64,000 nt of DNA, from contig NZ_JASHJL010000013.1 in the NCBI RefSeq assembly GCF_030733205.1, positions 62,001-126,000 on the forward strand, in the 5' to 3' direction. Below are positions 1-64,000 of the stretch, in pieces; the stretch's first letter is position 1; each line of letters starts with the position of its first letter. The notes below the pieces were generated by a model. The model saw nothing but the letters and a program-made list of their open reading frames with translations, was not told where the DNA came from and ran no database searches. Origin of the DNA: Mameliella sp. MMSF_3455. Lineage in GTDB: Bacteria; Pseudomonadota; Alphaproteobacteria; Rhodobacterales; Rhodobacteraceae. A program made the position numbers and the translations under genes.

Positions 1-1
1 T

Positions 2-55
2 CCCGACCGGAACGATGAACTGAGGCGATCGCGACCCGCGAACAGCCCTGACTGA
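2..55 (+). CDS. possible 3' tail of an upstream gene (partial)
   Basis: The frame beginning at base 2 is open from the window edge to a TGA at 53-55 and would end in ...PDRNDELRRSRPANSPD. The next gene starts 2 bases later, at the GTG of 58, which is the spacing expected inside an operon. Lasso-type loci usually carry an asparagine-synthetase-like macrolactam synthetase in this position, but 17 residues cannot identify it. The other two forward frames close by base 23. Confidence 0.25.
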   Translation, partial: PDRNDELRRSRPANSPD

Positions 56-57
56 CC

Positions 58-1014
58 GTGATGGAAGTGGCCGGCGGCCTTTCGAAACTGCATGGTGCAC
101 TTCGCCGGCGGGGCTGGGAGATGTCATTCTCTCGGTACTCGGAAGGTGCGGGCCAAGGCGCCCGCACGGTTCTTTGGACCTGTCCATTTGGAAATCTGAC
201 CGTCGCCACCCCCGACAGCGGGGGCGATGGCTTGATGGTCGATTTCCCCGATCTGGTCCGTGCCGAGGTGTCGCGCACTGACAGAACGGTGCGGGTCTAC
301 CCTCTGGTCCCCGACATCTCTGCCGCGACCCTCGAACATTTTGTCCTGGATATCCTGTTTCCACGCCTGATCGCCGATGCTGGCGAGCTTGTGGTGCATG
401 GGGCGCTGGTCGCCCGGGGCGAGGATGCGATCTGCCTGTTGGGCGACTCCGGGCTTGGCAAGTCGACCTTGTCGGCGGCCTTGCGCGGTGCGGGCTGGCG
501 ATTGCTGGGCGACGACGCGATGGAACTGCTGAACGACGGCCCGGGGGTCTCTGCCAGCGCGATCTATCCCAGCCTGCGGCTGCATCCCGATTCCCTCGAA
601 CAGCTGTTTCCCGAGCCACCCGCCGGGATGTCGCCGGTGGCCGATTACCTGGACAAGTACCGCCTCGACCCTGGCGACCCGGCCGATCCGGCAGAGACAA
701 CCCGCCTGCGGGCCGTCCTTTTGTTGGGCGGCGAAGATGGCACAAACGAGGTCGCGGTCCGGCCGCTGACCGCTTTGACGCTCTGCATGGCCCTGGTCCG
801 GCAGAGCTTTGCCCTTGATCCGGTCGATCCGGCCGCCGCGCATGGCCGCCTTGGCGCGGCAAGCGCCGTCGCCGCTGCGGTGCCCGGCTTTGCCTTGAAT
901 TACCCGCGCGACTACGCCCGGTTGCCCGAGGTGATCGACCTTGTCCGCGACACGCTTGACCGGGTCGGGACCAACACAAGACAGGAGATGGCAGCCCCGA
1001 TTGCGCTGCCCTGA
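58..1014 (+). CDS. HprK-like serine kinase of a RiPP (lasso-type) locus
   Basis: A 318-residue protein with a C-terminal HPr-kinase-type P-loop: GDSGLGKS at residues 129-136, followed by a GDD (D152-D153) in the position of the HprK acidic pair. The N-terminal half has no clear domain and may bind substrate. HprK-like enzymes in lasso-peptide clusters (for example the paeninodin type) phosphorylate the peptide, and the PqqD-like and B2 genes downstream suggest that setting here. It is not the classical HPr kinase of the PTS, because the neighbours are RiPP genes. The start could be GTG 58 or the adjacent ATG 61. The stop lies 5 bases before the methyltransferase start, so the genes are probably co-transcribed. 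The kinase fold is secure; the substrate is inferred. Confidence 0.8.
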   Translation: MMEVAGGLSKLHGALRRRGWEMSFSRYSEGAGQGARTVLWTCPFGNLTVATPDSGGDGLMVDFPDLVRAEVSRTDRTVRVYPLVPDISAATLEHFVLDILFPRLIADAGELVVHGALVARGEDAICLLGDSGLGKSTLSAALRGAGWRLLGDDAMELLNDGPGVSASAIYPSLRLHPDSLEQLFPEPPAGMSPVADYLDKYRLDPGDPADPAETTRLRAVLLLGGEDGTNEVAVRPLTALTLCMALVRQSFALDPVDPAAAHGRLGAASAVAAAVPGFALNYPRDYARLPEVIDLVRDTLDRVGTNTRQEMAAPIALP

Positions 1015-1019
1015 CAGGC

Positions 1020-2174
1020 ATGAATTACGGCACATATTCCGTGGCCAGCTACGGCAGGATGATCCGAAAAAGCCCGCGCATGACCGCCTATGCCAAGGCG
1101 CTGCGCAGTGTGATCACCCCCGGTTGTACCGTGCTGGACCTCGGCGCCGGCTTTGGTTTCTTCTCTCTTCTTTCCTGCCAGTACGGCGCTGGACGGGTCA
1201 TCGCGGTGGAACCGGCCGGGGCGATCGAACTGGGTCCGGAACTGGCGCGCGCCAACGGCTGCGCCGACCGCATCACCTTCGTCCGGGGTGTCTCCCGAGA
1301 GCTGGGAGAGGACTGCCGCGCCGATGTGATCATCGCCGACCTGCGCGGCTCGATTCCCTTGTTCACACATCACATCCCCACCATCGTCGATGCCCGTACA
1401 CGGCTCTTGGCGCCGGAGGGCGTGCTGGTGACGCAGCGCGACAGGCTGCGGTGTGCGTTGGTCAGCGATGGGTCACTTGCCGAGCGATTCGACCCCTGGG
1501 ATACAAATCCCTTCGGGGTCGACCTGTCCCTTGGTCGCCGCTTTTCCGTTGCGAATACGCACAAGGTCAGTGTCACCGCCGAGGCACAGATTTCCGACGC
1601 TGCGGATCTGGGCGAACTGGACTACGCGAGGATCTCGGATCCCAGCTTTTCGGGCGAGGTGACGCTTTCCGCGACCCGGGCGGCGCAGGCGCACGGGGTG
1701 CTCGTCTGGTTCGACGCGGAACTGGCGGGCGGGTTCGGGTTCTCGAACGCGCCCGAGGCGCCGCCTCTCACCTATGGTCAACTTTTCCTGCCCTTCGAGC
1801 ACCCGGTCGACATGAGCCCCGGCGACACCGCGGAGGTGTCTCTGGATTTCTGCTATTCCTCCGGCGGCTATCCGATTTCCTGGAAATCGCGGATCACGCG
1901 CGCAGGGGCGCCCGACCTGCGGTACGCGCAATCCACGGCGCTCAGCGATTTCGTCACCGCCGCGGATCTGCGCCGTCGTTCCGGTTCCTATTGCCCGCCG
2001 GTGAGCGCAAGCGTGGAACTCGACCGGTACTGCCTGACGCGCTTTGACGGCGCGACCCCGCTGAGCGCCATCGCGCGCGAGGTGGTGGAACGCGCCCCCG
2101 ACCGTTTCCAGACCGAGGCCGAAGCGCTGGTCTACGTTGCCGATCTGGCCGAACGGTATCATGCTGTGAGCTGA
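1020..2174 (+). CDS. PRMT-like class I SAM-dependent methyltransferase
   Basis: A 384-residue protein. Residues 10-150 form a Rossmann methyltransferase with motif I VLDLGAGFG (about 38-46) and the post-I acidic residue in VEPAG (E64). Residues about 180-310 look like the beta-barrel of protein arginine methyltransferases, including the stretch GVLVWFDAELAGG and the later YGQLFLPFEHP. The last about 70 residues form a helical tail that recalls a PqqD-like winged helix. It lies between the kinase and the PqqD-like gene, so a role in modifying the RiPP precursor is likely, but the substrate is unknown. The ATG at 1020 is 5 bases after the preceding stop. A PRMT-fold enzyme is unusual for this kind of locus. 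Alternatively it could act on another protein or on the polysaccharide. Confidence 0.75.
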   Translation: MNYGTYSVASYGRMIRKSPRMTAYAKALRSVITPGCTVLDLGAGFGFFSLLSCQYGAGRVIAVEPAGAIELGPELARANGCADRITFVRGVSRELGEDCRADVIIADLRGSIPLFTHHIPTIVDARTRLLAPEGVLVTQRDRLRCALVSDGSLAERFDPWDTNPFGVDLSLGRRFSVANTHKVSVTAEAQISDAADLGELDYARISDPSFSGEVTLSATRAAQAHGVLVWFDAELAGGFGFSNAPEAPPLTYGQLFLPFEHPVDMSPGDTAEVSLDFCYSSGGYPISWKSRITRAGAPDLRYAQSTALSDFVTAADLRRRSGSYCPPVSASVELDRYCLTRFDGATPLSAIAREVVERAPDRFQTEAEALVYVADLAERYHAVS

Positions 2175-2287
2175 CAACGGGACAGCATCGGCAGGCGTGA
2201 AAACATGATGGCAATTGCCGCCTTGGCAGAGATTGTCGGGACAGCGGCGCCTTGGTAATCTTCTGCCAAAGCTTGGAAGGACCTGAA

Positions 2288-2566
2288 ATGGATGACAAAA
2301 CCCACTATGAAACCCATCCTGAGGTGGTCTCGACCGCGACCGGGGATGAAATTGTCCTGCTGAGCTTCAGGACCGACACCTATTACGGTCTGAACCCGGT
2401 CGGGGCCCGTATGTGGGATCTTTTGGGGCAGGGCGCGTCGGTGGATACACTGTGCGCGGCTCTGTTGGGGGAATACGACGTGCCCGAGGATGTGCTGCGC
2501 CAGGACATCCGGGCCGTCATGTCGGATCTCGACGCCCAGTCCCTGATCGTCGCGCAGGAGGGCTGA
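2288..2566 (+). CDS. PqqD-like RiPP recognition element protein (lasso B1 type)
   Basis: A 92-residue protein with the PqqD signature: a beta-rich start (DEIVLLSFRTDTYYGLNPVG) followed by the winged helix R-MWDLL-GQGASVDTLCAALLGEY and a C-terminal helix with DLDAQSLI. PqqD-family proteins bind the leader of a ribosomal peptide and hand it to the processing enzymes; in split lasso systems this part is called B1. The ATG at 2288 is preferred over the TTG at 2252 because it is preceded by GGAAGGA (2275-2281) and gives the family's usual length. It ends 2 bases before the B2 start, so B1 and B2 are coupled. Confidence 0.85.
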   Translation: MDDKTHYETHPEVVSTATGDEIVLLSFRTDTYYGLNPVGARMWDLLGQGASVDTLCAALLGEYDVPEDVLRQDIRAVMSDLDAQSLIVAQEG

Positions 2567-2568
2567 AC

Positions 2569-2988
2569 TTGAACTTGAGGGGGGTGCGCAAGGTCACGCC
2601 GCGCCGGCTGGTCGACGTGGCCCGGGCCGCAGCGTTGCTTGGACAGGCGCGGCTGCGGACCAGGCAGGGCAGCCAGGCCTGGGTCGGGGCCATCGCTGAC
2701 CGGCAGCCACCCTCGCCACAGCCAAGCGCCGCGCAGCGCCGTGCCATTGATCGCACCGCCTGGGCCGTCGCGGTCGCGGCCCGTTTCGTGCCCTGGCGCA
2801 GCGACTGCCTCGTTCAGGCGCTGGCCGCCCGTGCCTGGCTTGCTGCGCAGGGCATCGACAGCCGCCTGGTGATCGGTGTTCCCGGACAGCAGGGCCCCCG
2901 GTTCGAAGCCCATGCCTGGCTTCTCAGTCATGGGATCACGGTGACGGGGGGCGACGTGACGCGCTACCGCGCCTTCCAGACGGCCTGA
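2569..2988 (+). CDS. lasso-peptide B2-type leader peptidase (transglutaminase-like)
   Basis: A 139-residue protein of the lasso-peptide biosynthesis B2 family, a compact transglutaminase-like cysteine protease that removes the leader. The conserved block WRSDCLVQALAARAWL carries the candidate nucleophile C80, and EAHAWL carries H115; D129 in GGDV is a candidate third member of the triad. A TTG start at 2569 is preceded by CAGGAGG (2555-2561) inside the end of the PqqD-like gene. Partnered with the 92-residue B1, it forms the split protease of a lasso-type system. The cyclase and a precursor were not found in this window. Confidence 0.85.
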   Translation: MNLRGVRKVTPRRLVDVARAAALLGQARLRTRQGSQAWVGAIADRQPPSPQPSAAQRRAIDRTAWAVAVAARFVPWRSDCLVQALAARAWLAAQGIDSRLVIGVPGQQGPRFEAHAWLLSHGITVTGGDVTRYRAFQTA

Positions 2989-3183
2989 GACGGCCTGCCC
3001 GGAGCCGCACACGGTTTGGAGGTCGAGAGGCGGGTCGCCTCGGCCGGAACGAGGCCGCCCGTGGGCCAGCCCATCAACAGCGCCCTTGCCGGTCAGTGTG
3101 CTGGCACGAACAGCCGAACAGGGCGGCGCACGACCGAACCCGACGAGCCGGGCCGGGGCGCCGCCGCTGTCAAGCCGCTGATT

Positions 3184-3957
3184 TTACTCGAAAACCAGTT
3201 CGGGAACGCCGAAGTACTCGGCCCAGTCCTTGGGGTCCACATAAGCTGCGGTGCCTTTGGGGACGTAGTGCAGGAAAACCAGGTTGCAGAAGGCATCCTT
3301 GCCCGGAACGGCACCGGTTATGCGGTCGCGGTAGTGAAACTGCGAACTGCCGGAGAAGATGATCGCATTGCCGGGCTGCAACTCGAACGACCGATAGTCC
3401 AGGTCGGGATCGTTCTTGAGATCCTCTTCCCAGGTCTCGGAAATCTTGTCCAGCGGTTCGGGCCAGGGAACGATGCGACTGAAATGGATCGGCCAAACGT
3501 CGGTTTGCTCGATGCAGATGTCCACGGTCCACTTGGCCAGCGGTGCATCCATGTGAATTGGGCAGACGCCCATAGCCCAATACATGGAAAGGAAATTGTA
3601 GCAAGGTTCGACCTCTTCACCGACCAACTCGCCAATCCTGTCGGCCATGCGGGCCTGAAGGTCGTTGAAGGTTTCGTGGTTGTGGACGACGAAACGCCCG
3701 AACTGCTTGAGCTCGTGCATCTCGTAGCGGTCCCTGCCGGTCTCGCGGATGACAGCCTTGGCGGCTTCGTGATCTTTCTGATCGAGGAAATTCTCGATCT
3801 CGATCACTTCGAAGTCCTGCCGTGTCCGAAGCTTGTCCATTGCGGCTTCGAAGGTCTTCAACTTCTCCGGATTGTGCGCCGCCAAGTACTCTCGCGCTGC
3901 GAAGTAGCGGTTCATCCAGGGGCTGTCGTACCAGGGAAAACGCTGGGCTACCTTCAA
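3184..3957 (-). CDS. 2-oxoglutarate/Fe(II)-dependent oxygenase-like protein
   Basis: A 257-residue protein with the double-stranded beta-helix metal site: H135-x-D137 (CPIHMD) and a distal H208 in SQFHYRD, followed by R210/R212 as the likely 2-oxoglutarate-binding arginine. ELQPGNAIIFSGSS just before the distal histidine is typical of phytanoyl-CoA-like or prolyl-hydroxylase-like members. The start is TTG 3957, preceded by AGGAGAGG. It is convergent with the RiPP genes and about 200 bases from them, so it could hydroxylate the peptide product or serve the polysaccharide locus; neither is shown. The bases 2989-3183 between the two stop codons hold no supported gene. Confidence 0.7.
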   Translation of the reverse strand: MKVAQRFPWYDSPWMNRYFAAREYLAAHNPEKLKTFEAAMDKLRTRQDFEVIEIENFLDQKDHEAAKAVIRETGRDRYEMHELKQFGRFVVHNHETFNDLQARMADRIGELVGEEVEPCYNFLSMYWAMGVCPIHMDAPLAKWTVDICIEQTDVWPIHFSRIVPWPEPLDKISETWEEDLKNDPDLDYRSFELQPGNAIIFSGSSQFHYRDRITGAVPGKDAFCNLVFLHYVPKGTAAYVDPKDWAEYFGVPELVFE

Positions 3958-4558
3958 GAGCCTCTCCTAAGTTCAATGCATCCGACGTTTTCCAAGTGGT
4001 CAAACGCCGGCGTCAGTCTTGCCGAATGGAACAGCTGTTGCAAGCGGCCAGGGCCGCTGCGCAGCCTGCAATCCTGAGCCGGGCTAGCACCGGTCGGAGC
4101 GGTCTGCAACAACGCACGGTGACGTGCTTTGCCTGTCCGTCACCCCGCGACAAGCGACCAGATCCAGCCTCTGGCCGTCCGAGTCCGGAGAGCGGACCAG
4201 CGGCTTGTTGCGATTGGCGACTGCCATGAATTCCGGCGCCGAAAAGCCCCGCTTGCGCGGGATGGGTCGGCCCTGTTCGCTCGATGCTGAAGCGATCCGA
4301 AAATCCGTGCTCCACCCCCGATACGGTCCGGCCAGTGGCCGCCAGCCGCGCATCGCAAGTCGATGAGTACGAGCACTGGCTGGCATTCGAAATTTGAAGG
4401 GGGGACGGAAACGCGGCAGCCGATGTTGACAGGGGGTGCACGCCGGGTCTGTTGGCTTTACAGGAAGGGCAAAAGCCCTTATCCAGCCCACGACTTGCAA
4501 TGTGCCATTTCCAGTGTGGGATCGCCTGGGTCGCTCCATCCCTAAACGAAGGTCAGAG
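3958..4558. other. long non-coding interval upstream of wzc
   Basis: About 600 bases between the divergent oxygenase and wzc starts. Every open frame on either strand has poor codon character and no recognisable motif, so no gene is called. It probably carries the promoters of both genes and a long wzc leader. A TTGACA at 4426-4431 is a possible -35 box, but no convincing -10 follows at 16-18 bases. A perfect hairpin is at 4465-4480. Confidence 0.5.
4465..4480 (+). promoter_or_regulatory. perfect stem-loop in the wzc leader
   Basis: AAGGGC-AAAA-GCCCTT, a six-base-pair stem with an A4 loop, 79 bases before the wzc ATG. No U-run follows, so it is not a simple terminator. It may be an RNA structure in the leader. 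Confidence 0.35.
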
Positions 4559-6724
4559 ATGAATTCCGAATCGACAGGCATTCCAAGGAAATTGGCTGGT
4601 GCCGGTGCGCGGATCGATCCGCTCAAGTCCGAGGAAGCCCCCAGCTTCGACCTGTTGAACCTCATAGGTATCCTGTGGCGTGGCAAGATGATCATCGCGG
4701 CCTTTGCCCTGATGCTGGCGGTCTATGGCGTCTATGTCGCGATGACGGCTACGCCGATCTATTCGGCTTCCACACGGCTCATGCTGAGTGGTCAGAACGC
4801 GCAGGTCGTCAATCTGGAAAGCGTCGCCTCCGGGCTCTCCATGGATTACGCCTCGATCAACACCGAGTTGGAGGTGATCGCTTCCCGCAAGCTGGTCGAG
4901 CAACTGGTGCGTGACCTCGACCTGGTGAATGATCCGGACTTCAATCCCTACCTCGGGACCGGCGGTGGTTTTTCGCTACGTCAGCTGATCAGCTTGGCAT
5001 TGAACTACATACGCGACCGGGCCCCCCCCGAGCCCGAAGCGCCCGCGAGCCGCGAGGAGCAAATCCAGCGCACCGTGACCGTAGTACAGCGTACGGTGAA
5101 GGCGACGGCGCCCAGGTACACCTATCTTGTCGATGTATCGGTCAGCACGCAGGACCCAAAGAAGGCCATGACCTTGGCCAACCGCCTGGCCGAGTTGTAC
5201 ATCGAAGACCAGGTCCGCAAGAAGTTCGAGGCTACCCGCTTTGCGATCGATTTCCTGTCGAACCAGGTTACCGAACTCAAGACCGAGCTGGAAGATCAGG
5301 AGAACGCCGTCAAGACGTTGCGCGCCGAAAGCGACCTGATCAGTCCCGAGGCGCTTGACCAGTTGAACGTTCGCCTGAGAGAGGCCGAGCGGCGGGCAGC
5401 CGATGCCGCGGCGGATCTGGATCAGATGCGGAACCGTCTGACCGAGGCCCGGGCCCTGCGCGACGAAGGCCGGATCGACGACCTGATCACGCGGCTCAAC
5501 GACCCGCAACTCCGGCTACTCATCAACCGGGGCATCGAGATCGGCAACCCCGCGATCTCTGCCCGGATCGATACGGTGCTTGCCGACCTTGAACAGGATA
5601 TCACGCGCGAGGAAACGCGCCTGACCGCCCTGAGAGAGAGTGCCGCGACGCTGGCGGAGGAAAGCCGCGAGCAGACCGCGGACCTGCTTAATCTGAACGA
5701 CCTCCTGCGCGAAAGCGAAGCGACACGGATCCTCTACGAGACATTCCTGGCGCGCTTGAAAGAGGCCACGGTACAGACCGAGCTGCAGCGGGCCGACAGC
5801 CGCATCCTGTCAGAAGCGGTCGATGCCCGGCTGGTCGCGCCGCAGAAATCCCGCATCGCCCTGTTCTGGACGCTGGTTGGTGGCTTGATCGGGATCGCGA
5901 TCGTCATGGCCCGGCATTTCATGCCCTCGGGAATGCGCACTGCCGGAGAACTGGAACTTATGACCGCGATGCCTGTCGTCGGCCAGATTCCCCGGATCAA
6001 GCTGCGCAAGCGCAAGGCGCTGTTTCGCTTTATCCGGAACAATCCCACGGCGCCCATTGCCGAGGCGGTCCGCAACCTGCGCACCTCGTTGCTGTTGAGC
6101 GACATCGACCACCCGCCGCAGGTCATCATGTTGACCTCCTCCGTGCCCGGCGAAGGCAAAACGACCCTCGCGTTCTATCTGGCGCAGCAGTTCGGGGCCA
6201 TCAACAAGCGCACGCTGCTGGTTGAGGCCGACCTCCGGCGTCGCACCTTCCGGGAGTATGTCGACAACCCGTCAAAGACCGGCTTCACGTCGGTCATGCT
6301 GGGTGACGCAACCATCGAACAGAGCATCACGCATATCGAAGACATGGATTTCGATCTCCTTCTGGCGGATCGCTCGACCTACAATGCTGCCGATTTGTTC
6401 ACTTCGGAACGGTACGCGGGCCTCATGCGGGACCTGCGGGAACGGTATGACGTGATCATCATCGATACGCCGCCGGTGCTGGTGGTGCCAGATGCGCGAC
6501 TGATCGGCATGCAGGCCGATACCTCGATCTACCTGTCGCGCTGGGACAAGACCCCGCCGCACCAGATTCAGGACGGTCTCAAGCTCTTGCAGTCTGACGG
6601 CGTGAACGTAGCGGGCACGGTCCTGACCCAGATCGACCCCAAGGGCATGAAGCGGTACGGCTACGGCAACCGTTACGGGGCCTATGCCAATTACGGCAGC
6701 AATTACTACGGTCGGAGTGACTGA
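4559..6724 (+). CDS. wzc: Wzc-type polysaccharide co-polymerase / bacterial tyrosine kinase
   Basis: A 721-residue inner-membrane protein that controls polymerisation and export of a Wzy-dependent polysaccharide. Residues 30-130 are the Wzz domain with the first membrane helix (IIAAFALMLAVYGVYVAM). Residues about 190-420 are a long periplasmic coiled coil, and a second helix lies near 430-450 (ALFWTLVGGLIGIAIVMA). The C-terminal BY-kinase has Walker A VPGEGKTT (K534), Walker A' LLVEADLRRR and Walker B VIIIDTPP. It ends in a tyrosine cluster of seven Tyr in the last 24 residues, the autophosphorylation tail. The ATG at 4559 follows GAAGG. It converges with the flippase gene, with only 6 bases between stops. 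Confidence 0.92.
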   Translation: MNSESTGIPRKLAGAGARIDPLKSEEAPSFDLLNLIGILWRGKMIIAAFALMLAVYGVYVAMTATPIYSASTRLMLSGQNAQVVNLESVASGLSMDYASINTELEVIASRKLVEQLVRDLDLVNDPDFNPYLGTGGGFSLRQLISLALNYIRDRAPPEPEAPASREEQIQRTVTVVQRTVKATAPRYTYLVDVSVSTQDPKKAMTLANRLAELYIEDQVRKKFEATRFAIDFLSNQVTELKTELEDQENAVKTLRAESDLISPEALDQLNVRLREAERRAADAAADLDQMRNRLTEARALRDEGRIDDLITRLNDPQLRLLINRGIEIGNPAISARIDTVLADLEQDITREETRLTALRESAATLAEESREQTADLLNLNDLLRESEATRILYETFLARLKEATVQTELQRADSRILSEAVDARLVAPQKSRIALFWTLVGGLIGIAIVMARHFMPSGMRTAGELELMTAMPVVGQIPRIKLRKRKALFRFIRNNPTAPIAEAVRNLRTSLLLSDIDHPPQVIMLTSSVPGEGKTTLAFYLAQQFGAINKRTLLVEADLRRRTFREYVDNPSKTGFTSVMLGDATIEQSITHIEDMDFDLLLADRSTYNAADLFTSERYAGLMRDLRERYDVIIIDTPPVLVVPDARLIGMQADTSIYLSRWDKTPPHQIQDGLKLLQSDGVNVAGTVLTQIDPKGMKRYGYGNRYGAYANYGSNYYGRSD

Positions 6725-6730
6725 CGGGTC

Positions 6731-8056
6731 TCAGCGGCGGCGCCGCCCACCGCGTTCCGCGATCATCGACGACAGCCGCCGGGCATCCGCCATGCCCGGC
6801 AGCAGGTGCCATCCCGGACGGATCACCCCGTCCCGCACCAGGTGCCGCGCCCCCGCCAGCATCGACAGCAGGTTCGCCAGCCCGAGCGAGACGATCAACT
6901 GGGCGGGCGTGGCAAAACCGGTCAGGCCGTAGAGGCCCATCATGACCGTGATGGAAACCAGCGCCATTTCGACCGAGGGGCGCCCCTTGCCCAACGAACG
7001 ACCGGCCTCCAGCACCACCGCCCGGAGCGGCAGCACCGCCAGCGCTCCGAGTAGCCCCAGCGCCATCGGCGTGGCGCCAAGGTAGTCGTCCCCGTAAAGC
7101 AGCGGGATGGCGAAGGGCAGGATGCAGAACCCCACCAGAACCGTGCCCAGGGAAATCAGCAGCGTGAGCCGGATGATCAGGTGGACCCGATCCTGCCGTT
7201 CCCCGGCCTCCATCCCGGCGAGGTAGGGAAACAGCACCGTGTTGATCGCGGTCGTGATCACTCCGTACCCCGCGCCGACGGCAGAGAAAGCAACGAAATA
7301 CAGCCCCAGCAGGTCCTTCGACCAGGCACCGATGGCAATCAGGCGGTCGATCTGCCCGGCGATCGCCCCGACCGCGATTGCCATGTGCAGCTTCAACCCG
7401 ATGCGCCCGGTGTCGCGCAGGAAACTCCAGGACAGGGGGCCGAAGATGTGCCGCGCGTAGCGGATCAACCAGATCGTCAGGACAGGCAGTTTGGCCAGGA
7501 TAAAGAGCATCAGCACGACATAGGCCGAGAGGTCGCCGTCCTGGACGACCCAGGCGATCACGATCAACAGGCTGAAGATCGCCGGACCGGTGACCCGCGA
7601 GAGGTTGACCAGGAAGAAATCCATCCGGCTGCGTTCGGCGGCGCTGAAGCATTGCGAAATCAGCGCGGACAGGATGAGAAGGGCGCTGATCAGCAGGACC
7701 TGCCCCTCTGTCACCTCCACCAGACCGGTGTCGACAACCGCAAGCGCAACAATCGCAACCGCGGTCGAGCCGAGACTGATCGCCAGCGCAGCCAGGACCA
7801 TCGAGGGCAAGACGCTGCCGAGCAGTCCGGGGTCCTCACGCAGCCGCACGATGGCGCCGTCGAAGAACGACAGGCTTCCAAGCGCCGCCACGGTCTGGCC
7901 GATCAATAGAACGGTGCCGTATTCCGCCCGCGCCTCCGGCCCCAGGGCCCGCGCGATCAGCACCCCCGACACGAAGGTCAGCACAGCGACGAGGATGCTG
8001 GAGAAAGAGGTGCCCAGAAAGGCGGCGGCGGGTGATGAGGATTTTCCTCGGATCAT
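6731..8056 (-). CDS. wzx: Wzx-like oligosaccharide flippase
   Basis: A 441-residue, almost entirely hydrophobic protein of the polysaccharide-transporter (MATE/MOP) superfamily. The N-terminal FLGTSFSSILVAVLTFVSGVLIARALGPEARAEYG is the usual Wzx opening, and some twelve membrane segments follow. It should flip the lipid-linked repeat unit across the inner membrane for the Wzy-like polymerase at 12565-13854. It is the last gene of a minus-strand group with the sulfotransferase (9 bases upstream) and two acetyltransferases. The C-terminus is rich in arginine (GGRRRR). Confidence 0.85.
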   Translation of the reverse strand: MIRGKSSSPAAAFLGTSFSSILVAVLTFVSGVLIARALGPEARAEYGTVLLIGQTVAALGSLSFFDGAIVRLREDPGLLGSVLPSMVLAALAISLGSTAVAIVALAVVDTGLVEVTEGQVLLISALLILSALISQCFSAAERSRMDFFLVNLSRVTGPAIFSLLIVIAWVVQDGDLSAYVVLMLFILAKLPVLTIWLIRYARHIFGPLSWSFLRDTGRIGLKLHMAIAVGAIAGQIDRLIAIGAWSKDLLGLYFVAFSAVGAGYGVITTAINTVLFPYLAGMEAGERQDRVHLIIRLTLLISLGTVLVGFCILPFAIPLLYGDDYLGATPMALGLLGALAVLPLRAVVLEAGRSLGKGRPSVEMALVSITVMMGLYGLTGFATPAQLIVSLGLANLLSMLAGARHLVRDGVIRPGWHLLPGMADARRLSSMIAERGGRRRR

Positions 8057-8065
8057 TCTGTTCGC

Positions 8066-8767
8066 CTAAAAAGCATATCCGAGAAGGTCGAGATCATTTT
8101 CATACCGGATCTTCAGGACTTCTCGTGCCTCGGGGGAGAAGTAGTCCCGGTAGTCGCGGCTCCTCTTGTTTCGGCCCGACCATCCGATTTCTACGGGGGG
8201 CAGGCCGTTGCGATCACAAAAGGCTGCGATTTCTTCGCCAAGATGTTCGTAGCGGATCAGTTCATCCACGCCGATGCTGCGGCCATCGAGGCTGAGGAAA
8301 TCCGACTGGCTTCTCTTGTGCGCAACCTGATTGTGGTCGCGCGGCATGTTGTCCAGCCAATCCCGCAGAGCCCTTGTGAAAGAGGCCGGATCATCGATCC
8401 GACGGGTGCCGGATTGCAGGTCCGCCGCGAAGTGATGGAAGACCGAAGATACGGCGCGATCGAACGGATTTCGTATAACGGCAAAGCTGCGATAGCCTGG
8501 ACATCTTTCTTCTGAAACAAAACCATAGTCCGTCATCTCACGAAAAGTCATGTGCTGTGCGGCAAAGGTGTAGTCAAGGCTCCCGAGAAGTTCTCGGTTT
8601 GGAATGGCGCTCGACGTCCAGCGCAGCAAGAGTTTGCAAGCAGCGTTGAGCGAACTGCGCTTTCCTGACACCGGCCCGCCCGGTCCCAAAAAGGCGGATT
8701 CCACAGATTTTCCGGCATTCTTCGGAATGTGTACAAAAATCAGTTTCTGATCATGGAAAATGGGCAT
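8066..8767 (-). CDS. sulfotransferase, probably modifying the exopolysaccharide
   Basis: A 233-residue protein of the Sulfotransfer_2 type. The 5'-phosphosulfate-binding loop is FVHIPKNAGKS near the N-terminus, and the 3'-phosphate site is AVIRNPFDRAVS around residue 100. These enzymes move sulfate from PAPS to sugar hydroxyls. The chosen ATG at 8767 gives the loop its usual early position and follows an AGGGACA; a TTG 57 bases upstream is the alternative. It sits between the flippase and acetyltransferase genes, so its likely substrate is the repeat unit. Together with the marine-type gene set this suggests a sulfated polymer. Confidence 0.8.
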   Translation of the reverse strand: MPIFHDQKLIFVHIPKNAGKSVESAFLGPGGPVSGKRSSLNAACKLLLRWTSSAIPNRELLGSLDYTFAAQHMTFREMTDYGFVSEERCPGYRSFAVIRNPFDRAVSSVFHHFAADLQSGTRRIDDPASFTRALRDWLDNMPRDHNQVAHKRSQSDFLSLDGRSIGVDELIRYEHLGEEIAAFCDRNGLPPVEIGWSGRNKRSRDYRDYFSPEAREVLKIRYENDLDLLGYAF

Positions 8768-8845
8768 GACAAACTTGTCCCTATCTCTAAAAGACCAAAG
8801 GTCCCGGGGTGGACGCCGATGCAATCAACCTGATCAGTCCTGCGC

Positions 8846-9499
8846 TCATTCGGCCTGCGCCCGCCCCAGCACCCGCGCGGGGACGCCTCCGACGATGGCG
8901 CCGGGCGGGACGTCCCGGCTCACGACGCTGCCGGCGGCGACCACGGCCCCCCGGCCGATGGTGACGCCCTTCAGCACGATCGAATGCATGCCGACAAAGA
9001 CATCGTCCTCGATCACCACCGGGGCCACAGCGGTTGCGCTGTCCGCCAGCCGAGGGTCGAGCCCGTAGTGCGCGGCGAAACGGTGCCGGTGGTCCAGGGG
9101 ATGCGAATCCGTGTCCGTCACCGTGGTGTTCGCGCCCAGCATGACCCGGTCGCCGATCCGTACCGAGACGGCGGCGCAGATCACCGTGCCGCTCAGGCCT
9201 GCGTCAGATCCGATCACGATTTCCGCCCCCGGCCGCAGCGTGCTGATCATCACCGGCCGGTTCAACCCGTGGCGGTTCGATTTGGTGGCAGACAGGAACC
9301 GTCCATTGGGGCCGATCCGGATACTGCTCTGCCGGCAGCGCAACAGAGAGGCCATGCCGACAAAGCCAGAACCGTGTCCCAATGATACGCCCCAGTATAG
9401 GGCGGCCAGGCGCATGCGAGTGGTCGAGAACCGCTGGTGCGCCATCTGCAGCACGATGCGCACATAATGCGGCATGTCACTCAGGGACTTTCCGGTCAT
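8846..9499 (-). CDS. hexapeptide-repeat acyltransferase
   Basis: A 217-residue protein whose C-terminal half is a left-handed parallel beta-helix: [15 protein letters not shown] and [33 protein letters not shown], ending in the family motif [10 protein letters not shown]-rich [12 protein letters not shown] lies in the acceptor loop. It resembles maltose/galactoside O-acetyltransferases that use acetyl-CoA. The ATG at 9499 overlaps the stop of the upstream acetyltransferase gene by four bases (ATGA), so the longer upstream frame is not needed. It probably O-acetylates a sugar of the exopolysaccharide; the position is unknown. Confidence 0.82.
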
Positions 9500-10170
9500 G
9501 ATGGCAACTCGTCGCGAAAGGCCGAAGGACGGGCGAAAAGCGGTGCTTTTTCCCGCAGAAAGGCCTCGTCCCGGTCCCACCAGGCGAAGTCCAGCAGGAA
9601 GGCGACCATCTCTTGGTCGAACCGGTCGCGCAGGCGGCGCGCCGGGACACCAGCGACGATGGAATAAGGGGCCACGTCGCGGGCCACGACCGCCCCAGCG
9701 CCGATCACCGCGCCGTGGCCGATGTTTACCCCATCCATGAGTGTGGCGCCGGCGCCGACCCAGACGTCGTGTCCGATCTCGATCGGGGTGTGTTCCTTGA
9801 TGAGGCTGGTCGTCGTGAAGGCGGTGCAGCCCGAGGCCGTGGTCGAATAGAACCCCGGGTAGGTCGAGACATGGTCCACCGGGTGCACGCCAAGCCCGAT
9901 TCTTACGTCCGGGCCGATCGAGCAGAACTTGCCAATGGTGACGTTTTGCAGCCTGCTACCCCCGCCGACATAGGAATAGTCACCGATCTTGGCGGCGGCG
10001 AGGCGGGTATTCTCGTAGACTCGCACGTTTTTGCCGAAACTGCAGTCAGTGGCGATGGCGGCGTTGTGGCCAAAGCTGACATGTGGGTAGCGGCGCGCTG
10101 CGCGTGTCGACCGCAGAAGCTGCGCAAGCAATTCGCGGCACGAGGCGATCAGATTCCGGCCTAGGCGCAT
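9496..10170 (-). CDS. hexapeptide-repeat O-acetyltransferase (CatB/WbbJ-like)
   Basis: A 224-residue left-handed beta-helix protein of the xenobiotic/sugar acetyltransferase type. Hexapeptide turns run from [27 protein letters not shown] to [31 protein letters not shown], and the end motif is [24 protein letters not shown] segment holds the likely catalytic histidine. The ATG at 10170 lies about a dozen bases after an AGGGACA repeat; the open frame upstream of it is unlike coding sequence. It is the first gene of the minus-strand group acetyltransferase-acetyltransferase-sulfotransferase-flippase, whose promoter must lie in 10171-10403, shared with the divergent glycosyltransferase. Confidence 0.82.
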
Positions 10171-10403
10171 GTCGCGAAATTGTCCCTGTCCCTGTCTCGA
10201 TCCAAGTTGGCCTGAATCGCCATGGCCCGCCCCATGCTTTAGGCCCGCAGGTCCTGCTATGCAAGGTAATGCTGCACCTGCAAAGGCCTGTTGCCCTGCG
10301 TCTGGTGGCGCGCTAGACAGCACCTGTCGGGAGGCCGACCAGAGACAAGACCGGCCATCCGGATTTTTTTGCACGACGGTTTGAGCGACAGGGGAACAGG
10401 TCT

Positions 10404-11681
10404 TTGACGAGCATGCCGGCCAGCTGCGCTCCCTCCCAGTCCTGCCCTGCACCCGCGCCCGGCGTGGAGCGCGAAATACGGGTCGGGGTTGCCGTCGTCG
10501 GGCGGTTTCATGCTTTTGACATGGCGCGGGAACTGCAGAGACACCATCTCCTCGGCCAGTTGCTCAGCACCTATCCGGCCCGCATCACTGCGCGCTGGGG
10601 AATCGATCGGGACAGGATCTTGGGCGAGCCCGCTCTCGAACTGCTTCGGCGCTTCGGCCCCCGGCAGAAACTGGTCGATCAGCAGCGGTTGCAGGAGTAT
10701 TTGGCCGTGCGGCATGGGCGGAACGCCCGTCGTTTGGTGGCCGACAACGACGTCTTCATCGGTTGGAGCGGGTCCAGCCTCGAAGCCCTGATCGCGGCGC
10801 GCGGGGCCGGAAAGATCACGATCCTCGAACGCGGCAGCAGCCACTGCAACGAATGGCGCGCGTTGATGCGCGAGGAAAGCCGTCGCTTTGGGCAGGCCTT
10901 CGACGAGATGTATTTCTTCTGGCAGCGTGAGCTTATGGAGTACGAACTTGCGGACTTCATTTCCGTCCCCTCCACCTTCGTGCGGGACAGTTTCCTCAAG
11001 CACAACGTGCCCGCGGAAAAGCTGCTGGTGAATGCCTATGGGGTCGACCTCGGCGCATTTCGCAAGGTCGAAAAGACCGACGACACGTTCCGGGTGATCA
11101 ATGTCGGCGGCTTTCACCGTCGCAAAGGCTCGCACTACCTGCTGCAGGCATTTGCCGAGCTCGACCTGCCGGATGCCGAGTTCTGGCACGTGGGGTCCGT
11201 CAGTCCCGAGATGCGCCCCGTCATCGAGAGATATGCCGACGAGCGGTGCACCTTTCACGGTCACCAGCCTCAGGATCAGCTCTACAAGTTCTATTCCCAG
11301 GCCTCGGTCTTTGCGCTGGCCTCGATCGAGGAAGGCATGGCCATGGTCCAGTGCCAGGCAATGGCCTGCGGGCTGCCGCTGATCTGCACCACCAACACCG
11401 GGGGGGCGGACCTGATCGGCGGTGAGGGACATGCAGGCCATGTCGTGCCGATCCGCGACGTCGAGGCGCTGAAGGCGCGCATCCTTCATCTGTACGAGAA
11501 TCGCGACCTGGCAGCTGAGATGGGGCGGCGGGCGCAGGCCCGGGTCTCCAACGGGTTGACCTGGGCGGACTACGGCGACCGATACGCCGCCAATATCCGA
11601 CGCATCGTTGCGGAGCGGGCGCAGGATGGCGCGGCGGTGGGCGCAGACGTGGCACGGGCGAACGAGGCGTGGCAATCATGA
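10404..11681 (+). CDS. GT4-like glycosyltransferase
   Basis: A 425-residue GT-B protein. The C-terminal donor-binding half has VINVGGFHRRKGSHYLLQAF and the E-x7-E type signature EEGMAMVQCQAMACGLPLI (about residues 311-329), as in GT4 retaining enzymes. It begins the plus-strand glycosyltransferase operon of the locus. The TTG at 10404 follows CAGGGGA (10389-10395); an in-frame ATG at 10413 is an alternative start. The stop overlaps the next ATG (ATGA), so translation is coupled. Donor and acceptor sugars cannot be read from the sequence. Confidence 0.82.
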   Translation: MTSMPASCAPSQSCPAPAPGVEREIRVGVAVVGRFHAFDMARELQRHHLLGQLLSTYPARITARWGIDRDRILGEPALELLRRFGPRQKLVDQQRLQEYLAVRHGRNARRLVADNDVFIGWSGSSLEALIAARGAGKITILERGSSHCNEWRALMREESRRFGQAFDEMYFFWQRELMEYELADFISVPSTFVRDSFLKHNVPAEKLLVNAYGVDLGAFRKVEKTDDTFRVINVGGFHRRKGSHYLLQAFAELDLPDAEFWHVGSVSPEMRPVIERYADERCTFHGHQPQDQLYKFYSQASVFALASIEEGMAMVQCQAMACGLPLICTTNTGGADLIGGEGHAGHVVPIRDVEALKARILHLYENRDLAAEMGRRAQARVSNGLTWADYGDRYAANIRRIVAERAQDGAAVGADVARANEAWQS

Positions 11682-12565
11682 GCTCCATGAGACACAGAGT
11701 CGATATCGACTTCATCGGGCTGGGCAACGCCGGCGCCGCCTACGGTGGCCACCTGCATGCCTGGTCGTTCCGCGACACCGACGGGCGGACTTGGTTCGAT
11801 CAGTTCCGGCAGGACGCCCTGTCGGCGATTCGCAGTCGTTACCTGCCGATCTACCGCATGGCTGACGGTGAATACCGGTTCATGTTCGGTCGGCGCGTCA
11901 ACTGGTCCCGCAAGAACATTGCGCGGGAACTGCTGGCGGTCGGTGCCGAGAGGCTGCGGATCAAGAACCCGGACCGCTGGAAAACGTCGTGGGGAGAAAC
12001 CTACGCCCCGGCCGAGACCCGCCGGCTGCGCGCGGAACTGATGTCGCATGTGCGCGATCTGTCGGAACGCGGCTACCTTGCGTGTTACATCAACGACAAC
12101 GGACTTGATGCCTTTGTCGAGTATAACCGTGTGCTCGAGGACCTGCTGGCGCGCCATGACATCCGCCTGCACGACGGCAACTACATTCCTTTCCATTTCG
12201 CGCCTTCGCTTCTGGTCAGCCCGGGGTGGCAGGATTTCCTGCAAGGGCGCAAGATCCTGATCGTGACGGGACTGACGCCGGAAAAACAGGCCCGGATCGA
12301 GGAGACGCTGACCGCCTACGGGGCTGGCGCGGTCCGCTTCCTGCCGATCTCGTCCAGTTCCTCGTTGACCGAGAGGCTGGACCTGTCCGGGGTCGATGAC
12401 GACATCGAGATCGCCCTGGTGGCGGCGGGCATAGGTTCGGCCAACATCTTGCGCCAGCTCGCACCCTTGCAGACCCTCTGCCTGGACATTGGCGGGCTGA
12501 TGAACTGTTTCCAGACACCCGACGCACGCCAGCACGGTGGCGTCATTGGGCTGCCGGCGCTCTGA
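11678..12565 (+). CDS. possible GT-D-fold glycosyltransferase
   Basis: A 295-residue protein without the usual GT-A or GT-B motifs. YLPIYRMADGEYRFMFG resembles the R-F/x-G/A-DGE signature of GT-D (DUF1792-like) enzymes. The C-terminal VAAGIGSANILRQLAPLQTLCLDIGGLMNCF resembles that family's last conserved block, which ends in a D-x-G. The ATG at 11678 overlaps the previous stop, and the stop at 12563-12565 overlaps the polymerase start (TGATG), which places it firmly in the polysaccharide operon. The family call is inferred from two short motifs and is the least certain of the transferases here. Confidence 0.5.
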   Translation: MSSMRHRVDIDFIGLGNAGAAYGGHLHAWSFRDTDGRTWFDQFRQDALSAIRSRYLPIYRMADGEYRFMFGRRVNWSRKNIARELLAVGAERLRIKNPDRWKTSWGETYAPAETRRLRAELMSHVRDLSERGYLACYINDNGLDAFVEYNRVLEDLLARHDIRLHDGNYIPFHFAPSLLVSPGWQDFLQGRKILIVTGLTPEKQARIEETLTAYGAGAVRFLPISSSSSLTERLDLSGVDDDIEIALVAAGIGSANILRQLAPLQTLCLDIGGLMNCFQTPDARQHGGVIGLPAL

Positions 12566-13854
12566 TGGAAGAGGACTTCGCCTCTCTCCTGCGGCTGATC
12601 TACATCTATGGCGGGCTGAATCTCGCCTTGCGGATCGTGCTTCGGCAACCGGCGATCTCGGCGTCGCTGGCCTTCTGGTTTGGCTGGTGGTTTCTCGTGT
12701 CCGGCGGTGAACTGGTGGTGGAAAGGGGCTGGCGCGAGATCGAGCTCTATTCCGCGCCCTATATCGAGATGCTGTTCCACGGCGCCTTCACCGGCTTCCT
12801 GATCGGCACCCTGGTCGGAGCTTTCGGCAAGCCGCGGCAGCGCTACCTCGAACTGGTCGAACTGTCCGAGCACCTGCTCGACACCTATGGCCGCAAGGTG
12901 CTCTGGGCCTTGTTCCTGGTCGGCGGGGCGTTCTTTGCGCAGCGGGTCGCAACGGTGGGCCTCAGCTTCGACTACCTGAGCGAGGTGCGCGGGGTCTATA
13001 ACCAGCGCCAAGGCGGCGCGCTGCTGCGGATCGGGTCGCACCTGTCGGTTCTGATGACCACCTTTATCGTGATCCGGGGCATACGGGATTCCTATCACGG
13101 CGTCAGCATCCGCGGCCTGCTGATCACCATTGCCGCGGGCGCGCCGCTGGGGCTGGCGAATGGCGGGCGGACCTTTCTGATGAGCTATACGCTGGCCTAT
13201 GTCGCGAGCCTGCTGCTCTGTCGTTCCAACTTCTCACGCCATCCCTTTGCACTCAGCGCGCAGGAGTTTCTCAGTATTGGCGGAATGATCACCTTCCTGC
13301 TGACGATCTTCGCCGTCATGGGCTACGTTCGGGGCGGCTACGGCGAAGAACTGAATGTCCTTTATGCGGTGATCATCTGGCCGGTCTCGACCTTTCAGGC
13401 GATGGACACCTGGGTGTTCGCCGCGATCGCCAGCGACCGGACTTATGGCCTGAACAGTTTTGGCTGGGTCGCCGATTTCGCCGCGCGCCTGAAACTGATC
13501 GATATTTCGGAAGCAAAGGGCGTGATGCGCAATGTCCTTCTGGATTTCGAAGACACCTATGATCCTGCACGCGTGATCCCCAGGTCCATTCTTCCGGATC
13601 TGATCTTCGACTTCGGCGAGCGGGCCGTTTTCTTCAGCATCGGCGTCATCGCCTTCCTGCTGGAATTCGTCACCTCTCGTTATCCGGGGCGCGGCCTGTT
13701 CTGGCATGTGCTCGCGGTCCAGTGCTTTCTGGGCAGCTTCACGACGATCCAGAACAGCGTCGTGTCCCCGGGGTTCGCAATCACAATCTTCTGGGGAGCC
13801 GTGCTGGCCTTTGCCGCACGGAAGTACCAATGGACCAAACCCGTTCATACCTGA
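12565..13854 (+). CDS. wzy: Wzy-like polysaccharide polymerase
   Basis: A 429-residue polytopic membrane protein with about ten hydrophobic segments and a large periplasmic loop rich in charged residues around 290-350 (ASDRTYGLNSFGWVADF and following). This is the architecture of O-antigen/exopolysaccharide polymerases, which join lipid-linked repeat units on the periplasmic face. Family sequences diverge widely, so the call rests on topology and on the neighbours Wzx and Wzc. The start overlaps the preceding stop as TGATG, and its 3' end overlaps the next glycosyltransferase by 25 bases. Confidence 0.65.
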   Translation: MEEDFASLLRLIYIYGGLNLALRIVLRQPAISASLAFWFGWWFLVSGGELVVERGWREIELYSAPYIEMLFHGAFTGFLIGTLVGAFGKPRQRYLELVELSEHLLDTYGRKVLWALFLVGGAFFAQRVATVGLSFDYLSEVRGVYNQRQGGALLRIGSHLSVLMTTFIVIRGIRDSYHGVSIRGLLITIAAGAPLGLANGGRTFLMSYTLAYVASLLLCRSNFSRHPFALSAQEFLSIGGMITFLLTIFAVMGYVRGGYGEELNVLYAVIIWPVSTFQAMDTWVFAAIASDRTYGLNSFGWVADFAARLKLIDISEAKGVMRNVLLDFEDTYDPARVIPRSILPDLIFDFGERAVFFSIGVIAFLLEFVTSRYPGRGLFWHVLAVQCFLGSFTTIQNSVVSPGFAITIFWGAVLAFAARKYQWTKPVHT

Positions 13855-15104
13855 CAGCGGGCGCGCGGCCGGTCTCCACAACGGACGCCGGGGGACGTGT
13901 TCTGTATTTGGGCTCCTTCCTTGACGAGGCGATCGTCGCAGAGCGCGGGCTGAGGTCACATAATGCCGCCGGATCGAACCGCATGCAGCGCCTGTCGCAG
14001 GCGCTGAGGCGGGCCGGCTTTCGGCCGATCCTGCTGTCTCCGGCCACCAGCCTGCGCGCGGTGCGCAAGGGCGGGCCCTGGCTGCATCCGGCGCGAGTGC
14101 GGCGCCGGGGAGGCATGGCCGTCGTCCACGCGCCCGCGCTGAACGTGATCGGGCTGAACATGCTGACGGCACCGTTCTTCCAGCTCGCGGTGATGCGGCG
14201 CATCCGGCGCCGGCCGCTGAAAGGCGGTATCGTCTACAATTTCTCGCCCGGACTGGTTCTGCTGACGGCATGGCTGGCAATGACGTCGGGACTGCGCATC
14301 GTCAACAACGTCGAGGATGTCTCGGTGCCCGTCTTGTCGGATTGGTCGCGCAGGTCAGAGGCGCGCCCCGTTCAGCAACTGGTTTTCTGGCTCTGCATGC
14401 ACCTGGTTGCCCGGATGTCGGACGCCTACCTTGTGCCGACACGCCGGTTCCTGTCCTATCTGCCGCGCAAGACGTCCGTGTCCGTCGAGGTCGTGACCGG
14501 CTGCATCGACATCCCGTCGCAGGCCGACGACGTACCGGCGCCTCCGCCGTTGCGAGTGCTCTACGCGGGCAAGGTCGAACGCGAGCACGGCATCGTGCAG
14601 TTCGTCGAGGCGCTGGAAATGCTTGACAGAACCGGCGCCGCCACGCGGCTAAGGGCCGACATCTCGGGGGCCGGACCGATGTCGGACTGGGTGGCAGGAC
14701 GCCTGGCGACCTTGGATAACCTACCCGTGACGCAGCACGGTTTCGTGAGCAGGGCAGAGTACGCTGAACTGCTTGGCGCCGCGCATGTCTGCGTGGTTCT
14801 TCAGGACCCCGATGGGCGCTACGCAGACTTCAAGACACCCTCCAAGATCTACGAATTCCTCGGCCACGGCAAAGCCGTCATCACCACGCCGGTCGGCGAC
14901 GTTGGAGAGCTGCCCCGGGACGCACTGGTTCTGCTGGACGATCTCTCGGCCAAGGAGATCGCCGCCCATCTGGACCGTCTGGCAACCGGGCCAGAGCGAG
15001 TCGCGGAACTGCAACACAACGCTGGCACACATGCCGTCGAGGCCTTCTCCTACGAGACTGTCGGTCGGCGGCTGGGGCGCCTTTTGACCGGAGTAGCCGC
15101 ATGA
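13830..15104 (+). CDS. GT-B glycosyltransferase
   Basis: A 424-residue protein of the GT4-like GT-B group. The N-terminal half includes RVLYLGSF and GLRSHNAAGSNRMQRLSQALRRAG, the C-terminal half LRVLYAGKVEREHGIVQFVEAL and the donor-site stretch DFKTPSKIYEFLGHGKAVITT. The ATG at 13830 is preceded by CGGAAG and overlaps the polymerase gene by 25 bases, and its stop overlaps the next ATG by four bases. It is part of a tightly coupled run of transferase genes. Specificity is unknown. Confidence 0.78.
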   Translation: MDQTRSYLTAGARPVSTTDAGGRVLYLGSFLDEAIVAERGLRSHNAAGSNRMQRLSQALRRAGFRPILLSPATSLRAVRKGGPWLHPARVRRRGGMAVVHAPALNVIGLNMLTAPFFQLAVMRRIRRRPLKGGIVYNFSPGLVLLTAWLAMTSGLRIVNNVEDVSVPVLSDWSRRSEARPVQQLVFWLCMHLVARMSDAYLVPTRRFLSYLPRKTSVSVEVVTGCIDIPSQADDVPAPPPLRVLYAGKVEREHGIVQFVEALEMLDRTGAATRLRADISGAGPMSDWVAGRLATLDNLPVTQHGFVSRAEYAELLGAAHVCVVLQDPDGRYADFKTPSKIYEFLGHGKAVITTPVGDVGELPRDALVLLDDLSAKEIAAHLDRLATGPERVAELQHNAGTHAVEAFSYETVGRRLGRLLTGVAA

Positions 15105-16153
15105 CCCGCGCGTTGATCCTGATGAGCCGCCTGTCGGATTACATGCTCAACTGTGTCACTCACTGGCAGAAGACGACGGGGGTCGACCTGCACATTGTCC
15201 GCCGCAAGGTGGACAGCGATGCTCCGTTCCGGTTCGATTCCACGGAGGGTGGACTCCGGTTCTACCAGCGCGAGGATTTCGACGCGGAGGGCCTGGAGGC
15301 GCTGGTCCGGGACCTCGACCCGCAACTGATCCTGTGCTTTGGCTGGATGGACAAGGATTACCTGTCGGTTGTGCGCCACCGCAAGCCGTCGTGCCCGGCG
15401 GTCATGACGATGGACAACCAATGGCTGGGCACCCTGCGCCAAAGCCTCGGTCTGGTCTGGTCGCGGCTCCGGTTGCAGCCGCTGTTCGATCATGTCTGGG
15501 TTCCGGGACCCCGCCAGCACCGCTTTGCCCGCAAGCTGGGCTTTGCGGAACGGCAGATCCACGAAGGACTCTACGTCGCCAACGCGGCCAATTTCGATCC
15601 GATCTGGACGGGGCTTGAGGGGCGCGCACCGACCAGGCGACTGGTCTTCACCGGGCGCTATGTGCCGGAAAAGGGACTCGACGTGCTATGGGAGGCGTTC
15701 CAATCCTACCATGCCAGCCATGACAGCACCCTCGAGCTGTGGTGCATCGGCGCCGGCGCCCTGGACTCGGTGAAACCTGCCCACCCGAAGATCCGGCACC
15801 TGGGGTTTGTCCAGCCTGCAGAGTTCCGTGAGCTTCTGGCCGGCGGCGGTGTCTTCGTACTGCCCAGTACCTTCGAGCCCTGGGGCCTCGTGGTGCAGGA
15901 ATTCGCGCTTGCCGGCTTTCCGCTGGTGCTGTCGTCCCGGGTGGGGGCGGCGGACCGGTTCCTCGGCACCGACAACGGCATCCTTCTGCCAGAGGTAACG
16001 CCGGAGGCGCTCGTCGAGGCCATCGCGCGCATCGACAGTCTCGAAGATGCAGAGCTGGCGGCCATGTCGCGGGCCAGCCGGGCAAGGGCAGAGGGGCTCA
16101 CCGTCGATGACTGGGCCGGCCAGGCAACGGCCTTTCTGGAAGGTCAGGCATGA
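15101..16153 (+). CDS. GT4 glycosyltransferase
   Basis: A 350-residue GT-B protein. The signature is in the C-terminal half: LVFTGRYVPEKGLDVLWEAF for the nucleotide-binding loop and PSTFEPWGLVVQEFALAGFPLV, the GT4 E-x7-E block. The N-terminal acceptor domain is short and begins RALILMSRLSDYMLNC. Start and stop both overlap neighbours as ATGA, so it is translated within the same operon. It should add one sugar of the repeat unit. Confidence 0.82.
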   Translation: MTRALILMSRLSDYMLNCVTHWQKTTGVDLHIVRRKVDSDAPFRFDSTEGGLRFYQREDFDAEGLEALVRDLDPQLILCFGWMDKDYLSVVRHRKPSCPAVMTMDNQWLGTLRQSLGLVWSRLRLQPLFDHVWVPGPRQHRFARKLGFAERQIHEGLYVANAANFDPIWTGLEGRAPTRRLVFTGRYVPEKGLDVLWEAFQSYHASHDSTLELWCIGAGALDSVKPAHPKIRHLGFVQPAEFRELLAGGGVFVLPSTFEPWGLVVQEFALAGFPLVLSSRVGAADRFLGTDNGILLPEVTPEALVEAIARIDSLEDAELAAMSRASRARAEGLTVDDWAGQATAFLEGQA

Positions 16154-17298
16154 CGCAGCATCCGTCGCATCTCCACGTCGTCGCTTCGATCGAGGACGAA
16201 GCTTCGGGACCCAGCTACTCGGTCACCCGTCTGGCCGAGGCGCAGGCTGCGCGTGGTCTCTCGACCGGCATCTGGAGCCTGGCCGACGTGCCGCGCGTCG
16301 CGGTGCGCGCCGGTGTCCAGAGGCAAACCTTCGCGCCCGCACTGACCGGTGTGCCGGTACTGTCACGGCTCGCCTTCTCTCCGGGCCTGGCGCGCGCGCT
16401 TGACGCGGCGGCGGGGAATGGCGCCGTGCTGCACGGCCACGGGCTCTGGCTGATGCCGAACCTGTATCCCGCCCGCGCGGCACGGCGGCACGGCACGCCG
16501 CTGGTGATCTCGCCCAGAGGGATGTTGGGGGCCGAGGCGCTGGCCTTTTCGTCCCGCCGCAAGCGGATCATGTGGGCGTTGGCCCAACGCCGCGCGCTGG
16601 AGGCGGTGACCTGTTTCCACGCCACCAGCCAGGCCGAACTGGAGGACATCCGCGCAATGGGTCTGACCGCCCCGGTGGCGGTGATCCCCAACGGCATCGA
16701 CATCGCCGGGGGCGATCCCGCGCCGGGCCGCACCGTGCTGCACCTGGGGCGGCTGCATCCGAAGAAGGGCATCGACCAGCTGGTCGCGGCTTGGGCGCGC
16801 GTTGCGGCAGAGTTCCCTGACTGGCGACTGCGCATCGTCGGACCCTCCGAGATCGGCTGCCGCGAGTCGCTCGAGGCGCAGGTGGCGGAACTGGGCGCGC
16901 CCCGGGTCGATTTCGACGGGCCTCTCTACGGGCCGGAGAAATGGCGCGCCTACCGTGAGGCCGGGCTCTTCGTGCTGCCCACCCGGCACGAGAACTTCGG
17001 CATGGTGGTGGCCGAGGCGCTGGCGGCAGGCACGCCGGTGATCTCGACAAAGGGCGCGCCTTGGCAAGGGCTGGAAAGCGCGCGCTGCGGCTGGTGGGTG
17101 GACTACGGCGCCGAGGCGATGGTGCCGGCGCTGCGGGCTGCCCTCTCGGCCCCCGGGGCCGAACGTCTGGCCATGGGATTGCGCGGACGCGACTGGATGG
17201 CCCGTGACTTTGGCTGGGACAACATCGCCGCGCGCATGGCCGAGGTCTATGCCTGGTGCCGCGGCGAGGCGGACAGACCGGAGTGCGTGGTGACATGA
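16150..17298 (+). CDS. GT4 glycosyltransferase
   Basis: A 382-residue GT-B protein with HVVASIEDEASGPSYSVTRLAEAQAARG at the N-terminus, HGHGLWLMPNLYPARAARRH in the acceptor domain and TVLHLGRLHPKKGIDQLVAAW plus PTRHENFGMVVAEALAAGTPVI in the donor domain. The glutamates of HENFGMVVAE are the E-x7-E pair. WcaI/GumH-type family members commonly add mannose, glucose or fucose, but the donor is not decidable here. Coupled by ATGA overlaps to the genes on both sides. Confidence 0.85.
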   Translation: MTQHPSHLHVVASIEDEASGPSYSVTRLAEAQAARGLSTGIWSLADVPRVAVRAGVQRQTFAPALTGVPVLSRLAFSPGLARALDAAAGNGAVLHGHGLWLMPNLYPARAARRHGTPLVISPRGMLGAEALAFSSRRKRIMWALAQRRALEAVTCFHATSQAELEDIRAMGLTAPVAVIPNGIDIAGGDPAPGRTVLHLGRLHPKKGIDQLVAAWARVAAEFPDWRLRIVGPSEIGCRESLEAQVAELGAPRVDFDGPLYGPEKWRAYREAGLFVLPTRHENFGMVVAEALAAGTPVISTKGAPWQGLESARCGWWVDYGAEAMVPALRAALSAPGAERLAMGLRGRDWMARDFGWDNIAARMAEVYAWCRGEADRPECVVT

Positions 17299-17849
17299 GC
17301 CAGGGATCGCAAATCGACGTCACCGCCAACCGCGCGGCGCGGAAGTGGAGCCGCCGCGAGCAGGCCGGACGGGTGCTCTGGGCGCTGGCCTCGCCGCTGT
17401 TCCGGTACAGTCCGCGGCCTCTGTGGGGCTGGCGGCGGGCGATGCTGCGTCTGTTCGGGGCGCAGGTCGGGCGGGACGTCCATGTCTATCCCACGGTGCG
17501 CATCACCATTCCGTGGAACCTCGTGCTGGAGGAAGGCTGCGCGGTCGGCGACCGGGCGATACTCTACGCGCTGGGGCCGATCCGTCTCGGGCCGCGTGCC
17601 GCGATCAGCCAATTTGCCCATCTCTGCGCCGGCAGCCACGACTGGCGCGACCCGGCGCGCCCGCTGATCAAACCGCCGATCACCGTGGGCGCCGATGCCT
17701 GGGTCTGCGCCGATGCCTTCGTCGGGCCCGGCGTGACGGTGGGCGAGGGCGCCATCCTGGGCGCCCGAGCGGTTGTCATGAAGGATTGCCCTCCGCATGC
17801 GATCCTCGCGGGAAACCCGGCGCGGCCGATTCGGAGCACGACAGGATGA
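17295..17849 (+). CDS. WcaF-like acetyltransferase of polysaccharide synthesis
   Basis: A 184-residue hexapeptide-repeat protein. The leading segment SPLFRYSPRPLWGWRRAMLRLFGAQVGRDVHVYPTVRI is characteristic of colanic-acid WcaF-like acetyltransferases. It continues as a beta-helix (ITVGADAWVCADAFVGPGVTVGEGAILGARAVV) and closes with ILAGNPARPIR. GSHDWRDP holds the likely active-site histidine. The ATG at 17295 overlaps the previous stop. It is the third acetyltransferase of the locus, so the polymer may be acetylated at more than one position. Confidence 0.82.
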   Translation: MSQGSQIDVTANRAARKWSRREQAGRVLWALASPLFRYSPRPLWGWRRAMLRLFGAQVGRDVHVYPTVRITIPWNLVLEEGCAVGDRAILYALGPIRLGPRAAISQFAHLCAGSHDWRDPARPLIKPPITVGADAWVCADAFVGPGVTVGEGAILGARAVVMKDCPPHAILAGNPARPIRSTTG

Positions 17850-18059
17850 AAGTGACCCCGGTATTTCCCGGCGACCGTTCTCGAAAGGCTGCCAGCATTC
17901 ACGCAGATGGCCCGCCGCCCGATGCGGCAGGCATGGCCGATAACCGGTTTCGCGTCCACGGTCGGGGAGATCGTCGATGCGACCCGGACGTACACACCCC
18001 TTTGGCCAGAGGCGGGCTGCCGTGGCATCTGCGGCTTGGGCGTGGGGCGACCTAAATGA
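17847..18059 (+). pseudogene. possible gene remnant or small ORF after wcaF-like gene
   Basis: This gap holds two candidate frames. One is a 69-codon frame starting at ATG 17846, which overlaps the previous stop (ATGA) and ends at 18055, but its codon use is poor. The other is open from just after the stops near 17847-17855 to TGA 18059. It reads RYFPATVLERLPAFTQMARR and has the G/C-rich third positions of local genes, but no good start before ATG 17907. It could be the tail of a decayed gene or a 50-codon gene. Neither is recognised. Confidence 0.25.
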
Positions 18060-18090
18060 GCGCAGGCACAGACTTCAACAAAGGCCCATC

Positions 18091-18909
18091 ATGACCGATC
18101 ACAAATTGCCCGTAACCGTCGCGATCCCGGTCAGGAACGAGGAGAAGGGGCTGCCTGCCTGCCTCGAACGCCTGTCCCGCTTTGCCGATGTCGTCGTGAT
18201 CGACAGCGGTTCCACAGACCGCACGGTGGAGATCGCCGAAGGCTTTGGTGCCCGTGTCCTGCAGTTCACATGGGATGGGAGCTATCCCAAGAAACGCAAC
18301 TGGATGTTGCTCAACCATCCCCCGGCGCAGCCTTGGGTCCTGTTCCTTGATGCCGATGAGATCGTTGACGATGCGTTTTGTGACGCCCTCGCCGAAGCGC
18401 TGGAAAGGGGCGATTGCGACGGCTACTGGCTGAGCTATGCCAACACCTTCCTTGGCCGCCCGTTGCGCCACGGCCTGCAGCAGCGCAAACTTGCGCTCTT
18501 TCGGGTCGGGCGCGGGCTCTACGAGCGTATCGACGAGAATGGCTGGAGCGGACTGGACATGGAGATCCACGAACACCCCATCGTTGACGGTCCGGTGGGA
18601 GAGATCGCCGCGCAGATCGAGCACCGCGATGACCGGGGTCTGGCACGCTTCCTCACACGCCACGTCGACTACGCCCGATGGGAGGCGCGTCGCCTGCGCG
18701 CGCTGGAGGAAGATCAGACGGCTTGGGAAAATCTGACGCGGCGCCAGCAGTTCAAATACCGCCACCTGCGCCGCTGGTGGTATCCGTGGTTCTATTTCTT
18801 GGGCACTTATGTCGGAAAGGGAGGGTTTCGTGATGGTGCCGCCGGGTTGGAATATGCCTTTTACAAGGCTTGGTATTTTCAGACTATACGCTTGATGTTG
18901 AAGGAATAA
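18091..18909 (+). CDS. family 2 glycosyltransferase (WaaE/KdtX-like)
   Basis: A 272-residue GT-A protein. The opening VTVAIPVRNEEKGLPACLERL, the nucleotide motif VVVIDSGSTDRT and the metal motif LFLDADEIVDD are the classical GT2 set. The C-terminal half, with QQRKLALFRVG and RWWYPWFYFLGTYVGKGGFRDG, is typical of the LPS core WaaE-like subgroup that ends in an amphipathic or membrane-associated segment. The ATG at 18091 follows AAAGG with 7 bases spacing. It is separated from the acetyltransferase by about 240 bases, so it may have its own promoter. Confidence 0.85.
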   Translation: MTDHKLPVTVAIPVRNEEKGLPACLERLSRFADVVVIDSGSTDRTVEIAEGFGARVLQFTWDGSYPKKRNWMLLNHPPAQPWVLFLDADEIVDDAFCDALAEALERGDCDGYWLSYANTFLGRPLRHGLQQRKLALFRVGRGLYERIDENGWSGLDMEIHEHPIVDGPVGEIAAQIEHRDDRGLARFLTRHVDYARWEARRLRALEEDQTAWENLTRRQQFKYRHLRRWWYPWFYFLGTYVGKGGFRDGAAGLEYAFYKAWYFQTIRLMLKE

Positions 18910-19020
18910 ACTAAGCGTGCCCGCCTCTCGGCGTGGACTCTTGCGCACATTGACAACATCGCCCACCGTCGCCACTAGGTGACCCGAGACAATTTGAATA
19001 CAGATTTGCCGGAGAAAATC

Positions 19021-19992
19021 ATGGCCAGACTTTACGACAGCCGAAAACGCATCCTGGTGACCGGCGGCGCGGGCTTTCTCGGCTCTCATCTGACCGATCG
19101 ACTGCTGGAGCAGGGGCACGAGGTGCTGTGCGTCGACAATCTCTTCACCGGCACCAAGCGCAACATCGACCACTTGCACAACCACCCGCGCTTCGAGTTC
19201 ATGCGCCACGACGTGACGCTGCCGCTCTACGTCGAGGTGGACGAGATCTACAACCTGGCCTGCCCGGCCTCGCCGGTGCACTACCAGCACGATCCCGTGC
19301 AGACCACCAAGACCTCGGTGCATGGTGCAATCAACATGCTGGGCCTGGCCAAGCGTCTGAAATGCCGGATTTTCCAGGCCTCCACCAGTGAGGTCTACGG
19401 CGATCCCTCCGTGCACCCGCAGCCCGAAGAATACTGGGGCAACGTCAATCCCATCGGCATCCGGTCCTGCTATGACGAGGGCAAGCGCTGCGCCGAGACG
19501 CTGTTCTTCGACTACCACCGCCAGCACGACCTCGAGATTAAGGTGGTGCGGATCTTCAACACCTACGGACCGCGGATGCACCATGCCGACGGGCGCGTGG
19601 TGTCCAACTTCATCGTGCAGGCCCTCTCGGGTCAGCCGATCACGATCTACGGCGATGGCAGCCAGACGCGGTCGTTCTGCTACGTCGACGACCTGATCGA
19701 AGGTTTCATTCGGCTGATGGAAAGCGATGCCAGCGTCACCGGCCCGATCAACATCGGCAACCCGGGCGAATTCACCATCCGGGAACTGGCCGAGAAAGTC
19801 GTAGCGATGACGGGTTCGAAATCCGAAATCGTCTACCACGACCTGCCGCATGATGACCCCAAGCAGCGGCGGCCCGACATCTCCAAGGCGCAGTCCGTTC
19901 TGGGCTGGGAGCCCCGGATCGCACTGGACCAGGGTCTGGGACGCACGGTCGAATACTTCGAGTCGCTTCTGAAAACCATGGCGGCGTCCTGA
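19021..19992 (+). CDS. uxs: UDP-glucuronate decarboxylase (UDP-xylose synthase)
   Basis: A 323-residue extended SDR enzyme that converts UDP-glucuronate to UDP-xylose with NAD+. The N-terminal Rossmann motif is [12 protein letters not shown]; the catalytic block is [12 protein letters not shown] with Y-x3-K in [34 protein letters not shown] and [18 protein letters not shown] are diagnostic of Uxs. The ATG at 19021 is preceded by CCGGAG. It lies directly before ugd, whose product supplies the substrate: UDP-Glc to UDP-GlcA to UDP-Xyl. Xylose or GlcA is therefore expected in the polymer. Confidence 0.93.
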
Positions 19993-20013
19993 GCACACCG
20001 AGGAGGCTGACAG

Positions 20014-21360
20014 ATGAAGATTGCGATGATCGGAACGGGCTACGTCGGTCTTGTTTCCGGGGTTTGTTTTTCGGATTTCGGTCACGAAGTTGTCTGCGTG
20101 GACAAGGACCCGCGCAAGATCGAGATGCTGGAGCGCGGCGAGGTGCCGATCTACGAACCGGGCCTCGACCTGCTGATGCACAAGAACGTCGAGGCCGGGC
20201 GGCTCAGCTTCACGCTGGACCTGGCCAGCGCCATCGACGGGGCCGACGCGGTCTTCATCGCGGTGGGCACGCCGACACGTCGGGGCGATGGCCATGCCGA
20301 CCTGAGCTATGTCATGGCCGCGGCCGGGGAAATCGCGAAGGCGGCGAAGGAATACGTGGTGGTCGTGACCAAGTCGACCGTGCCGGTGGGCACCAACCGC
20401 AAGGTCAAGGAGACGGTCGCCGCCGCCAACCCGTCGCTCGATTTCGACGTGGCCTCGAACCCCGAGTTCCTGCGCGAAGGCGCCGCGATCGACGATTTCA
20501 TGAAACCCGACCGCGTGGTGGTGGGCGTGGAAACCGACCGCGCCGCCGCCGTTATGGCCGAGATCTACCGCCCGCTCTACCTGCGCGATTTCCCCATAGT
20601 CACCACCGACCTGGAGTCGGCGGAGATGATCAAATACGCGGCCAACGCCTTTCTCGCGACCAAGATCACCTTCATCAACGAGATCGCGGCGCTGTGCGAA
20701 AAGGTGGGGGCCGACGTGAAATCGGTGTCCAAGGGCATGGGCATGGACGGCCGCATCGGCAACAAGTTCCTGCATGCCGGTCCCGGCTATGGCGGCAGCT
20801 GTTTTCCCAAGGATACCAAGGCGCTGGCCCGCATCGGGCAAGAGCACGCGGCGCCCATCTCGATCGTCGAGACGGTCATCAAGGTCAACGAGGACGTCAA
20901 GCGGCGCATGCTCGACAAGCTGGTCGACCTGTGCGACGGCGGTTTCAACGGCAAGACGGTGGCGGTGCTGGGCGTGACCTTCAAGCCCAACACCGACGAC
21001 ATGCGCGACGCGCCCTCGCTGACCATCGTGCCCGCGCTGGTGGGGGGCGGAGCCAAGGTCCGGGTGGTCGATCCGCAGGGCAGCCGGGAGGGCGAACACC
21101 TGCTGCCCGGCGTGACCTGGATGGATGATCCCTATGCCGCGGCCGAGGGCGCCGATCTCCTGGTGATCCTGACCGAGTGGAACGAGTTCCGCGCGCTGGA
21201 TCTCTCGCGCCTGGCCGGCAGCATGGCACAAGCGAAACTGGCCGACCTGCGCAACATCTATGCCCCCGCCGACGCCGAGGCCGCCGGCTTCACCGGCTAC
21301 GAGAGCATCGGGCGAAGGGGTCGGGCCGAAGGGCGAGGCGCCGCTGCCCGGGAGACGTGA
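20014..21360 (+). CDS. ugd: UDP-glucose 6-dehydrogenase
   Basis: A 448-residue NAD+-dependent enzyme that oxidises UDP-glucose twice to UDP-glucuronate. IAMIGTGYVGLVSGVCFSDFGHEV is the NAD-binding start, GTPTRRGDGHADLSYV the substrate loop and GPGYGGSCFPKDTKAL the active site with nucleophile C263. The C-terminal UDP-binding domain has LGVTFKPNTDDMRDAPSL. It follows uxs by 21 bases with an AGGAGG before the ATG, so the two are one unit. The extra C-terminal tail after residue 435 (GRRGRAEGRGAAARET) is arginine-rich and unusual but short. Confidence 0.95.
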   Translation: MKIAMIGTGYVGLVSGVCFSDFGHEVVCVDKDPRKIEMLERGEVPIYEPGLDLLMHKNVEAGRLSFTLDLASAIDGADAVFIAVGTPTRRGDGHADLSYVMAAAGEIAKAAKEYVVVVTKSTVPVGTNRKVKETVAAANPSLDFDVASNPEFLREGAAIDDFMKPDRVVVGVETDRAAAVMAEIYRPLYLRDFPIVTTDLESAEMIKYAANAFLATKITFINEIAALCEKVGADVKSVSKGMGMDGRIGNKFLHAGPGYGGSCFPKDTKALARIGQEHAAPISIVETVIKVNEDVKRRMLDKLVDLCDGGFNGKTVAVLGVTFKPNTDDMRDAPSLTIVPALVGGGAKVRVVDPQGSREGEHLLPGVTWMDDPYAAAEGADLLVILTEWNEFRALDLSRLAGSMAQAKLADLRNIYAPADAEAAGFTGYESIGRRGRAEGRGAAARET

Positions 21361-21366
21361 ACTGAC

Positions 21367-22107
21367 ATGCGGATTTCTGTCATCACGGCCGTCTACAACC
21401 GCAACGCCGTTGTCGGCGATGCCGTGGACAGTGTCCTGCGGCAGACCTACCGCGACATCGACTACGTCATCCAGGACGGGGGCTCTACCGACGGCACGCT
21501 CGCGCGTATCGCCGAGCGCAAGGACCCCCGCATCCGGCTTTGTTCCGAACGCGATGACGGCCTCTACGATGCGATCAACCGTGGCATCGCGCGCGCCTCG
21601 GGCGAGGTCATCGGGCTCATGCATTCCGACGATGTCTTTGCATCGGACGACGTTCTGGCTCGGGTGGCAGAGGCGCTGAACGACCCGGCGGTCGACGGGG
21701 TCTACGGCGATCTCGACTATGTTTCGACAGGCGACATGTCCCGCACCATCCGCAAGTGGCGCTCGGGGGGGTATGCGCCGGAAAAGCTGAGGCGCGGCTG
21801 GATGCCGCCGCATCCCACGCTCTACCTGCGCCGCTCGGTCTTTGCGGCGTGGGGCGCCTATGACACGTCCTACCGCATCGCTGCCGACTACGATGCCATG
21901 CTGCGCTACCTGGTGCGGGGGGGCATCCGCCTGTCCTATGTTCCCAAGGTTTTTGTGCGCATGCGGGTCGGCGGCGAGAGCAACCGCTCACTGTCGAAGA
22001 TCCTGACAAAAAGCCGCGAGGACTATCGCGCGATCCGTGCCAACGGCGTCGGTGGCCTGCGCACACTCGCGCTGAAGAACCTCTCCAAGATCGGGCAGTT
22101 CACTTGA
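21367..22107 (+). CDS. family 2 glycosyltransferase
   Basis: A 246-residue GT-A enzyme. RISVITAVYNRNAVVGDAVDSVLRQTY, YVIQDGGSTDGT and IGLMHSDDVFA (the D-x-D equivalent) are clear GT2 motifs, and the acceptor side has HPTLYLRRSVFAAWGAYDTSYRIAADYDAMLRYL. This pattern matches WcaA/PGL2-like transferases of exopolysaccharide loci. The start lies 6 bases after the ugd stop, so it belongs to the uxs-ugd unit. Sugar specificity is unknown; with its neighbours it may transfer GlcA or xylose. Confidence 0.88.
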   Translation: MRISVITAVYNRNAVVGDAVDSVLRQTYRDIDYVIQDGGSTDGTLARIAERKDPRIRLCSERDDGLYDAINRGIARASGEVIGLMHSDDVFASDDVLARVAEALNDPAVDGVYGDLDYVSTGDMSRTIRKWRSGGYAPEKLRRGWMPPHPTLYLRRSVFAAWGAYDTSYRIAADYDAMLRYLVRGGIRLSYVPKVFVRMRVGGESNRSLSKILTKSREDYRAIRANGVGGLRTLALKNLSKIGQFT

Positions 22108-22173
22108 GGCCAGGAGACCGTCAGTGGGTCCGCACCGGCAGCACGCCGCAAAGCGATGCCAAAAGGTGCCCGG

Positions 22174-23001
22174 GTGAGTGACATGACCCTTCACCTTGCC
22201 CAGGCGGCCGTAAAGGTCTTGCTGCCAGAGACCTTCTTCGTGCTCATCCTGCTCGTCGGGCTGGGGGCGCTGTGGCGGGGATGGTGGCGGGTCGGCCGGA
22301 CGGCTGTGACGATCGCCGCGTTCTGCCTCGCGGTGATCGGCCCGCTGCCGTTCGGTGCCGTGCTGCTGGAGACCCTAGAGGACAGCTACCCGCGGGCACC
22401 CGAGGTGGCGTCACCCTCGACGATCGTCGTGTTGAGCGGCGGCGAACACGGCATGATCAGCGCGGATACCGGGCAGATCAAATTGTCCCCCGGGTCGGAC
22501 AGATTGACGGCCGCGCTGCTGCTGGCACGACGCTTTCCCGAGGCGCGGGTGCTGTTTGTCGGGCAAAGCATGCACCTGCCGGACGGGTCCTTTCTGCCGC
22601 AGGCCTACTTCCAGCGGAACGGGCTCGATCCCGGGCGGCTGACCATAGAACCGCTGTCCCGCAATACCCTGCAAAACGCGCGGTTTTCGCTGGGCATGGC
22701 GCCACCCGAAGGGCCCTATCTCCTTGTCACCAGTGCGTTTCACATGCGCCGCGCCGTGGGCATGTTCTGCGAGGCGGGCTGGCGCGACCTTGTGCCATGG
22801 CCGGTCGATCACCGCTCCCGCGGGTTGGCCAATGTCCGGTGGGAACCGACCTACAACATGAGCCTGCTGAATACGGCGGTCCGCGAATACCTGTCGCTTC
22901 TGGCCTATCGACTCGGCGGGCAACTGGCCGGAGAGCAGGTTATTGAAACCTGTCTGGCACAGACGAAGACCCGGACCGGCATTGCTGCCGGTCCGGGCTG
23001 A
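22174..23001 (+). CDS. YdcF/SanA-family (DUF218) membrane protein
   Basis: A protein of about 275 residues. Two N-terminal membrane helices (TFFVLILLVGLGALWRG and a second near residue 45) precede a DUF218 domain beginning STIVVLSGGEHGM, with the conserved SRNTLQNARFS and LLVTSAFHMRRAVGMFCEAG. DUF218 proteins are often found in envelope and polysaccharide loci, where the reaction is not established. The GTG at 22174 follows AAAAGG; an in-frame ATG at 22156 would add 6 residues. It is convergent with the tailspike-like gene, with stops 13 bases apart. Confidence 0.78.
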   Translation: MSDMTLHLAQAAVKVLLPETFFVLILLVGLGALWRGWWRVGRTAVTIAAFCLAVIGPLPFGAVLLETLEDSYPRAPEVASPSTIVVLSGGEHGMISADTGQIKLSPGSDRLTAALLLARRFPEARVLFVGQSMHLPDGSFLPQAYFQRNGLDPGRLTIEPLSRNTLQNARFSLGMAPPEGPYLLVTSAFHMRRAVGMFCEAGWRDLVPWPVDHRSRGLANVRWEPTYNMSLLNTAVREYLSLLAYRLGGQLAGEQVIETCLAQTKTRTGIAAGPG

Positions 23002-23014
23002 AGTCCGCTGGGGA

Positions 23015-25612
23015 TCATTTCACCCGGCACCAGGCCTTGCCCTTGTTCGAGCTGATGAACATGAAATCGAGCACGGTCTGCGCATTCGGCGCCGTGTCCA
23101 CGGTCGCCCCTTGCAGGTCGAACTGGTTGCCCCAATTCACCGTGTGCCCGCCGGTCGCGTCCTGCACGATGACGATCGTCAGCCGCTGGCCGCGCGGGTC
23201 GTCGGGGCCCAGGTTTACATAGGACGGGTTGGCAATCGTCAGCGCACCGGCGGCCTTGAATTCCCACGCGCAACCGTCGTTGTAGTTGATCGCCTGCGTG
23301 CCGGTGGCGGGATTGACGATGTTCAACGGCGTCACGAGGCCGCTGATATGCGATCGGCCCAGTTCGCGCCGGTCATAGATGGACCGGCTTTCCACCCTGC
23401 GCCGATAGTTCGACGCGCCGCCGGTGTAGGCAAGCCCGTATTCCTCGGGCTGCGTTGTATCCCCGGTCGGCAGAGACCACGCCTCCGCGGTATGGAAGTC
23501 CCGGAAATACGTCCCCCGCGCGCTGTTGCGGACCCGCGCGCCGTTGGTCATGCCGGAGATCTCGCAATCGGTCGCATCGTAAGCGTCAAAGCTGTAGGAC
23601 GTCGCCCCCGACCCGGTAGCAAGGAAGGACGTGTCGATGCGCGCTCCGACAAAAGCCGATGCGTCCTCGCCCCGGATCGGAGACGATCCGCGGCCGGTCA
23701 CGGTCAGCGACGTCAAGGTGACGCCGGCGCCCAAGCGGATGAAATAGTCGCCGGGTCCTTCACCGCGAACATCCAGAAAGCTGACGTTGGAACAGTTGTC
23801 CGAGAAGTGGAACGCCGCTTCGCCGTTATGAAAATGGCAATACGCTCCGATGAATTGCGAGTTGTCGATGCCGGAACAGCGGACGTAGTGCGGGCCGCTC
23901 GGCACGGACGATCCATTGAAGGCGCAGCCAACGAAAAGATGCCGGGTGTTGCCGCCCGAAAAGACATGCCCCAATAGGTCGATGTATTCCGAATTGACGG
24001 TGGTCTCGATCTGTTCGGTCAGTTCAAGACCCGAGGTGGCCGAATAGATTTCGAAATCGACGTTGAACCACTTGTTCACCTCGGACGAGGCGCACTGGAC
24101 GCCGGTCTGCGTGACGTAGCCTCGGAAAGTGCACCGGTCGAAGACATGCCCGCCCGCGTAACCGTTGGAGGTGTTCCGCGCCAAGAGCAGAAAACATGAC
24201 GGGTTGTGCGCGCCGTCCGAGTAGTTGGCAAACCCGATGTTGCGGAAGGTCATGCGCGGCTTGCCGGTCATGTCCCATGTCGGCGTTCCGGCGGTTTCCG
24301 ACTTGATGAGCGTGTTGATCTGGTCAGAGCCTTCAATGGTGAACCCGTAGTAGCCGCCACTGATCCCGCCAGCCACTCCCGCATAGGTGCAGTCGATCGA
24401 CGTCACGACGCGGAAGGCCCCCTTGGGAAAGTAGATGGTGACGCCCGGTGTCGCCTTGCCCAGATCGACAGCCGCCTGGATCGCCGCGCTGTCGTCCGTG
24501 GTGCCATCGCCCTTGGCGCCAAATGCCTTGACGTTGTAGCGTCCGGACTCCGCGGGCTGGACATACAGCTTGGTGCCGCCTGCCGTGGTCAGGTGGTGAT
24601 CTGTCGCCGCAGCCGGGGCGACCTGATATCGGAAACCCTCGCGACGCGCGCGCAGCGTGGCGCCGGTGGGCAGCCCGACAGTCTCGGCGATCAGGTCTGC
24701 CACGGTCTCGAACGCGATCTCCCCGTGCCAGCCGAGGAAGGTCCCCGTGCCGGACTCGTTGCGGTAGACTTGCAGACCGGGGCCCGCGATCACGAAAAAC
24801 GCCGCGCCAGAGGATGTCGCGGCAAGGCCGGCGGCGAGGCTGTCGTAGGTGTTGCTGTTCGCCACCAGCGCTGGCAGCACGTCGAGGTTCACTGCCTGCG
24901 TCACCGAGACGAGGTCGGTCTTGGCCTTGGTGTCGGTCAGGTCCGTCTCGTTCTGCGGCGAGACCACGCGGCGCCATCCGGTCAGTCCGGGCAGCAGGGT
25001 GTTGCCGTCGTCGAGAAAGACGTAGATTGCGCCGTTGGCCATGACCGTCGTTCCCGCCGAAAACGGCTCGCCCCGCGCCACTGCCGCCGCAAACCGCGCC
25101 TCCGAACTGAACCGAGTTCCGGTTTCACACAGCCCTACGCCGCCGGTGGTCGCGACCTGCGCCGAACCGTCGCCTTCGGGCAGCACGCAGAAATCGGTGT
25201 CTGTCGAACGCACCCGCACCCGCATCCCGGGCCAGACCTTCAGCCGGCCATTGCCGGCGGTGTAGGACAGCAGCCCGTCTTCCGCCAGCGCGTCAAGCGT
25301 GGCGTAATCCTGCTGTGACCGGACCGGGGTGGTGTTCCCGACAAGGACATCGTCAGCGCTGTAGAGAACGGTCCGGCCATCGGGGTCCGTGATCACGACA
25401 CGATATTCGCCTTCCTCGAGGTAGCACAGCCCGAAGAAACCGTTCTCGTCCGACCGCATGTCCGAGGTCTGCTGTTCGGTCAGGTCGGGATCGCGATAGA
25501 GCGGCGCCATGCTGTTCGACCCCTTGGGATAGATACAGCGGACGGCGTTCCTGACGCCCGCGCCCGAGCTGTCGACGGCACGGATTGCGGCTTCGTGGTT
25601 GAATAGGGCCAT
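23015..25612 (-). CDS. tailspike-like beta-helix protein (pectate-lyase-3 fold), candidate polysaccharide depolymerase
   Basis: An 865-residue protein. Residues 1-110 form a beta-sandwich resembling a carboxypeptidase-regulatory domain (EEGEYRVVITDPDGRTVLYS). Residues 110-350 resemble phage tail-fibre linkers (DDGNTLLPGLTGWRRV, FVIAGPGLQVYRN). At about 360 the motif YNVKAFGAKGDGTTDDSAAIQAAVD marks the start of a pectate_lyase_3 right-handed beta-helix, as in phage tailspikes. The last about 100 residues (LTIVIVQDATGGHTVNWG...VLDFMFISSNKGKAWCRVK) are a small C-terminal domain also known from phage proteins. There is no signal peptide. The RBS region upstream is weak. It lies inside the polysaccharide locus in reverse orientation, so it may trim the polymer or be a captured phage gene. 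Confidence 0.75.
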   Translation of the reverse strand: MALFNHEAAIRAVDSSGAGVRNAVRCIYPKGSNSMAPLYRDPDLTEQQTSDMRSDENGFFGLCYLEEGEYRVVITDPDGRTVLYSADDVLVGNTTPVRSQQDYATLDALAEDGLLSYTAGNGRLKVWPGMRVRVRSTDTDFCVLPEGDGSAQVATTGGVGLCETGTRFSSEARFAAAVARGEPFSAGTTVMANGAIYVFLDDGNTLLPGLTGWRRVVSPQNETDLTDTKAKTDLVSVTQAVNLDVLPALVANSNTYDSLAAGLAATSSGAAFFVIAGPGLQVYRNESGTGTFLGWHGEIAFETVADLIAETVGLPTGATLRARREGFRYQVAPAAATDHHLTTAGGTKLYVQPAESGRYNVKAFGAKGDGTTDDSAAIQAAVDLGKATPGVTIYFPKGAFRVVTSIDCTYAGVAGGISGGYYGFTIEGSDQINTLIKSETAGTPTWDMTGKPRMTFRNIGFANYSDGAHNPSCFLLLARNTSNGYAGGHVFDRCTFRGYVTQTGVQCASSEVNKWFNVDFEIYSATSGLELTEQIETTVNSEYIDLLGHVFSGGNTRHLFVGCAFNGSSVPSGPHYVRCSGIDNSQFIGAYCHFHNGEAAFHFSDNCSNVSFLDVRGEGPGDYFIRLGAGVTLTSLTVTGRGSSPIRGEDASAFVGARIDTSFLATGSGATSYSFDAYDATDCEISGMTNGARVRNSARGTYFRDFHTAEAWSLPTGDTTQPEEYGLAYTGGASNYRRRVESRSIYDRRELGRSHISGLVTPLNIVNPATGTQAINYNDGCAWEFKAAGALTIANPSYVNLGPDDPRGQRLTIVIVQDATGGHTVNWGNQFDLQGATVDTAPNAQTVLDFMFISSNKGKAWCRVK

Positions 25613-26191
25613 GCTTGCTTTCTCCGGTTTGGCAAAAGATGCGGTCCGACCACCCCTCCGGCTGGAGGCGGCGTGCGGACGGTCTTGGAGAAAATCCCTG
25701 CGAAACCTTATCTTCAGCTACCGGAGCGCGCGCAGCCTTGCCGTCTCACGCAACACCTTAAGGCAGTCAGCCGCCCTGCGCCGCGTCATCACGGCGCGAG
25801 AGCCGTTTTCGGAACCAGAAAGATGCAATCCAGGGTTGATCTTGCGTTTGGCCCGGACAGGTCCTGTCATGTCCATGCCCTGTCGCTTTCCAGCCTGAGC
25901 TGCGGGTAAGATGACCTCGGCACGGGGGGCTCGCACGGCCAATCTGGTCCCGGCATTCCCCGCTCGGATCATGCCCCGTCGCGGACGGGGCCATACCCCG
26001 GACATGCGGGCGTTTTGGCAAAGGGTGGGAGGATCGACCGGCCACAATTTTTGGCGTTTTTTCGCCCGTCCTCCGAACCCTCGACCGGGCAACCGCTTTC
26101 AAGTTGCGCCTCTGTGCGAAACTGCGATATGCGGACGCCGACGCGGACAACGGTCGATTGTGCGACCGCCTCAGCAAAGAATGGTTGATTG
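25613..26191. other. non-coding interval between tailspike-like gene and gmd
   Basis: About 580 bases with no supported gene on either strand; the open frames lack motifs and have poor third-base pattern. It should hold both divergent promoters. A strong hairpin lies at 25973-25991. Confidence 0.5.
25973..25991 (+). promoter_or_regulatory. strong hairpin upstream of gmd
   Basis: GCCCCGTC-GCG-GACGGGGC, an eight-base-pair G/C stem with a three-base loop, about 200 bases before gmd. There is no U-run on either strand, so it is not a standard terminator; its role is unknown. Confidence 0.3.
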
Positions 26192-27313
26192 ATGAAGAAA
26201 GCTCTTATCACCGGTGTGACTGGTCAGGACGGCTCCTACCTGGCGGAATTGCTTCTTGAGAAAGGCTACGAAGTCCACGGCATCAAGCGCCGTGCCTCGC
26301 TTTTCAACACCGAACGTGTTGACCATATCTACCACGACCCGCACACCAGCGGTAAGAACTTCACCCTGCACTACGGCGACCTGACCGATACCTCGAACCT
26401 GACGCGCATCCTGTCCGAGGTGCGCCCCGACGAGGTCTACAACCTTGGCGCGCAAAGCCACGTCGCCGTCAGCTTCGAGGCCCCGGAATACACCGCCGAT
26501 GTCGACGCCACCGGCACCCTGCGCCTGCTGGAATCGATCCGCTTCCTCGGCATGGAAAAGACCACGCGCTTCTATCAGGCCTCGACCTCGGAGCTCTACG
26601 GCCTGGTGCAGGAAATCCCGCAGACGGAAAAGACGCCCTTCCACCCGCGTTCGCCCTATGCGGTGGCCAAGATGTACGCCTACTGGATCACGGTGAACTA
26701 CCGCGAGGCCTATGGCATGTATGCCTGCAACGGCATCCTGTTTAACCACGAAAGCCCGCGCCGCGGCGAAACCTTCGTGACCCGCAAGATCACCCGCGGC
26801 ATGGCCAACATCGCGATGGGCCTGCAGGATTGCCTCTACATGGGCAACATCGACGCCCTGCGCGACTGGGGCCACGCCAAGGACTACGTCCGCATGCAGT
26901 GGATGATGCTGCAGCAAGAGGTGGCCGACGATTTCGTCATCGCCACCGGAGTGCAATACTCCGTGCGCGAATTCATCCAGTGGACCGCCAAGGAACTGGG
27001 GATCGAGCTCGAATTCTCCGGCGAGGGCGTGAACGAGATCGCCACCGTCGCCTCGGTCAGTGGCAATCTTGCCCCGGCGGTCAAGCCGGGCGACGTGGTG
27101 CTGCGCATCGACCCGCGCTATTTCCGTCCGGCCGAGGTGGAAACCCTGCTGGGCGATCCGTCCAAGGCCAAGGAAAAGCTGGGCTGGGTGCCGGAAATCA
27201 CGGCCCAGGAAATGTGCGCCGAGATGGTTGCCGTCGACCACAAGGTGGCCCGCCGTCATGCTCTTTTGAAAGAGCACGGTTACGAAATCCCTGTCGCGCT
27301 GGAGAACGGCTGA
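26192..27313 (+). CDS. gmd: GDP-mannose 4,6-dehydratase
   Basis: A 373-residue extended SDR enzyme that makes GDP-4-keto-6-deoxymannose, the first step to GDP-L-fucose. [31 protein letters not shown] is the highly conserved start, [17 protein letters not shown] the catalytic Ser/Thr region, and [22 protein letters not shown] supplies Y-x3-[21 protein letters not shown] and [16 protein letters not shown] complete the family signature. The ATG at 26192 is preferred over the preceding TTG. The fucose synthase gene follows after 43 bases. Confidence 0.96.
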
Positions 27314-27356
27314 GGCACATCCGGCGCGGTCGCCATTCGAAGCCAGGAGGCACTCT

Positions 27357-28328
27357 ATGCCCAAGATCTACGTCGCAGGCCATCGCGGTATGGTGGGCGG
27401 GGCGATCACCCGCAAACTGAAGCAGCGCCAGGAGGCGGGGGAGGACATCACCCTCGTCACCCGCACCCATGCCGAACTGGAGCTGACGAACCAGGCTGCG
27501 GTCAAGGCCTTCATGCAAGAGGAAAAGCCCGACATCGTCGTTCTGGCGGCGGCCAAGGTCGGCGGGATCCTGGCCAACAACACCTACCCGGCAGAGTTCA
27601 TCTACGACAACCTGATGGTGCAGTGTAACGTGATCCACGCCGCCTGGGAGGCGGGCGTGGAGCGCCTGCTGCAACTGGGGTCGTCCTGCATCTATCCCAA
27701 GGCCGTGCCGCAGCCCATGCGTGAGGCCGCGCTGCTGACCGGACCGCTGGAGCCCACGAACGAGCCCTATGCCGTCGCCAAGATCGCCGGCATCAAGATC
27801 TGCGAAAGTTACAATCGCCAGTACGGCGTGGACTACCGGTCGGTCATGCCGACCAACCTTTATGGCCCCGGTGACAACTTTCACCCGGAAAACAGCCATG
27901 TCCTGCCCGCCCTGATCCGCCGCTTCCACGAGGCCGCGCAAGAGGGCAAGGACGAGGTCGTCATCTGGGGCAGCGGCAAGCCGCGCCGCGAATTCCTGCA
28001 CGTCGATGACATGGCAGAGGCCTCGCTCTTCGTGATGGACCTCGACAAGGCCACCTATGATGCCAACACCCAGCCGCAGCTGAGCCACATCAACGTCGGC
28101 TCCGGCGTCGATGTCTCGATCCTGGAACTGGCGCAGATGGTGGCCGAGGTGACGGGGTTCAAAGGCAAGATCGAACTGGACCGGTCCAAGCCCGACGGCA
28201 CCATGCGCAAGCTGATGGATGTCAGCCGCCTCGCCGACATGGGGTGGAAAGCCTCGATCGACCTGGAAAACGGCGTGCGCGAAACCTACCAGTGGTTCCT
28301 CGACAACCAGGACAGCTTCCGCCGCTGA
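27357..28328 (+). CDS. fcl: GDP-L-fucose synthase
   Basis: A 323-residue SDR epimerase-reductase that turns GDP-4-keto-6-deoxymannose into GDP-L-fucose with [24 protein letters not shown] is the cofactor-binding start, [41 protein letters not shown] holds the catalytic Ser-Tyr-Lys, and [30 protein letters not shown] is the substrate-binding signature. The ATG follows an AGGAGG. Together with gmd it predicts fucose in the polymer or in LPS. A strong terminator follows. Confidence 0.96.
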
Positions 28329-28347
28329 TCCACGGATCTATCTGCCG

Positions 28348-28373
28348 ACGCGCCGGGCCCTTGTCCGGCGCGT
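28348..28373 (+). terminator. hairpin terminator after fcl
   Basis: ACGCGCCGG (28348-28356), eight-base loop, CCGGCGCGT (28365-28373), then TTGCGTTT. Nine perfect base pairs between two convergent genes; it may act in both directions. Confidence 0.7.
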
Positions 28374-28386
28374 TTGCGTTTGGCCG

Positions 28387-29700
28387 TCAATCCACCGGCA
28401 GCCCCGAGGGCACCCGGTCCGGTCGTCCCAGCGGACGCTGATCCACGCCGGCGCCGGTCAGCGCCTCCAGGAAGGCCAGCAGGTCCGCGACGTCCTCATC
28501 GGTCAGGGCCACCGGCACGATGTCCAGCGCCCGCGTCTGCCGGGCCATCTCGATCCTGTCCTGCCGGATCGCGAAATCCCCGGCCGCCAGCCAGGGCACC
28601 TCGGGCAGGCGGGCGTCGGCCTCCCGCCACGCCATCCGGCTGGCACTCGGGTCCAGGTGGTGACGCACGATCCCCTCCAGCGTGGCAAAGGCGCCGTTGT
28701 GCCCGTAAGGCGCGGTCAGCGCCACGTTCCGCAGGGACGGGGTGCGAAAGCGATAGGCGTCCTCCAACAGGTCGGTCTCTCCCATCCGGCCCACGTCGCG
28801 CGGCATCGGGTCGAAGACCCGCGTGCGCCCCGGCCCGAAAGCGGGCAGGCCAAGCGCGTGAAACCCCTGATCGGTCAGCAGCGGGCCGGAATGGCAGGTG
28901 TCGCAGCGGGCCTTGCCAAAGAACAATTGCCGCCCCCGTTCGGCCGCGGCGGGCAGGGGCTTGCCGTCCCGCAGCCAATCGTCCCAGGGGCTGTCGATGC
29001 TGATCCACTCGGCGGCGATGAAGGCCCCCAGCGCATTGCCGATCTCGACGATCGTGACCTCGCTGGGATGGTCGATGTGATCGAAGGCCTCGACAAACAA
29101 TTCACCGTATTCGGGGATCGTCCGCACGCGTTTCGCCAGCACCGGCCAGCCGAGATCGATCCGGTCGTGCACCGCGCCAGTCACAGCGTTCTCGCCCACG
29201 TTCCCGGCCATCTCGAACTGCGCCGTCAGCGGAAAAAGCGCCTGCGCGGCCAAGATGTTGTCCAGACCCTGCGGCAGCCATTCCTCTGCCGGGCTGTCAA
29301 AACCGTTGCCGAACTGGTTCGACACCTCCAGCCGCCCGTCGTGGAACATCACCCGCACCGACTTGTGACCAAGGTTCCACAAGGCCGGCGCGTTCCGGGG
29401 GATGCGTTTGCGGATCATCCGGTCGCCGGTGCCCGGAGTGCGCTTTGGCCCCAACCCCGTGCCGCCTTCGCCGATCCCCAGGCTCAACCCGTCGCCGCTG
29501 GACAGGCTGTGGTGGTGACAGGTCCCGCAAGAGATGTTTCGGTTCCCGCTGAGGATGGGATCGTAGAACAGCAACTGGCCCAGCCGGGCTTGCGCGGGGT
29601 CCGCGTCGATGAAATCCTCCATCGACACCGGCTCGGCGCGGGCCGCGACAGCAAGCCAGAGGAGGCAGAACACATGCAGGGCAGGGCGAAAGGCGCGCAT
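28387..29700 (-). CDS. di-haem cytochrome c peroxidase / MauG-family protein
   Basis: A 437-residue periplasmic protein with a signal peptide (RPALHVFCLLWLAVAARAEP) and two c-type haem sites, CGTCH at 58-62 and CDTCH at 266-270. Between them are GKRTP-like and NAPALWNLG segments typical of the bacterial cytochrome c peroxidase fold, and RFRTPSLRNVALTAPYGHNGAFATLEGIVRHH is the conserved C-terminal block. Members reduce H2O2 or oxidise protein side chains. Its ATG lies inside the divergent Sel1 gene, so the two 5' ends overlap by 27 bases; the true start could be slightly downstream. Confidence 0.88.
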   Translation of the reverse strand: MRAFRPALHVFCLLWLAVAARAEPVSMEDFIDADPAQARLGQLLFYDPILSGNRNISCGTCHHHSLSSGDGLSLGIGEGGTGLGPKRTPGTGDRMIRKRIPRNAPALWNLGHKSVRVMFHDGRLEVSNQFGNGFDSPAEEWLPQGLDNILAAQALFPLTAQFEMAGNVGENAVTGAVHDRIDLGWPVLAKRVRTIPEYGELFVEAFDHIDHPSEVTIVEIGNALGAFIAAEWISIDSPWDDWLRDGKPLPAAAERGRQLFFGKARCDTCHSGPLLTDQGFHALGLPAFGPGRTRVFDPMPRDVGRMGETDLLEDAYRFRTPSLRNVALTAPYGHNGAFATLEGIVRHHLDPSASRMAWREADARLPEVPWLAAGDFAIRQDRIEMARQTRALDIVPVALTDEDVADLLAFLEALTGAGVDQRPLGRPDRVPSGLPVD

Positions 29701-30171
29701 GCGGTCATTCTGGCAGGGTTGCTGGGCTTCTCAAGCCCCGTTCTTGCCGCCGACCTCGAAGAGGCGCGCGACCTGATGGAGGCGGGGGAGTTTCCCGCCG
29801 CGATGGCTCAGTTCCGCGTCCTCGCCCGGTCGGGCAATGCCGACGCCGAGGAACTGATCGGCGTCATGTATGCCCTTGGCCTTGGGGTTGAAAAAGACCC
29901 CGAGCGGGCCTTCGAATGGTATCTGCGTGCCTCGCTCAAGGGCCATCCCGGCGCCCAGTCAGGGCTGGGCTGGTATTATGAACTGGGCCAGGGCCTGCCC
30001 GCGCCGGATCTGGTGCGGGCCTACCTCTGGTACGCGCTGTCGGCCATCGGCGGCGACGTGGACGCGCCGGATTCGCTGGAGGAACTGACCCCGCGCATGA
30101 CCCGCGAACAGCGCAAGCGGGCCGAGACCCTGGTCGATGACTACCGCGTCTGGATGTATCCCTTCAGGTAA
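29674..30171 (+). CDS. secreted Sel1-repeat protein
   Basis: A 165-residue protein with a signal peptide (VILAGLLGFSSPVLAA) and two to three Sel1-type repeats, for example AEELIGVMYALGLGVEKDPERAFEWYLRAS and AQSGLGWYYELGQGLPAPDLVRAYLWYALS. Sel1 repeats form alpha-solenoids that bind proteins in the periplasm; the partner is unknown. The ATG at 29674 has a strong AGAGGAGG just upstream, which favours this start even though it overlaps the 5' end of the peroxidase gene. Its end overlaps the MocR-type gene by 8 bases. Confidence 0.82.
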   Translation: MQGRAKGAHAVILAGLLGFSSPVLAADLEEARDLMEAGEFPAAMAQFRVLARSGNADAEELIGVMYALGLGVEKDPERAFEWYLRASLKGHPGAQSGLGWYYELGQGLPAPDLVRAYLWYALSAIGGDVDAPDSLEELTPRMTREQRKRAETLVDDYRVWMYPFR

Positions 30172-31639
30172 GGTCGGCGCCGCCGTCCAGCGCCCCGGCA
30201 ATGCGGCGCACCCCGTCCCCGATCCGCTCCGACGGGATCGAGCTGTAGCCCAGCCGGTAGAACTGTTGCGGTGCGCGGTCGCCTGCGAAAAAATGCGCGC
30301 CGGGCTCTATCAAAACGCTGTCCGCGCGCAGCCGCTCGGCCAGTTTCGCGCTGTCCACACCGTCGGGCGCCTGCATCCACAGGCTTGACCCGCCATGTGC
30401 GCCACGCCCGGCCACCCGCAGCCCATGCCGCGCCACCGCCTCTTCCATGACGGACCGGCGCGCGGCCAGCGCCTTGCCGATGCGCCGCACGAGGGCATCG
30501 TAATGCCCAAGGCTCAGGAATTGCGCCGCGGTGCGCTGCACATGGCCCGGCGGATGGCGCAGCACGCTGGCCCGCAGCGCCCGCGCTTCGCGGATAAAGG
30601 GCTCGGAGCCTACCAGATAGCCCAGCCGCAGCCCCGGAAAGAGCGACTTGGAAAACGAACCGACGTAGATCACCCGCCCGTCCTCGTCGAGGCTCTTCAG
30701 GGCCGGGCTGGGCGGGGTCAGGTAGGACATCTCGAATTCGTAATCGTCCTCCACGATCAGCGCCCCCAGGTCCGCCGCCCGGTCCAGCAGGGCCTTGCGG
30801 CGCGGCAGGGGCAGCGTGGCCGAGGTCGGGCACTGATGGCTTGGGGTGGTGAATATCACCCGCGTCCCGCGCGGCACCGCCTCGGGCGGCAGCCCTTTTT
30901 CGTCTACCGGCACCAGCGACAGGCGGCTGCGCGCCTGCCGCAGGATCTGCCGCAGGGCCGGGTAACAGGGGTTCTCGACCGCCACGTCGCGCCCGGTGGC
31001 AAGGATCTGCGCCGCCAGCCACAGCGCGTTTTGCGCCCCCAGCGTGATCAGGATTTCCGACGGGCGGGCAAGGATGCCGCGGCGGGGCAGGGTGTGGCGC
31101 GCGATGAAACTGACCAGTTGCGGATCGTCGGCGTCGAACTGGTCCTGGGTCAGCGCGTCAAAGTTCCGCGCCCCCAGCGCCTGCATCGCGCACAGGCGCC
31201 AGTTGGCATGATCGAAGAGCGTCGGATCTGCCTGCCCGTAGATGAAAGGGTACTTGTAGCGCGTCCAGTCCGCGGGCTTGCCCATGCCCAGCGGCGGCCC
31301 GTCGGCGAATCGCTGTGCCAGCGCCTCGTCCCAGTCGACCCTGTCGGCCCGGTCCGGTGGCCTGCCGAAATCCGGCGGCTCTGGCGCGTTGTCAGAGACG
31401 AAATACCCGGACCGCCCGCGCGAGGTGAGATAGTCGTTCGCCAGCAGCTCGGTATAGGCCAGGGTGACCGTGATCCGGCTGACGCCGAGATGCCGGGCCA
31501 GCTTGCGGGTCGACGGCAGCTTTTCGCCCCGCCGGAACCGCCCGTCCAGAATGCCCTCGGCCACCATCTGCTGAATGCGCGCCTGCAGCGTGCCCTGCGC
31601 GCTGGGGGACAGGTGAAAGGTCTCGACCGGGATTGCCAT
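30164..31639 (-). CDS. MocR/PdxR-type regulator (GntR helix-turn-helix + aminotransferase domain)
   Basis: A 491-residue fusion protein. Residues about 10-80 are a GntR winged helix (RRGEKLPSTRKLARHLGVSRITVTLAYTELLANDYL). The rest is a fold-type I aminotransferase domain with FTTPSHQCPTS, VEDDYEFEM and the PLP lysine in YVGSFSKSLFPGLRLGYLV. Such regulators sense PLP, GABA, taurine or related amines; the effector is not readable. The ATG at 31639 gives the usual family start. Upstream lie a G12 tract and a palindromic operator candidate (31787-31831), suggesting autoregulation. Confidence 0.85.
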   Translation of the reverse strand: MAIPVETFHLSPSAQGTLQARIQQMVAEGILDGRFRRGEKLPSTRKLARHLGVSRITVTLAYTELLANDYLTSRGRSGYFVSDNAPEPPDFGRPPDRADRVDWDEALAQRFADGPPLGMGKPADWTRYKYPFIYGQADPTLFDHANWRLCAMQALGARNFDALTQDQFDADDPQLVSFIARHTLPRRGILARPSEILITLGAQNALWLAAQILATGRDVAVENPCYPALRQILRQARSRLSLVPVDEKGLPPEAVPRGTRVIFTTPSHQCPTSATLPLPRRKALLDRAADLGALIVEDDYEFEMSYLTPPSPALKSLDEDGRVIYVGSFSKSLFPGLRLGYLVGSEPFIREARALRASVLRHPPGHVQRTAAQFLSLGHYDALVRRIGKALAARRSVMEEAVARHGLRVAGRGAHGGSSLWMQAPDGVDSAKLAERLRADSVLIEPGAHFFAGDRAPQQFYRLGYSSIPSERIGDGVRRIAGALDGGADLT

Positions 31640-31697
31640 GCGGCGCAGAGTAGTCTGGACTGATGCAGGGCGCAATCTGGCCTTAACGTGCGACTGC

Positions 31698-31709
31698 GGG
31701 GGGGGGGGG
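31698..31709. repeat. homopolymeric G12 tract
   Basis: Twelve consecutive G on the plus strand, 59 bases upstream of the MocR-type start codon. Such tracts slip during replication and can alter promoter spacing, but they are also a common site of sequencing error. Confidence 0.6.
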
Positions 31710-31786
31710 CGGTCGTTTCCGGATCGGAAACACTCCGCCGGCGCGCAGACCCGGCAGGGCCCGAAGGTTAACAAGATCCTGACGGC

Positions 31787-31831
31787 TTGTACAAAATGCT
31801 GAAAAGCCCGTACGTTTTGTACAAAACGTAC
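31787..31831. promoter_or_regulatory. candidate operator with perfect 22-bp palindrome and a second half-copy
   Basis: Bases 31810-31831 form a perfect 22-base palindrome centred on TTTTGTACAAAA. A second, shorter TTGTACAAAA copy begins at 31787, its centre 30 bases (about three helical turns) from the first. MocR-type regulators often bind such combined direct and inverted repeats in their own promoter, and this site lies between yggS and the MocR-type gene. Function is inferred. Confidence 0.6.
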
Positions 31832-31850
31832 AAACTGCCGGCGCCCCGGA

Positions 31851-32504
31851 TCAGGTCTTTACCCGGTCTCCGAAGATGGCCGAACCGACCCGCACATGGG
31901 TCGCTCCCAGCGCGATGGCCTGTTCGAAATCGCTGCTCATTCCCATCGACAAACCGCCCAGCCCGTTGCGCTCGGCGATCTTCCGCAGCAGCGAGAAATG
32001 CAGGCTCGGGGTCTCTTCGACCGGCGGAATGCACATCAGCCCGCGCACCGGCAGGTCCATCTCGCGGCACTCCGCGATGAAACCATCCGCATCGGCGGGC
32101 AGCACCCCGGCCTTCTGGTCCTCTTCGCCGGTGTTCACCTGGATGAAAACCTCGGGGCAATGCCCCTCTTCCTGCGCGATGCGCGCGATTGTCCTGGCCA
32201 GCTTTGGCCGGTCGACCGAATGAATCGCGTCAAACAATTCAAAGGCTTGTCGAGTCTTGTTGGTCTGCAAAGGGCCAATGAGATGGACCGAGACGCCGTC
32301 GAAACGGGCCTTGAAATCCGGCCATTTTCCCGCCGCTTCCTGCACGCGGTTTTCGCCGAACAGGCGGTGGCCCTCGTTCAGTACGGCCTCGACCCGGTCC
32401 AGCGGCTGAACCTTGGACACCGCGATCAACTGGACCTCGCTCGTGTCGCGCCCTGCCTCGGCACAGGCCTTCGCGATCCTGTCCTGTATCTCGCTCAATC
32501 CCAC
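31851..32504 (-). CDS. yggS: YggS-family PLP homeostasis protein
   Basis: A 217-residue protein with the alanine-racemase N-terminal fold. VQLIAVSKVQPLDRV places the PLP lysine at K31, followed by FGENRVQEAAGKW, HLIGPLQTNKTRQAFELFDAIHSVDR and the end block GMSSDFEQAIALGATHVRVGSAIFG. The family (PLPBP) buffers free PLP and affects amino-acid metabolism. The start is GTG 32504, and it overlaps the stop of the TPR-sulfotransferase gene by 10 bases, so both are probably co-transcribed. It neighbours a PLP-type regulator gene. Confidence 0.92.
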   Translation of the reverse strand: MGLSEIQDRIAKACAEAGRDTSEVQLIAVSKVQPLDRVEAVLNEGHRLFGENRVQEAAGKWPDFKARFDGVSVHLIGPLQTNKTRQAFELFDAIHSVDRPKLARTIARIAQEEGHCPEVFIQVNTGEEDQKAGVLPADADGFIAECREMDLPVRGLMCIPPVEETPSLHFSLLRKIAERNGLGGLSMGMSSDFEQAIALGATHVRVGSAIFGDRVKT

Positions 32505-33955
32505 GGTTCGTCTCCCCAGGCTTCGATGAAGGGCGCCAGTTCGCGCTCGTACTTGCGCCAGGCTTCGCGCCGCCCGGCATGAATCGGCTGTCGAACCTGC
32601 ATCAGGCTCAGCGTCTTGACCCCGGCTTTCGAGGTGTGGAAGTTCAGGCAGGCCTCTTCCCAGTCGAGCCCTGCGGCATCCACCAGCGCGCGCGCGTTGG
32701 GTTCGGGATCAGAGACCAGATCGTCGTAGCGCACCTCGTGGATTCTCTCGGGAATCCTTTGTTTCCAATGGGCTACAGACCGGCGGAACATCTTGATCGC
32801 TTCGGCGATGTCGGCCAGGTCCGTGGCGTAGCGGTGCGTGCCCAGCTTGAAATGGTTCTTGTAGATCGACAGCGCCGTGTCCCGGGGATCACGATGCACC
32901 ACGATGATCCGGGCGCCGGGCAAGCCGCGCGCGATCAGGCCAAAGACCATATGCGTCTGGATCGACTTGTCGGTGACGACGCCCTCTGTCTGACCGGTGT
33001 CGCGGCGCACCAGCCGTGTATAGGCTTCGGCCCAGCGGGACAGCCTTGTCGGGGACAGTTTGGCCAGCGGTTCCATCTTCTGGGCCGGTCCGAATTGGGC
33101 CACCGCCTGTTTCAGGGCGTGGCCCATTTCGCCGCCCGCATGGGCCTGGCTGTGGCTGGCGATGATCTGTTCGACAAGGGTTGTCCCCGAACGGGGCATT
33201 CCGGTGACAAAAACAGCCCGTGGCGCCTGTTCCGGGCCCACGGTCGTGTAGTCGTCGGTTTCCTGCGCGTCCAGGTAGGCGCGCCATTCCGCGTCCCGTG
33301 CTGCCGGGTCGAATGGCGCCTGTTGGCGCTGCAACGCATTGGCCCGGTCGAGGTAGGCAAAGACCCTTTCGGTGGCGCCGATATCCTCCAGCCCCTTTGC
33401 AAGGGCAAAGCCCAGGTGCATGCGCGACATGTCCGGCAGTTGGTCGTCTTTCCAGAGCGACAGCATCTGGTCCAGCAGAGGGTCTCCCTTGGTCATCTTC
33501 CGCCCCGAACCCAGCACGCGATAGATCTCGCCGTTTCGGGGGACGCGTTTCACGAGGGATCGCAGGATCTTTTCGGCCTCGTCAAAGCGGCCAAGATGCT
33601 GAAGATAGACGGCTTTTTCTCCGCGCGGTTGATTGGATTGCGGATCCGCAGAAATCAGGCGGTCATACAGGGCCAATACCTTGTCGGAGGCATCCAGCCG
33701 TGAATATGCCTCGATCGCGGCCTTGAGAAGCGTCTTTTCATAGGGTTTCTTGGCAAGCGCCCGGTCCAGTTCCCGGATCTGTCCCGGGGTGTCCCCCCGC
33801 GCCTCTTCGATGCGGGACAGGTGGTAATGCACTTCCGGCGCGCCCTTCGTCGGCAGCAGAAGGGACTTCAGCGTGGTTTCGGCGGGGTCAAGTTGCCCCT
33901 TGCTGATTTGGGTAAGCGCGCGACCGAACTGCGCCTTGATCTGCTGGGGCGTCAT
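32495..33955 (-). CDS. TPR-sulfotransferase fusion protein
   Basis: A 486-residue protein. Residues 1-210 hold TPR-like helical repeats (QISKGQLDPAETTLKSLLL, YLQHLGRFDEAEKILRSLV). Residues 240-480 are a Sulfotransfer_1-type domain with the PAPS 5'-loop VFVTGMPRSGTTLVEQII and the 3'-site VVHRDPRDTALSIYKNHF. Many marine alphaproteobacteria carry this fusion; acceptors are mostly unknown, and tyrosine or sugar sulfation are both possible. The ATG at 33955 is preferred over the adjacent TTG. It is the second sulfotransferase in the window and lies about 20 kb from the polysaccharide genes. Confidence 0.85.
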   Translation of the reverse strand: MTPQQIKAQFGRALTQISKGQLDPAETTLKSLLLPTKGAPEVHYHLSRIEEARGDTPGQIRELDRALAKKPYEKTLLKAAIEAYSRLDASDKVLALYDRLISADPQSNQPRGEKAVYLQHLGRFDEAEKILRSLVKRVPRNGEIYRVLGSGRKMTKGDPLLDQMLSLWKDDQLPDMSRMHLGFALAKGLEDIGATERVFAYLDRANALQRQQAPFDPAARDAEWRAYLDAQETDDYTTVGPEQAPRAVFVTGMPRSGTTLVEQIIASHSQAHAGGEMGHALKQAVAQFGPAQKMEPLAKLSPTRLSRWAEAYTRLVRRDTGQTEGVVTDKSIQTHMVFGLIARGLPGARIIVVHRDPRDTALSIYKNHFKLGTHRYATDLADIAEAIKMFRRSVAHWKQRIPERIHEVRYDDLVSDPEPNARALVDAAGLDWEEACLNFHTSKAGVKTLSLMQVRQPIHAGRREAWRKYERELAPFIEAWGDEPWD

Positions 33956-33989
33956 CAAATGATCTCTTGTCCGCTACGACCTTCGTTCA

Positions 33990-34025
33990 ACCAAAAGAAA
34001 AGAGCGGACGCAAGCGCCCGCTCTT
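33990..34025 (-). terminator. rho-independent terminator of the porin gene
   Basis: On the minus strand AAGAGCGG and CCGCTCTT pair over eight bases (34000-34007 with 34018-34025), followed by a U-rich TTTTCTTTT. It lies 25 bases after the porin stop. Confidence 0.85.
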
Positions 34026-34049
34026 CCCTAAGCCAGTTGGCTGGTGTCC

Positions 34050-35030
34050 TTAGAAGGACATTGCCAGACCCAGCGAGTACTGGTCGTAGTCGCCTGCCGG
34101 CATCGCGTCGAAGGTACCGCCGCCGATGCCGAAGAGACCACCGGCGGTGGGGGTGCCAACATCGCTGGAACCGTAGCCGAACTGAACGACGAGACCGCCA
34201 CCCAAGTCGTAGTTGGCTGCCAGGCCGAAGCCGCTGTTCTTGTCGAAACCGTCGGCGTTGTACTCACCGTAGTTTGCCGACAGGGTCAGGGCGTTCATGG
34301 TGTAGCCCAGGCCGATGCCCCAGTGGCTGACTGTTTCGCCAATGAAGTCGCTCAGGTCGGTTTCCGAGTAGTTCACGATGGCCTGCAGGCCGTTGTCGAA
34401 GGTGGTGTCGACCGACAAACCAATGACGTCGACGCTACCCAAGGCATCGAGATCGACGGTCTGGTAGCCGAGGCCAACGCCCAGGTCCAGGCCAGCCAGT
34501 TCACCGGAGTATTTGAAACCGATGCCCCAGATCGGGTCAACGGTGCCGGTGTCGTCGATTTCTGCCGAGATGGCGACCGAGAATGCGTCGAAGGCATAGT
34601 CGAAACGAGCGATCTGGCCGTCGAAGGTGCCGTCCAGGCCGCTGTTGAAGTTGAAGCCGGCGTGGGTGGTGTGGTCGTCGGCCAGTGCGCCGCCGATACC
34701 AACTTCGGTCAGGGCCCAGTCGAATGCGCCGTCGGTGTCGCCCATGGTCAGGCGCGCGCCGCCGTATGCGATGAAGACTGCTTCCGGGCCGCCGTTGAAC
34801 GCGCTGAAGCCCAGCTCTTCGTCCAGGTCGATGGTGGCGCCGAAGGTCAGGCCGTTGTCTGCTTCGCCCGACAGGGTGAAGGTGACGTCGATGTCAGTGT
34901 GGAACTGAGCGGTGGCCAGGTGGTCACCGTCGACCACACCCATTTCAGCGAAGCCGGTCAGCGAAACTTCGGCCGCGGCGACGCCTGCGGTTGCAACCAG
35001 TGCGGTGGTCGCGAACAGGATCTTTTTCAT
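34050..35030 (-). CDS. Rhodobacter-type outer-membrane porin (Porin_4)
   Basis: A 326-residue protein with a signal peptide (KKILFATTALVATAGVAAA) followed by amphipathic beta-strands separated by aspartate- and glycine-rich turns. The first strand is EVSLTGFAEMGVVDG, and the last ends in the outer-membrane C-terminal phenylalanine (YSLGLAMSF). It is acidic and lacks cysteine, as in the Rhodobacter capsulatus porin family, and should form a 16-strand trimeric general channel. The ATG at 35030 is preceded by GAGGGA. The upstream 290 bases (35031-35320) carry the divergent promoters; no gene was seen there. Confidence 0.88.
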   Translation of the reverse strand: MKKILFATTALVATAGVAAAEVSLTGFAEMGVVDGDHLATAQFHTDIDVTFTLSGEADNGLTFGATIDLDEELGFSAFNGGPEAVFIAYGGARLTMGDTDGAFDWALTEVGIGGALADDHTTHAGFNFNSGLDGTFDGQIARFDYAFDAFSVAISAEIDDTGTVDPIWGIGFKYSGELAGLDLGVGLGYQTVDLDALGSVDVIGLSVDTTFDNGLQAIVNYSETDLSDFIGETVSHWGIGLGYTMNALTLSANYGEYNADGFDKNSGFGLAANYDLGGGLVVQFGYGSSDVGTPTAGGLFGIGGGTFDAMPAGDYDQYSLGLAMSF

Positions 35031-35320
35031 TGTTTCCCTCATGTGTTCAAAGGCACGTACCAAGCCGATTGCCCGGCCTTGATGGGGTTTCTATGCGCTT
35101 TGGGGGGGCGGCAATGCAAGCCATCGGGAAAGCTGTTCGGCAACAAGCAATTCAGTGATGCGATATTGCCACAAGGGTTTTTGCCCGGCGCCATCTTTAA
35201 CTGCTATCGCAGCGTCTTGCGCAAATTGTTGGGCAGAAACTCGCCTATGATCCGTGCTTGCCGCAGGTCCGCGCCGCTAGTATGGAGGGCGACAGTATTG
35301 TTGACGCAAGAGGGACTGCC

Positions 35321-35833
35321 ATGACCACGTCGCGAATCCTTATCGGCTCCTCGCTGTGCGCGGTGATGCTGGCGACGTCCGGTTGCGGATCCCTAAGGGG
35401 CAACGGCCAACCGCGTCAGCCGGTCGATACGCCGCCCGCCGAAGAGATCATTCGTGATATCGAGGCAGAGAAAGGTCGTTCGCGGCCGGACAGCTCGGTT
35501 TGGGACATCTTCAAGAAGCGTGAGGATCCGGGCCGCGTCGGCGCGGTGAACCGTTACCTGTGGAATGCCTCGCTGGATGTGCTGGATTTCCTGCCGGTTC
35601 AGACCGTCGATCCCTTCTCGGGTGTCATCACCACCGGCTATGGCACGCCGCCGGGCGGTGGCCGGGCCTACCGGGCGACGATTCTCATCAGCGATCCGGC
35701 GCTGGATGCGCGGTCTCTGAACCTGGCGCTGCACACCCGTTCTGGCCCGGTCGATCCGGCCACCGTGCGCGCGATCGAGGATGCGATCCTGACCCGCGCC
35801 CGCCAGCTGCGCAAACAGGACAGCAGGTTCTGA
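35321..35833 (+). CDS. DUF3576-domain lipoprotein
   Basis: A 170-residue protein with a lipoprotein-like signal: a hydrophobic stretch, then ATSGC with the likely lipidated cysteine near residue 22. The domain begins SSVWDIFKKREDPGRVGAVNRYLWNASLDVLDFLPVQTVDPFSGVI and includes GYGTPPGGGRAYRATILIS, the conserved core of DUF3576. This family is restricted mainly to alphaproteobacteria, where it stands next to leuS and lptE; its function is unknown but an outer-membrane role is likely. The start is ATG 35321 behind an AGGGA. It is followed by a terminator. Confidence 0.85.
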   Translation: MTTSRILIGSSLCAVMLATSGCGSLRGNGQPRQPVDTPPAEEIIRDIEAEKGRSRPDSSVWDIFKKREDPGRVGAVNRYLWNASLDVLDFLPVQTVDPFSGVITTGYGTPPGGGRAYRATILISDPALDARSLNLALHTRSGPVDPATVRAIEDAILTRARQLRKQDSRF

Positions 35834-35863
35834 TCCTGGCGGTCTGACTGCCACCGAGTATAG

Positions 35864-35890
35864 GGCCGGACCTTCGGGTGCCGGCCTTTT
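35864..35890 (+). terminator. hairpin terminator after the DUF3576 gene
   Basis: GGCCGG-ACC and GGTGCCGGCC form a stem with one bulged base and a TTCG loop, followed by TTTT at 35887-35890. Confidence 0.7.
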
Positions 35891-35930
35891 CCCTTGGAAT
35901 TTTAAGCCGGTAGCAGTCAGGTTTCCGTGT

Positions 35931-37190
35931 TCAGTCGCGTGGCGGCCGCGCGGGCAGCTCTCCAAGCTTCTGCACCCAGTCAAGGTGTTGGGGCAGGCAG
36001 ACGCCTTGCAGATCGTACTGTTCCCGCACCAGCGCCCGCGCATTCGATCCCAGGCGCGCGCGCGTGTCAGGATCGTCCAGCAGGGCGTCGATCCTGTCCA
36101 CCAGCGCGGCGCGGTCGAAGAAATCCACCATCAGGCCGGTTTCGCCTTCGGTCATGACCTCTCGCACCGGCGCGGTGTCACTGGCCACAATCGCGGCCTC
36201 GGCGCTCATCGCTTCCAGCAAGGACCAGGACAGGACGAAAGGGTAGGTCAGGTAGACGTGCACCCGGCTGACCTGCATCATCGCCAGGAAGCGGTCGTAG
36301 GGCACGCGGCCCAGGAAATGCACACGGTTCCAGTGCGGCGTGGGGATACGTCCGCGCACTTCGTCGATGAAGATCTGCTTCCACGTCTTTCCCTGTGGCG
36401 ATTTCGATCCGTAGGAGGTGCCGTCGCCGCCCAGCATCACCACATGCGCATCCTTGCGGCGCTTGAGCAGTTCGGGCAGGGCGCGCATGAAGACGTGGTA
36501 GCCGCGATAGGGTTCGAGATTGCGGTTGATGAAGGTGATGACCTCGTCGTCGCGGGTCAGCGTCGGGCCGCCCTCGATCTCCAGCCGTGCACCCGGATTC
36601 GGGCGCACGAGGTCGGTGTCGATCCCGTCATGCGCCACGGTCAGCCGGTCCTGCCAGTGATCGGGAAAGGTCGCCGCCTGGAACCGGGTGGGAGAGATCC
36701 CGGCGTCCATGACCTCTTCGTGCAGCCGGTTGTTGAGGTTTTTCATCCGGATTCGCAGCTTGTCGCCAGCCGGGTTCTTGCTGGGGAATTCCGGATCGAA
36801 ATCCACGAAAGGATGCGTGGTCAGGTGGTAGAGCTCGCAATAGAGGCCAAGCCGGGCATTGGGCCAGACGTCCTTGAGGAACATGCTTTCGCCCCAGCCG
36901 TGGTGCGCGCAGATCACGTCCGGCTCGAACCCCTGTTCCTTCAGGCCCAGGGCCCCCCGGTAGCAGGAAGTGCCGCGCAGGATCTTGGTTTCGAAATCCG
37001 CCAGCCAGGGGTGGATGCCCTTGGTCGATGCGCCCTTGATCTCGTAGGGAATGATGCGGACGCCCTGCCAGGTCTGCGCCTCCTTCACCTTGCAGGTCAG
37101 CGCGACAACCTGATGCCCCTGCGCGGCAAGCGCGGGGGCGAGATGCTTGTACTGGCCCGGAAAGTTCTGGTGAATCAGGAGAATCTTCAT
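35931..37190 (-). CDS. GT4-like glycosyltransferase
   Basis: A 419-residue GT-B enzyme. The opening MKILLIHQNFPGQYKHLAPALAAQGHQVVALT, the acceptor-side CAHHGWGESMFLKDVWPNARLGLYCELYH and the donor-side ITFINRNLEPYRGYHVFMRALPEL and SWSLLEAMSAEAAIVASDTAPVREV (E-x7-E region altered to S-W-S-L-L-E) are recognisable. Family relatives in alphaproteobacteria are annotated as GT4 with a GT4-specific N-terminal domain. The ATG at 37190 follows an AGAGGA. It stands alone between the DUF3576 gene and leuS; the product polysaccharide is unknown. Confidence 0.82.
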   Translation of the reverse strand: MKILLIHQNFPGQYKHLAPALAAQGHQVVALTCKVKEAQTWQGVRIIPYEIKGASTKGIHPWLADFETKILRGTSCYRGALGLKEQGFEPDVICAHHGWGESMFLKDVWPNARLGLYCELYHLTTHPFVDFDPEFPSKNPAGDKLRIRMKNLNNRLHEEVMDAGISPTRFQAATFPDHWQDRLTVAHDGIDTDLVRPNPGARLEIEGGPTLTRDDEVITFINRNLEPYRGYHVFMRALPELLKRRKDAHVVMLGGDGTSYGSKSPQGKTWKQIFIDEVRGRIPTPHWNRVHFLGRVPYDRFLAMMQVSRVHVYLTYPFVLSWSLLEAMSAEAAIVASDTAPVREVMTEGETGLMVDFFDRAALVDRIDALLDDPDTRARLGSNARALVREQYDLQGVCLPQHLDWVQKLGELPARPPRD

Positions 37191-37372
37191 CTGCGCGTCC
37201 TCTTGCGGCCTCTGCTGGGCAGCCTGTGCGGCCATCCTAGACGGCAGGGGCGGAAAAGGGAATCGCCCGCATTCGGAAGGCTGCACCCCGACCCATCTTG
37301 CGCGGGCACTGGACCTCGACGTCTCGGCGCCCTATCACCCGCCCCCAACAGCCGCCCGCCGGAGAGAGACAT

Positions 37373-39928
37373 ATGTCGCGTTACGACCCCGCTACGATCG
37401 AGCCGAAATGGCAAGAGGCCTGGGATCAGGCCGAGACCTTCAAGGCGCGCCGCACCGGCGACAAGCCGAAGTACTACGTGCTGGAGATGTTCCCGTACCC
37501 CTCGGGACGCATCCACATCGGCCACGTCCGCAACTACACGATGGGCGACGTGATCGCGCGCTACAAGCTGTCGACCGGGCACAACGTCCTGCATCCCATG
37601 GGGTTCGATGCCTTCGGGATGCCGGCGGAAAACGCCGCGATGAAGTCCGGCGGACACCCCAAGACCTGGACCTACGACAATATCGACACGATGGTCGGCC
37701 AGATGAAGCCGCTGGGCTTTGGCCTTGACTGGTCGCGGATGTTCGCCACCTGCGACCCTGAATATTACGGCCAGCAGCAGGCGCTGTTCCTGGACTTCCT
37801 CGAAAAGGGCTTTGTCTACCGCAAGAACGCGGTGGTGAACTGGGACCCGGTCGACATGACCGTGCTGGCCAACGAACAGGTCATCGACGGCAAGGGCTGG
37901 CGGTCCGGAGCCGAGGTCGAGCGGCGCGAGCTGACGCAGTGGTTTTTCAAGATTTCCGACATGGCCGGAGAGCTTCTGGACGCCATCGACGGGCTGGACG
38001 AATGGCCCGCCAAGGTCAAGCTGATGCAGCAGAACTGGATCGGTAAATCGCGCGGCCTGCAGTTCTCGTGGCAGCTGGGCACGCCCACGCATGGGTTCGA
38101 CAGCCTCGAGGTCTATACCACCCGCCCCGACACGCTGTTGGGGGCCTCGTTCCTTGGCGTTTCGCCCGATCACCCGCTGGTCAAGGCGTTGGAAAAGGAC
38201 AACCCGGAACTGGCTGCCGCCGTGGCCGAAATGCGCAAGGGCGGCACCACCGCCGAGGCGCTGGAGAAGGCCGAAAAGCTGGGCTACGACACCGGGCTGA
38301 CGGTCAAGCACCCGCTTGATCCCAATTGGGAGATCCCTGTCTGGGTCGCGAATTTCATCCTGATGGATTACGGCACCGGCGCGATCTTTGCCTGCCCGGC
38401 GCATGACCAACGCGACCTCGATTTCTGCCGCAAGTACGACCTGCCGGTGATCGATACCTTTGTGGCACTCGACGATCCCAAGCCGGTCGAGACCGAGGCC
38501 TTTGTGCCGCCCAAGACGGAAAAGGTGAAGTGGATCAACCATTTCGCGGGTCTTGACGAGGCGACGGGAGATGAGGCCATCGAGGCCACCATCGACTTCA
38601 TGGAAGGCAAGGGACTGGGCAAGGACGTCGAGAAATTCCGCCTGCGCGACTGGGGCCTGTCGCGCCAGCGTTACTGGGGCTGTCCGATCCCGGTCGTCCA
38701 TTGTGACGATTGCGGAGTGGTGCCCGAGAAAAAGGAAAACCTGCCGATCGAATTGCCCGATGATGTCAGTTTCGACATCCCCGGCAACCCGCTCGACCGC
38801 CATCCGACGTGGCGCGACTGTGCCTGCCCGTCCTGCGGCAAGCCGGCCAAGCGTGAAACCGACACGATGGACACTTTCGTCGATTCGTCGTGGTATTTCG
38901 CCCGCTTCACCGCCCCCCGCGCGGAAACGCCGACGGACATGGAGGAAGCCGCCTACTGGATGAACGTCGACCAGTACATCGGCGGCATCGAGCACGCGAT
39001 CCTGCACCTGCTCTACTCGCGCTTCTTCGCACGGGCGATGATCGAATGCGGCCACCTGCCAGAGAGCGCCGCCGAACCTTTCAACGCGCTGTTCACGCAG
39101 GGCATGGTCACGCACGCGATCTACCAGACGCGCGATGAAAACGGTCGTCCGGTGTATCACTACCCGGAAGACGTGCGGCTCGAAGGCGACAAGGGCTATC
39201 TGGCGGACGGCACCGAGGTCGAGATCATCCCCTCGGCCAAGATGTCCAAGTCCAAGAGCAACGTGGTGGACCCGATGAACATCATCGCCACCTACGGGGC
39301 CGACACCGCGCGCTGGTTTGTCCTGTCCGACAGCCCGCCCGAACGTGACGTGGAATGGACCGCCTCCGGCGCCGAGGCTGCCAACAAGCACCTTGGCCGG
39401 GTCTATCGCATCGCCGCCGAGATTGCCGCCAGCGAGGCGCTCGCGACCGCTGAGGATGCCGCTCTGCTGAAAGAGACGCACAAGTGCATCCATGACGTTA
39501 CCGTGGGTGTCGAAAGCTTTGGCTTCAACGCGGCCATCGCGCGCCTCTATGCCTTTACCAACGCGCTGTCGAAATCACGTGCGGGCAAGGAAACCAAGAC
39601 CTTCGCGGCCAGGACGCTGGCGCAACTCATGTCGCCCATGACGCCGCACCTGTCAGAGGAAATCTGGCAGATGCTTGGCGGCGAGGGGCTGATCGCCGAG
39701 GCCCCCTGGCCCAAGGCCGACGAAGCGCTGCTTGTCGAGGACACGGTGACCCTGCCGATCCAGGTCAACGGCAAGCGCCGGGGCGAGATCGAGGTGCCCA
39801 AGGATCTGCCCAAGGAAGAGGTTGAAAAGCTGGCGCTGGCACACGAAGCTGTGGTGCGGGCCCTCGACGGGGGTCAGCCGAAAAAGCTGATCGTGGTGCC
39901 GGGGCGGATCGTGAATGTGGTTGTATGA
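37373..39928 (+). CDS. leuS: leucyl-tRNA synthetase
   Basis: An 851-residue class I synthetase that charges tRNA-Leu. The HIGH motif is at 48-51 ([16 protein letters not shown]) and KMSKS at 623-627. An editing domain of about 200 residues is inserted between residues 220 and 410 and includes [16 protein letters not shown] and the T-rich editing pocket. [14 protein letters not shown] and the later [24 protein letters not shown] match the family. It has an AGAGAG ribosome site before ATG 37373. lptE begins inside its last codons. Confidence 0.97.
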
Positions 39929-40403
39929 CAGGCGAATGATCCTGCTGGGGGCGACAGCCCTCGGCGCCTGCGGGTTCACCCCGGTCTACGGACCGCAGGG
40001 CGGCGGCGGCGCATTGCTGAACGCGGTGGCGCTGCCGGACCCGAACGACAGCAAGGGCTATCACTTCAACAGCCGGTTCGAAGAGCGGTTGGGCCGCGGC
40101 GGCCCGACGGCCCCCTACCGGCTGGATATCCGCATCCAGACCGATGAGCAGGACATGGGGTCGACCTCGGCCGGGACGACGACGCGCTACCGCCTGATCG
40201 GTCGTGTCTTCTACACGCTGGTCGAGGCCGGAACGGCCAAGACCTTGCTGCAGGGACGGACCAATGCCTTTACCGGCTACTCCAGCACAGGCTCGACCGT
40301 AGCGACCCGCGCGGCGGAAACCGACGCGATGGAACGCCTGATGATCCTGTTGGCGGATCAGGTGATCGACGACCTGCTGCTTTCCGGCATCACCGCTTCA
40401 TGA
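39915..40403 (+). CDS. lptE: LPS-assembly lipoprotein LptE
   Basis: A 162-residue lipoprotein with a short signal ([21 protein letters not shown]) whose LGAC lipobox gives the lipidated cysteine near residue 19. CGFTPVYG directly after the signal is the alphaproteobacterial LptE hallmark. Partner of LptD in the outer-membrane LPS translocon. The ATG at 39915 overlaps leuS by 14 bases, and its stop overlaps holA by four, the standard order leuS-lptE-holA in the Rhodobacterales. Confidence 0.85.
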
Positions 40404-41425
40404 AACTTTCGCCGCGCGATGCGAATGCGTTTTTCCGCAAGCCCGATCCGGGCATTGCGGGCTTGCTGATCTATGGCGAGGACGTGATGCGCGTGGCGAT
40501 GAAACGACAGGAGGTCGTCGCCGCCATCGTCGGCCCACAGGGCGAGGCCGAGATGCGGCTGACCCGACTGGTGGGCGGCGATCTGCGCCGCGATCCGGCG
40601 CAATTGCTGGACGCGGTCAAGGCGCAGGGCTTTTTTCCGGGTCCGCGCGCCGTGCTGGTCGAAGAGGCCGCTGACGGCATCAGCGCGGCGATGAAATCCG
40701 CGCTGGGTGACTGGCGTGAAGGTGACGCGCAGATCATCGCGACCGCCGGGCAACTGACGGCACGCTCGTCCTTGCGCAAGTTGTTCGAAGGCGCGAAAAA
40801 TGCTTATGCGGCGGCGCTTTACAACGATCCGATGGGCCGTGCAGAGATCGAGGCGGAACTGGCCCGTGCCGGTCTCAAGAGCATCGACCGCGAGGCGATG
40901 GGGGCGCTGGAACATCTTGCGCGCGACCTGACGCCGGGGGATTTTCGTCAGACACTGGAAAAGATCGCGCTCTACAAGTTTGGCGACGAGGCGCCCTTGA
41001 CCCCGGACGAGGTCACGCTGAATGCGCCTGCTTCGATCGAGGCCCAGATGGACGAGATCTTTCACGTCCTTGCCGAAGGCCGCACCGGTGACATTGCGCC
41101 GGTCATGCAGCGGCTGACGGCGCAGGGCGTGGCGCCGGTGACCCTGCTGATCATGGGGATGCGGCATTTTCGGACGCTGTTCACCATCGCCTCGGCGCCG
41201 GGCGGCCCGGCGCAGGGCATAGGCAAGCTGCGTCCGCCGATCTTCGGTCAGCGCCGTGACAGGATGCTGCGCCAGGCGCAAGGCTGGTCGTCCGCGCGGC
41301 TGGAAGAGGCGCTGAAACTGTTGATGGATACCGATCTTTCGCTGCGCTCCGCCGGTCAGAAAGCGCCGCAGATGGCGCTGGTCGAGCGTGCCTTTGTCCG
41401 GCTTGCCTATCTTGGCCGACGCTGA
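40400..41425 (+). CDS. holA: DNA polymerase III subunit delta
   Basis: A 341-residue protein with the clamp-loader delta architecture: an N-terminal RecA-like domain (AGLLIYGEDVMRVAMKRQEVV, GGDLRRDPAQLLDAVKAQGFFPGPRAVLVEEA), a small helical lid and a C-terminal collar domain (IDEIFHVLAEGRTG-like stretch and ARLEEALKLLMDTDLSLRSAGQ). Delta opens the beta clamp during loading. The ATG overlaps the lptE stop. Its end precedes the GST gene by 22 bases. Confidence 0.9.
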   Translation: MKLSPRDANAFFRKPDPGIAGLLIYGEDVMRVAMKRQEVVAAIVGPQGEAEMRLTRLVGGDLRRDPAQLLDAVKAQGFFPGPRAVLVEEAADGISAAMKSALGDWREGDAQIIATAGQLTARSSLRKLFEGAKNAYAAALYNDPMGRAEIEAELARAGLKSIDREAMGALEHLARDLTPGDFRQTLEKIALYKFGDEAPLTPDEVTLNAPASIEAQMDEIFHVLAEGRTGDIAPVMQRLTAQGVAPVTLLIMGMRHFRTLFTIASAPGGPAQGIGKLRPPIFGQRRDRMLRQAQGWSSARLEEALKLLMDTDLSLRSAGQKAPQMALVERAFVRLAYLGRR

Positions 41426-41447
41426 GCGCGACAGGGGAGTAGAGCAG

Positions 41448-42035
41448 ATGACGTATACGGTCTACGGGGCGGTGCGCAGTCGGACCTTCCGGGTTCTCTG
41501 GCTGCTGCAGGAACTCGGACTCGCCTATTCGCATGTGCCCGCCGGTCCGCAGTCGGATGAGATCCGCAAGGTCAGCCCGTTGGGCAAGATCCCGGTGCTT
41601 ATCGACGGGGACGCCGTGTTGCGCGATTCCACCGCGATCCTGACCTATCTCGCGGACAAGCATGGCGGGTTCACCCACCCGGCTGGCACGATCCCGCGCG
41701 CGCGGCAGGACGCCTGGACGTTCCGCATCCTGGACGAGGTGGAATCGCTGCTCTGGACCGCGTCCAAGCACACGTTTGTCCTGCCCGAGGCAGAGCGTGT
41801 CCCCGCGGTCAAGCCGGCCTGCGCGGCGGAATATAGCCGCAACATTGCCCGCATCATGGAAGAGGCCGAAGGGCCCTATCTAATGGGCACCGCGCCATTG
41901 GTGCCGGACATCCTCCTCGGCCATTGCGGGACGTGGGCACAGGTGGCGAAATTTCCCGACGGGGGCACGGCCTTTTCGGACTATCTCTCGCGTTTGCATG
42001 CGCGTCCGGCCTTTCGGGTTGCCGCCGGGGCCTAG
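41448..42035 (+). CDS. glutathione S-transferase-like protein
   Basis: A 195-residue protein. The N-terminal thioredoxin-like domain reads MTYTVYGAVRSRTFRVLWLLQELGL and ends in the glutathione-binding DSTAILTYLADKHG; the cis-proline is in GKIPVLIDG. The helical C-terminal domain begins near residue 85. Reactions can be detoxification or isomerisation; no substrate can be named. The ATG at 41448 is preceded by GGGGAGTAGAG. Its stop overlaps the end of the convergent diguanylate cyclase gene by four bases. Confidence 0.85.
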   Translation: MTYTVYGAVRSRTFRVLWLLQELGLAYSHVPAGPQSDEIRKVSPLGKIPVLIDGDAVLRDSTAILTYLADKHGGFTHPAGTIPRARQDAWTFRILDEVESLLWTASKHTFVLPEAERVPAVKPACAAEYSRNIARIMEEAEGPYLMGTAPLVPDILLGHCGTWAQVAKFPDGGTAFSDYLSRLHARPAFRVAAGA

Positions 42036-42934
42036 CTTGCCGCCTGTTGCAGGGGCGCGGTTGCAAACACGAACCGGTCGTTGTCCGAAGCGCCCGCGAC
42101 ACTCTCGGCCACCTTGTTGCGGCCGCTGCCCTTGGCTGCGTATAGGGCCCCGTCCGCCCGTTTCAGCAGCGCCTTGATCGCCGTGTGCCCTTCGCCTGCG
42201 GCCAGCCCCACGGAGGCGGTCACCGGCTGTCCGTTGACGTTCAACGAGTCGGCGATGACAGCGCGGATCCGTTCGCCCACCCGCCAGGCATCCTCCGAAC
42301 CCGCCTCGGGCAGCCAGATCACGAATTCCTCGCCGCCGAAACGGGCCAGCACGTCGCGCTGGCGCAACTCGCCCTGTATTGCGCGGGTGGTTTCCTTCAG
42401 CACCTCGTCGCCGGCGACATGGCCCAGCGTGTCGTTGATCCGCTTGAAATGGTCGAGGTCGATGAAGACGACGGCCCCGGTGCCGGTGTCCGGAACATGC
42501 GCGTCAAATCCGCGCCGATTGGCGACCCCGGTCAGCGGGTCGGTCAGAATGGCGACCTGCGCCTCGGCCTGCCGGCGTTCGATGCTGGCGGCCATTCCAT
42601 TGGTGCCCCGCATCAGCAGGCCCATCTCGTCCCGGATGTCCTCGCGCAGCGGCGGGCGCTCCTCGCCCCGTTCTATGGCGGTCAGCGTGGCCCGAATGCG
42701 GCGTGTCGGGGCGAGCAAAGCCCAGAGACCAGCCAGCGTCGCACCGCAGCCGACCAGCGTTGCGGCCAGCAACAGGCCAAGCACATCCAGATGCACCGCC
42801 AGGCCGCCGCTGCGCACCAGCGCATAAACGACCGCCGCGATCAAAGGCACGTGGGTGCCGATGAAGGCCACGAAAAACACCTTTGCTGTGAAGCTGTTGG
42901 GAAACAGGCGGTTGAGCCAGAGATAGAAAACCAT
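42032..42934 (-). CDS. membrane diguanylate cyclase
   Basis: A 300-residue protein with two membrane helices (residues about 18-40 and 50-74), a HAMP-like linker (LAPTRRIRATLTAIERGEE) and a GGDEF domain. The active site is GGEEF at 200-204, preceded five residues upstream by R191-x-x-D194, the c-di-GMP inhibitory I-site, so both catalysis and product feedback look intact. It makes c-di-GMP from GTP and should favour attachment and polysaccharide production. The long upstream region is A/T-rich. No sensor domain is visible apart from the short periplasmic loop. Confidence 0.92.
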   Translation of the reverse strand: MVFYLWLNRLFPNSFTAKVFFVAFIGTHVPLIAAVVYALVRSGGLAVHLDVLGLLLAATLVGCGATLAGLWALLAPTRRIRATLTAIERGEERPPLREDIRDEMGLLMRGTNGMAASIERRQAEAQVAILTDPLTGVANRRGFDAHVPDTGTGAVVFIDLDHFKRINDTLGHVAGDEVLKETTRAIQGELRQRDVLARFGGEEFVIWLPEAGSEDAWRVGERIRAVIADSLNVNGQPVTASVGLAAGEGHTAIKALLKRADGALYAAKGSGRNKVAESVAGASDNDRFVFATAPLQQAAS

Positions 42935-43053
42935 GAAACGTACCTTGCGAGTTCTTTTAATAAATATCGTAAATAAATGTTAACGGCAGGTTACTGCTTC
43001 CGGGCCGAACGCCTCGGGACAAATAGACGGCGAACCGCGTGGGTCCTCAACGC

Positions 43054-43084
43054 AAAACGGGCCGGGCTTTGCCTGCCCGGCCCG
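43054..43084 (-). terminator. terminator of the TRAP/sulfoquinovose operon
   Basis: On the minus strand CGGGCCGGGC pairs with GCCCGGCCCG over ten bases (43058-43067 with 43075-43084) and is followed by TTTTGCGTT. It lies 20 bases after the DctP stop. Confidence 0.85.
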
Positions 43085-43104
43085 CGTCTTGCCCGGATGG
43101 CCGA

Positions 43105-44163
43105 TCAGTTCAGGTCGGCATCATAGGCGGCTTGAAGGTCGGCCTCTGCCTTTTCGACCGCTTCGATCAGTGCATCGAGAATCCTGTCGCCACCTTCCAC
43201 GTTTTCGCGGAACCAGTCCTGCACCGGCTTGGCGGCCTCGGCAAAGGCGGCCTTTTCCTCGGGCGAGGGGACGTAAATGTCACCGCCGCCTTCGACGAAA
43301 TCGGCATAGGCCTGGATCGCGCCGCGTTTGGGGGCGGCAAAGGTGGCCTGTTGCAGAGCGTAGAAGCCATCAACCACGACGCGCTTCATCGCCGGGTCCA
43401 TGTTCAGGAACTTCTCGTTGTTCATCCACCACAGCGCGCCCATATAGGCGTGCCCGTCCAGGGTGATGTACTGCAAGCCCGCATCAGGGAACTTCATACC
43501 CATGATGTCGGTGATGCCGTTCTTGGACCCGTCGACCACGCCGGTCTGGAACGAGGTGAAAAGCTCGGGCCACGGGATCGGCGTCGGCGCAGCGCCAAGT
43601 GCCTTGACCAGTTCCTGCGGCAGGTCGGCCACGACGGTCCGGATCTTCAGCCCTTCCATGTCGGCGGGCGAGGTGATGCGGCGCTGGGTATTTGCGAAGT
43701 TCCGCCAACCGCCGGTGTTGCCGATGGTCATCAGGCGCACGGTGTTGTCGCTGTCCTCCAGCGCCATGTCCCGCATGGTGCGGACGAAGTCGCCCGACAG
43801 GACGTGTTCGGCCACGCGGTCATTGGCCATCAGGTAAGGCAGGTCCAGAACCTGGACATAGGGAAAGATCCCCGCCGCGCCGCCGGAGGTGGAGATGTAG
43901 ATGTCGATCGAGCCCTCGGCCACGCCTTCGATGCATTCCGCCCCAGTCGAGCAGAGCTGCGTGCCCATGTAGATCTCGACTTCAATCGCGCCGTTCGACG
44001 CGGCCTCGACGAAGTCCTTGAAGACGATCAGGCCGGCGTAATCCTCGTCCGCTTCGTTCGAGTTGGCGGTGGCGACCAGCTTGATCGGGTCCTGCGCCAG
44101 CGCGGCGCCCCCGGTCAGCGTGGCGGCGGCAAAGGCCGCTGCGGTGAAAAACTGTTTCAGCAT
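43105..44163 (-). CDS. TRAP transporter substrate-binding protein (DctP family)
   Basis: A 352-residue periplasmic protein with a signal peptide ending in GGAALAQDP. The body shows the DctP pattern: GLIVFKDFVEAASNGAIEVEIYMGTQLCSTGAECIEGVAEGSIDIYI, then SPADMEGLKIRTVVADLPQELVKALGAAPTPIPWPELFTSFQTGVVDG, the conserved helix-strand connection that positions the carboxylate-binding arginine (R in KIRT). It lies last in the operon with DctQ, DctM and three sulfoquinovose-type enzymes, so sulfoquinovose or a sulfoquinovosyl glycoside is a likely ligand. Here the anionic group could be the sulfonate. Confidence 0.88.
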   Translation of the reverse strand: MLKQFFTAAAFAAATLTGGAALAQDPIKLVATANSNEADEDYAGLIVFKDFVEAASNGAIEVEIYMGTQLCSTGAECIEGVAEGSIDIYISTSGGAAGIFPYVQVLDLPYLMANDRVAEHVLSGDFVRTMRDMALEDSDNTVRLMTIGNTGGWRNFANTQRRITSPADMEGLKIRTVVADLPQELVKALGAAPTPIPWPELFTSFQTGVVDGSKNGITDIMGMKFPDAGLQYITLDGHAYMGALWWMNNEKFLNMDPAMKRVVVDGFYALQQATFAAPKRGAIQAYADFVEGGGDIYVPSPEEKAAFAEAAKPVQDWFRENVEGGDRILDALIEAVEKAEADLQAAYDADLN

Positions 44164-44193
44164 GTTGTACCTCCCGTATGCTGTCGTCTGTCT

Positions 44194-45711
44194 TTACCTT
44201 GGTTCCGGGCTGATACAGGCCATGAAGCCTGCATCGGCCGGGCATCGGATGAAATCTGTGAGATAGGGCACGGTCATCGAGATCGGAGGGAAATAGGTGA
44301 TCAGGAAGATCACGAGAATTTCCACCGCGAGGAAGGGCAGGATCGCGCGGGCGATGGTTTCCACCCGCTCACGGCTGACCGTGGAGGCGACGAACAGCAC
44401 CAGCCCCATCGGCGGCGTGGCCAGGCCCACGGTCAGGTTCACACTCATGATGATGGCGAAATGCACCGGGTGAACGCCGAGTTCGACAAAGATCGGGCCA
44501 AGGATCGGGCCGAGGATGATGATCGCCGGGCCGGCATCGAGGAACATGCCCACGATGAACAACAGGATGTTGATGAGGAACAGCAGGATCAGCGGGTTTT
44601 CCGACAGGCCCAGGATGATGTCCGTCAGGATCTGGGGCGCGTGGCTGAGCGAGACCACGGTCTTGAAGGAGACCGCCGCGCCGACCAGCAGCAGCACGGC
44701 GGATGTGGACAGCGCCGAGCGGGCCAGCACCTGGTAGAGGTCGCGCAGGGTCATGGACCGCAGCACGACGAAGCTGACCACCAGCGCGTAGGCCACGGCC
44801 ACGGCGCTGGCCTCTGTCGGGGTCATGACGCCGATGAGGATGCCGCCGAGAATGATGATCGGGGTCTGCAGGGGGGCGACGGCCTTTTTGCAGACGATGC
44901 GGAAATCATGGCTGACCGAGCGGCGCCAGTACATCAGCAGGAAATGCGCCGGGACCAGCATGGCAAGATAGACCGACCAGCCGCCCGGATTGCCCGGGAT
45001 CGCCGCGGCGACGGCGTAGAACAGCCCGGCAAGGTTGATCCGCACGAGGATGAGGCTGACCCAGTATTCCGTTGTGCTGATCGTCTGGCCCGGAGCCACG
45101 ATGCGTTCGGCCTTGGGCAGGTCGTAGCGGTCGGCCATGAGGCGGACCATGACCATCAGGCCGACACCCACCAGGATGCCCGGTACGATGCCTGCCAAGA
45201 ACAGCGCGGCGACGGATTCCCCCATGACATAGGCATAGATGATCATGATCCCCGAGGGCGGGATGATTGGGCCGATGACGGATGAGGCGGCGGTGATGGC
45301 GGCGGCGAAGCGGCGGGAATATCCGTTCTTTTCCATCGCCGGGATCAGGGTCGACCCCAGCGCCGAGGTGTCCGCCACCGCTGACCCCGACAGGCCCGCG
45401 AAGAGGATCGAGGACAGGATGTTGACCTGGGCCAACCCGCCGCGCAGGTGGCCCATGATGGCCTGTGAGAACTCGACCAGGCGGATGGTGATGCCGCCGC
45501 GGTTCATGATCTCGCCCGCCAGCATGAAGAAGGGCAGCGCCATCAGCGGAAAGCTGTCCATGCCGTTGTAGAGGTTGCGGTAGAGAACCGAGAGCTGACG
45601 GCTCTGATCGTCCATCACCAACAGGCCAAAGGGTGCGGCGAGCAAGGCAAAGACCACCGGAAGGCCGATCAGGATGAGCACCAGGAAGACGGGCAGAAAC
45701 CAGATCAGCAT
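44194..45711 (-). CDS. TRAP transporter large permease (DctM family), enlarged
   Basis: A 505-residue integral membrane protein, the sodium-driven core of the transporter. LPFFMLAGEIMNRGGITIRLVEFSQAIMGHLRGGLAQVNILSSILFAGLSGSAVADTSALGSTLIPAMEKNGY is the DctM signature. It is about 75 residues longer than a usual DctM; the extra part lies near residues 200-285 and contains two more hydrophobic segments (VSLILVRINLAGLFYAVAAAIPG and WSVYLAMLVPAHFLLMYW). The ATG at 45711 is one base after the DctQ stop. Extra-length DctM proteins occur in other TRAP subfamilies. Confidence 0.9.
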   Translation of the reverse strand: MLIWFLPVFLVLILIGLPVVFALLAAPFGLLVMDDQSRQLSVLYRNLYNGMDSFPLMALPFFMLAGEIMNRGGITIRLVEFSQAIMGHLRGGLAQVNILSSILFAGLSGSAVADTSALGSTLIPAMEKNGYSRRFAAAITAASSVIGPIIPPSGIMIIYAYVMGESVAALFLAGIVPGILVGVGLMVMVRLMADRYDLPKAERIVAPGQTISTTEYWVSLILVRINLAGLFYAVAAAIPGNPGGWSVYLAMLVPAHFLLMYWRRSVSHDFRIVCKKAVAPLQTPIIILGGILIGVMTPTEASAVAVAYALVVSFVVLRSMTLRDLYQVLARSALSTSAVLLLVGAAVSFKTVVSLSHAPQILTDIILGLSENPLILLFLINILLFIVGMFLDAGPAIIILGPILGPIFVELGVHPVHFAIIMSVNLTVGLATPPMGLVLFVASTVSRERVETIARAILPFLAVEILVIFLITYFPPISMTVPYLTDFIRCPADAGFMACISPEPR

Positions 45712-45712
45712 G

Positions 45713-46309
45713 TCAGTCGGCCCCCGCCATCGAGTCATGGTGCAGCGGTTTCAACCGGTCGCCGCCGCCCAGTAGGGTGATGACCTGCCGCAGGATCAGC
45801 TCGACGTTGACGAGGATCAACAGGTTCACCCCGACCCAGAGCGCGGCGTACTGGTACTGGTTGGCGAACTTTGCCTTGCACTTGCCGATCTCGATCCCGA
45901 AGGGCCAGCGCAGCGACGAGGAACAGCCGCGCCCCGAGAGGCTGTCGACATGGTTGTTCAGCCCCTTGTCCCAGGCGATCACCAGCACCCAGAGCGAGAT
46001 CCCCAAGAGCACCAGCGACAAGACCACGGCGATGATCCGGGGCAGGGCGCGTTCGACGAGGTCGATGGCGACGAAGCCGCCTTGCCGGTAGGCCAACGGT
46101 GCCATAAGGCCCACCAGCCAGAGCATTCCGAAGCGGGCCGCCTCTTCTGTCCAGTTTGGGGCGTCATTCAGGACGTACCGCCAAAATATCTGACCGAGGA
46201 TCAGGCAGACCATCACCGCCAGCGCAAGCACCGCGATGACGCGGCCCACGGCAAGCAGACCGGTGTTCAGCCGTTCGAGCGGCCAAAGCAGTGTCAGCAG
46301 CACCGGCAT
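45713..46309 (-). CDS. TRAP transporter small permease (DctQ family)
   Basis: A 198-residue protein with four membrane helices. VCLILGQIFWRYVLNDAPNWTEEAARFGMLWLVGLMAPLAYRQGGFVAIDLV is the DctQ core, with the charged loop that contacts DctM. A loop of about 40 polar residues (NNHVDSLSGRGCSSSLRWPFGIEIGKC) between helices 3 and 4 is longer than normal. The ATG at 46309 follows GGGAGGAG. A GGGGC-TTTTT-GCCCC hairpin lies between it and the flavin reductase gene. Confidence 0.88.
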   Translation of the reverse strand: MPVLLTLLWPLERLNTGLLAVGRVIAVLALAVMVCLILGQIFWRYVLNDAPNWTEEAARFGMLWLVGLMAPLAYRQGGFVAIDLVERALPRIIAVVLSLVLLGISLWVLVIAWDKGLNNHVDSLSGRGCSSSLRWPFGIEIGKCKAKFANQYQYAALWVGVNLLILVNVELILRQVITLLGGGDRLKPLHHDSMAGAD

Positions 46310-46327
46310 GGCGCTCCTCCCATTGGC

Positions 46328-46342
46328 GGGGCTTTTTGCCCC
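46328..46342. promoter_or_regulatory. small hairpin between flavin reductase and dctQ genes
   Basis: GGGGC-(T5)-GCCCC. On the minus strand no U-run follows it; it may adjust transporter versus enzyme levels or stabilise the mRNA. Confidence 0.3.
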
Positions 46343-46386
46343 TTGTTGTTCAGGCCGGGATCTTGGGTGCCCCGGTCCCTGCGGTT

Positions 46387-46896
46387 TCAGCCCTTGAGGC
46401 TGACGAACCGGCCGCCCTGGAACAGCAGGGGCAGGCCGGGCCGGAAGGCCGCGCTGGTCACGCGGCCAATGATGATGATGTGATCGCCCGCGTCATGGGT
46501 GATCTCTTGCGTGCAATCGTAGCGGGCGAGGCAACCGGCGATCTGCGGCACGCCGTTGGTGTCTTCGACCCAGTCGCAGGCGTGAAAGGCGTTGGCTTCG
46601 CGGGTGAACGCGGTGCAGATTTCCTGCTGGTGGCCGTCGAGCACATGGATCGCGTAGTGGCGCGCATCGCGAAACAGCGGAAAGCGGCGCGAGGATTTCT
46701 GGGGCGACCACAGCACCAGCGGCGGATCCAGCGAGACGCTGGCAAAGCTGGAGGCGGTGATGCCCACCGGACCTTCGGACCCCTGCGCCGTCACCACCGT
46801 CACGCCGGTGGCAAAGCTGCCAAGCGCCTCGCGAAAGGCACGGCTGTCTTCGGCCGGGTCGAATGTCTGCATGGAGTGGCTCAGGTCCCCGTCCAT
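46387..46896 (-). CDS. smoA: flavin reductase (SmoA-like) for a two-component monooxygenase
   Basis: A 169-residue protein of the flavin reductase-like (HpaC/NtaB) family. FREALGSFATGVTVVTAQGSEGPVGITASSFASVSLDPPLVLWSPQKSSRRFPLF is the conserved flavin-binding half, and FHACDW and the final GGRFVSLKG complete it. It should reduce free FMN with NAD(P)H for the SsuD-like enzyme encoded two genes upstream in the operon. The symbol follows the Agrobacterium sulfo-SMO genes and must not be confused with the polyol smo genes later in this window. The ATG overlaps the aldo-keto reductase stop by one base (TGATG). Confidence 0.78.
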   Translation of the reverse strand: MDGDLSHSMQTFDPAEDSRAFREALGSFATGVTVVTAQGSEGPVGITASSFASVSLDPPLVLWSPQKSSRRFPLFRDARHYAIHVLDGHQQEICTAFTREANAFHACDWVEDTNGVPQIAGCLARYDCTQEITHDAGDHIIIIGRVTSAAFRPGLPLLFQGGRFVSLKG

Positions 46897-47780
46897 CAGG
46901 GCACCTCGTGACCCAGCGCAGCGGTGTATAGCTCGAACCAGAGTTCGCGGGTCATCTGGATGTCGAGGGCCTTGGAAAACGCCTTGATCCGCTCGATCGT
47001 GTTGGTGCCCATGACTGGCAGGATGCCCGCCGGATGCGCCAGCAGCCAGGCCACGGCCACCGCAGCCCGGTCAACGAGGAAATCATCCGCCACCAGGTCC
47101 ATGACCTGCGCCAGTGGGGTATCCTCTGTCATCAACGCGCCGCCACCCAGCGGCGACCAGGCCATCGGCGGAATGCCGCGTTCCTGCAGGAAGGCCACGT
47201 CGCCATTGGTAAAGCCCTGATGCGCCGACAGGCTGAGCTCGATCTGATTGGTCACCAGCGGCGTTTTCATCGCCGACTGCAGCAGGGTCCAGTCGTGCAG
47301 CTTGTAGTTCGACACGCCCACGGCGCGCACCTTGCCGGACCCCACCAGTTCATCCAGCGTCTCGCCCGTTTCGCGGTGATCCATCAGCGGATCGGGGCGA
47401 TGGATCAGCAGCAGGTCGATCTCGTTGATGCCCATGAGTCTGAGCGAGTGATCGACCGATGCCATGATATGCGCGCGGCTGGTATCATAGTATTTCACCG
47501 GCGCATCCGCGTAGCGGCCCACTGGGGCCACGATGTCGCATTTCGTGACGATCTCGATCTGTTTGCGCAGGTCCGGTGTCAGCGCCGCGCCCAGGATCTC
47601 TTCGGCCATGTAGCCGCCGTAGATGTCCGCCTGATCCATCGTGGTGATGCCCTGGTCGAGGCAGGCGGCGATCTTGTTGCGGACATGATCCGGCGCGGTC
47701 ACGGCATCGTCGCCAAGGCGCCACATGCCATAAACGATGCGGCTGAGGCTCAGCCCCTCTTGAAGATCTACGCGGTCCAT
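46896..47780 (-). CDS. smoB: aldo-keto reductase (SmoB-like 6-oxoglucose reductase candidate)
   Basis: A 294-residue TIM-barrel reductase. The catalytic tetrad is visible as D49 (TTMDQADIYGGY), Y54, K80 (EIVTKCD) and H127 (LLLIHRPDPL). The NADPH-binding end has GTNTIERIKAFSKAL. The nearest broad relatives are YdhF-type reductases. Between a flavin reductase and an SsuD-like monooxygenase the best fit is SmoB of the sulfoquinovose oxidative-desulfonation pathway, which reduces 6-oxo-glucose to glucose. It overlaps both neighbours by one base. The fold is secure; the substrate is inferred from gene order. Confidence 0.75.
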   Translation of the reverse strand: MDRVDLQEGLSLSRIVYGMWRLGDDAVTAPDHVRNKIAACLDQGITTMDQADIYGGYMAEEILGAALTPDLRKQIEIVTKCDIVAPVGRYADAPVKYYDTSRAHIMASVDHSLRLMGINEIDLLLIHRPDPLMDHRETGETLDELVGSGKVRAVGVSNYKLHDWTLLQSAMKTPLVTNQIELSLSAHQGFTNGDVAFLQERGIPPMAWSPLGGGALMTEDTPLAQVMDLVADDFLVDRAAVAVAWLLAHPAGILPVMGTNTIERIKAFSKALDIQMTRELWFELYTAALGHEVP

Positions 47781-48934
47781 TACTTGCGCTCTCCTACGCC
47801 AAGGGGCGTTGCCGGGGTTTCATCGGGGACGCGGCCGTATTCATGCGGCAGCGAACAGGTTTTCAGCTCCGGCATTACCAACTTGCCGAAATGCTGGCAT
47901 TCGTCAATGTGCGGATAGCCGGAAAAGATGAAGGCGCGAATGCCCATCTTGCGGTATTCCTCGATCTCGCTCAGGATCTGGTCGGCGGACCCCACCAGCG
48001 CCGCGCCACAGCCCGACCGCGCGCGCCCGATCCCGGTCCAGAGGTGCGGCTCGACAAAACCGAACTGGTCGGCCAGTTCGCGCGCGCGCGACTGGTGGGA
48101 CACACCCAGGCTGCCGCTGTCATGGGCGCGGTCGCGGATCAGGCGTCCGTATTCGTCGTCCAGTTTCGACACCAGGCTTTCGGCGTATTCCCGTGCCTCG
48201 GCCTCTGTGTCGCGGACGATCATGTGTACGCGCAGCCCGTAGTCCAGTGTCCGCCCATAGCGTTCGGCGACGGCGTTCACGTCTTTCATGCGTTGGGCAA
48301 GCTGGTCCTTGGGTTCCGGCCACATCAGGTAGACGTCGCAGTGTTCGCCGCAGAGGTCCAGCGCCGGGGGCGAGTAGCCGCCAAAATACAGCAGCGGACC
48401 GCCGGTCTGGTAGGGTTTCGCGGGATCGGAGGTCAGACCTTCGAAATTGTAGACCTCGCCTTGGAAATTGATCTCGTCCTGCGTCCAGGCCTGTTTCAGG
48501 ATCTGCACCACCTCGCGCGAGCGTTGGTAGCGAAAGGCGCTTTCGGCCTTTTCTCCGGGGAAATCCGACGAGATCACATTCAGGGTCAGCCGTCCCTTCA
48601 TCATGTGATCCAGCGTGGCGACCGTACGGGCCAGCATGATCGGGTGCATCTCGCCACAGCGGATGGCGGCCAGCATGTTGATCCGGTCGGTCAAAGGCGC
48701 CATGCCCGCAACAAAGCTCAGCGTGTCCTGCCCGACCTGATAGGAAGAAGGCGCGAGGATGTTGCGAAAGCCCTGCTTTTCCGCCTCCAGCACGATGTCG
48801 CGGCAATGCTCGAAGGAAGACCGCAGATCGCCTTCGGGCACGCCGAGGTAGCGGTAGTCGTCGGAGCAGAGCGCCGAGAACCAGCTGACCTCGGACGCAT
48901 CGAGATCTGGGGATGTGACGGGCACGACGGTCAT
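47780..48934 (-). CDS. smoC: SsuD-like FMN-dependent sulfonate monooxygenase (SmoC-like sulfoquinovose monooxygenase candidate)
   Basis: A 384-residue luciferase-like TIM barrel. RLTLNVISSDFPGEKAESAFRYQRSREVVQILKQAWTQDEINFQGEVYNFEGL is the group signature shared with alkanesulfonate monooxygenase SsuD. HLWTGIGRARSGCGAALVGSADQILSEIEEYRKMGIRAFIFSGYPH is its C-terminal half. In the sulfo-SMO pathway the enzyme cleaves the C-S bond of sulfoquinovose with FMNH2 and O2 to sulfite and 6-oxo-glucose. The ATG at 48934 follows GGGAGG; an upstream ATG at 49006 would add 24 residues. It is the first gene of the minus-strand operon SmoC-SmoB-SmoA-DctQMP. Confidence 0.8.
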   Translation of the reverse strand: MTVVPVTSPDLDASEVSWFSALCSDDYRYLGVPEGDLRSSFEHCRDIVLEAEKQGFRNILAPSSYQVGQDTLSFVAGMAPLTDRINMLAAIRCGEMHPIMLARTVATLDHMMKGRLTLNVISSDFPGEKAESAFRYQRSREVVQILKQAWTQDEINFQGEVYNFEGLTSDPAKPYQTGGPLLYFGGYSPPALDLCGEHCDVYLMWPEPKDQLAQRMKDVNAVAERYGRTLDYGLRVHMIVRDTEAEAREYAESLVSKLDDEYGRLIRDRAHDSGSLGVSHQSRARELADQFGFVEPHLWTGIGRARSGCGAALVGSADQILSEIEEYRKMGIRAFIFSGYPHIDECQHFGKLVMPELKTCSLPHEYGRVPDETPATPLGVGERK

Positions 48935-49004
48935 TTCAGGGCCTCCCGGAAGTGCGCCGGATTCGGCGTCGATTTCTTCTTGCGTAGCATCCGGAATTTC
49001 ATGC

Positions 49005-49021
49005 ATCAATAGTGTATTAAT
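49005..49021. promoter_or_regulatory. candidate operator between the divergent sulfoquinovose genes
   Basis: ATCAATA-GTG-TATTAAT, a 17-base palindrome with one mismatch, in the only A/T-rich patch of the 130-base divergent region. Site of the type bound by GntR/HutC regulators, and the GntR gene starts 43 bases away. Inference only. Confidence 0.45.
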
Positions 49022-49063
49022 TTTGCCGCGACACGAACAGGACCGCGGCGGGAGGAGATCGTC

Positions 49064-49780
49064 TTGGCCCGGGGAAGAAGCTCGGCGGCGTTGCCCAAGC
49101 ACGCCCAGATCAGCGAGATGCTGATCCGTGACATTGCGTCGGGGCGGTTGGCTGATGGTGCGCGGTTGCCGCCGGAACGCGAGATGGCCGAACAGCTGGG
49201 CATTGCGGTCGGCACGTTGCGCAAGGCGCTGGAGGCGCTGGCCAACAAGGGGTTGCTGGACCGTGTTCAGGGCTCTGGCAATTATGTTCGCGCGCGTGAC
49301 GGCGTCGCTTCGATCTATTCCATGCTGCGGCTGGAGCTGAAGGCCGGGGGCGGGTTGCCGACAGCGGAGCTTTTGGGAGTCGAGCGGTTGGCGAAGCCGG
49401 CAGATGCGCCAGCTTTCGGACCTTCTGCCGAAGGGTGGCGGTTTCGACGGCTGCGGTTCCTGGGCGGCGTACCGGCGGCCATGGAAGAGATCTGGCTGGA
49501 CGGGGCGCAGGCGGCCCGTGTCGCGGCCGAGGACGTTCTGGAATCGCTGTACCTGTTCTACCGAGAGCGGTTGGGGCTGGTGATCCTTTCGGCAGAGGAC
49601 AGGGTCGGCTTTGCGCCGGTGCCCGAATGGCGCGACACCCGGTTTCCACCCCGGGCGGGCGATACCGCGGGCTATGTCGAGCGTATCGCCTGGGAAAAGT
49701 CTGGTGCGCCGGTCGAATACTCGCGCACATGGTTCGACGCGGAAACCGTCACTTATATCAACAGGATCGGCAGGGGATGA
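49064..49780 (+). CDS. GntR-family regulator (HutC/UTRA type)
   Basis: A 238-residue repressor-type protein. The winged helix occupies residues 12-75 (SGRLADGARLPPEREMAEQLGIAVGTLRKALEALANKGLLDRVQGSGNYV), and a UTRA-like effector domain follows (about 85-235), ending PVEYSRTWFDAETVTYINRIG. The start is TTG 49064 behind GGAGGAG. It is divergent from the SmoC-like gene and overlaps the Gfo/Idh/MocA gene by four bases, so it probably controls sulfoquinovose use, with the sugar or an intermediate as inducer. Confidence 0.85.
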   Translation: MARGRSSAALPKHAQISEMLIRDIASGRLADGARLPPEREMAEQLGIAVGTLRKALEALANKGLLDRVQGSGNYVRARDGVASIYSMLRLELKAGGGLPTAELLGVERLAKPADAPAFGPSAEGWRFRRLRFLGGVPAAMEEIWLDGAQAARVAAEDVLESLYLFYRERLGLVILSAEDRVGFAPVPEWRDTRFPPRAGDTAGYVERIAWEKSGAPVEYSRTWFDAETVTYINRIGRG

Positions 49781-50865
49781 GTGTGGTCAGATATGGCGTG
49801 ATCGGCTGTGGCATGATGGGCCGCGAGCATATCCAGAACATCAACCTCTTGCCCCAGGGCAGGGTGGTCGCGGTCTTTGACCCGGTCACGGACCTGGCGC
49901 AGAGCGCCGCAGACCTGGCGGGTGGCGCACAGGTCTGCGCCACGCTGGACGAGTTGCTGGCGCTTGAGGGACTCGACGCTCTGGTGGTGGTCAGCCCGAA
50001 CGATTGCCACGTCCCGCAGTTGCGCCAGATCGCGGCGGCGCGTCCGTTGCCGGTTCTTTGCGAAAAGCCGCTGTATACCACGCCGGAAGACGAGGCTTTC
50101 CTGGCCGAGTTCGCGCGCAGCTATCCGGCGCCGGTCTGGGTGGCGATGGAATATCGCTACATGCCGCCCGTGGCATTGTTGCGCCAGGAGGTGACCGAGG
50201 CGACGGGCGGGATTTCCATGTTGTCGATCCGCGAACACCGTTTCCCCTTTCTGCCCAAGGTTGGCGCCTGGAACCGGTTCAACGCGCGCAGCGGCGGCAC
50301 CCTTGTCGAGAAGTGCTGTCATTTCTTCGATCTCATGCGTCTGATCCTGCGGGACGAGCCTGTGCGCGTCATGGCCAGCGCCGGGCAGGCGGTGAACCAC
50401 AAGGATGAAACCTATGACGGGCGCGCGCCGGACATTTGGGACAACGGCTATGTGATCCTCGATTTCGCGGGCGGCGCGCGGGCGATGCTGGAACTCTGCA
50501 TGTTCGCCGAAGGATCGCGCTACCAGGAAGAGATCTGCGCCGTTGGCCCCCGTGGCAAGATCGAGGCGCTGGTGCCCGGACCGGGACGGTTCTGGCCCGG
50601 GCATCTGGGCGAGGCGCCGGTGCCTCAGGTCATCGTCTCTCCGCGCGTGCCCAAGGGGCCGCGCGTGATCGAGGTGCCGGTGGAGGCCGAGTTGCTGGCC
50701 GCGGGCGATCACAACGGGTCGACCTTCTACCAGCATGAAGGGTTCAACGCCGTGGTGCGTGGCGAGGGAGAGCCTGAGGTGACGCTGTCCGACGGCATGG
50801 CCGCCGTGCGGATCGGGCTGGCAGCGCAGGAAAGCGCGCGGACCGGGCAGGCGGTGCTGCTGTAG
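49777..50865 (+). CDS. Gfo/Idh/MocA-family protein, candidate NAD+-dependent sulfoquinovosidase
   Basis: A 362-residue protein. The Rossmann motif is YGVIGCGMMGREHIQN at the N-terminus, E96-K97-P98 is the conserved sugar-oxidoreductase EKP, and H182 lies in GGTLVEKCCHFFDL of the substrate half. Plain dehydrogenases and NAD+-dependent glycosidases share this architecture. A published NAD+-dependent sulfoquinovosidase family occurs in sulfoquinovose clusters lacking a classical GH31 enzyme, including Roseobacters; this locus fits that description, and no GH31 was found. The ATGA overlap with the GntR gene shows they are co-translated. The glycosidase assignment is inference from context. Confidence 0.65.
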   Translation: MSVVRYGVIGCGMMGREHIQNINLLPQGRVVAVFDPVTDLAQSAADLAGGAQVCATLDELLALEGLDALVVVSPNDCHVPQLRQIAAARPLPVLCEKPLYTTPEDEAFLAEFARSYPAPVWVAMEYRYMPPVALLRQEVTEATGGISMLSIREHRFPFLPKVGAWNRFNARSGGTLVEKCCHFFDLMRLILRDEPVRVMASAGQAVNHKDETYDGRAPDIWDNGYVILDFAGGARAMLELCMFAEGSRYQEEICAVGPRGKIEALVPGPGRFWPGHLGEAPVPQVIVSPRVPKGPRVIEVPVEAELLAAGDHNGSTFYQHEGFNAVVRGEGEPEVTLSDGMAAVRIGLAAQESARTGQAVLL

Positions 50866-50895
50866 CGGCGGCATTGCAACGGGCACCGCGTTGCC

Positions 50896-50919
50896 GTCTG
50901 GCAGGATTTTTTGCCAGAC
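50896..50919. repeat. inverted repeat downstream of the Gfo/Idh/MocA gene
   Basis: GTCTGGCA and TGCCAGAC pair over eight bases around GGATTTTT. It may end transcription of the GntR operon weakly, but no U-run follows the second arm. Confidence 0.35.
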
Positions 50920-50985
50920 CTTGATACGGATCATGACGCCAATGACGCGTCCCGCGCAGTTTGCACGGGACACGCGGAGAGGCTC

Positions 50986-51714
50986 ATGGCACGATTCGAG
51001 GACAGGACCCGCGAGGTGGTGTTTCGTACCCAGGGTCTGACCAAGACCTATGCCACCGGCGAGGTGCAGGTACATGCGCTCGCGGGTGTGGACCTTGAGT
51101 TATACGGGTCGGAACTGACCGTGCTGCTGGGGCCGTCAGGCTCTGGCAAGTCGACCCTGCTCAACATTCTCGGAGGGCTGGACCGGCCCAGCGGCGGGCG
51201 ATTCTGGTTCCGTGAGACGGAGTTGACCCGCGCCAGCGACCGGCAATTGACCCGCTATCGGCGCGACCACGTCGGATTTGTCTTCCAGTTCTACAACCTT
51301 GTCCCCTCGCTGAACGCGCGCGAGAACGTGCAACTGGTCACGGATGTGGCGAAACACCCGATGAAACCCGCCGAGGCGCTGGAACTGGTGGGGCTTGGCC
51401 ATCGGATGGATCATTTCCCGGCACAGATGTCCGGCGGGGAGCAGCAGCGTGTCGCCATCGCGCGGGCCATTGCGAAACGGCCCGACGTGTTGTTGTGCGA
51501 TGAGCCGACCGGCGCGCTGGACAGTCACACAGGCACGCAGGTCCTGTCGACGCTGCAGCGGATCAACGACGAATTCGGCACCACCACGGCGGTGATCACC
51601 CACAACGCCGCCATCCGGCTGATGGCGCACCGGGTGATCCGCTTCCAAGACGGGCGCATTGACCGGATCGAGGAAAACGACAGCCGCCTTGCCGCAACCG
51701 AGATCCATTGGTGA
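50986..51714 (+). CDS. ABC transporter ATP-binding protein (MacB/LolD-like)
   Basis: A 242-residue ATPase. Walker A is GPSGSGKS (49-56), the Q-loop [17 protein letters not shown], the signature MSGGEQQR and the Walker [16 protein letters not shown], with the H-loop in AVITHN. The sequence type ([46 protein letters not shown]) is that of exporters in the MacB/LolD/DevA group. The ATG at 50986 follows GGAGAGG; a longer upstream frame is not needed. It drives the FtsX-type permease encoded 4 bases downstream. Confidence 0.9.
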
Positions 51715-51718
51715 GCGC

Positions 51719-54079
51719 ATGCAGGCGATGGATCTCAAGCTGTTCCGCGACTTTCGCAGGCTCTGGGTGCAGGGTGTGGCGATCGCCCTTGTGCTGGCTG
51801 CGGGCATCGCTGTCATCATCATGTCGGTGGGCATGAGCCGCGCCCTGAATGAGACCCGCAGCGCCTACTACGACAGCAACCGATTTGCTCACGTTTTTGC
51901 CTCGGCCCGCCGTGCGCCCGACAGCCTGATCGCGCAACTGCGCGACATCGAGGGCGTGGCGCAGGTGGAGACACAGGTCCGGTCCTACGCGATCCTCGAT
52001 ATTCCCGGGCGGGCGAAACCGGCCACCGGGCTGCTGATCTCGCGCCCCGAAATGGGCGAGCCGCTGTTGAACGTGCCGCTGCTGCGCCGGGGGCGCTGGC
52101 CCGAAAGCGCGGGCGAGGCGGTGGTCAACGAACCCTTTGCAGAGGCCAACGGGTTCGTCCCGGGCGACAGGATCTCGGTCAACCTGAACGGACGCAAGCG
52201 CGCGGTGACGATCACTGGCACCGCCTTGTCGCCCGAATTCGTCTATACCATCGGCCCCGGCGCCCTGATGCCGCAGAACGAGACCTTCGGCATCCTGTGG
52301 ATGCAGGCCGAGGTGCTGGATGCCGGATTCGGCATGGCGGGGGCCTTCAACACCGTGGCGTTGTCCGTTCTGCCGCGCACGCCGTTGGAGCCGGTCAAGG
52401 ACGCGGTAAAGGCCTTGCTGGACCCTTACGGCGCGGCCACGCCGGTGGGGCGCGATGCGCAGCAGTCGAACGCCTTCCTTGATGCGGAGATCCAGTCGCT
52501 GGAGGTGATGGCCTGGGTCCTGCCGCCGGTCTTCCTGGGGATCACCGTCTTTCTGGTGAACATGGTCATGGGCCGGATCGTGCAGCTGGAACGGTCCGAG
52601 ATCGGCCTGATGAAGGCGGTGGGCTACACCAACTGGGAAATCGGGCTGCATTACCTGATGCTGGCGGCGCTGATCGCCTTTCTTGGAGTCGGCATCGGTT
52701 GGGGCGCGGGGTCCTGGCTGGCGCAGGCCATGTCACAGCTTTACGCCAAGTATTTCGACTTTCCTTTTCTCGTCTTCGGCGTGCCGCTCAGCATCTATGC
52801 GCTTTCGGCAATGCTGGGGCTGGCGGCGACCAGCGCGGGGGCGCTGAACAGCGCCATGCGCGCCGCAAGGCTGGCGCCGGCAGTGGCGATGGCCCCGCCG
52901 GCCCCGCCGAGTTTTCATGGCTCGACGCTTGACCGGCTGGCCGATCTGCTGCGGCTGGGCCAGCCGACGCGGATGATTCTGCGCAGCCTGCTGCGATGGC
53001 CGCTGCGCGCCGGAATGACCATGCTGGGAATGGCGCTGGCGGTTTCCGTGCTGGTGGCCTCGAATTTCTTTCCCGACGCCATGGACGAGATCATCGACAC
53101 CGCCTTTTACCAGTCGAACCGGCAGGACATGCTGTTGCTGTTCGACCCGGACGCGCCCGACACTGCTCTGGAAGAGGTCAGGCGGTTGCCTGGCGTCCTG
53201 CAGGTGGAGCCGCAGCAGTACCACGCCGCCCGCCTGATCTACGGCTCCTACGAGAAACAGGTTCCGGTCTCGACCGTGGCCAATGCGGCGGATCTGGCGC
53301 GGGTGGTGGATGGCAACGGGCAGGTGATCACGCCCGACCCTTTCGGCATCCTTCTGTCGGACCGGTTGGCCGCTGCGCTGCACATCAAGGTGGGCGAGAC
53401 GCTGACCGTCAGCTTCGAGAGCGGGCGGCGCGAGACCTTCGAGGTGCCCGTCGCCGGCATCGTCACCCAGTTCTTTGGCCTGGGCGCCTATTTCTCCCAT
53501 GACACGCTGAACGCCATGTTCCGGCAAAGCCCGAGGGTGTCCAATGTCAACGTGACGCTGGCCGACCCGCAGGCGGCGGAGGCCTTTCAGGAGCGGATCA
53601 AGGATGTCCCCCGGCTGATGGGCACCATCAACATGACCGAGAACCGCCGCAGCTTCATGGAGACGCTGAGCCAGAACATCCTGATTGCCACCACCGTCTA
53701 CGGCATCCTTGGCATGATCATCACCGTCGGCGTCGCCTACAACGCGGCCCGGGTTCAGCTGTCGGAACGGGCGCGAGAACTGGCCTGCCTGCGCATCCTG
53801 GGTTTTGGCAAGGGCGAGGTGGCCTATATCCTCGCCGGCGAAGTCTTGTTGCTTGCGACCTTGGCGCAGCCGGTGGGCTGGGTGATCGGCTACGGCGTGG
53901 CGCGGTTGATGACCGAGGGCTTCACCAGCGATCTCTATGCCATTCCGCTGGTGCTGGAACCGGCCACCTTTGCCCGGGCCAGCCTGATCGTGCTGGGCGC
54001 TGCGGCGGTCTCGGTGGCGCTGGTGGCGCGCCGTCTGGGACGTCTTGACCTGATCGCCGTCATGAAAACAAGGGAGTGA
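51719..54079 (+). CDS. FtsX-type ABC transporter permease (duplicated FtsX domain)
   Basis: A 786-residue membrane protein. The N-terminal helix (WVQGVAIALVLAAGIAVIIMSV) and a large periplasmic domain (residues 45-270) precede three helices of the first FtsX unit (VLPPVFLGITVFLVNMVMG and following). A central block with FHGSTLDRLADLLRLGQPTRMILRSLLRWPLRAG precedes a second helix-periplasmic-helix unit whose last part contains TVYGILGMIITVGVAYNAARVQLSERARELACLRILGFGKGEV. This double-FtsX layout is found in MacB-related exporters. It has no clear Shine-Dalgarno, so translation is probably coupled to the ATPase gene. Confidence 0.88.
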   Translation: MQAMDLKLFRDFRRLWVQGVAIALVLAAGIAVIIMSVGMSRALNETRSAYYDSNRFAHVFASARRAPDSLIAQLRDIEGVAQVETQVRSYAILDIPGRAKPATGLLISRPEMGEPLLNVPLLRRGRWPESAGEAVVNEPFAEANGFVPGDRISVNLNGRKRAVTITGTALSPEFVYTIGPGALMPQNETFGILWMQAEVLDAGFGMAGAFNTVALSVLPRTPLEPVKDAVKALLDPYGAATPVGRDAQQSNAFLDAEIQSLEVMAWVLPPVFLGITVFLVNMVMGRIVQLERSEIGLMKAVGYTNWEIGLHYLMLAALIAFLGVGIGWGAGSWLAQAMSQLYAKYFDFPFLVFGVPLSIYALSAMLGLAATSAGALNSAMRAARLAPAVAMAPPAPPSFHGSTLDRLADLLRLGQPTRMILRSLLRWPLRAGMTMLGMALAVSVLVASNFFPDAMDEIIDTAFYQSNRQDMLLLFDPDAPDTALEEVRRLPGVLQVEPQQYHAARLIYGSYEKQVPVSTVANAADLARVVDGNGQVITPDPFGILLSDRLAAALHIKVGETLTVSFESGRRETFEVPVAGIVTQFFGLGAYFSHDTLNAMFRQSPRVSNVNVTLADPQAAEAFQERIKDVPRLMGTINMTENRRSFMETLSQNILIATTVYGILGMIITVGVAYNAARVQLSERARELACLRILGFGKGEVAYILAGEVLLLATLAQPVGWVIGYGVARLMTEGFTSDLYAIPLVLEPATFARASLIVLGAAAVSVALVARRLGRLDLIAVMKTRE

Positions 54080-54083
54080 GGAC

Positions 54084-55289
54084 ATGTGGTCCCTGCGTAC
54101 CATAGGACTTTCGGCCGTCGGCCTCGCCCTTGTGGGCGGGCTGGCGATCACCGCCTTCCGAACCGATCCGATCCCGGTGGACACCGCGCCATTGGCGCGC
54201 GGCGCGCTGAGCGTCACGGTGGATGCTGACGGCAAGACGCGAATCCGCGAGGTCTATGAGGTCTCCTCTCCCATCGCGGGCACGGTACTGCGCCTGCCGG
54301 TTGCGGTGGGCGATCCGGTGGCGAAGGGGGTGACGGTGGTTGCACAGGTGCAGCCCGCCGTGCCGACGCTTTTGGATGCGCGCAGCCGGGCGCAGGCGGT
54401 GGCAGCCCTGCACGAAGCCGAGGCCAGTGTGAAATTCGCAGAGGCCGAGGTGGCCCGGACAGAGGCGCAGCGCGCTTATGCCCAGTCGCAGTACAATCGC
54501 GCCAAGGCGCTCGCGGACCGGGGCACGGCCTCGCTCACTGCGCTAGAGACGGCGGCGCAGCAGTTGCAGCTGGCCGAGGCCGACAAGTTGTCCGCCGATG
54601 CGCGTCTTGCGATGTCGCGGGCGGCGTTGGAAAGCGCGCAGGCAGTGCTGGTGGACCCCGAACAGGACCCGGGGGAGGGCGATTGCTGCCTGCCGATCCT
54701 GGCGCCAGCTGACGGGGTCGTCCTGTCGGTCGAGGGGGAAAGCGCGCGGCCCGTGGTGGCGGGTGCGCCGCTGCTCAGCATCGGCGATCCGGAAGACCTG
54801 GAAATCGTCGTCGATCTCTTGTCCTCTCAGGCGACGCGGCTGGCGCCGGGCGCCCCTGCGCAGGTGGACCGTTGGGGCGGCGAGGGCGCCTTGGCGGCGG
54901 AACTGAGGCTGATCGAACCGGCGGCGCGCACTGTTGTCTCTGCCCTGGGGATCGAGGAGCAGCGCGTGGATGCGGTGCTGGATTTCACGTCTCCACCCGA
55001 GATACGCGCGGGGCTGGGACAGGCTTTTTCGGTCTTTGTCCGGATCGAGGAGTGGCGCACCGAGGATGCGCTGCTGATTCCGCTCTCGGCCATCTTTCGG
55101 CTTGAAGGGCAATGGTTTACCTATGTCCTGGCTGATGGCATCGCGCGGGAGACGGCGATCGAAATCGGCCGCCGCGACGGGCGCAGCGCCGAGGTTCTGG
55201 CAGGCGTCAGGGCGGGGGACCGGGTGATCCTGCATCCACCTGACACGGTGGCGGACGGGATCGAGGTGGTCGAACGCGACTGGCAATAG
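54084..55289 (+). CDS. HlyD-family periplasmic adaptor
   Basis: A 401-residue membrane-anchored adaptor. A single helix (IGLSAVGLALVGGLAITAF) is followed by the lipoyl/barrel half (VYEVSSPIAGTVLRLPVAVGDPVAKGVTVV). A coiled-coil hairpin spans about residues 100-200 and is rich in Ala, Glu and Gln. The second lipoyl half is ILAPADGVVLSVEGESARPVVAGAPLLSIGDPEDLEIVVDL. It connects the ABC permease to an outer-membrane channel, which is not encoded here. The start is 4 bases after the permease stop behind GGGAGTGAGG. Substrate unknown. Confidence 0.88.
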   Translation: MWSLRTIGLSAVGLALVGGLAITAFRTDPIPVDTAPLARGALSVTVDADGKTRIREVYEVSSPIAGTVLRLPVAVGDPVAKGVTVVAQVQPAVPTLLDARSRAQAVAALHEAEASVKFAEAEVARTEAQRAYAQSQYNRAKALADRGTASLTALETAAQQLQLAEADKLSADARLAMSRAALESAQAVLVDPEQDPGEGDCCLPILAPADGVVLSVEGESARPVVAGAPLLSIGDPEDLEIVVDLLSSQATRLAPGAPAQVDRWGGEGALAAELRLIEPAARTVVSALGIEEQRVDAVLDFTSPPEIRAGLGQAFSVFVRIEEWRTEDALLIPLSAIFRLEGQWFTYVLADGIARETAIEIGRRDGRSAEVLAGVRAGDRVILHPPDTVADGIEVVERDWQ

Positions 55290-55305
55290 GCTCGTGCATC
55301 CGGCG

Positions 55306-55334
55306 GCCCCGCGCGAATAAGCTCCTGTCGGGGC
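55306..55334 (+). terminator. weak hairpin after the HlyD gene
   Basis: GCCCCG (55306-55311) pairs with CGGGGC (55329-55334) around a 17-base loop, followed by TTGTGATTTG. It may separate the exporter operon from the LacI gene, but the stem is short. Confidence 0.3.
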
Positions 55335-55471
55335 TTGTGATTTGACGCGCGTACAACTTATTCTTGACGGATGCGCGCAGTGCGCTCAATCTTGTAACAT
55401 TGCGCGCGTTAAGTTTTGCCCTGGGCGTGACGGGCGCGCGCAGTCCGATGCCGTAAGGGAGATCAGGGGGT

Positions 55472-56503
55472 ATGGCCGGTCGAAAGATCCGCAATATGGA
55501 GGAATTCGCCGAGGTCAGCGGGATCTCGCGCCCAACCGTGTCCAAGTACTTCCACGATCCGGACAGTGTGCGGAAATCCACCCGAGCACGGATCGAAACC
55601 GCGTTGGAGCAGTACGACTATCGCCCCAACATCTTTGCCATCAACCAGAACCGCAAGCTGACCAAGAACATCGGGATCGTCGTTCCTTATCTGGCCGACC
55701 CAGTTTTTGCCGAATTTGCCCGCAAGCTGGAGCTTCTGGTCAGCGGCGCCGGGTTCCGGACCATCCTGTTGAGCTCGCACGGGGGCACGCAGCAGGAGGT
55801 CGAGAACCTTGAGAGCCTGCGCGCGATCAAGCCAGCGGGTGTCCTGTTGGCGCCCTTGGGTCGTGCCTCTGACCGGCGGGCGCTCGAGGCTTTTTCCAAA
55901 TCCGTTCCGACGGTTCTTTTTGACAGTAATATCAGTGGAATAGGTGAGGCATTTGTCGGTCACGACAATTCTCAGGCCACGTCGCTGATATGTGAATACC
56001 TGTGCCGCACGGGCGGTCCGCCAGCGTTTTTCGAAATGCGCACGCCTTCGAATCCGAACGCCTATCGCCGCAGGCAAACCTATTGCGAAGTGATGGAGGG
56101 GTTGGGGCATGAGCCGCATCTGATCCAAGTCGAGGGCGAGGGCTGGGATTTCGAGCGGATCGGCATGGAGCAGGGTATCAAGTTGATCGAGCAGCACAGG
56201 CTGCCGATGGACACTGTCCTGTGCAGCAATGACCGACTCGCAATCGGCTTGCTTGCCGCTGCCTATTCCAAGGGGCTGCGAGTCGGGCGCGGGCCCGGTA
56301 CGGCCATGCGCATTGCCGGGCACGACGATCATCCGTTTTCACGCTTTACCTGTCCGCCGCTGACCACGGTGTCCCACGATTACACGGCAATCGCCGAGTG
56401 TAGCGTGGACCGCCTGTTCAAGCTTATCGAGAAGGGTCAACGGGCTGAAAACAGGGACGAAATCCGGTTCGATGGCCGGCTCTTGATGCGTCAGTCCGCC
56501 TGA
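55472..56503 (+). CDS. LacI-family regulator of the polyol operon
   Basis: A 343-residue regulator with the usual N-terminal helix-turn-helix (RNMEEFAEVSGISRPTVSKYFHDPDSVRKSTRARIETALEQYDYRPN) and a periplasmic-binding-like effector domain beginning IGIVVPYLADPVFAEFARKLE. It contains CSNDRLAIGLLAAAYSKGLRVG and the end signature GHDDHPFSRFTCPPLTTVSHDYTAIAE. The ATG at 55472 is preceded by GGGAGATCAGGGGG. It lies directly before the sorbitol/mannitol transporter genes in the same direction and probably represses them until a polyol or ketose binds. Confidence 0.88.
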   Translation: MAGRKIRNMEEFAEVSGISRPTVSKYFHDPDSVRKSTRARIETALEQYDYRPNIFAINQNRKLTKNIGIVVPYLADPVFAEFARKLELLVSGAGFRTILLSSHGGTQQEVENLESLRAIKPAGVLLAPLGRASDRRALEAFSKSVPTVLFDSNISGIGEAFVGHDNSQATSLICEYLCRTGGPPAFFEMRTPSNPNAYRRRQTYCEVMEGLGHEPHLIQVEGEGWDFERIGMEQGIKLIEQHRLPMDTVLCSNDRLAIGLLAAAYSKGLRVGRGPGTAMRIAGHDDHPFSRFTCPPLTTVSHDYTAIAECSVDRLFKLIEKGQRAENRDEIRFDGRLLMRQSA

Positions 56504-56530
56504 ACTTTCTGCGCCGCGGCAAGAAATAAT

Positions 56531-56544
56531 TTTACTCCCGTAAA
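56531..56544. promoter_or_regulatory. candidate LacI operator before smoE
   Basis: TTTAC-TCCC-GTAAA, a palindrome between the LacI stop and the smoE start, in an A/T-rich patch. Position suits repression of the transporter operon; no second copy was found by eye. Confidence 0.35.
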
Positions 56545-56619
56545 GTTTTTGATTGACTCGAATCTGGTTCATCCCGCATCTTCCTAATGTGCAAAGAGCA
56601 CTCCAAGGGAGGATTTTGG

Positions 56620-57924
56620 ATGACTTTGAAAGGCGCGTTTCTAGCGGCTTCCGCTCTCGTGTCGGTGACAGCGACTGCGCTCTCCGCCGAAGTTCTGACC
56701 ATTGCCACCGTGAACAACGGCGACATGGTCCGTATGCAGAAGCTGACGGATGACTTCACGGCCAAGACCGGCCACGAGGTGAACTGGGTCACACTGGAAG
56801 AGAACACTCTTCGTACCCGAGTGACCACAGACATCACCACCAAGGGTGGTGCTTTCGACATCATGACCATCGGCATGTACGAGACCCCGATCTGGGGCGC
56901 CAACGGCTGGCTGGTTCCGCTGGACGACCTGTCGGCGGATTACGATGCCGACGACATCCTGCCGGCGATGCGCCAGGGCCTGTCGCACGACGGAACGCTT
57001 TACGCGGCTCCGTTCTACGGCGAAAGCTCGATGATCATGTATCGCACGGACCTGATGCAGGAAGCCGGGCTGGAAATGCCCAAGGCCCCGACCTGGGAGT
57101 TCATCCGCGAGGCCGCAGCGGCGATGACCGACCGCGAGAAGGACATCAACGGCATCTGCCTGCGCGGCAAGGCCGGCTGGGGTGAGGGCGGCGCCTTCAT
57201 CACCGTGACCGCCAACTCGTTCGGCGCCCGCTGGTTCGACGAGAACTGGACGCCCCAGTTCGATCAGCCCGAGTGGGAAGAGGCCCTGACCTTCTTCGTC
57301 GACATGATGAACAACTACGGCCCTCCGGGCTACGCGACCAACGGGTTCAACGAGAACCTGTCGCTGTTCCAGCAGGGCAAGTGCGGCATGTGGATCGACG
57401 CCACCGTGGCGGCCTCCTTCGTGACCAACCCGGACGACTCGACCGTTGCCGACAAGGTCGGCTTTGCCCTCGCGCCGAACAAGGAAGGTGTCGAAAAGCG
57501 CGCCAACTGGCTTTGGGCATGGGCGCTGGCGATCCCGGCGGGCACCCAGAAGGAAGAGGCTGCCAAGCAGTTCATCGAATGGGCGACCTCGAAGGAATAT
57601 ATCGAGCTTGTCGCTGCAAACGAGGGTTGGGCCAACGTGCCTCCGGGCGCGCGTCAGTCGCTCTATGACAACCCCGAGTACCAGAAGGTGCCGTTTGCCC
57701 AGATGACGCTGGACTCGATCCTGGCTGCCGACCCGAACGACCCGACGGTCGATCCGGTTCCCTATGTCGGCGTCCAGTTCGTTGCGATCCCCGAGTTCGC
57801 GGGCATCGCCACCGACGTCAGCCAGGAGTTCTCGGCCGTCTATGCCGGTCAGCAGACCGTGGCCGAAGCGCTTGAAAAGGCGCAGGCTCTGACGCTCGAC
57901 GCAATGGAAGCCGCAGGTTACTGA
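56620..57924 (+). CDS. smoE: sorbitol/mannitol ABC transporter substrate-binding protein
   Basis: A 434-residue periplasmic protein with a signal peptide ending in TATALSAEV. The mature part opens LTIATVNNGDMVRMQKLTDDFTAKTGHEVNWVTLEENTLRTRVTTDI, the extracellular-solute-binding family 1 pattern of the polyol group, and contains GQSHDGTLYAAPFYGESSMIMYRTDL-like binding elements and FNENLSLFQQGKCGMWIDATVAASF. Gene order with two permeases, an ATPase, an SDR and a mannitol dehydrogenase copies Rhodobacter smoEFGKS-mtlK. The RBS is AGGGAGGA. A hairpin follows its stop and may raise its level over the permeases. Confidence 0.9.
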   Translation: MTLKGAFLAASALVSVTATALSAEVLTIATVNNGDMVRMQKLTDDFTAKTGHEVNWVTLEENTLRTRVTTDITTKGGAFDIMTIGMYETPIWGANGWLVPLDDLSADYDADDILPAMRQGLSHDGTLYAAPFYGESSMIMYRTDLMQEAGLEMPKAPTWEFIREAAAAMTDREKDINGICLRGKAGWGEGGAFITVTANSFGARWFDENWTPQFDQPEWEEALTFFVDMMNNYGPPGYATNGFNENLSLFQQGKCGMWIDATVAASFVTNPDDSTVADKVGFALAPNKEGVEKRANWLWAWALAIPAGTQKEEAAKQFIEWATSKEYIELVAANEGWANVPPGARQSLYDNPEYQKVPFAQMTLDSILAADPNDPTVDPVPYVGVQFVAIPEFAGIATDVSQEFSAVYAGQQTVAEALEKAQALTLDAMEAAGY

Positions 57925-57939
57925 GGCATCCTCCCAGGT

Positions 57940-57977
57940 CGGAGGGCGGGGGCAACCGCCCTCCGGTTCCTGTTTTT
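57940..57977 (+). promoter_or_regulatory. hairpin with U-run between smoE and smoF
   Basis: CGGAGGGCGG (57940-57949) pairs with CCGCCCTCCG (57956-57965), a ten-base-pair stem with a six-base loop; TTCCTGTTTTT follows. Probably a partial terminator or mRNA stabiliser giving more substrate-binding protein than permease, a common arrangement in ABC operons. Confidence 0.6.
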
Positions 57978-58027
57978 CAAGATACATCTATGTGGCGGCC
58001 CGGGGCCGCCAAGGGAGGAGGCGCGCA

Positions 58028-58894
58028 ATGGCGACCCAGCACTCGCGATCCGCAGCCCGTCTGATGATGGCGCCAGCGGTGTTCCTGCTACTGGTCTGGA
58101 TGCTCGTACCGCTGTCCATGACCCTCTGGTTCTCGTTCCGAAAGTACCTGCCCCTGCGCGGCGGTGACCTGGGATGGGCCGGTTTCGACAACTACGTCCG
58201 TTTCGTGACCTCCAGTTCCTTCTGGCCCAGCGTCATGACCACGCTGATCATCGTCGGGGGCGTGCTTGTCGTCACGGTGATGTTCGGGGTGCTCCTTGCG
58301 ATCCTGCTGGATCAGCCGATGTGGGGCCAGGGAGTGGTCCGGATCCTCGTGATCGCGCCCTTCTTCGTGATGCCGACGGTTTCCGCACTGGTCTGGAAGA
58401 ACATGTTCATGGATCCGACCAACGGGCTGTTTGCGCATCTCTGGCGGTTCTTCGGAGCAGAGCCGATCTCATGGCTCTCCGAGGCTTCGCTGCCCTCTCT
58501 GGTCATGATCGTGTCCTGGCAATGGCTGCCTTTTGCGACGCTGATCCTGCTGACGGCGATCCAGTCCCTGGACAGCGAACAACTCGAAGCAGCCGAAATG
58601 GACGGTGCATCGCCGCTCTCGCGCTTCTTCTACATCATCCTGCCGCACCTCAGCCGGGCCATCACCATCGTGGTTCTGATCCAGACGATCTTCCTGCTGT
58701 CGATTTTCGCAGAGATCTTCGTGACCACGTCGGGCGCATTCGGCACCAAGACGCTGACCTACCTGATCTTCCAGCGCGTGCTGGAAAGCCAGAACGTCGG
58801 TCTGGGGTCTGCGGGCGGGGTCTACGCCATCATCCTGGCCAATATCGTCGCGCTCTTCCTGATGCGCATCGTCGGCAAGAACCTGGACGCCTGA
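58028..58894 (+). CDS. smoF: sorbitol/mannitol ABC transporter permease
   Basis: A 288-residue MalF-type permease with six membrane helices. The first is LMMAPAVFLLLVWMLVPLSMTLWFSF. The cytoplasmic EAA loop is EQLEAAEMDGASPLSRFFYIILPHL, which contacts the ATPase. The ATG at 58028 follows GGGAGGAGG. It pairs with the second permease immediately downstream (10 bases). Confidence 0.92.
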   Translation: MATQHSRSAARLMMAPAVFLLLVWMLVPLSMTLWFSFRKYLPLRGGDLGWAGFDNYVRFVTSSSFWPSVMTTLIIVGGVLVVTVMFGVLLAILLDQPMWGQGVVRILVIAPFFVMPTVSALVWKNMFMDPTNGLFAHLWRFFGAEPISWLSEASLPSLVMIVSWQWLPFATLILLTAIQSLDSEQLEAAEMDGASPLSRFFYIILPHLSRAITIVVLIQTIFLLSIFAEIFVTTSGAFGTKTLTYLIFQRVLESQNVGLGSAGGVYAIILANIVALFLMRIVGKNLDA

Positions 58895-58904
58895 GGAGGA
58901 CGCA

Positions 58905-59735
58905 ATGGCACGCGCTGTCACGACACAACGCAAAGCGATCAACACCGCCTTCGCCTGGGGTGTGGGTCTGCTGATCTTCTTTCCCATCCTCTGGACCATC
59001 CTGACCAGCTTCAAGACAGAGGCCCAGGCAATCAGCGATCCGCCGGTCTTCCTGTTCTTTGACTGGACGCTGGAAAACTACGCGGCGGTCCAGGAACGGT
59101 CGAACTACGCGAGGTTCCTGTGGAACTCGATCATCATCGCCGTCGGATCGACCATCCTTGGCACGATAATCGCGGTTCCCGCGGCCTGGTCGATGGCCTT
59201 CGTGCCATCGAAGCGGACCAAGGACATCCTGCTGTGGATGCTCTCCACCAAGATGCTGCCGGCGGTCGGTGTGCTCTACCCGATCTACCTGCTCTTCATC
59301 CGGCTTGGCTGGCTGGATACGCAGATCGGCCTGGTCCTGGTGCTGATGCTGATCAACCTGCCGATCATCGTCTGGATGCTCTACACCTACTTCCGCGAGA
59401 TCCCGGGCGAAATCCTGGAGGCCGCGCGGATGGACGGTGCCTCGCTCAAGGATGAAATCATCTACGTGCTGACACCGATGGCCGTGCCGGGAATCGCCTC
59501 GACCATCCTGCTCAACATCATCCTGGCGTGGAACGAGGCCTTCTGGACGCTCAATCTGACCGCCGCGAACGCGGCACCCCTGACGGCCTTTATCGCCAGC
59601 TACTCCAGCCCCGAAGGGCTGTTCTACGCGAAACTGTCGGCGGCTTCGGTCATGGCCATCGCGCCGATCCTGATCATGGGCTGGTTCAGCCAGAAACAAC
59701 TCGTCCGCGGCCTGACCTTCGGCGCGGTAAAATAA
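58905..59735 (+). CDS. smoG: sorbitol/mannitol ABC transporter permease
   Basis: A 276-residue MalG-type permease. The first helix is [29 protein letters not shown]. The EAA loop [35 protein letters not shown] is perfect, and the C-terminus ([18 protein letters not shown]) is the family's usual ending. The RBS is GAGGAGG with 5 bases spacing. Partner of SmoF and of the ATPase, whose start lies 11 bases after its stop. Confidence 0.93.
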
Positions 59736-59746
59736 GGGAGAGATCC

Positions 59747-60751
59747 GTGGGACGTATTCAACTCAAGCAAGTCAAGAAGTCCTTTGGCGACGTGACCGTG
59801 ATCCCGCCGCTGGACCTGACCATCGAAGACGGCGAGTTCACCGTGTTCGTCGGCCCCTCCGGTTGCGGCAAGTCCACGCTGTTGCGTCTGATCGCCGGCC
59901 TGGAGGACACCAGCGACGGCGTGATCGAGATCGACGGCAAAGATGCGACCTCGCTGCCCCCGGCCAAACGCAGCCTGGCGATGGTGTTCCAGTCATATGC
60001 GCTTTACCCGCATATGACGGTGCGCAAGAACATCGCCTTCCCGATGAAGATGGCGGGGGTCGACAAGGCGGAACAGGACAGGCGTATCGAGGCCGCGGCC
60101 AAGGCGCTGAACCTGGCCGATTACCTTGACCGTCGCCCCGGACAGCTTTCGGGCGGCCAGCGGCAGCGTGTCGCCATCGGTCGGGCCATCGTGCGTGAAC
60201 CGGCGGCGTTTCTTTTCGACGAACCACTGTCCAACCTCGACGCCGCCTTGCGCGTGGGCATGCGGATGGAGATCAGCGAGCTTCACAAGAAGCTCGACAC
60301 CACCATGATCTATGTCACCCACGACCAGGTCGAGGCAATGACCATGGCCGACAAGATCGTGGTCCTTCAGGCCGGGGTGATCGAACAGGTGGGGTCGCCG
60401 CTGGAGCTGTACCGCACGCCGCGCAACAAGTTTGTCGCCGGCTTTATCGGCAGCCCCAAGATGAACTTCCTCGAAGGTCCGGAGGCGGCAAAGCACGATG
60501 CGCATACCATCGGCATCCGTCCCGAACATGTCGAGGTCTCGACCACCGAAGGCTTGTGGCAGGGCAAGGTGGGCGTGGCCGAGCACCTGGGCTCGGACAC
60601 TTTCATCCATGTCCACGGCGTGCCGGGTTGCGATCCGATGACCGTGCGCGTCGGCGGTGAGATCCCGGTTCACCACGGCGACACGATCTTCCTGAATCCG
60701 AACCTGGAGCACCTGCACCGTTTTGATGCCGAGGGACTGCGGATTCAATGA
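59747..60751 (+). CDS. smoK: polyol ABC transporter ATP-binding protein (MalK-like)
   Basis: A 334-residue ATPase. Walker A is GPSGCGKS (36-43), the Q-loop [24 protein letters not shown], the signature LSGGQRQR (134-141) and the Walker [13 protein letters not shown], followed by an MalK-type C-terminal OB-fold regulatory domain ([30 protein letters not shown]). The GTG at 59747 has AAGGGAGAG in front. Its stop overlaps smoS by four bases. Confidence 0.93.
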
Positions 60752-61518
60752 CGCGACTGGCGGGAAAGGTCGCGCTGGTCACCGGCGGGGCGCGCGGCAT
60801 CGGCCGCGCGATCTGCCAGGCCTTCGCGCGCGAAGGGGCGCGGGTTGCCGTGGCCGACCTTTTGGCGGACGAGGCCCGCGCTTGTTCCGCGCCGCTGGGT
60901 GACAATGGCATGGCGCTTGCCATGGACGTGACCGATCCGGCCTCCATCGCCGAGGGCGTCGCGCGCGTGGAGGCCGAATGGGGCGGGGTCGACGTGCTGG
61001 TGAACAATGCCGGCGTCTTCAACATGGCCTCCATCGACCGGATCACCCCCGAGGATTACCGCCGCCAGTTCGACGTCAACGTCGGCGGTACGCTCTTTGC
61101 GATCCAGGCCGTTGTGCCGGGAATGAAGGCGCGTGGCGGCGGGGCGATCATCAATTTTTCCTCGCAGGCCGGGCGTCGGGGAGAGCCGAATATCGCCGTC
61201 TACTGTTCCACCAAGGCGGCGGTGATCTCGATCACGCAATCGCTTGCCCTGGAACTGGCAAAGGACAACATCCGGGTGAACGCCATCGCCCCCGGAGTGA
61301 TCGACACCCCCATGTGGGAGATCGTCGACGGGCTCTTTGCCGAGTACGAGGACAAGCCCAAGGGGCAGAAGAAACGCGAAGTGGGCGAAGCGGTGCCGCT
61401 TGGTCACATGGGGACGCCGGAAGAGGTGGCCGACCCCTGCGTGTTCCTGGCCTCCGAGGACGCCCGCTACATCACTGCGCAATGTCTGAACGTCGATGGC
61501 GGGAACTGGATGAGCTGA
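60748..61518 (+). CDS. smoS: sorbitol dehydrogenase (SDR family)
   Basis: A 256-residue classical short-chain dehydrogenase. [13 protein letters not shown] is the NAD+ site, VLVNNAG the structural NNAG, S139 (INFSSQAG) and Y152-x3-K156 (VYCSTKAA) the catalytic triad; the Rhodobacter sphaeroides enzyme has them at 140, 153 and 157. It should oxidise sorbitol to fructose and galactitol to tagatose. The coupling by overlaps with smoK and mtlK places it inside the polyol operon. DAL-rich C-terminus ([11 protein letters not shown]) is family-typical. Confidence 0.9.
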
Positions 61519-62996
61519 TGACCGCAACCCTAGTCAAACTGAACAACACGACGCTGGCGGATCTGCCAGAAGGCGTGTCCGCGCCGACCTATGACCGCCG
61601 TTCGCTGCAACCGGGGATCGTGCATATCGGTCTGGGCAATTTCCATCGTGCGCACCAGGCGTGGTACCTGCACCGCCTGATGCAGCAGGGGCAGGCACTG
61701 GACTGGGCCATCATCGGCGCGGGCGTGCGCCCCTACGATGAGGCGCAGCGGCTGAAGATGGCCGAACAGGACTATCTGACAACGCTGATCGAGCTGGACC
61801 CGAAGGGCAGCTCGGCCGAGGTGGTCGGCTCGATGATCGACTATGTGCCGATCGTCGAGGGCAACGGGCCGCTGATCGACTGCATGGCCGACCCGGCGAT
61901 CCGGATCGTCGCGCTGACCGTCACCGAGGGCGGCTACTACCTCGACCCGGCGACCAAGGCCTTTGATCCGACGCATCCGGACATGCGCCACGACGCGGCC
62001 AACCTGGAGGCGCCGCGCACCGCCTTTGGTGCGATGATCGCCGCCCTGAGGCGCCGCCGCGACAGCGAAGCCGGGCCGTTCACCTGCCAGAGCTGCGACA
62101 ACCTCCCCGGCAACGGGACCAAGCTGGAAGAGGTCATCATCGGCCTGGCCCGCATGGCCGATCCGGACCTGGCGGACTGGATCGCGGCGCATTGCAGTTT
62201 TCCCAACTCGATGGTGGATTGCATCGTTCCGGCCACCGGCCCGCGCGAACTGGCGCTGGTGCGGGAATTCGGCATAGACGATGCGGTTCCGGTGACGCAT
62301 GAGAATTTCCGCCAATGGGTGATCGAGGACCGGTTCTGTGCCGGGCGGCCTGCCTGGGAACAGGTCGGGGCGACGATCTCGGACGACGTGCACGATTACG
62401 AGGCGATGAAGCTGAGGATGCTGAACGGCGGGCATCAGGTCATCGCGTCCCCGGCGGAGATCCTCGGCATCGAGACGATCCACGACACGATGGCCCATCC
62501 TCTGATCCGCGGGCTGTTCCGCAAGCTGGCGCTGGAGGAAATCGCCCCCCATGTGCGGGCTGTGCCGGGAATGACGCCGCAGGCCTACGTCGATCTGATC
62601 GACGCACGGTTTTCCAACCCGAAGATCGTGGATACCGTGCGTCGCGTGGCCTTTGACGGCTCGTCGCGCCATACCGGGGCGGTCCTGCCGGTGATCCGCG
62701 ACGCCGTGGCGGCAGGAACTCCGCTGGCCGGGCTGGCGCTGTCCCAGGCGCTCTGGGCAAGGATGTGTGCCGGTACGCGCGAGGATGGGTCGGAGATCAT
62801 GCCGAACGATCCGGTCTGGGACGACCTGACGCAAGTCGCCCGTGCCGCAAAGGATCGGCCTCAGGCCTGGCTGGACCAGCGCCACTTCTATGGCGCGCTG
62901 GCAGATGCCCCCGGTTTCGCAGCGGCCTTTGCCGAGGCATTGCAGAGAATCTGGGCCGAAGGAACAGAGGCCGCGATACGCGCCTATCTTGAGTGA
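61518..62996 (+). CDS. mtlK: mannitol 2-dehydrogenase
   Basis: A 492-residue polyol-specific long-chain dehydrogenase. GIVHIGLGNFHRAHQAWYLHRL is the cofactor-binding start, TVTEGGYYLD and CQSCDNLPGNGTKLE are family blocks, SFPNSMVDCIVPAT is the substrate loop, and the catalytic K298, N303 and H306 stand in AMKLRMLNGGHQ (K295, N300 and H303 in the Pseudomonas fluorescens enzyme). It oxidises mannitol to fructose with NAD+. The TGATG overlap joins it to smoS. No fructokinase or xylB gene follows before the terminator. Confidence 0.95.
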   Translation: MTATLVKLNNTTLADLPEGVSAPTYDRRSLQPGIVHIGLGNFHRAHQAWYLHRLMQQGQALDWAIIGAGVRPYDEAQRLKMAEQDYLTTLIELDPKGSSAEVVGSMIDYVPIVEGNGPLIDCMADPAIRIVALTVTEGGYYLDPATKAFDPTHPDMRHDAANLEAPRTAFGAMIAALRRRRDSEAGPFTCQSCDNLPGNGTKLEEVIIGLARMADPDLADWIAAHCSFPNSMVDCIVPATGPRELALVREFGIDDAVPVTHENFRQWVIEDRFCAGRPAWEQVGATISDDVHDYEAMKLRMLNGGHQVIASPAEILGIETIHDTMAHPLIRGLFRKLALEEIAPHVRAVPGMTPQAYVDLIDARFSNPKIVDTVRRVAFDGSSRHTGAVLPVIRDAVAAGTPLAGLALSQALWARMCAGTREDGSEIMPNDPVWDDLTQVARAAKDRPQAWLDQRHFYGALADAPGFAAAFAEALQRIWAEGTEAAIRAYLE

Positions 62997-63341
62997 TGGG
63001 GCTGCGCGGCTCCTGAATGACCTAACAAGACACGGGGTGCGTCGTGGTTTCCGCGGTGCCCCGCCTGTTTGAACCCGGCGCTTGCGTGCCGGGTTTTTCT
63101 TTGGCTCGTCGGTAATCCAGTCCGGTGCGTCAACAACACTTCCGGTTTCAGACAAATTCTAGGTAAGCAAGAAGAGGGTTTTAGCCTTCTGTTCATTCCA
63201 AGCGGTGAGGTTGGCGGCGCACCTGAAGCGGTGGCGCAGACCGATATCAAGGCCTGCATCCGTCAGAACGACGTCAGCAAAGCCGATCGCGGCAAATGAA
63301 ACCGGCGCCAAAATGCGCTTTCGAACAGCAAGGGCAAGAAT
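62997..63341. other. interval between mtlK and the flagellin gene
   Basis: Holds the mtlK terminator (63072-63102) and about 240 bases before the flagellin ATG. Short frames here have no motif. No clear sigma-28 or sigma-54 box was recognised. Confidence 0.5.
63072..63102 (+). terminator. rho-independent terminator of the polyol operon
   Basis: AACCCGGC (63072-63079) pairs with GCCGGGTT (63088-63095) around GCTTGCGT, followed by TTTCTTT. A clean intrinsic terminator 75 bases after mtlK. Confidence 0.9.
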
Positions 63342-64000
63342 ATGTCTAGCATCCTGACGAACAATGGCGCGATGGTCGCGCTGCAGACCCTCAAGTCCAT
63401 CAATTCCAATCTCGCGGATACCCAGTCGGAAATCTCGACGGGCAAGCGTGTTGCAACCTCCAAGGACAACTCCGCCGTCTGGGCCATCTCCAAGGTGATG
63501 GAAGCGGACGTCAAGGGCTTCAAGGGCATCTCCGATAGCCTTAACCTCGGCCAGTCCACCGTCGCCGTCGCCCGCCAGGCGGCGGAAACCACCACCGAAC
63601 TGCTGACCGAGATCAAGGCCCGCATCGTTGCAGCCCAGGAAGAGAACGTCGACCGGGCCAAGATCCAGACCGATATCGACGCCCTGCGCAACCAGATCAG
63701 TGCAGTCGTCGGTGCTGCACAGTTCAACGGTCTGAACCTGCTGTCGAACACCGACACCGCCGCCGGTTCGGGCAGCATCAACGTGCTGGCCTCGCTGGAT
63801 CGGTCGGGCACCGGTGTCACCGCCTCGGACATCACCGTGGCCAAGCAGGACCTCGGCACCGGGGCATCGTCGATCGACGTGGCATCGGCATCCGCCACCG
63901 CCGCGGCCTCTGACGAACTGTCGGGTGCAGCCAACACCGCCGCCGTCGCCCTGACCGGCAACGCGACACAGCCAACCACGGCTGCCGTCGTCGGCCAGAC
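63342..64000 (+). CDS. fliC: flagellin, 5' part (cut by the window edge)
   Basis: The ATG at 63342 opens a frame that runs without a stop to the window end (219 complete codons). MSSILTNNGAMVALQTLKSIN, NLADTQSEISTGKRVATSKDN and AVWAISKVMEADVKGF are the conserved D0/D1 N-terminal helices of flagellin; IQTDIDALRNQISAVVGAAQFNGLNLLS is the end of the D1 segment. After it the sequence becomes rich in Ala, Thr and Ser, the start of the variable part. AAGG stands before the start. It forms the flagellar filament and implies motility; neighbouring flagellar genes would be expected beyond the edge. Confidence 0.95.
   Translation, partial: MSSILTNNGAMVALQTLKSINSNLADTQSEISTGKRVATSKDNSAVWAISKVMEADVKGFKGISDSLNLGQSTVAVARQAAETTTELLTEIKARIVAAQEENVDRAKIQTDIDALRNQISAVVGAAQFNGLNLLSNTDTAAGSGSINVLASLDRSGTGVTASDITVAKQDLGTGASSIDVASASATAAASDELSGAANTAAVALTGNATQPTTAAVVGQ

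Follow-up and report, generated by a model that had tools for sequence, protein, structure and literature searches.

A predicted sulfoquinovose catabolic locus with a TRAP transporter and a GH188 glycosidase in Mameliella sp. MMSF_3455

Layout of the locus

The window, a stretch of 64,000 nucleotides of Mameliella sp. MMSF_3455, holds a minus-strand run of six genes, two divergent genes beside it and, at some distance, a pair of genes encoding candidate periplasmic proteins:

43105-44163, minus strand: DctP-type TRAP solute-binding protein, putative binder of sulfoquinovose (SQ) or its glyceride (SQGro); PF03480, 173 bits; signal peptide by eye
44194-45738, minus strand: DctM, large TRAP permease, start uncertain; PF06808, 375 bits
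45713-46309, minus strand: DctQ, small TRAP permease; PF04290, 66 bits
46387-46896, minus strand: SmoA-like flavin reductase; PF01613, 132 bits; top solved match 4xhy, E 1e-43
46896-47780, minus strand: SmoB, probable 6-dehydroglucose reductase (aldo-keto reductase); PF00248, 169 bits; 7bby, E 1.4e-111
47780-48934, minus strand: SmoC, probable FMNH2-dependent SQ monooxygenase; PF00296, 190 bits; 7oh2, E 8e-214; 7olf, E 1e-212
49002-49020, minus strand: conserved direct repeat, TTRAT and, 11 bases on, TTGAT; putative regulator site or promoter element
49064-49780, plus strand: GntR/UTRA-family regulator, divergent to smoC, TTG start uncertain; PF00392, PF07702
49777-50865, plus strand: SqgA, probable GH188 NAD+-dependent sulfoquinovosidase of Gfo/Idh/MocA type; 8zn9, E 2e-151; 8qc2, E 7e-117; 8qc3, E 1e-113
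28387-29700, minus strand: MauG-like periplasmic di-haem protein, a displaced TRAP associate; PF03150, 113 bits; two CxxCH motifs; signal peptide by eye
29707-30171, plus strand: Sel1-repeat protein, start uncertain; PF08238, 59 bits; signal peptide by eye

The earlier note described a minus-strand run of monooxygenase, aldo-keto reductase, flavin reductase, DctQ, DctM and DctP, and all six genes are found in that order, with every Pfam match from smoC to dctP above its curated cut-off and the TRAP set of DctP, DctQ and DctM complete. SmoC and SmoB overlap by 1 base, as do SmoB and SmoA; gaps of 77 and 30 bases separate SmoA from DctQ and DctM from DctP, and DctQ and DctM overlap by 26 with the starts as listed. 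The SmoC start is placed at 48934 by alignment with 7oh2, the start in the list of open reading frames being 56 codons too early. The regulator gene and sqgA, which overlap each other on the plus strand, lie inside the interval 43105-50865 covered by the earlier note, and were missing from its reasoning.

A loose form of the repeat motif was found in 70 of 78 gaps between smoC and gntR, against 0.01 of 78 after letter shuffling, and a related 19-base pattern has a single match in the bacterium's own genome at up to one mismatch, which is this site. We propose from this conservation that the TTRAT/TTGAT repeat may be a regulator site or a promoter element.

Enzymes for the release and desulfonation of sulfoquinovose

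SmoC is identical to 7oh2 at 305 of 383 positions (79.6%) and SmoB to 7bby at 180 of 293 (61.4%), and both align with the solved enzymes across almost their full length. We take 7oh2 and 7olf to be SmoC chains, and 7oh2 to be the SQ monooxygenase of Agrobacterium; these two chains outscore the next solved chain by about 500 bits as matches to the SmoC of this locus, while E. coli-type SsuD is reached only at E 3e-56. The protein also falls below TIGR03565, the alkanesulfonate monooxygenase equivalog, with 250.3 bits against a cut-off of 518.2. The active-site residues of SsuD are presumably W196, R226, H228, R297, Y331 and H333, and their counterparts lie in blocks common to SmoC and 7oh2, namely MWPE, GLRVH, IGRARSG and SGYPH. 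The earlier reading of the operon as sulfo-SMO is thus borne out by the nearest solved chains, the distance from SsuD and the missed TIGR03565 cut-off, and the absence of SmoC-type residues, which would have counted against it, is not seen so far as the sequence tells. The flavin reductase is assigned from its family match to PF01613, 4xhy serving as the solved comparison. Elsewhere in the genome, a Mo-co dimer domain protein (PF03404; G000:C11) is a possible sulfite dehydrogenase.

SqgA carries the Gfo/Idh/MocA domains PF01408 and PF02894. Residues of ArSqgA that contact SQ include K107, Y136, E189, H193 and H321, with R166, L170 and K172 contacting the sulfonate, as given in the available text of PMC10755693. 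All eight placeable SQ-contacting residues are conserved in our protein, where K97, Y126, R155, L159, K161, E178, H182 and H312 align with them in the 8qc3 alignment; three are displaced by small indels relative to fixed offsets, yet conserved. For Glu163 of ArSqgA, a numbering under which the eight others agree puts position 163 beside, and not on, a conserved Glu in 8qc3 itself. FlSqgA (8qc2), ArSqgA (8qc3) and 8zn9 appear to share with SqgA both the domains and the eight placed residues, with no difference noted at this level. Matches to the GH31 catalytic domain were found nowhere in the genome, which tells against a GH31 sulfoquinovosidase elsewhere in it, and the SQ-isomerase model likewise has no match there. 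The presence of SqgA in the interval strengthens the case for sulfo-SMO and suggests that the glyceride SQGro, and not free SQ alone, is imported. Among 394 genomes of the family, SqgA is present in 158 of the 164 that bear SmoC and in 135 of the 144 that bear DctP, with no match in the other 9.

The TRAP transporter and its relatives

SmoC (E<=1e-120) occurs in 164 of the 394 family genomes. Of the best 80 named relatives, 12 have too little flanking sequence and were left out, which gives 68 SMO loci to be judged, and the TRAP genes are in place at 42 of these; an arrangement that is rare or strain-specific is therefore discarded. The order SmoC-SmoB-SmoA-DctQ-DctM-DctP is kept in 40 of the 42, which excludes chance as the cause of the gene arrangement. 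Since 26 of the 68 are without TRAP genes there, the transporter is not obligatory for SMO loci. A family-1/8 solute-binding protein lies near two (L076 and L073) of 11 TRAP-less loci inspected, a set which includes two loci from outside the 68 (L059 and L073).

The DctP protein has no close solved relative, the best being 4nq8 at E 2e-29. Its residues R175, C71 and C77 are invariant in 78 of 78 near orthologues; C71 and C77 are absent at those positions in the three solved relatives compared. Judging from the motif, we take R175 to be the equivalent of the ligand-binding arginine. Such a role of an arginine in TRAP solute-binding proteins is described in the available text of PMC4646407. The isethionate-binding DctP 8t9t is of P type, like this one, and its NLKVRT block aligns with the GLKIRT block that holds R175, although it is remote (E 1e-26), and for the protein studied here a sugar sulfonate is the ligand we would propose.

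The transporter is not confined to SMO loci. SmoC was not detected in 35 of the family genomes that bear DctP, and in 21 of these the same DctP lineage stands next to sulfo-EMP-type enzymes and GH188. On the DctP tree the SMO-type and EMP-type proteins interleave: the EMP label requires 11 changes, at least 5 of them forced by well-supported branches, and a single change was sufficient in 0 of 200 bootstrap trees. As one DctP lineage thus accompanies two pathways, its substrate is best taken to be a shared entry compound, and the compound common to both is SQ or its glyceride. Among the genes sought, GH188 is the one that SMO- and EMP-type loci have in common besides the TRAP and MauG/Sel1 neighbours. 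Outside the family, 8 genomes of the class carry DctP at E<=1e-70: two are of SMO type and two of EMP type, all four with SqgA; a fifth is of EMP type, with DctP at 52%; and the other three have no SQ enzyme in the stretch examined, which for one is a 3 kb contig. Loci L122, L144 and L165 have the TRAP and MauG-like genes, but the SQ enzymes sought are all missing from the stretch examined; the genomes of L122 and L144 carry SqgA elsewhere.

The MauG-like protein is 87% identical to a copy that sits in the Mameliella sediminis SQ locus (L014), and the Sel1-repeat protein, whose gene stands head-to-head with the MauG-like gene, matches the L140 copy at 65% identity across 138 residues. Counted at a limit for the MauG-like gene of E<=1e-140, which was chosen after a score gap from 1.7e-144 to 3.1e-122 was seen, the di-haem protein with its Sel1-repeat neighbour follows TRAP more than SmoC. 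No conserved Trp or Cys of DctP varies with the MauG-like gene, the positions conserved at 90% or more being invariant in all 78 proteins, so these residues do not indicate either way whether DctP is a target of the MauG-like protein.

Proposed function and comparison with known systems

Considering the observed homology, residue conservation, gene order and co-occurrence, we infer the activities of all these proteins, the transported ligand (SQ or SQGro, from gene association) and the regulation. The gene set is most likely a complete and widely shared one by which this marine bacterium imports SQ, a sulfosugar of plants and algae, frees it from glycerol and removes its sulfur. DctPQM would use an ion gradient to bring in free SQ, sulfoquinovosyl glycerol or both; within the cytoplasm, SqgA with bound NAD+ would split glycerol from the glycoside to leave SQ; SmoC, with O2 and FMNH2 from SmoA, would cut the C-S bond to give sulfite and 6-dehydroglucose; and SmoB would reduce the latter to glucose. 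The GntR protein would govern the divergent promoters, the conserved TTRAT/TTGAT repeat being its probable site and an SQ compound the likely inducer. We regard such a locus for oxidative desulfurisation, with TRAP import of SQGro and/or SQ, GH188 cleavage and GntR control, as very probable.

Scavenging of sulfur from alkanesulfonates, with SsuD, SsuE and a TRAP transporter replacing SsuABC, would account for the SsuD-like fold, the flavin reductase and the general similarity to TIGR03565 (250 bits). However, the score far from the cut-off of 518, together with the best solved matches, puts this reading out, and neither an aldo-keto reductase with 61% identity to 7bby nor a GH188 glycosidase, for which we know of no role in alkanesulfonate use, fits it; we hold it to be extremely unlikely. 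Equally slight is the chance that the main substrate is the glycoside of another 6-sulfo sugar such as sulfofucose: 6-sulfo hexoses are chemically close and the link to SQ is one of sequence similarity, but the enzymes are highly identical to SQ-active ones and the SQ-contacting residues are conserved, and published sulfofucose clusters are described, in the available text of PMC12421959, with ABC transporters and other enzymes.

Somewhat less improbable, though still unlikely, is that the oxygenase operon desulfonates SQ while the TRAP transporter carries another compound, perhaps a short sulfonate of the dihydroxypropanesulfonate or sulfolactate kind, and adjoins the operon through history alone. 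One solved TRAP binding protein (8t9t) has a short organosulfonate as its ligand, 26 of the 68 SMO loci do without TRAP, and a few TRAP loci are without SQ enzymes nearby. Yet the sulfo-SMO route yields no C3 sulfonate, and in 40 of the 42 loci with TRAP genes these come after the SMO genes in an unchanged order; among the genes sought, the one shared by SMO- and EMP-type loci besides the TRAP and MauG/Sel1 neighbours is an SQ glycosidase.

Returning to import of SQ or SQGro, it is conceivable, and we suggest it tentatively, that one dedicated SQ/SQGro TRAP module is common to Alphaproteobacteria and a few Gammaproteobacteria, and that it combines interchangeably with SMO catabolism, which cuts the C-S bond, or sulfo-EMP-type catabolism, which cuts a C-C bond, and with GH188. 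It would often be accompanied by an unrecognised MauG-like/Sel1 pair acting on the same periplasmic step, either on a substrate derived from sulfolipid or through oxidative change of a protein partner, e.g. the Sel1 protein or DctP; the pair would then be a further periplasmic step in sulfosugar use. Phototrophs make SQ on a scale of 10 billion tonnes a year, according to the available text of PMC10755693. Bacteria of the Roseobacter clade are reported to use SQ in the sea. If the TRAP transporter carries SQGro, TRAP ligands would extend to a sulfonated sugar glycoside, and its genes would mark SQ uptake whichever pathway follows, which could be used in marine metagenomes.

The Agrobacterium sulfo-SMO cluster, reportedly described by Sharma et al. 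2022, presumably has a GH31 sulfoquinovosidase, whereas this locus has GH188 in a genome without a GH31 match. As far as the available text of PMC9594981 describes it, that cluster shares SmoC, SmoB and a flavin reductase with ours, releasing sulfite and converting 6-dehydroglucose to glucose, but uses an SQGro ABC transporter in place of TRAP. The earlier note was right to see a different uptake solution here, yet more of the judgeable relatives have this arrangement than any other. No report of a TRAP transporter for SQ was found in searches of one open-licence library. In marine Roseobacter bacteria GH188 is described as near-universal in sulfo-SMO clusters (Kaur et al. 2023, PMC10755693), and this locus is of the kind reported there, in a paper whose available text does not take up TRAP transport. 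The combination of sulfo-SMO and GH188 in the Roseobacter clade is thus already published; what is unusual is the importer, paired in relatives with two quite different breakdown routes.

Gene layout and predicted catabolic enzymes

The region 43105-50865, which the earlier note had read as a probable sulfoquinovose (SQ) locus with a TRAP transporter, is annotated as two divergent transcription units, and the minus-strand order proposed there, i.e. monooxygenase, aldo-keto reductase, flavin reductase, DctQ, DctM and DctP, is the order found in the window.

Genes of the two units
47780-48934, minus strand, smoC, first of smoC, smoB, smoA, dctQ, dctM and dctP
49064-49780, plus strand, GntR/UTRA regulator gene, overlapping the next gene
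49777-50865, plus strand, Gfo/Idh/MocA-type gene (predicted SqgA), overlapped by the regulator gene

Translations of the flanks place a GGDEF protein downstream from dctP and, past the plus-strand unit, a MacB-like ABC system; both look unrelated to the SQ locus. The genome is Mameliella-like, the closest named relative listed being M. alba (locus L012; SmoC 96%).

The top solved chains for SmoC are 7oh2 (E 8e-214; 305 of 383 positions identical) and 7olf (E 1e-212), followed by an SsuD-type enzyme at E 2e-60, while SmoB matches 7bby (E 1.4e-111; 180/293 identical). The PDB titles themselves are merely generic; we take 7oh2 and 7olf to be SmoC and 7bby to be SmoB. SmoA displays a flavin reductase domain. 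The Gfo/Idh/MocA-type gene, which went unnamed in the reasoning of the earlier note, matches 8zn9 (E 2e-151), FlSqgA 8qc2 (E 7e-117) and ArSqgA 8qc3 (E 1e-113), and its product is predicted to be the pathway's missing first enzyme, the NAD+-dependent GH188 sulfoquinovosidase SqgA. Kaur et al. (PMC10755693) list SQ-touching residues of ArSqgA, and 8/8 of those that could be placed, which do not include Glu163, are identical in the window's SqgA. Neither the GH31 catalytic domain nor the SQ isomerase model has a match in the window's genome. Because SqgA shows no obvious signal peptide and belongs to an NAD+-requiring family, the glycoside would have to reach the cytoplasm, and the TRAP transporter is therefore proposed to carry the glyceride, SQGro, besides SQ. 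Elsewhere in the genome, a protein with a Mo-co dimer domain (PF03404, 85 bits; G000:C11:146650-147009) is a candidate sulfite dehydrogenase for the released sulfite.

A direct repeat, TTRAT-TTGAT with 11-base spacing, occurs in 70 of 78 smoC-gntR gaps (62/78 in a stricter form) and, on average, in 0.01 of 78 letter-shuffled gaps. The loose form was not found in the gaps of L017, L026, L035, L043, L061, L085, L089 and L091, nor the strict form in the 21 kinase/aldolase/isomerase (EMP-type) loci described below. A related 19-base pattern, allowing at most one mismatch, has one occurrence in the window's genome, at 49002-49020, where it fits a candidate GntR operator or part of the smoC promoter.

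The transporter across two types of locus

Among 394 Rhodobacteraceae genomes, SmoC (E<=1e-120) is present in 164, SqgA (E<=1e-100) in 188 and DctP orthologues (E<=1e-90) in 144; DctP is paired with SqgA in 135 and with SmoC in 109, and SmoC occurs without DctP in 55. Of 131 named relatives from the species collection, searched with a SmoC query that included one codon upstream of the start, the best 80 were kept, SAR116, Hyphomicrobiales and gammaproteobacterial genomes (L079, L074, L082, L083, L088) among them. The transporter was judged in the 68 of these 80 with at least 5.2 kb of flank behind SmoC, and is in place in 42; the exact order SmoC-SmoB-SmoA-DctQ-DctM-DctP is seen in 40 of these 42, and the other two have no detected SmoA. 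SqgA is present in 67 of the 71 loci of the best 80 with sufficient upstream flank.

All 35 family genomes with DctP and without a SmoC match were fetched and scanned. In 21, SqgA and the transporter sit in a single locus that also encodes an isomerase, a PfkB kinase and a LacD-type aldolase. Among solved chains, the L120 kinase best matches the sulfofructose kinase 7ag6 (E 4e-59); the L120 isomerase has a single NCBIfam match, to the SftI model for SQ isomerases, at 279 bits against a cut-off of 700; and the L120 aldolase is of the tagatose-1,6-bisphosphate kind; on these three matches the 21 loci are assigned to sulfo-EMP-type sulfoglycolysis, a chemistry unlike the oxidative desulfurisation of the SMO pathway. 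Eight of the remaining 14 hold parts of SMO loci that are truncated at a contig end, incomplete or SmoC-less in the assembly (L124, L129, L138, L139, L146, L147, L151, L153). L140 has kinase, isomerase and SqgA, with the aldolase absent; L122 and L144 combine the transporter with a PhyH-family protein and a MauG-like gene and none of the sought SQ enzymes, SqgA lying elsewhere in both genomes; L141 has a distant DctP (~50%) and nothing else; L145 has a distant DctP (~50%), SqgA, an isomerase and a weak kinase match; and L152 is a short contig.

L139, L153 and L138 carry SqgA and the transporter yet no SmoC by tblastn, SmoB and SmoA also being present in the first two; candidate readings are that the gene has been lost, that it falls in an assembly gap or that an oxygenase encoded elsewhere replaces it.

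In a draw of 385 alphaproteobacterial genomes, DctP (E<=1e-70) was found in eight from outside the family. L162 and L166 are of SMO type and L163 and L164 of EMP type, each with SqgA. L167 (7103-16996), from another alphaproteobacterial family, has a GH31-family gene alongside a distant DctP (52%), DctM, an isomerase, a kinase and an aldolase, and is possibly the same type of transporter coupled to a GH31 enzyme. L165 has the transporter and a MauG-like gene and L168 a DctP of 46%, both with none of the sought SQ enzymes; L161 is a 3 kb contig.

In the DctP tree of 82 proteins, the full drawing of which is a quick tree, the EMP type and the SMO type interleave. On the careful tree the EMP label changes 11 times, five of them forced by well-supported branches, and a single change was recovered in 0 of 200 bootstrap trees, a set that had not yet converged. 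Since the transporter accompanies SQ glycosidases though the downstream chemistry switches, it is best read, by gene association, as a putative importer of SQ or SQGro. An arginine binds the carboxylate in the TRAP proteins described in PMC4646407. In DctP, R175, C71 and C77 are invariant in 78/78 near orthologues, with four distant rows set aside. Judged by motif, R175 is presumably the equivalent of the carboxylate-binding arginine.

The MauG-like and Sel1-repeat genes

A MauG-like di-haem gene (at least 50% identity to the window's copy) lies 0.5-4 kb past DctP in 25 of the 42 TRAP-containing SMO loci from the best 80 of 131 relatives and in 18 of the 21 EMP-type loci, accompanied there in every case by a Sel1-repeat gene; it occurs in one of the 26 SMO loci without the transporter, that one lacking Sel1. 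Genome-wide, with the limit set at E<=1e-140, where the scores show a gap, the gene occurs in 79/109 genomes with SmoC and DctP versus 5/55 with SmoC and no DctP, and in 27/35 with DctP and no SmoC versus 2/195 with neither. Conversely, 106 of the 113 family genomes with the gene have a DctP orthologue, on the same contig in 92 and within 6.5 kb in 84 of these 92. Six of the eight DctP genomes from outside the family also have it. In the window the pair is displaced:

28387-29700, MauG-like di-haem gene, about 13 kb past dctP, head-to-head with the Sel1 gene
~29707-30171, Sel1-repeat gene, head-to-head with the MauG-like gene

Likewise, no MauG-like gene was found within reach of the M. alba locus. 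The nearest copy among the compared loci (87%) belongs to M. sediminis (L014), where it sits within the SQ locus, and both copies adjoin the same gene, by its look a GDP-fucose synthase.

The best family models, all below cut-off, are TIGR03981 (His-Xaa-Ser system MauG-like protein; 239 bits, cut-off 340), MbnH and MauG. As MauG and MbnH oxidatively modify partner proteins, the MauG-like protein may act in protein modification or on sulfolipid-derived material. Some loci also contain a PhyH-family dioxygenase close to DctP and the MauG-like gene (L122:2633-3379, L140:7913-8605, L144:7994-8758, L014:~16800), which might be an extra C-S or lipid-directed oxygenase, or unrelated.

Relation to published sulfoquinovose pathways

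Sulfo-SMO together with GH188 in Roseobacter-clade bacteria is already described in PMC10755693, and Roseobacter-clade sulfo-SMO is reported in PMC13372026 too. In the open-licence literature searched, at the level of listings and passages, no report pairing a TRAP transporter with SQ was found; the transporter may well be drawn already in earlier published SQ work, because the gene order is so common. The link to MauG and Sel1 appears to be new as far as could be seen in a literature comparison that covered TRAP and SQ. Within the same reach, the new elements are a TRAP transporter common to two chemistries, its interleaved phylogeny and the single-copy regulatory repeat.
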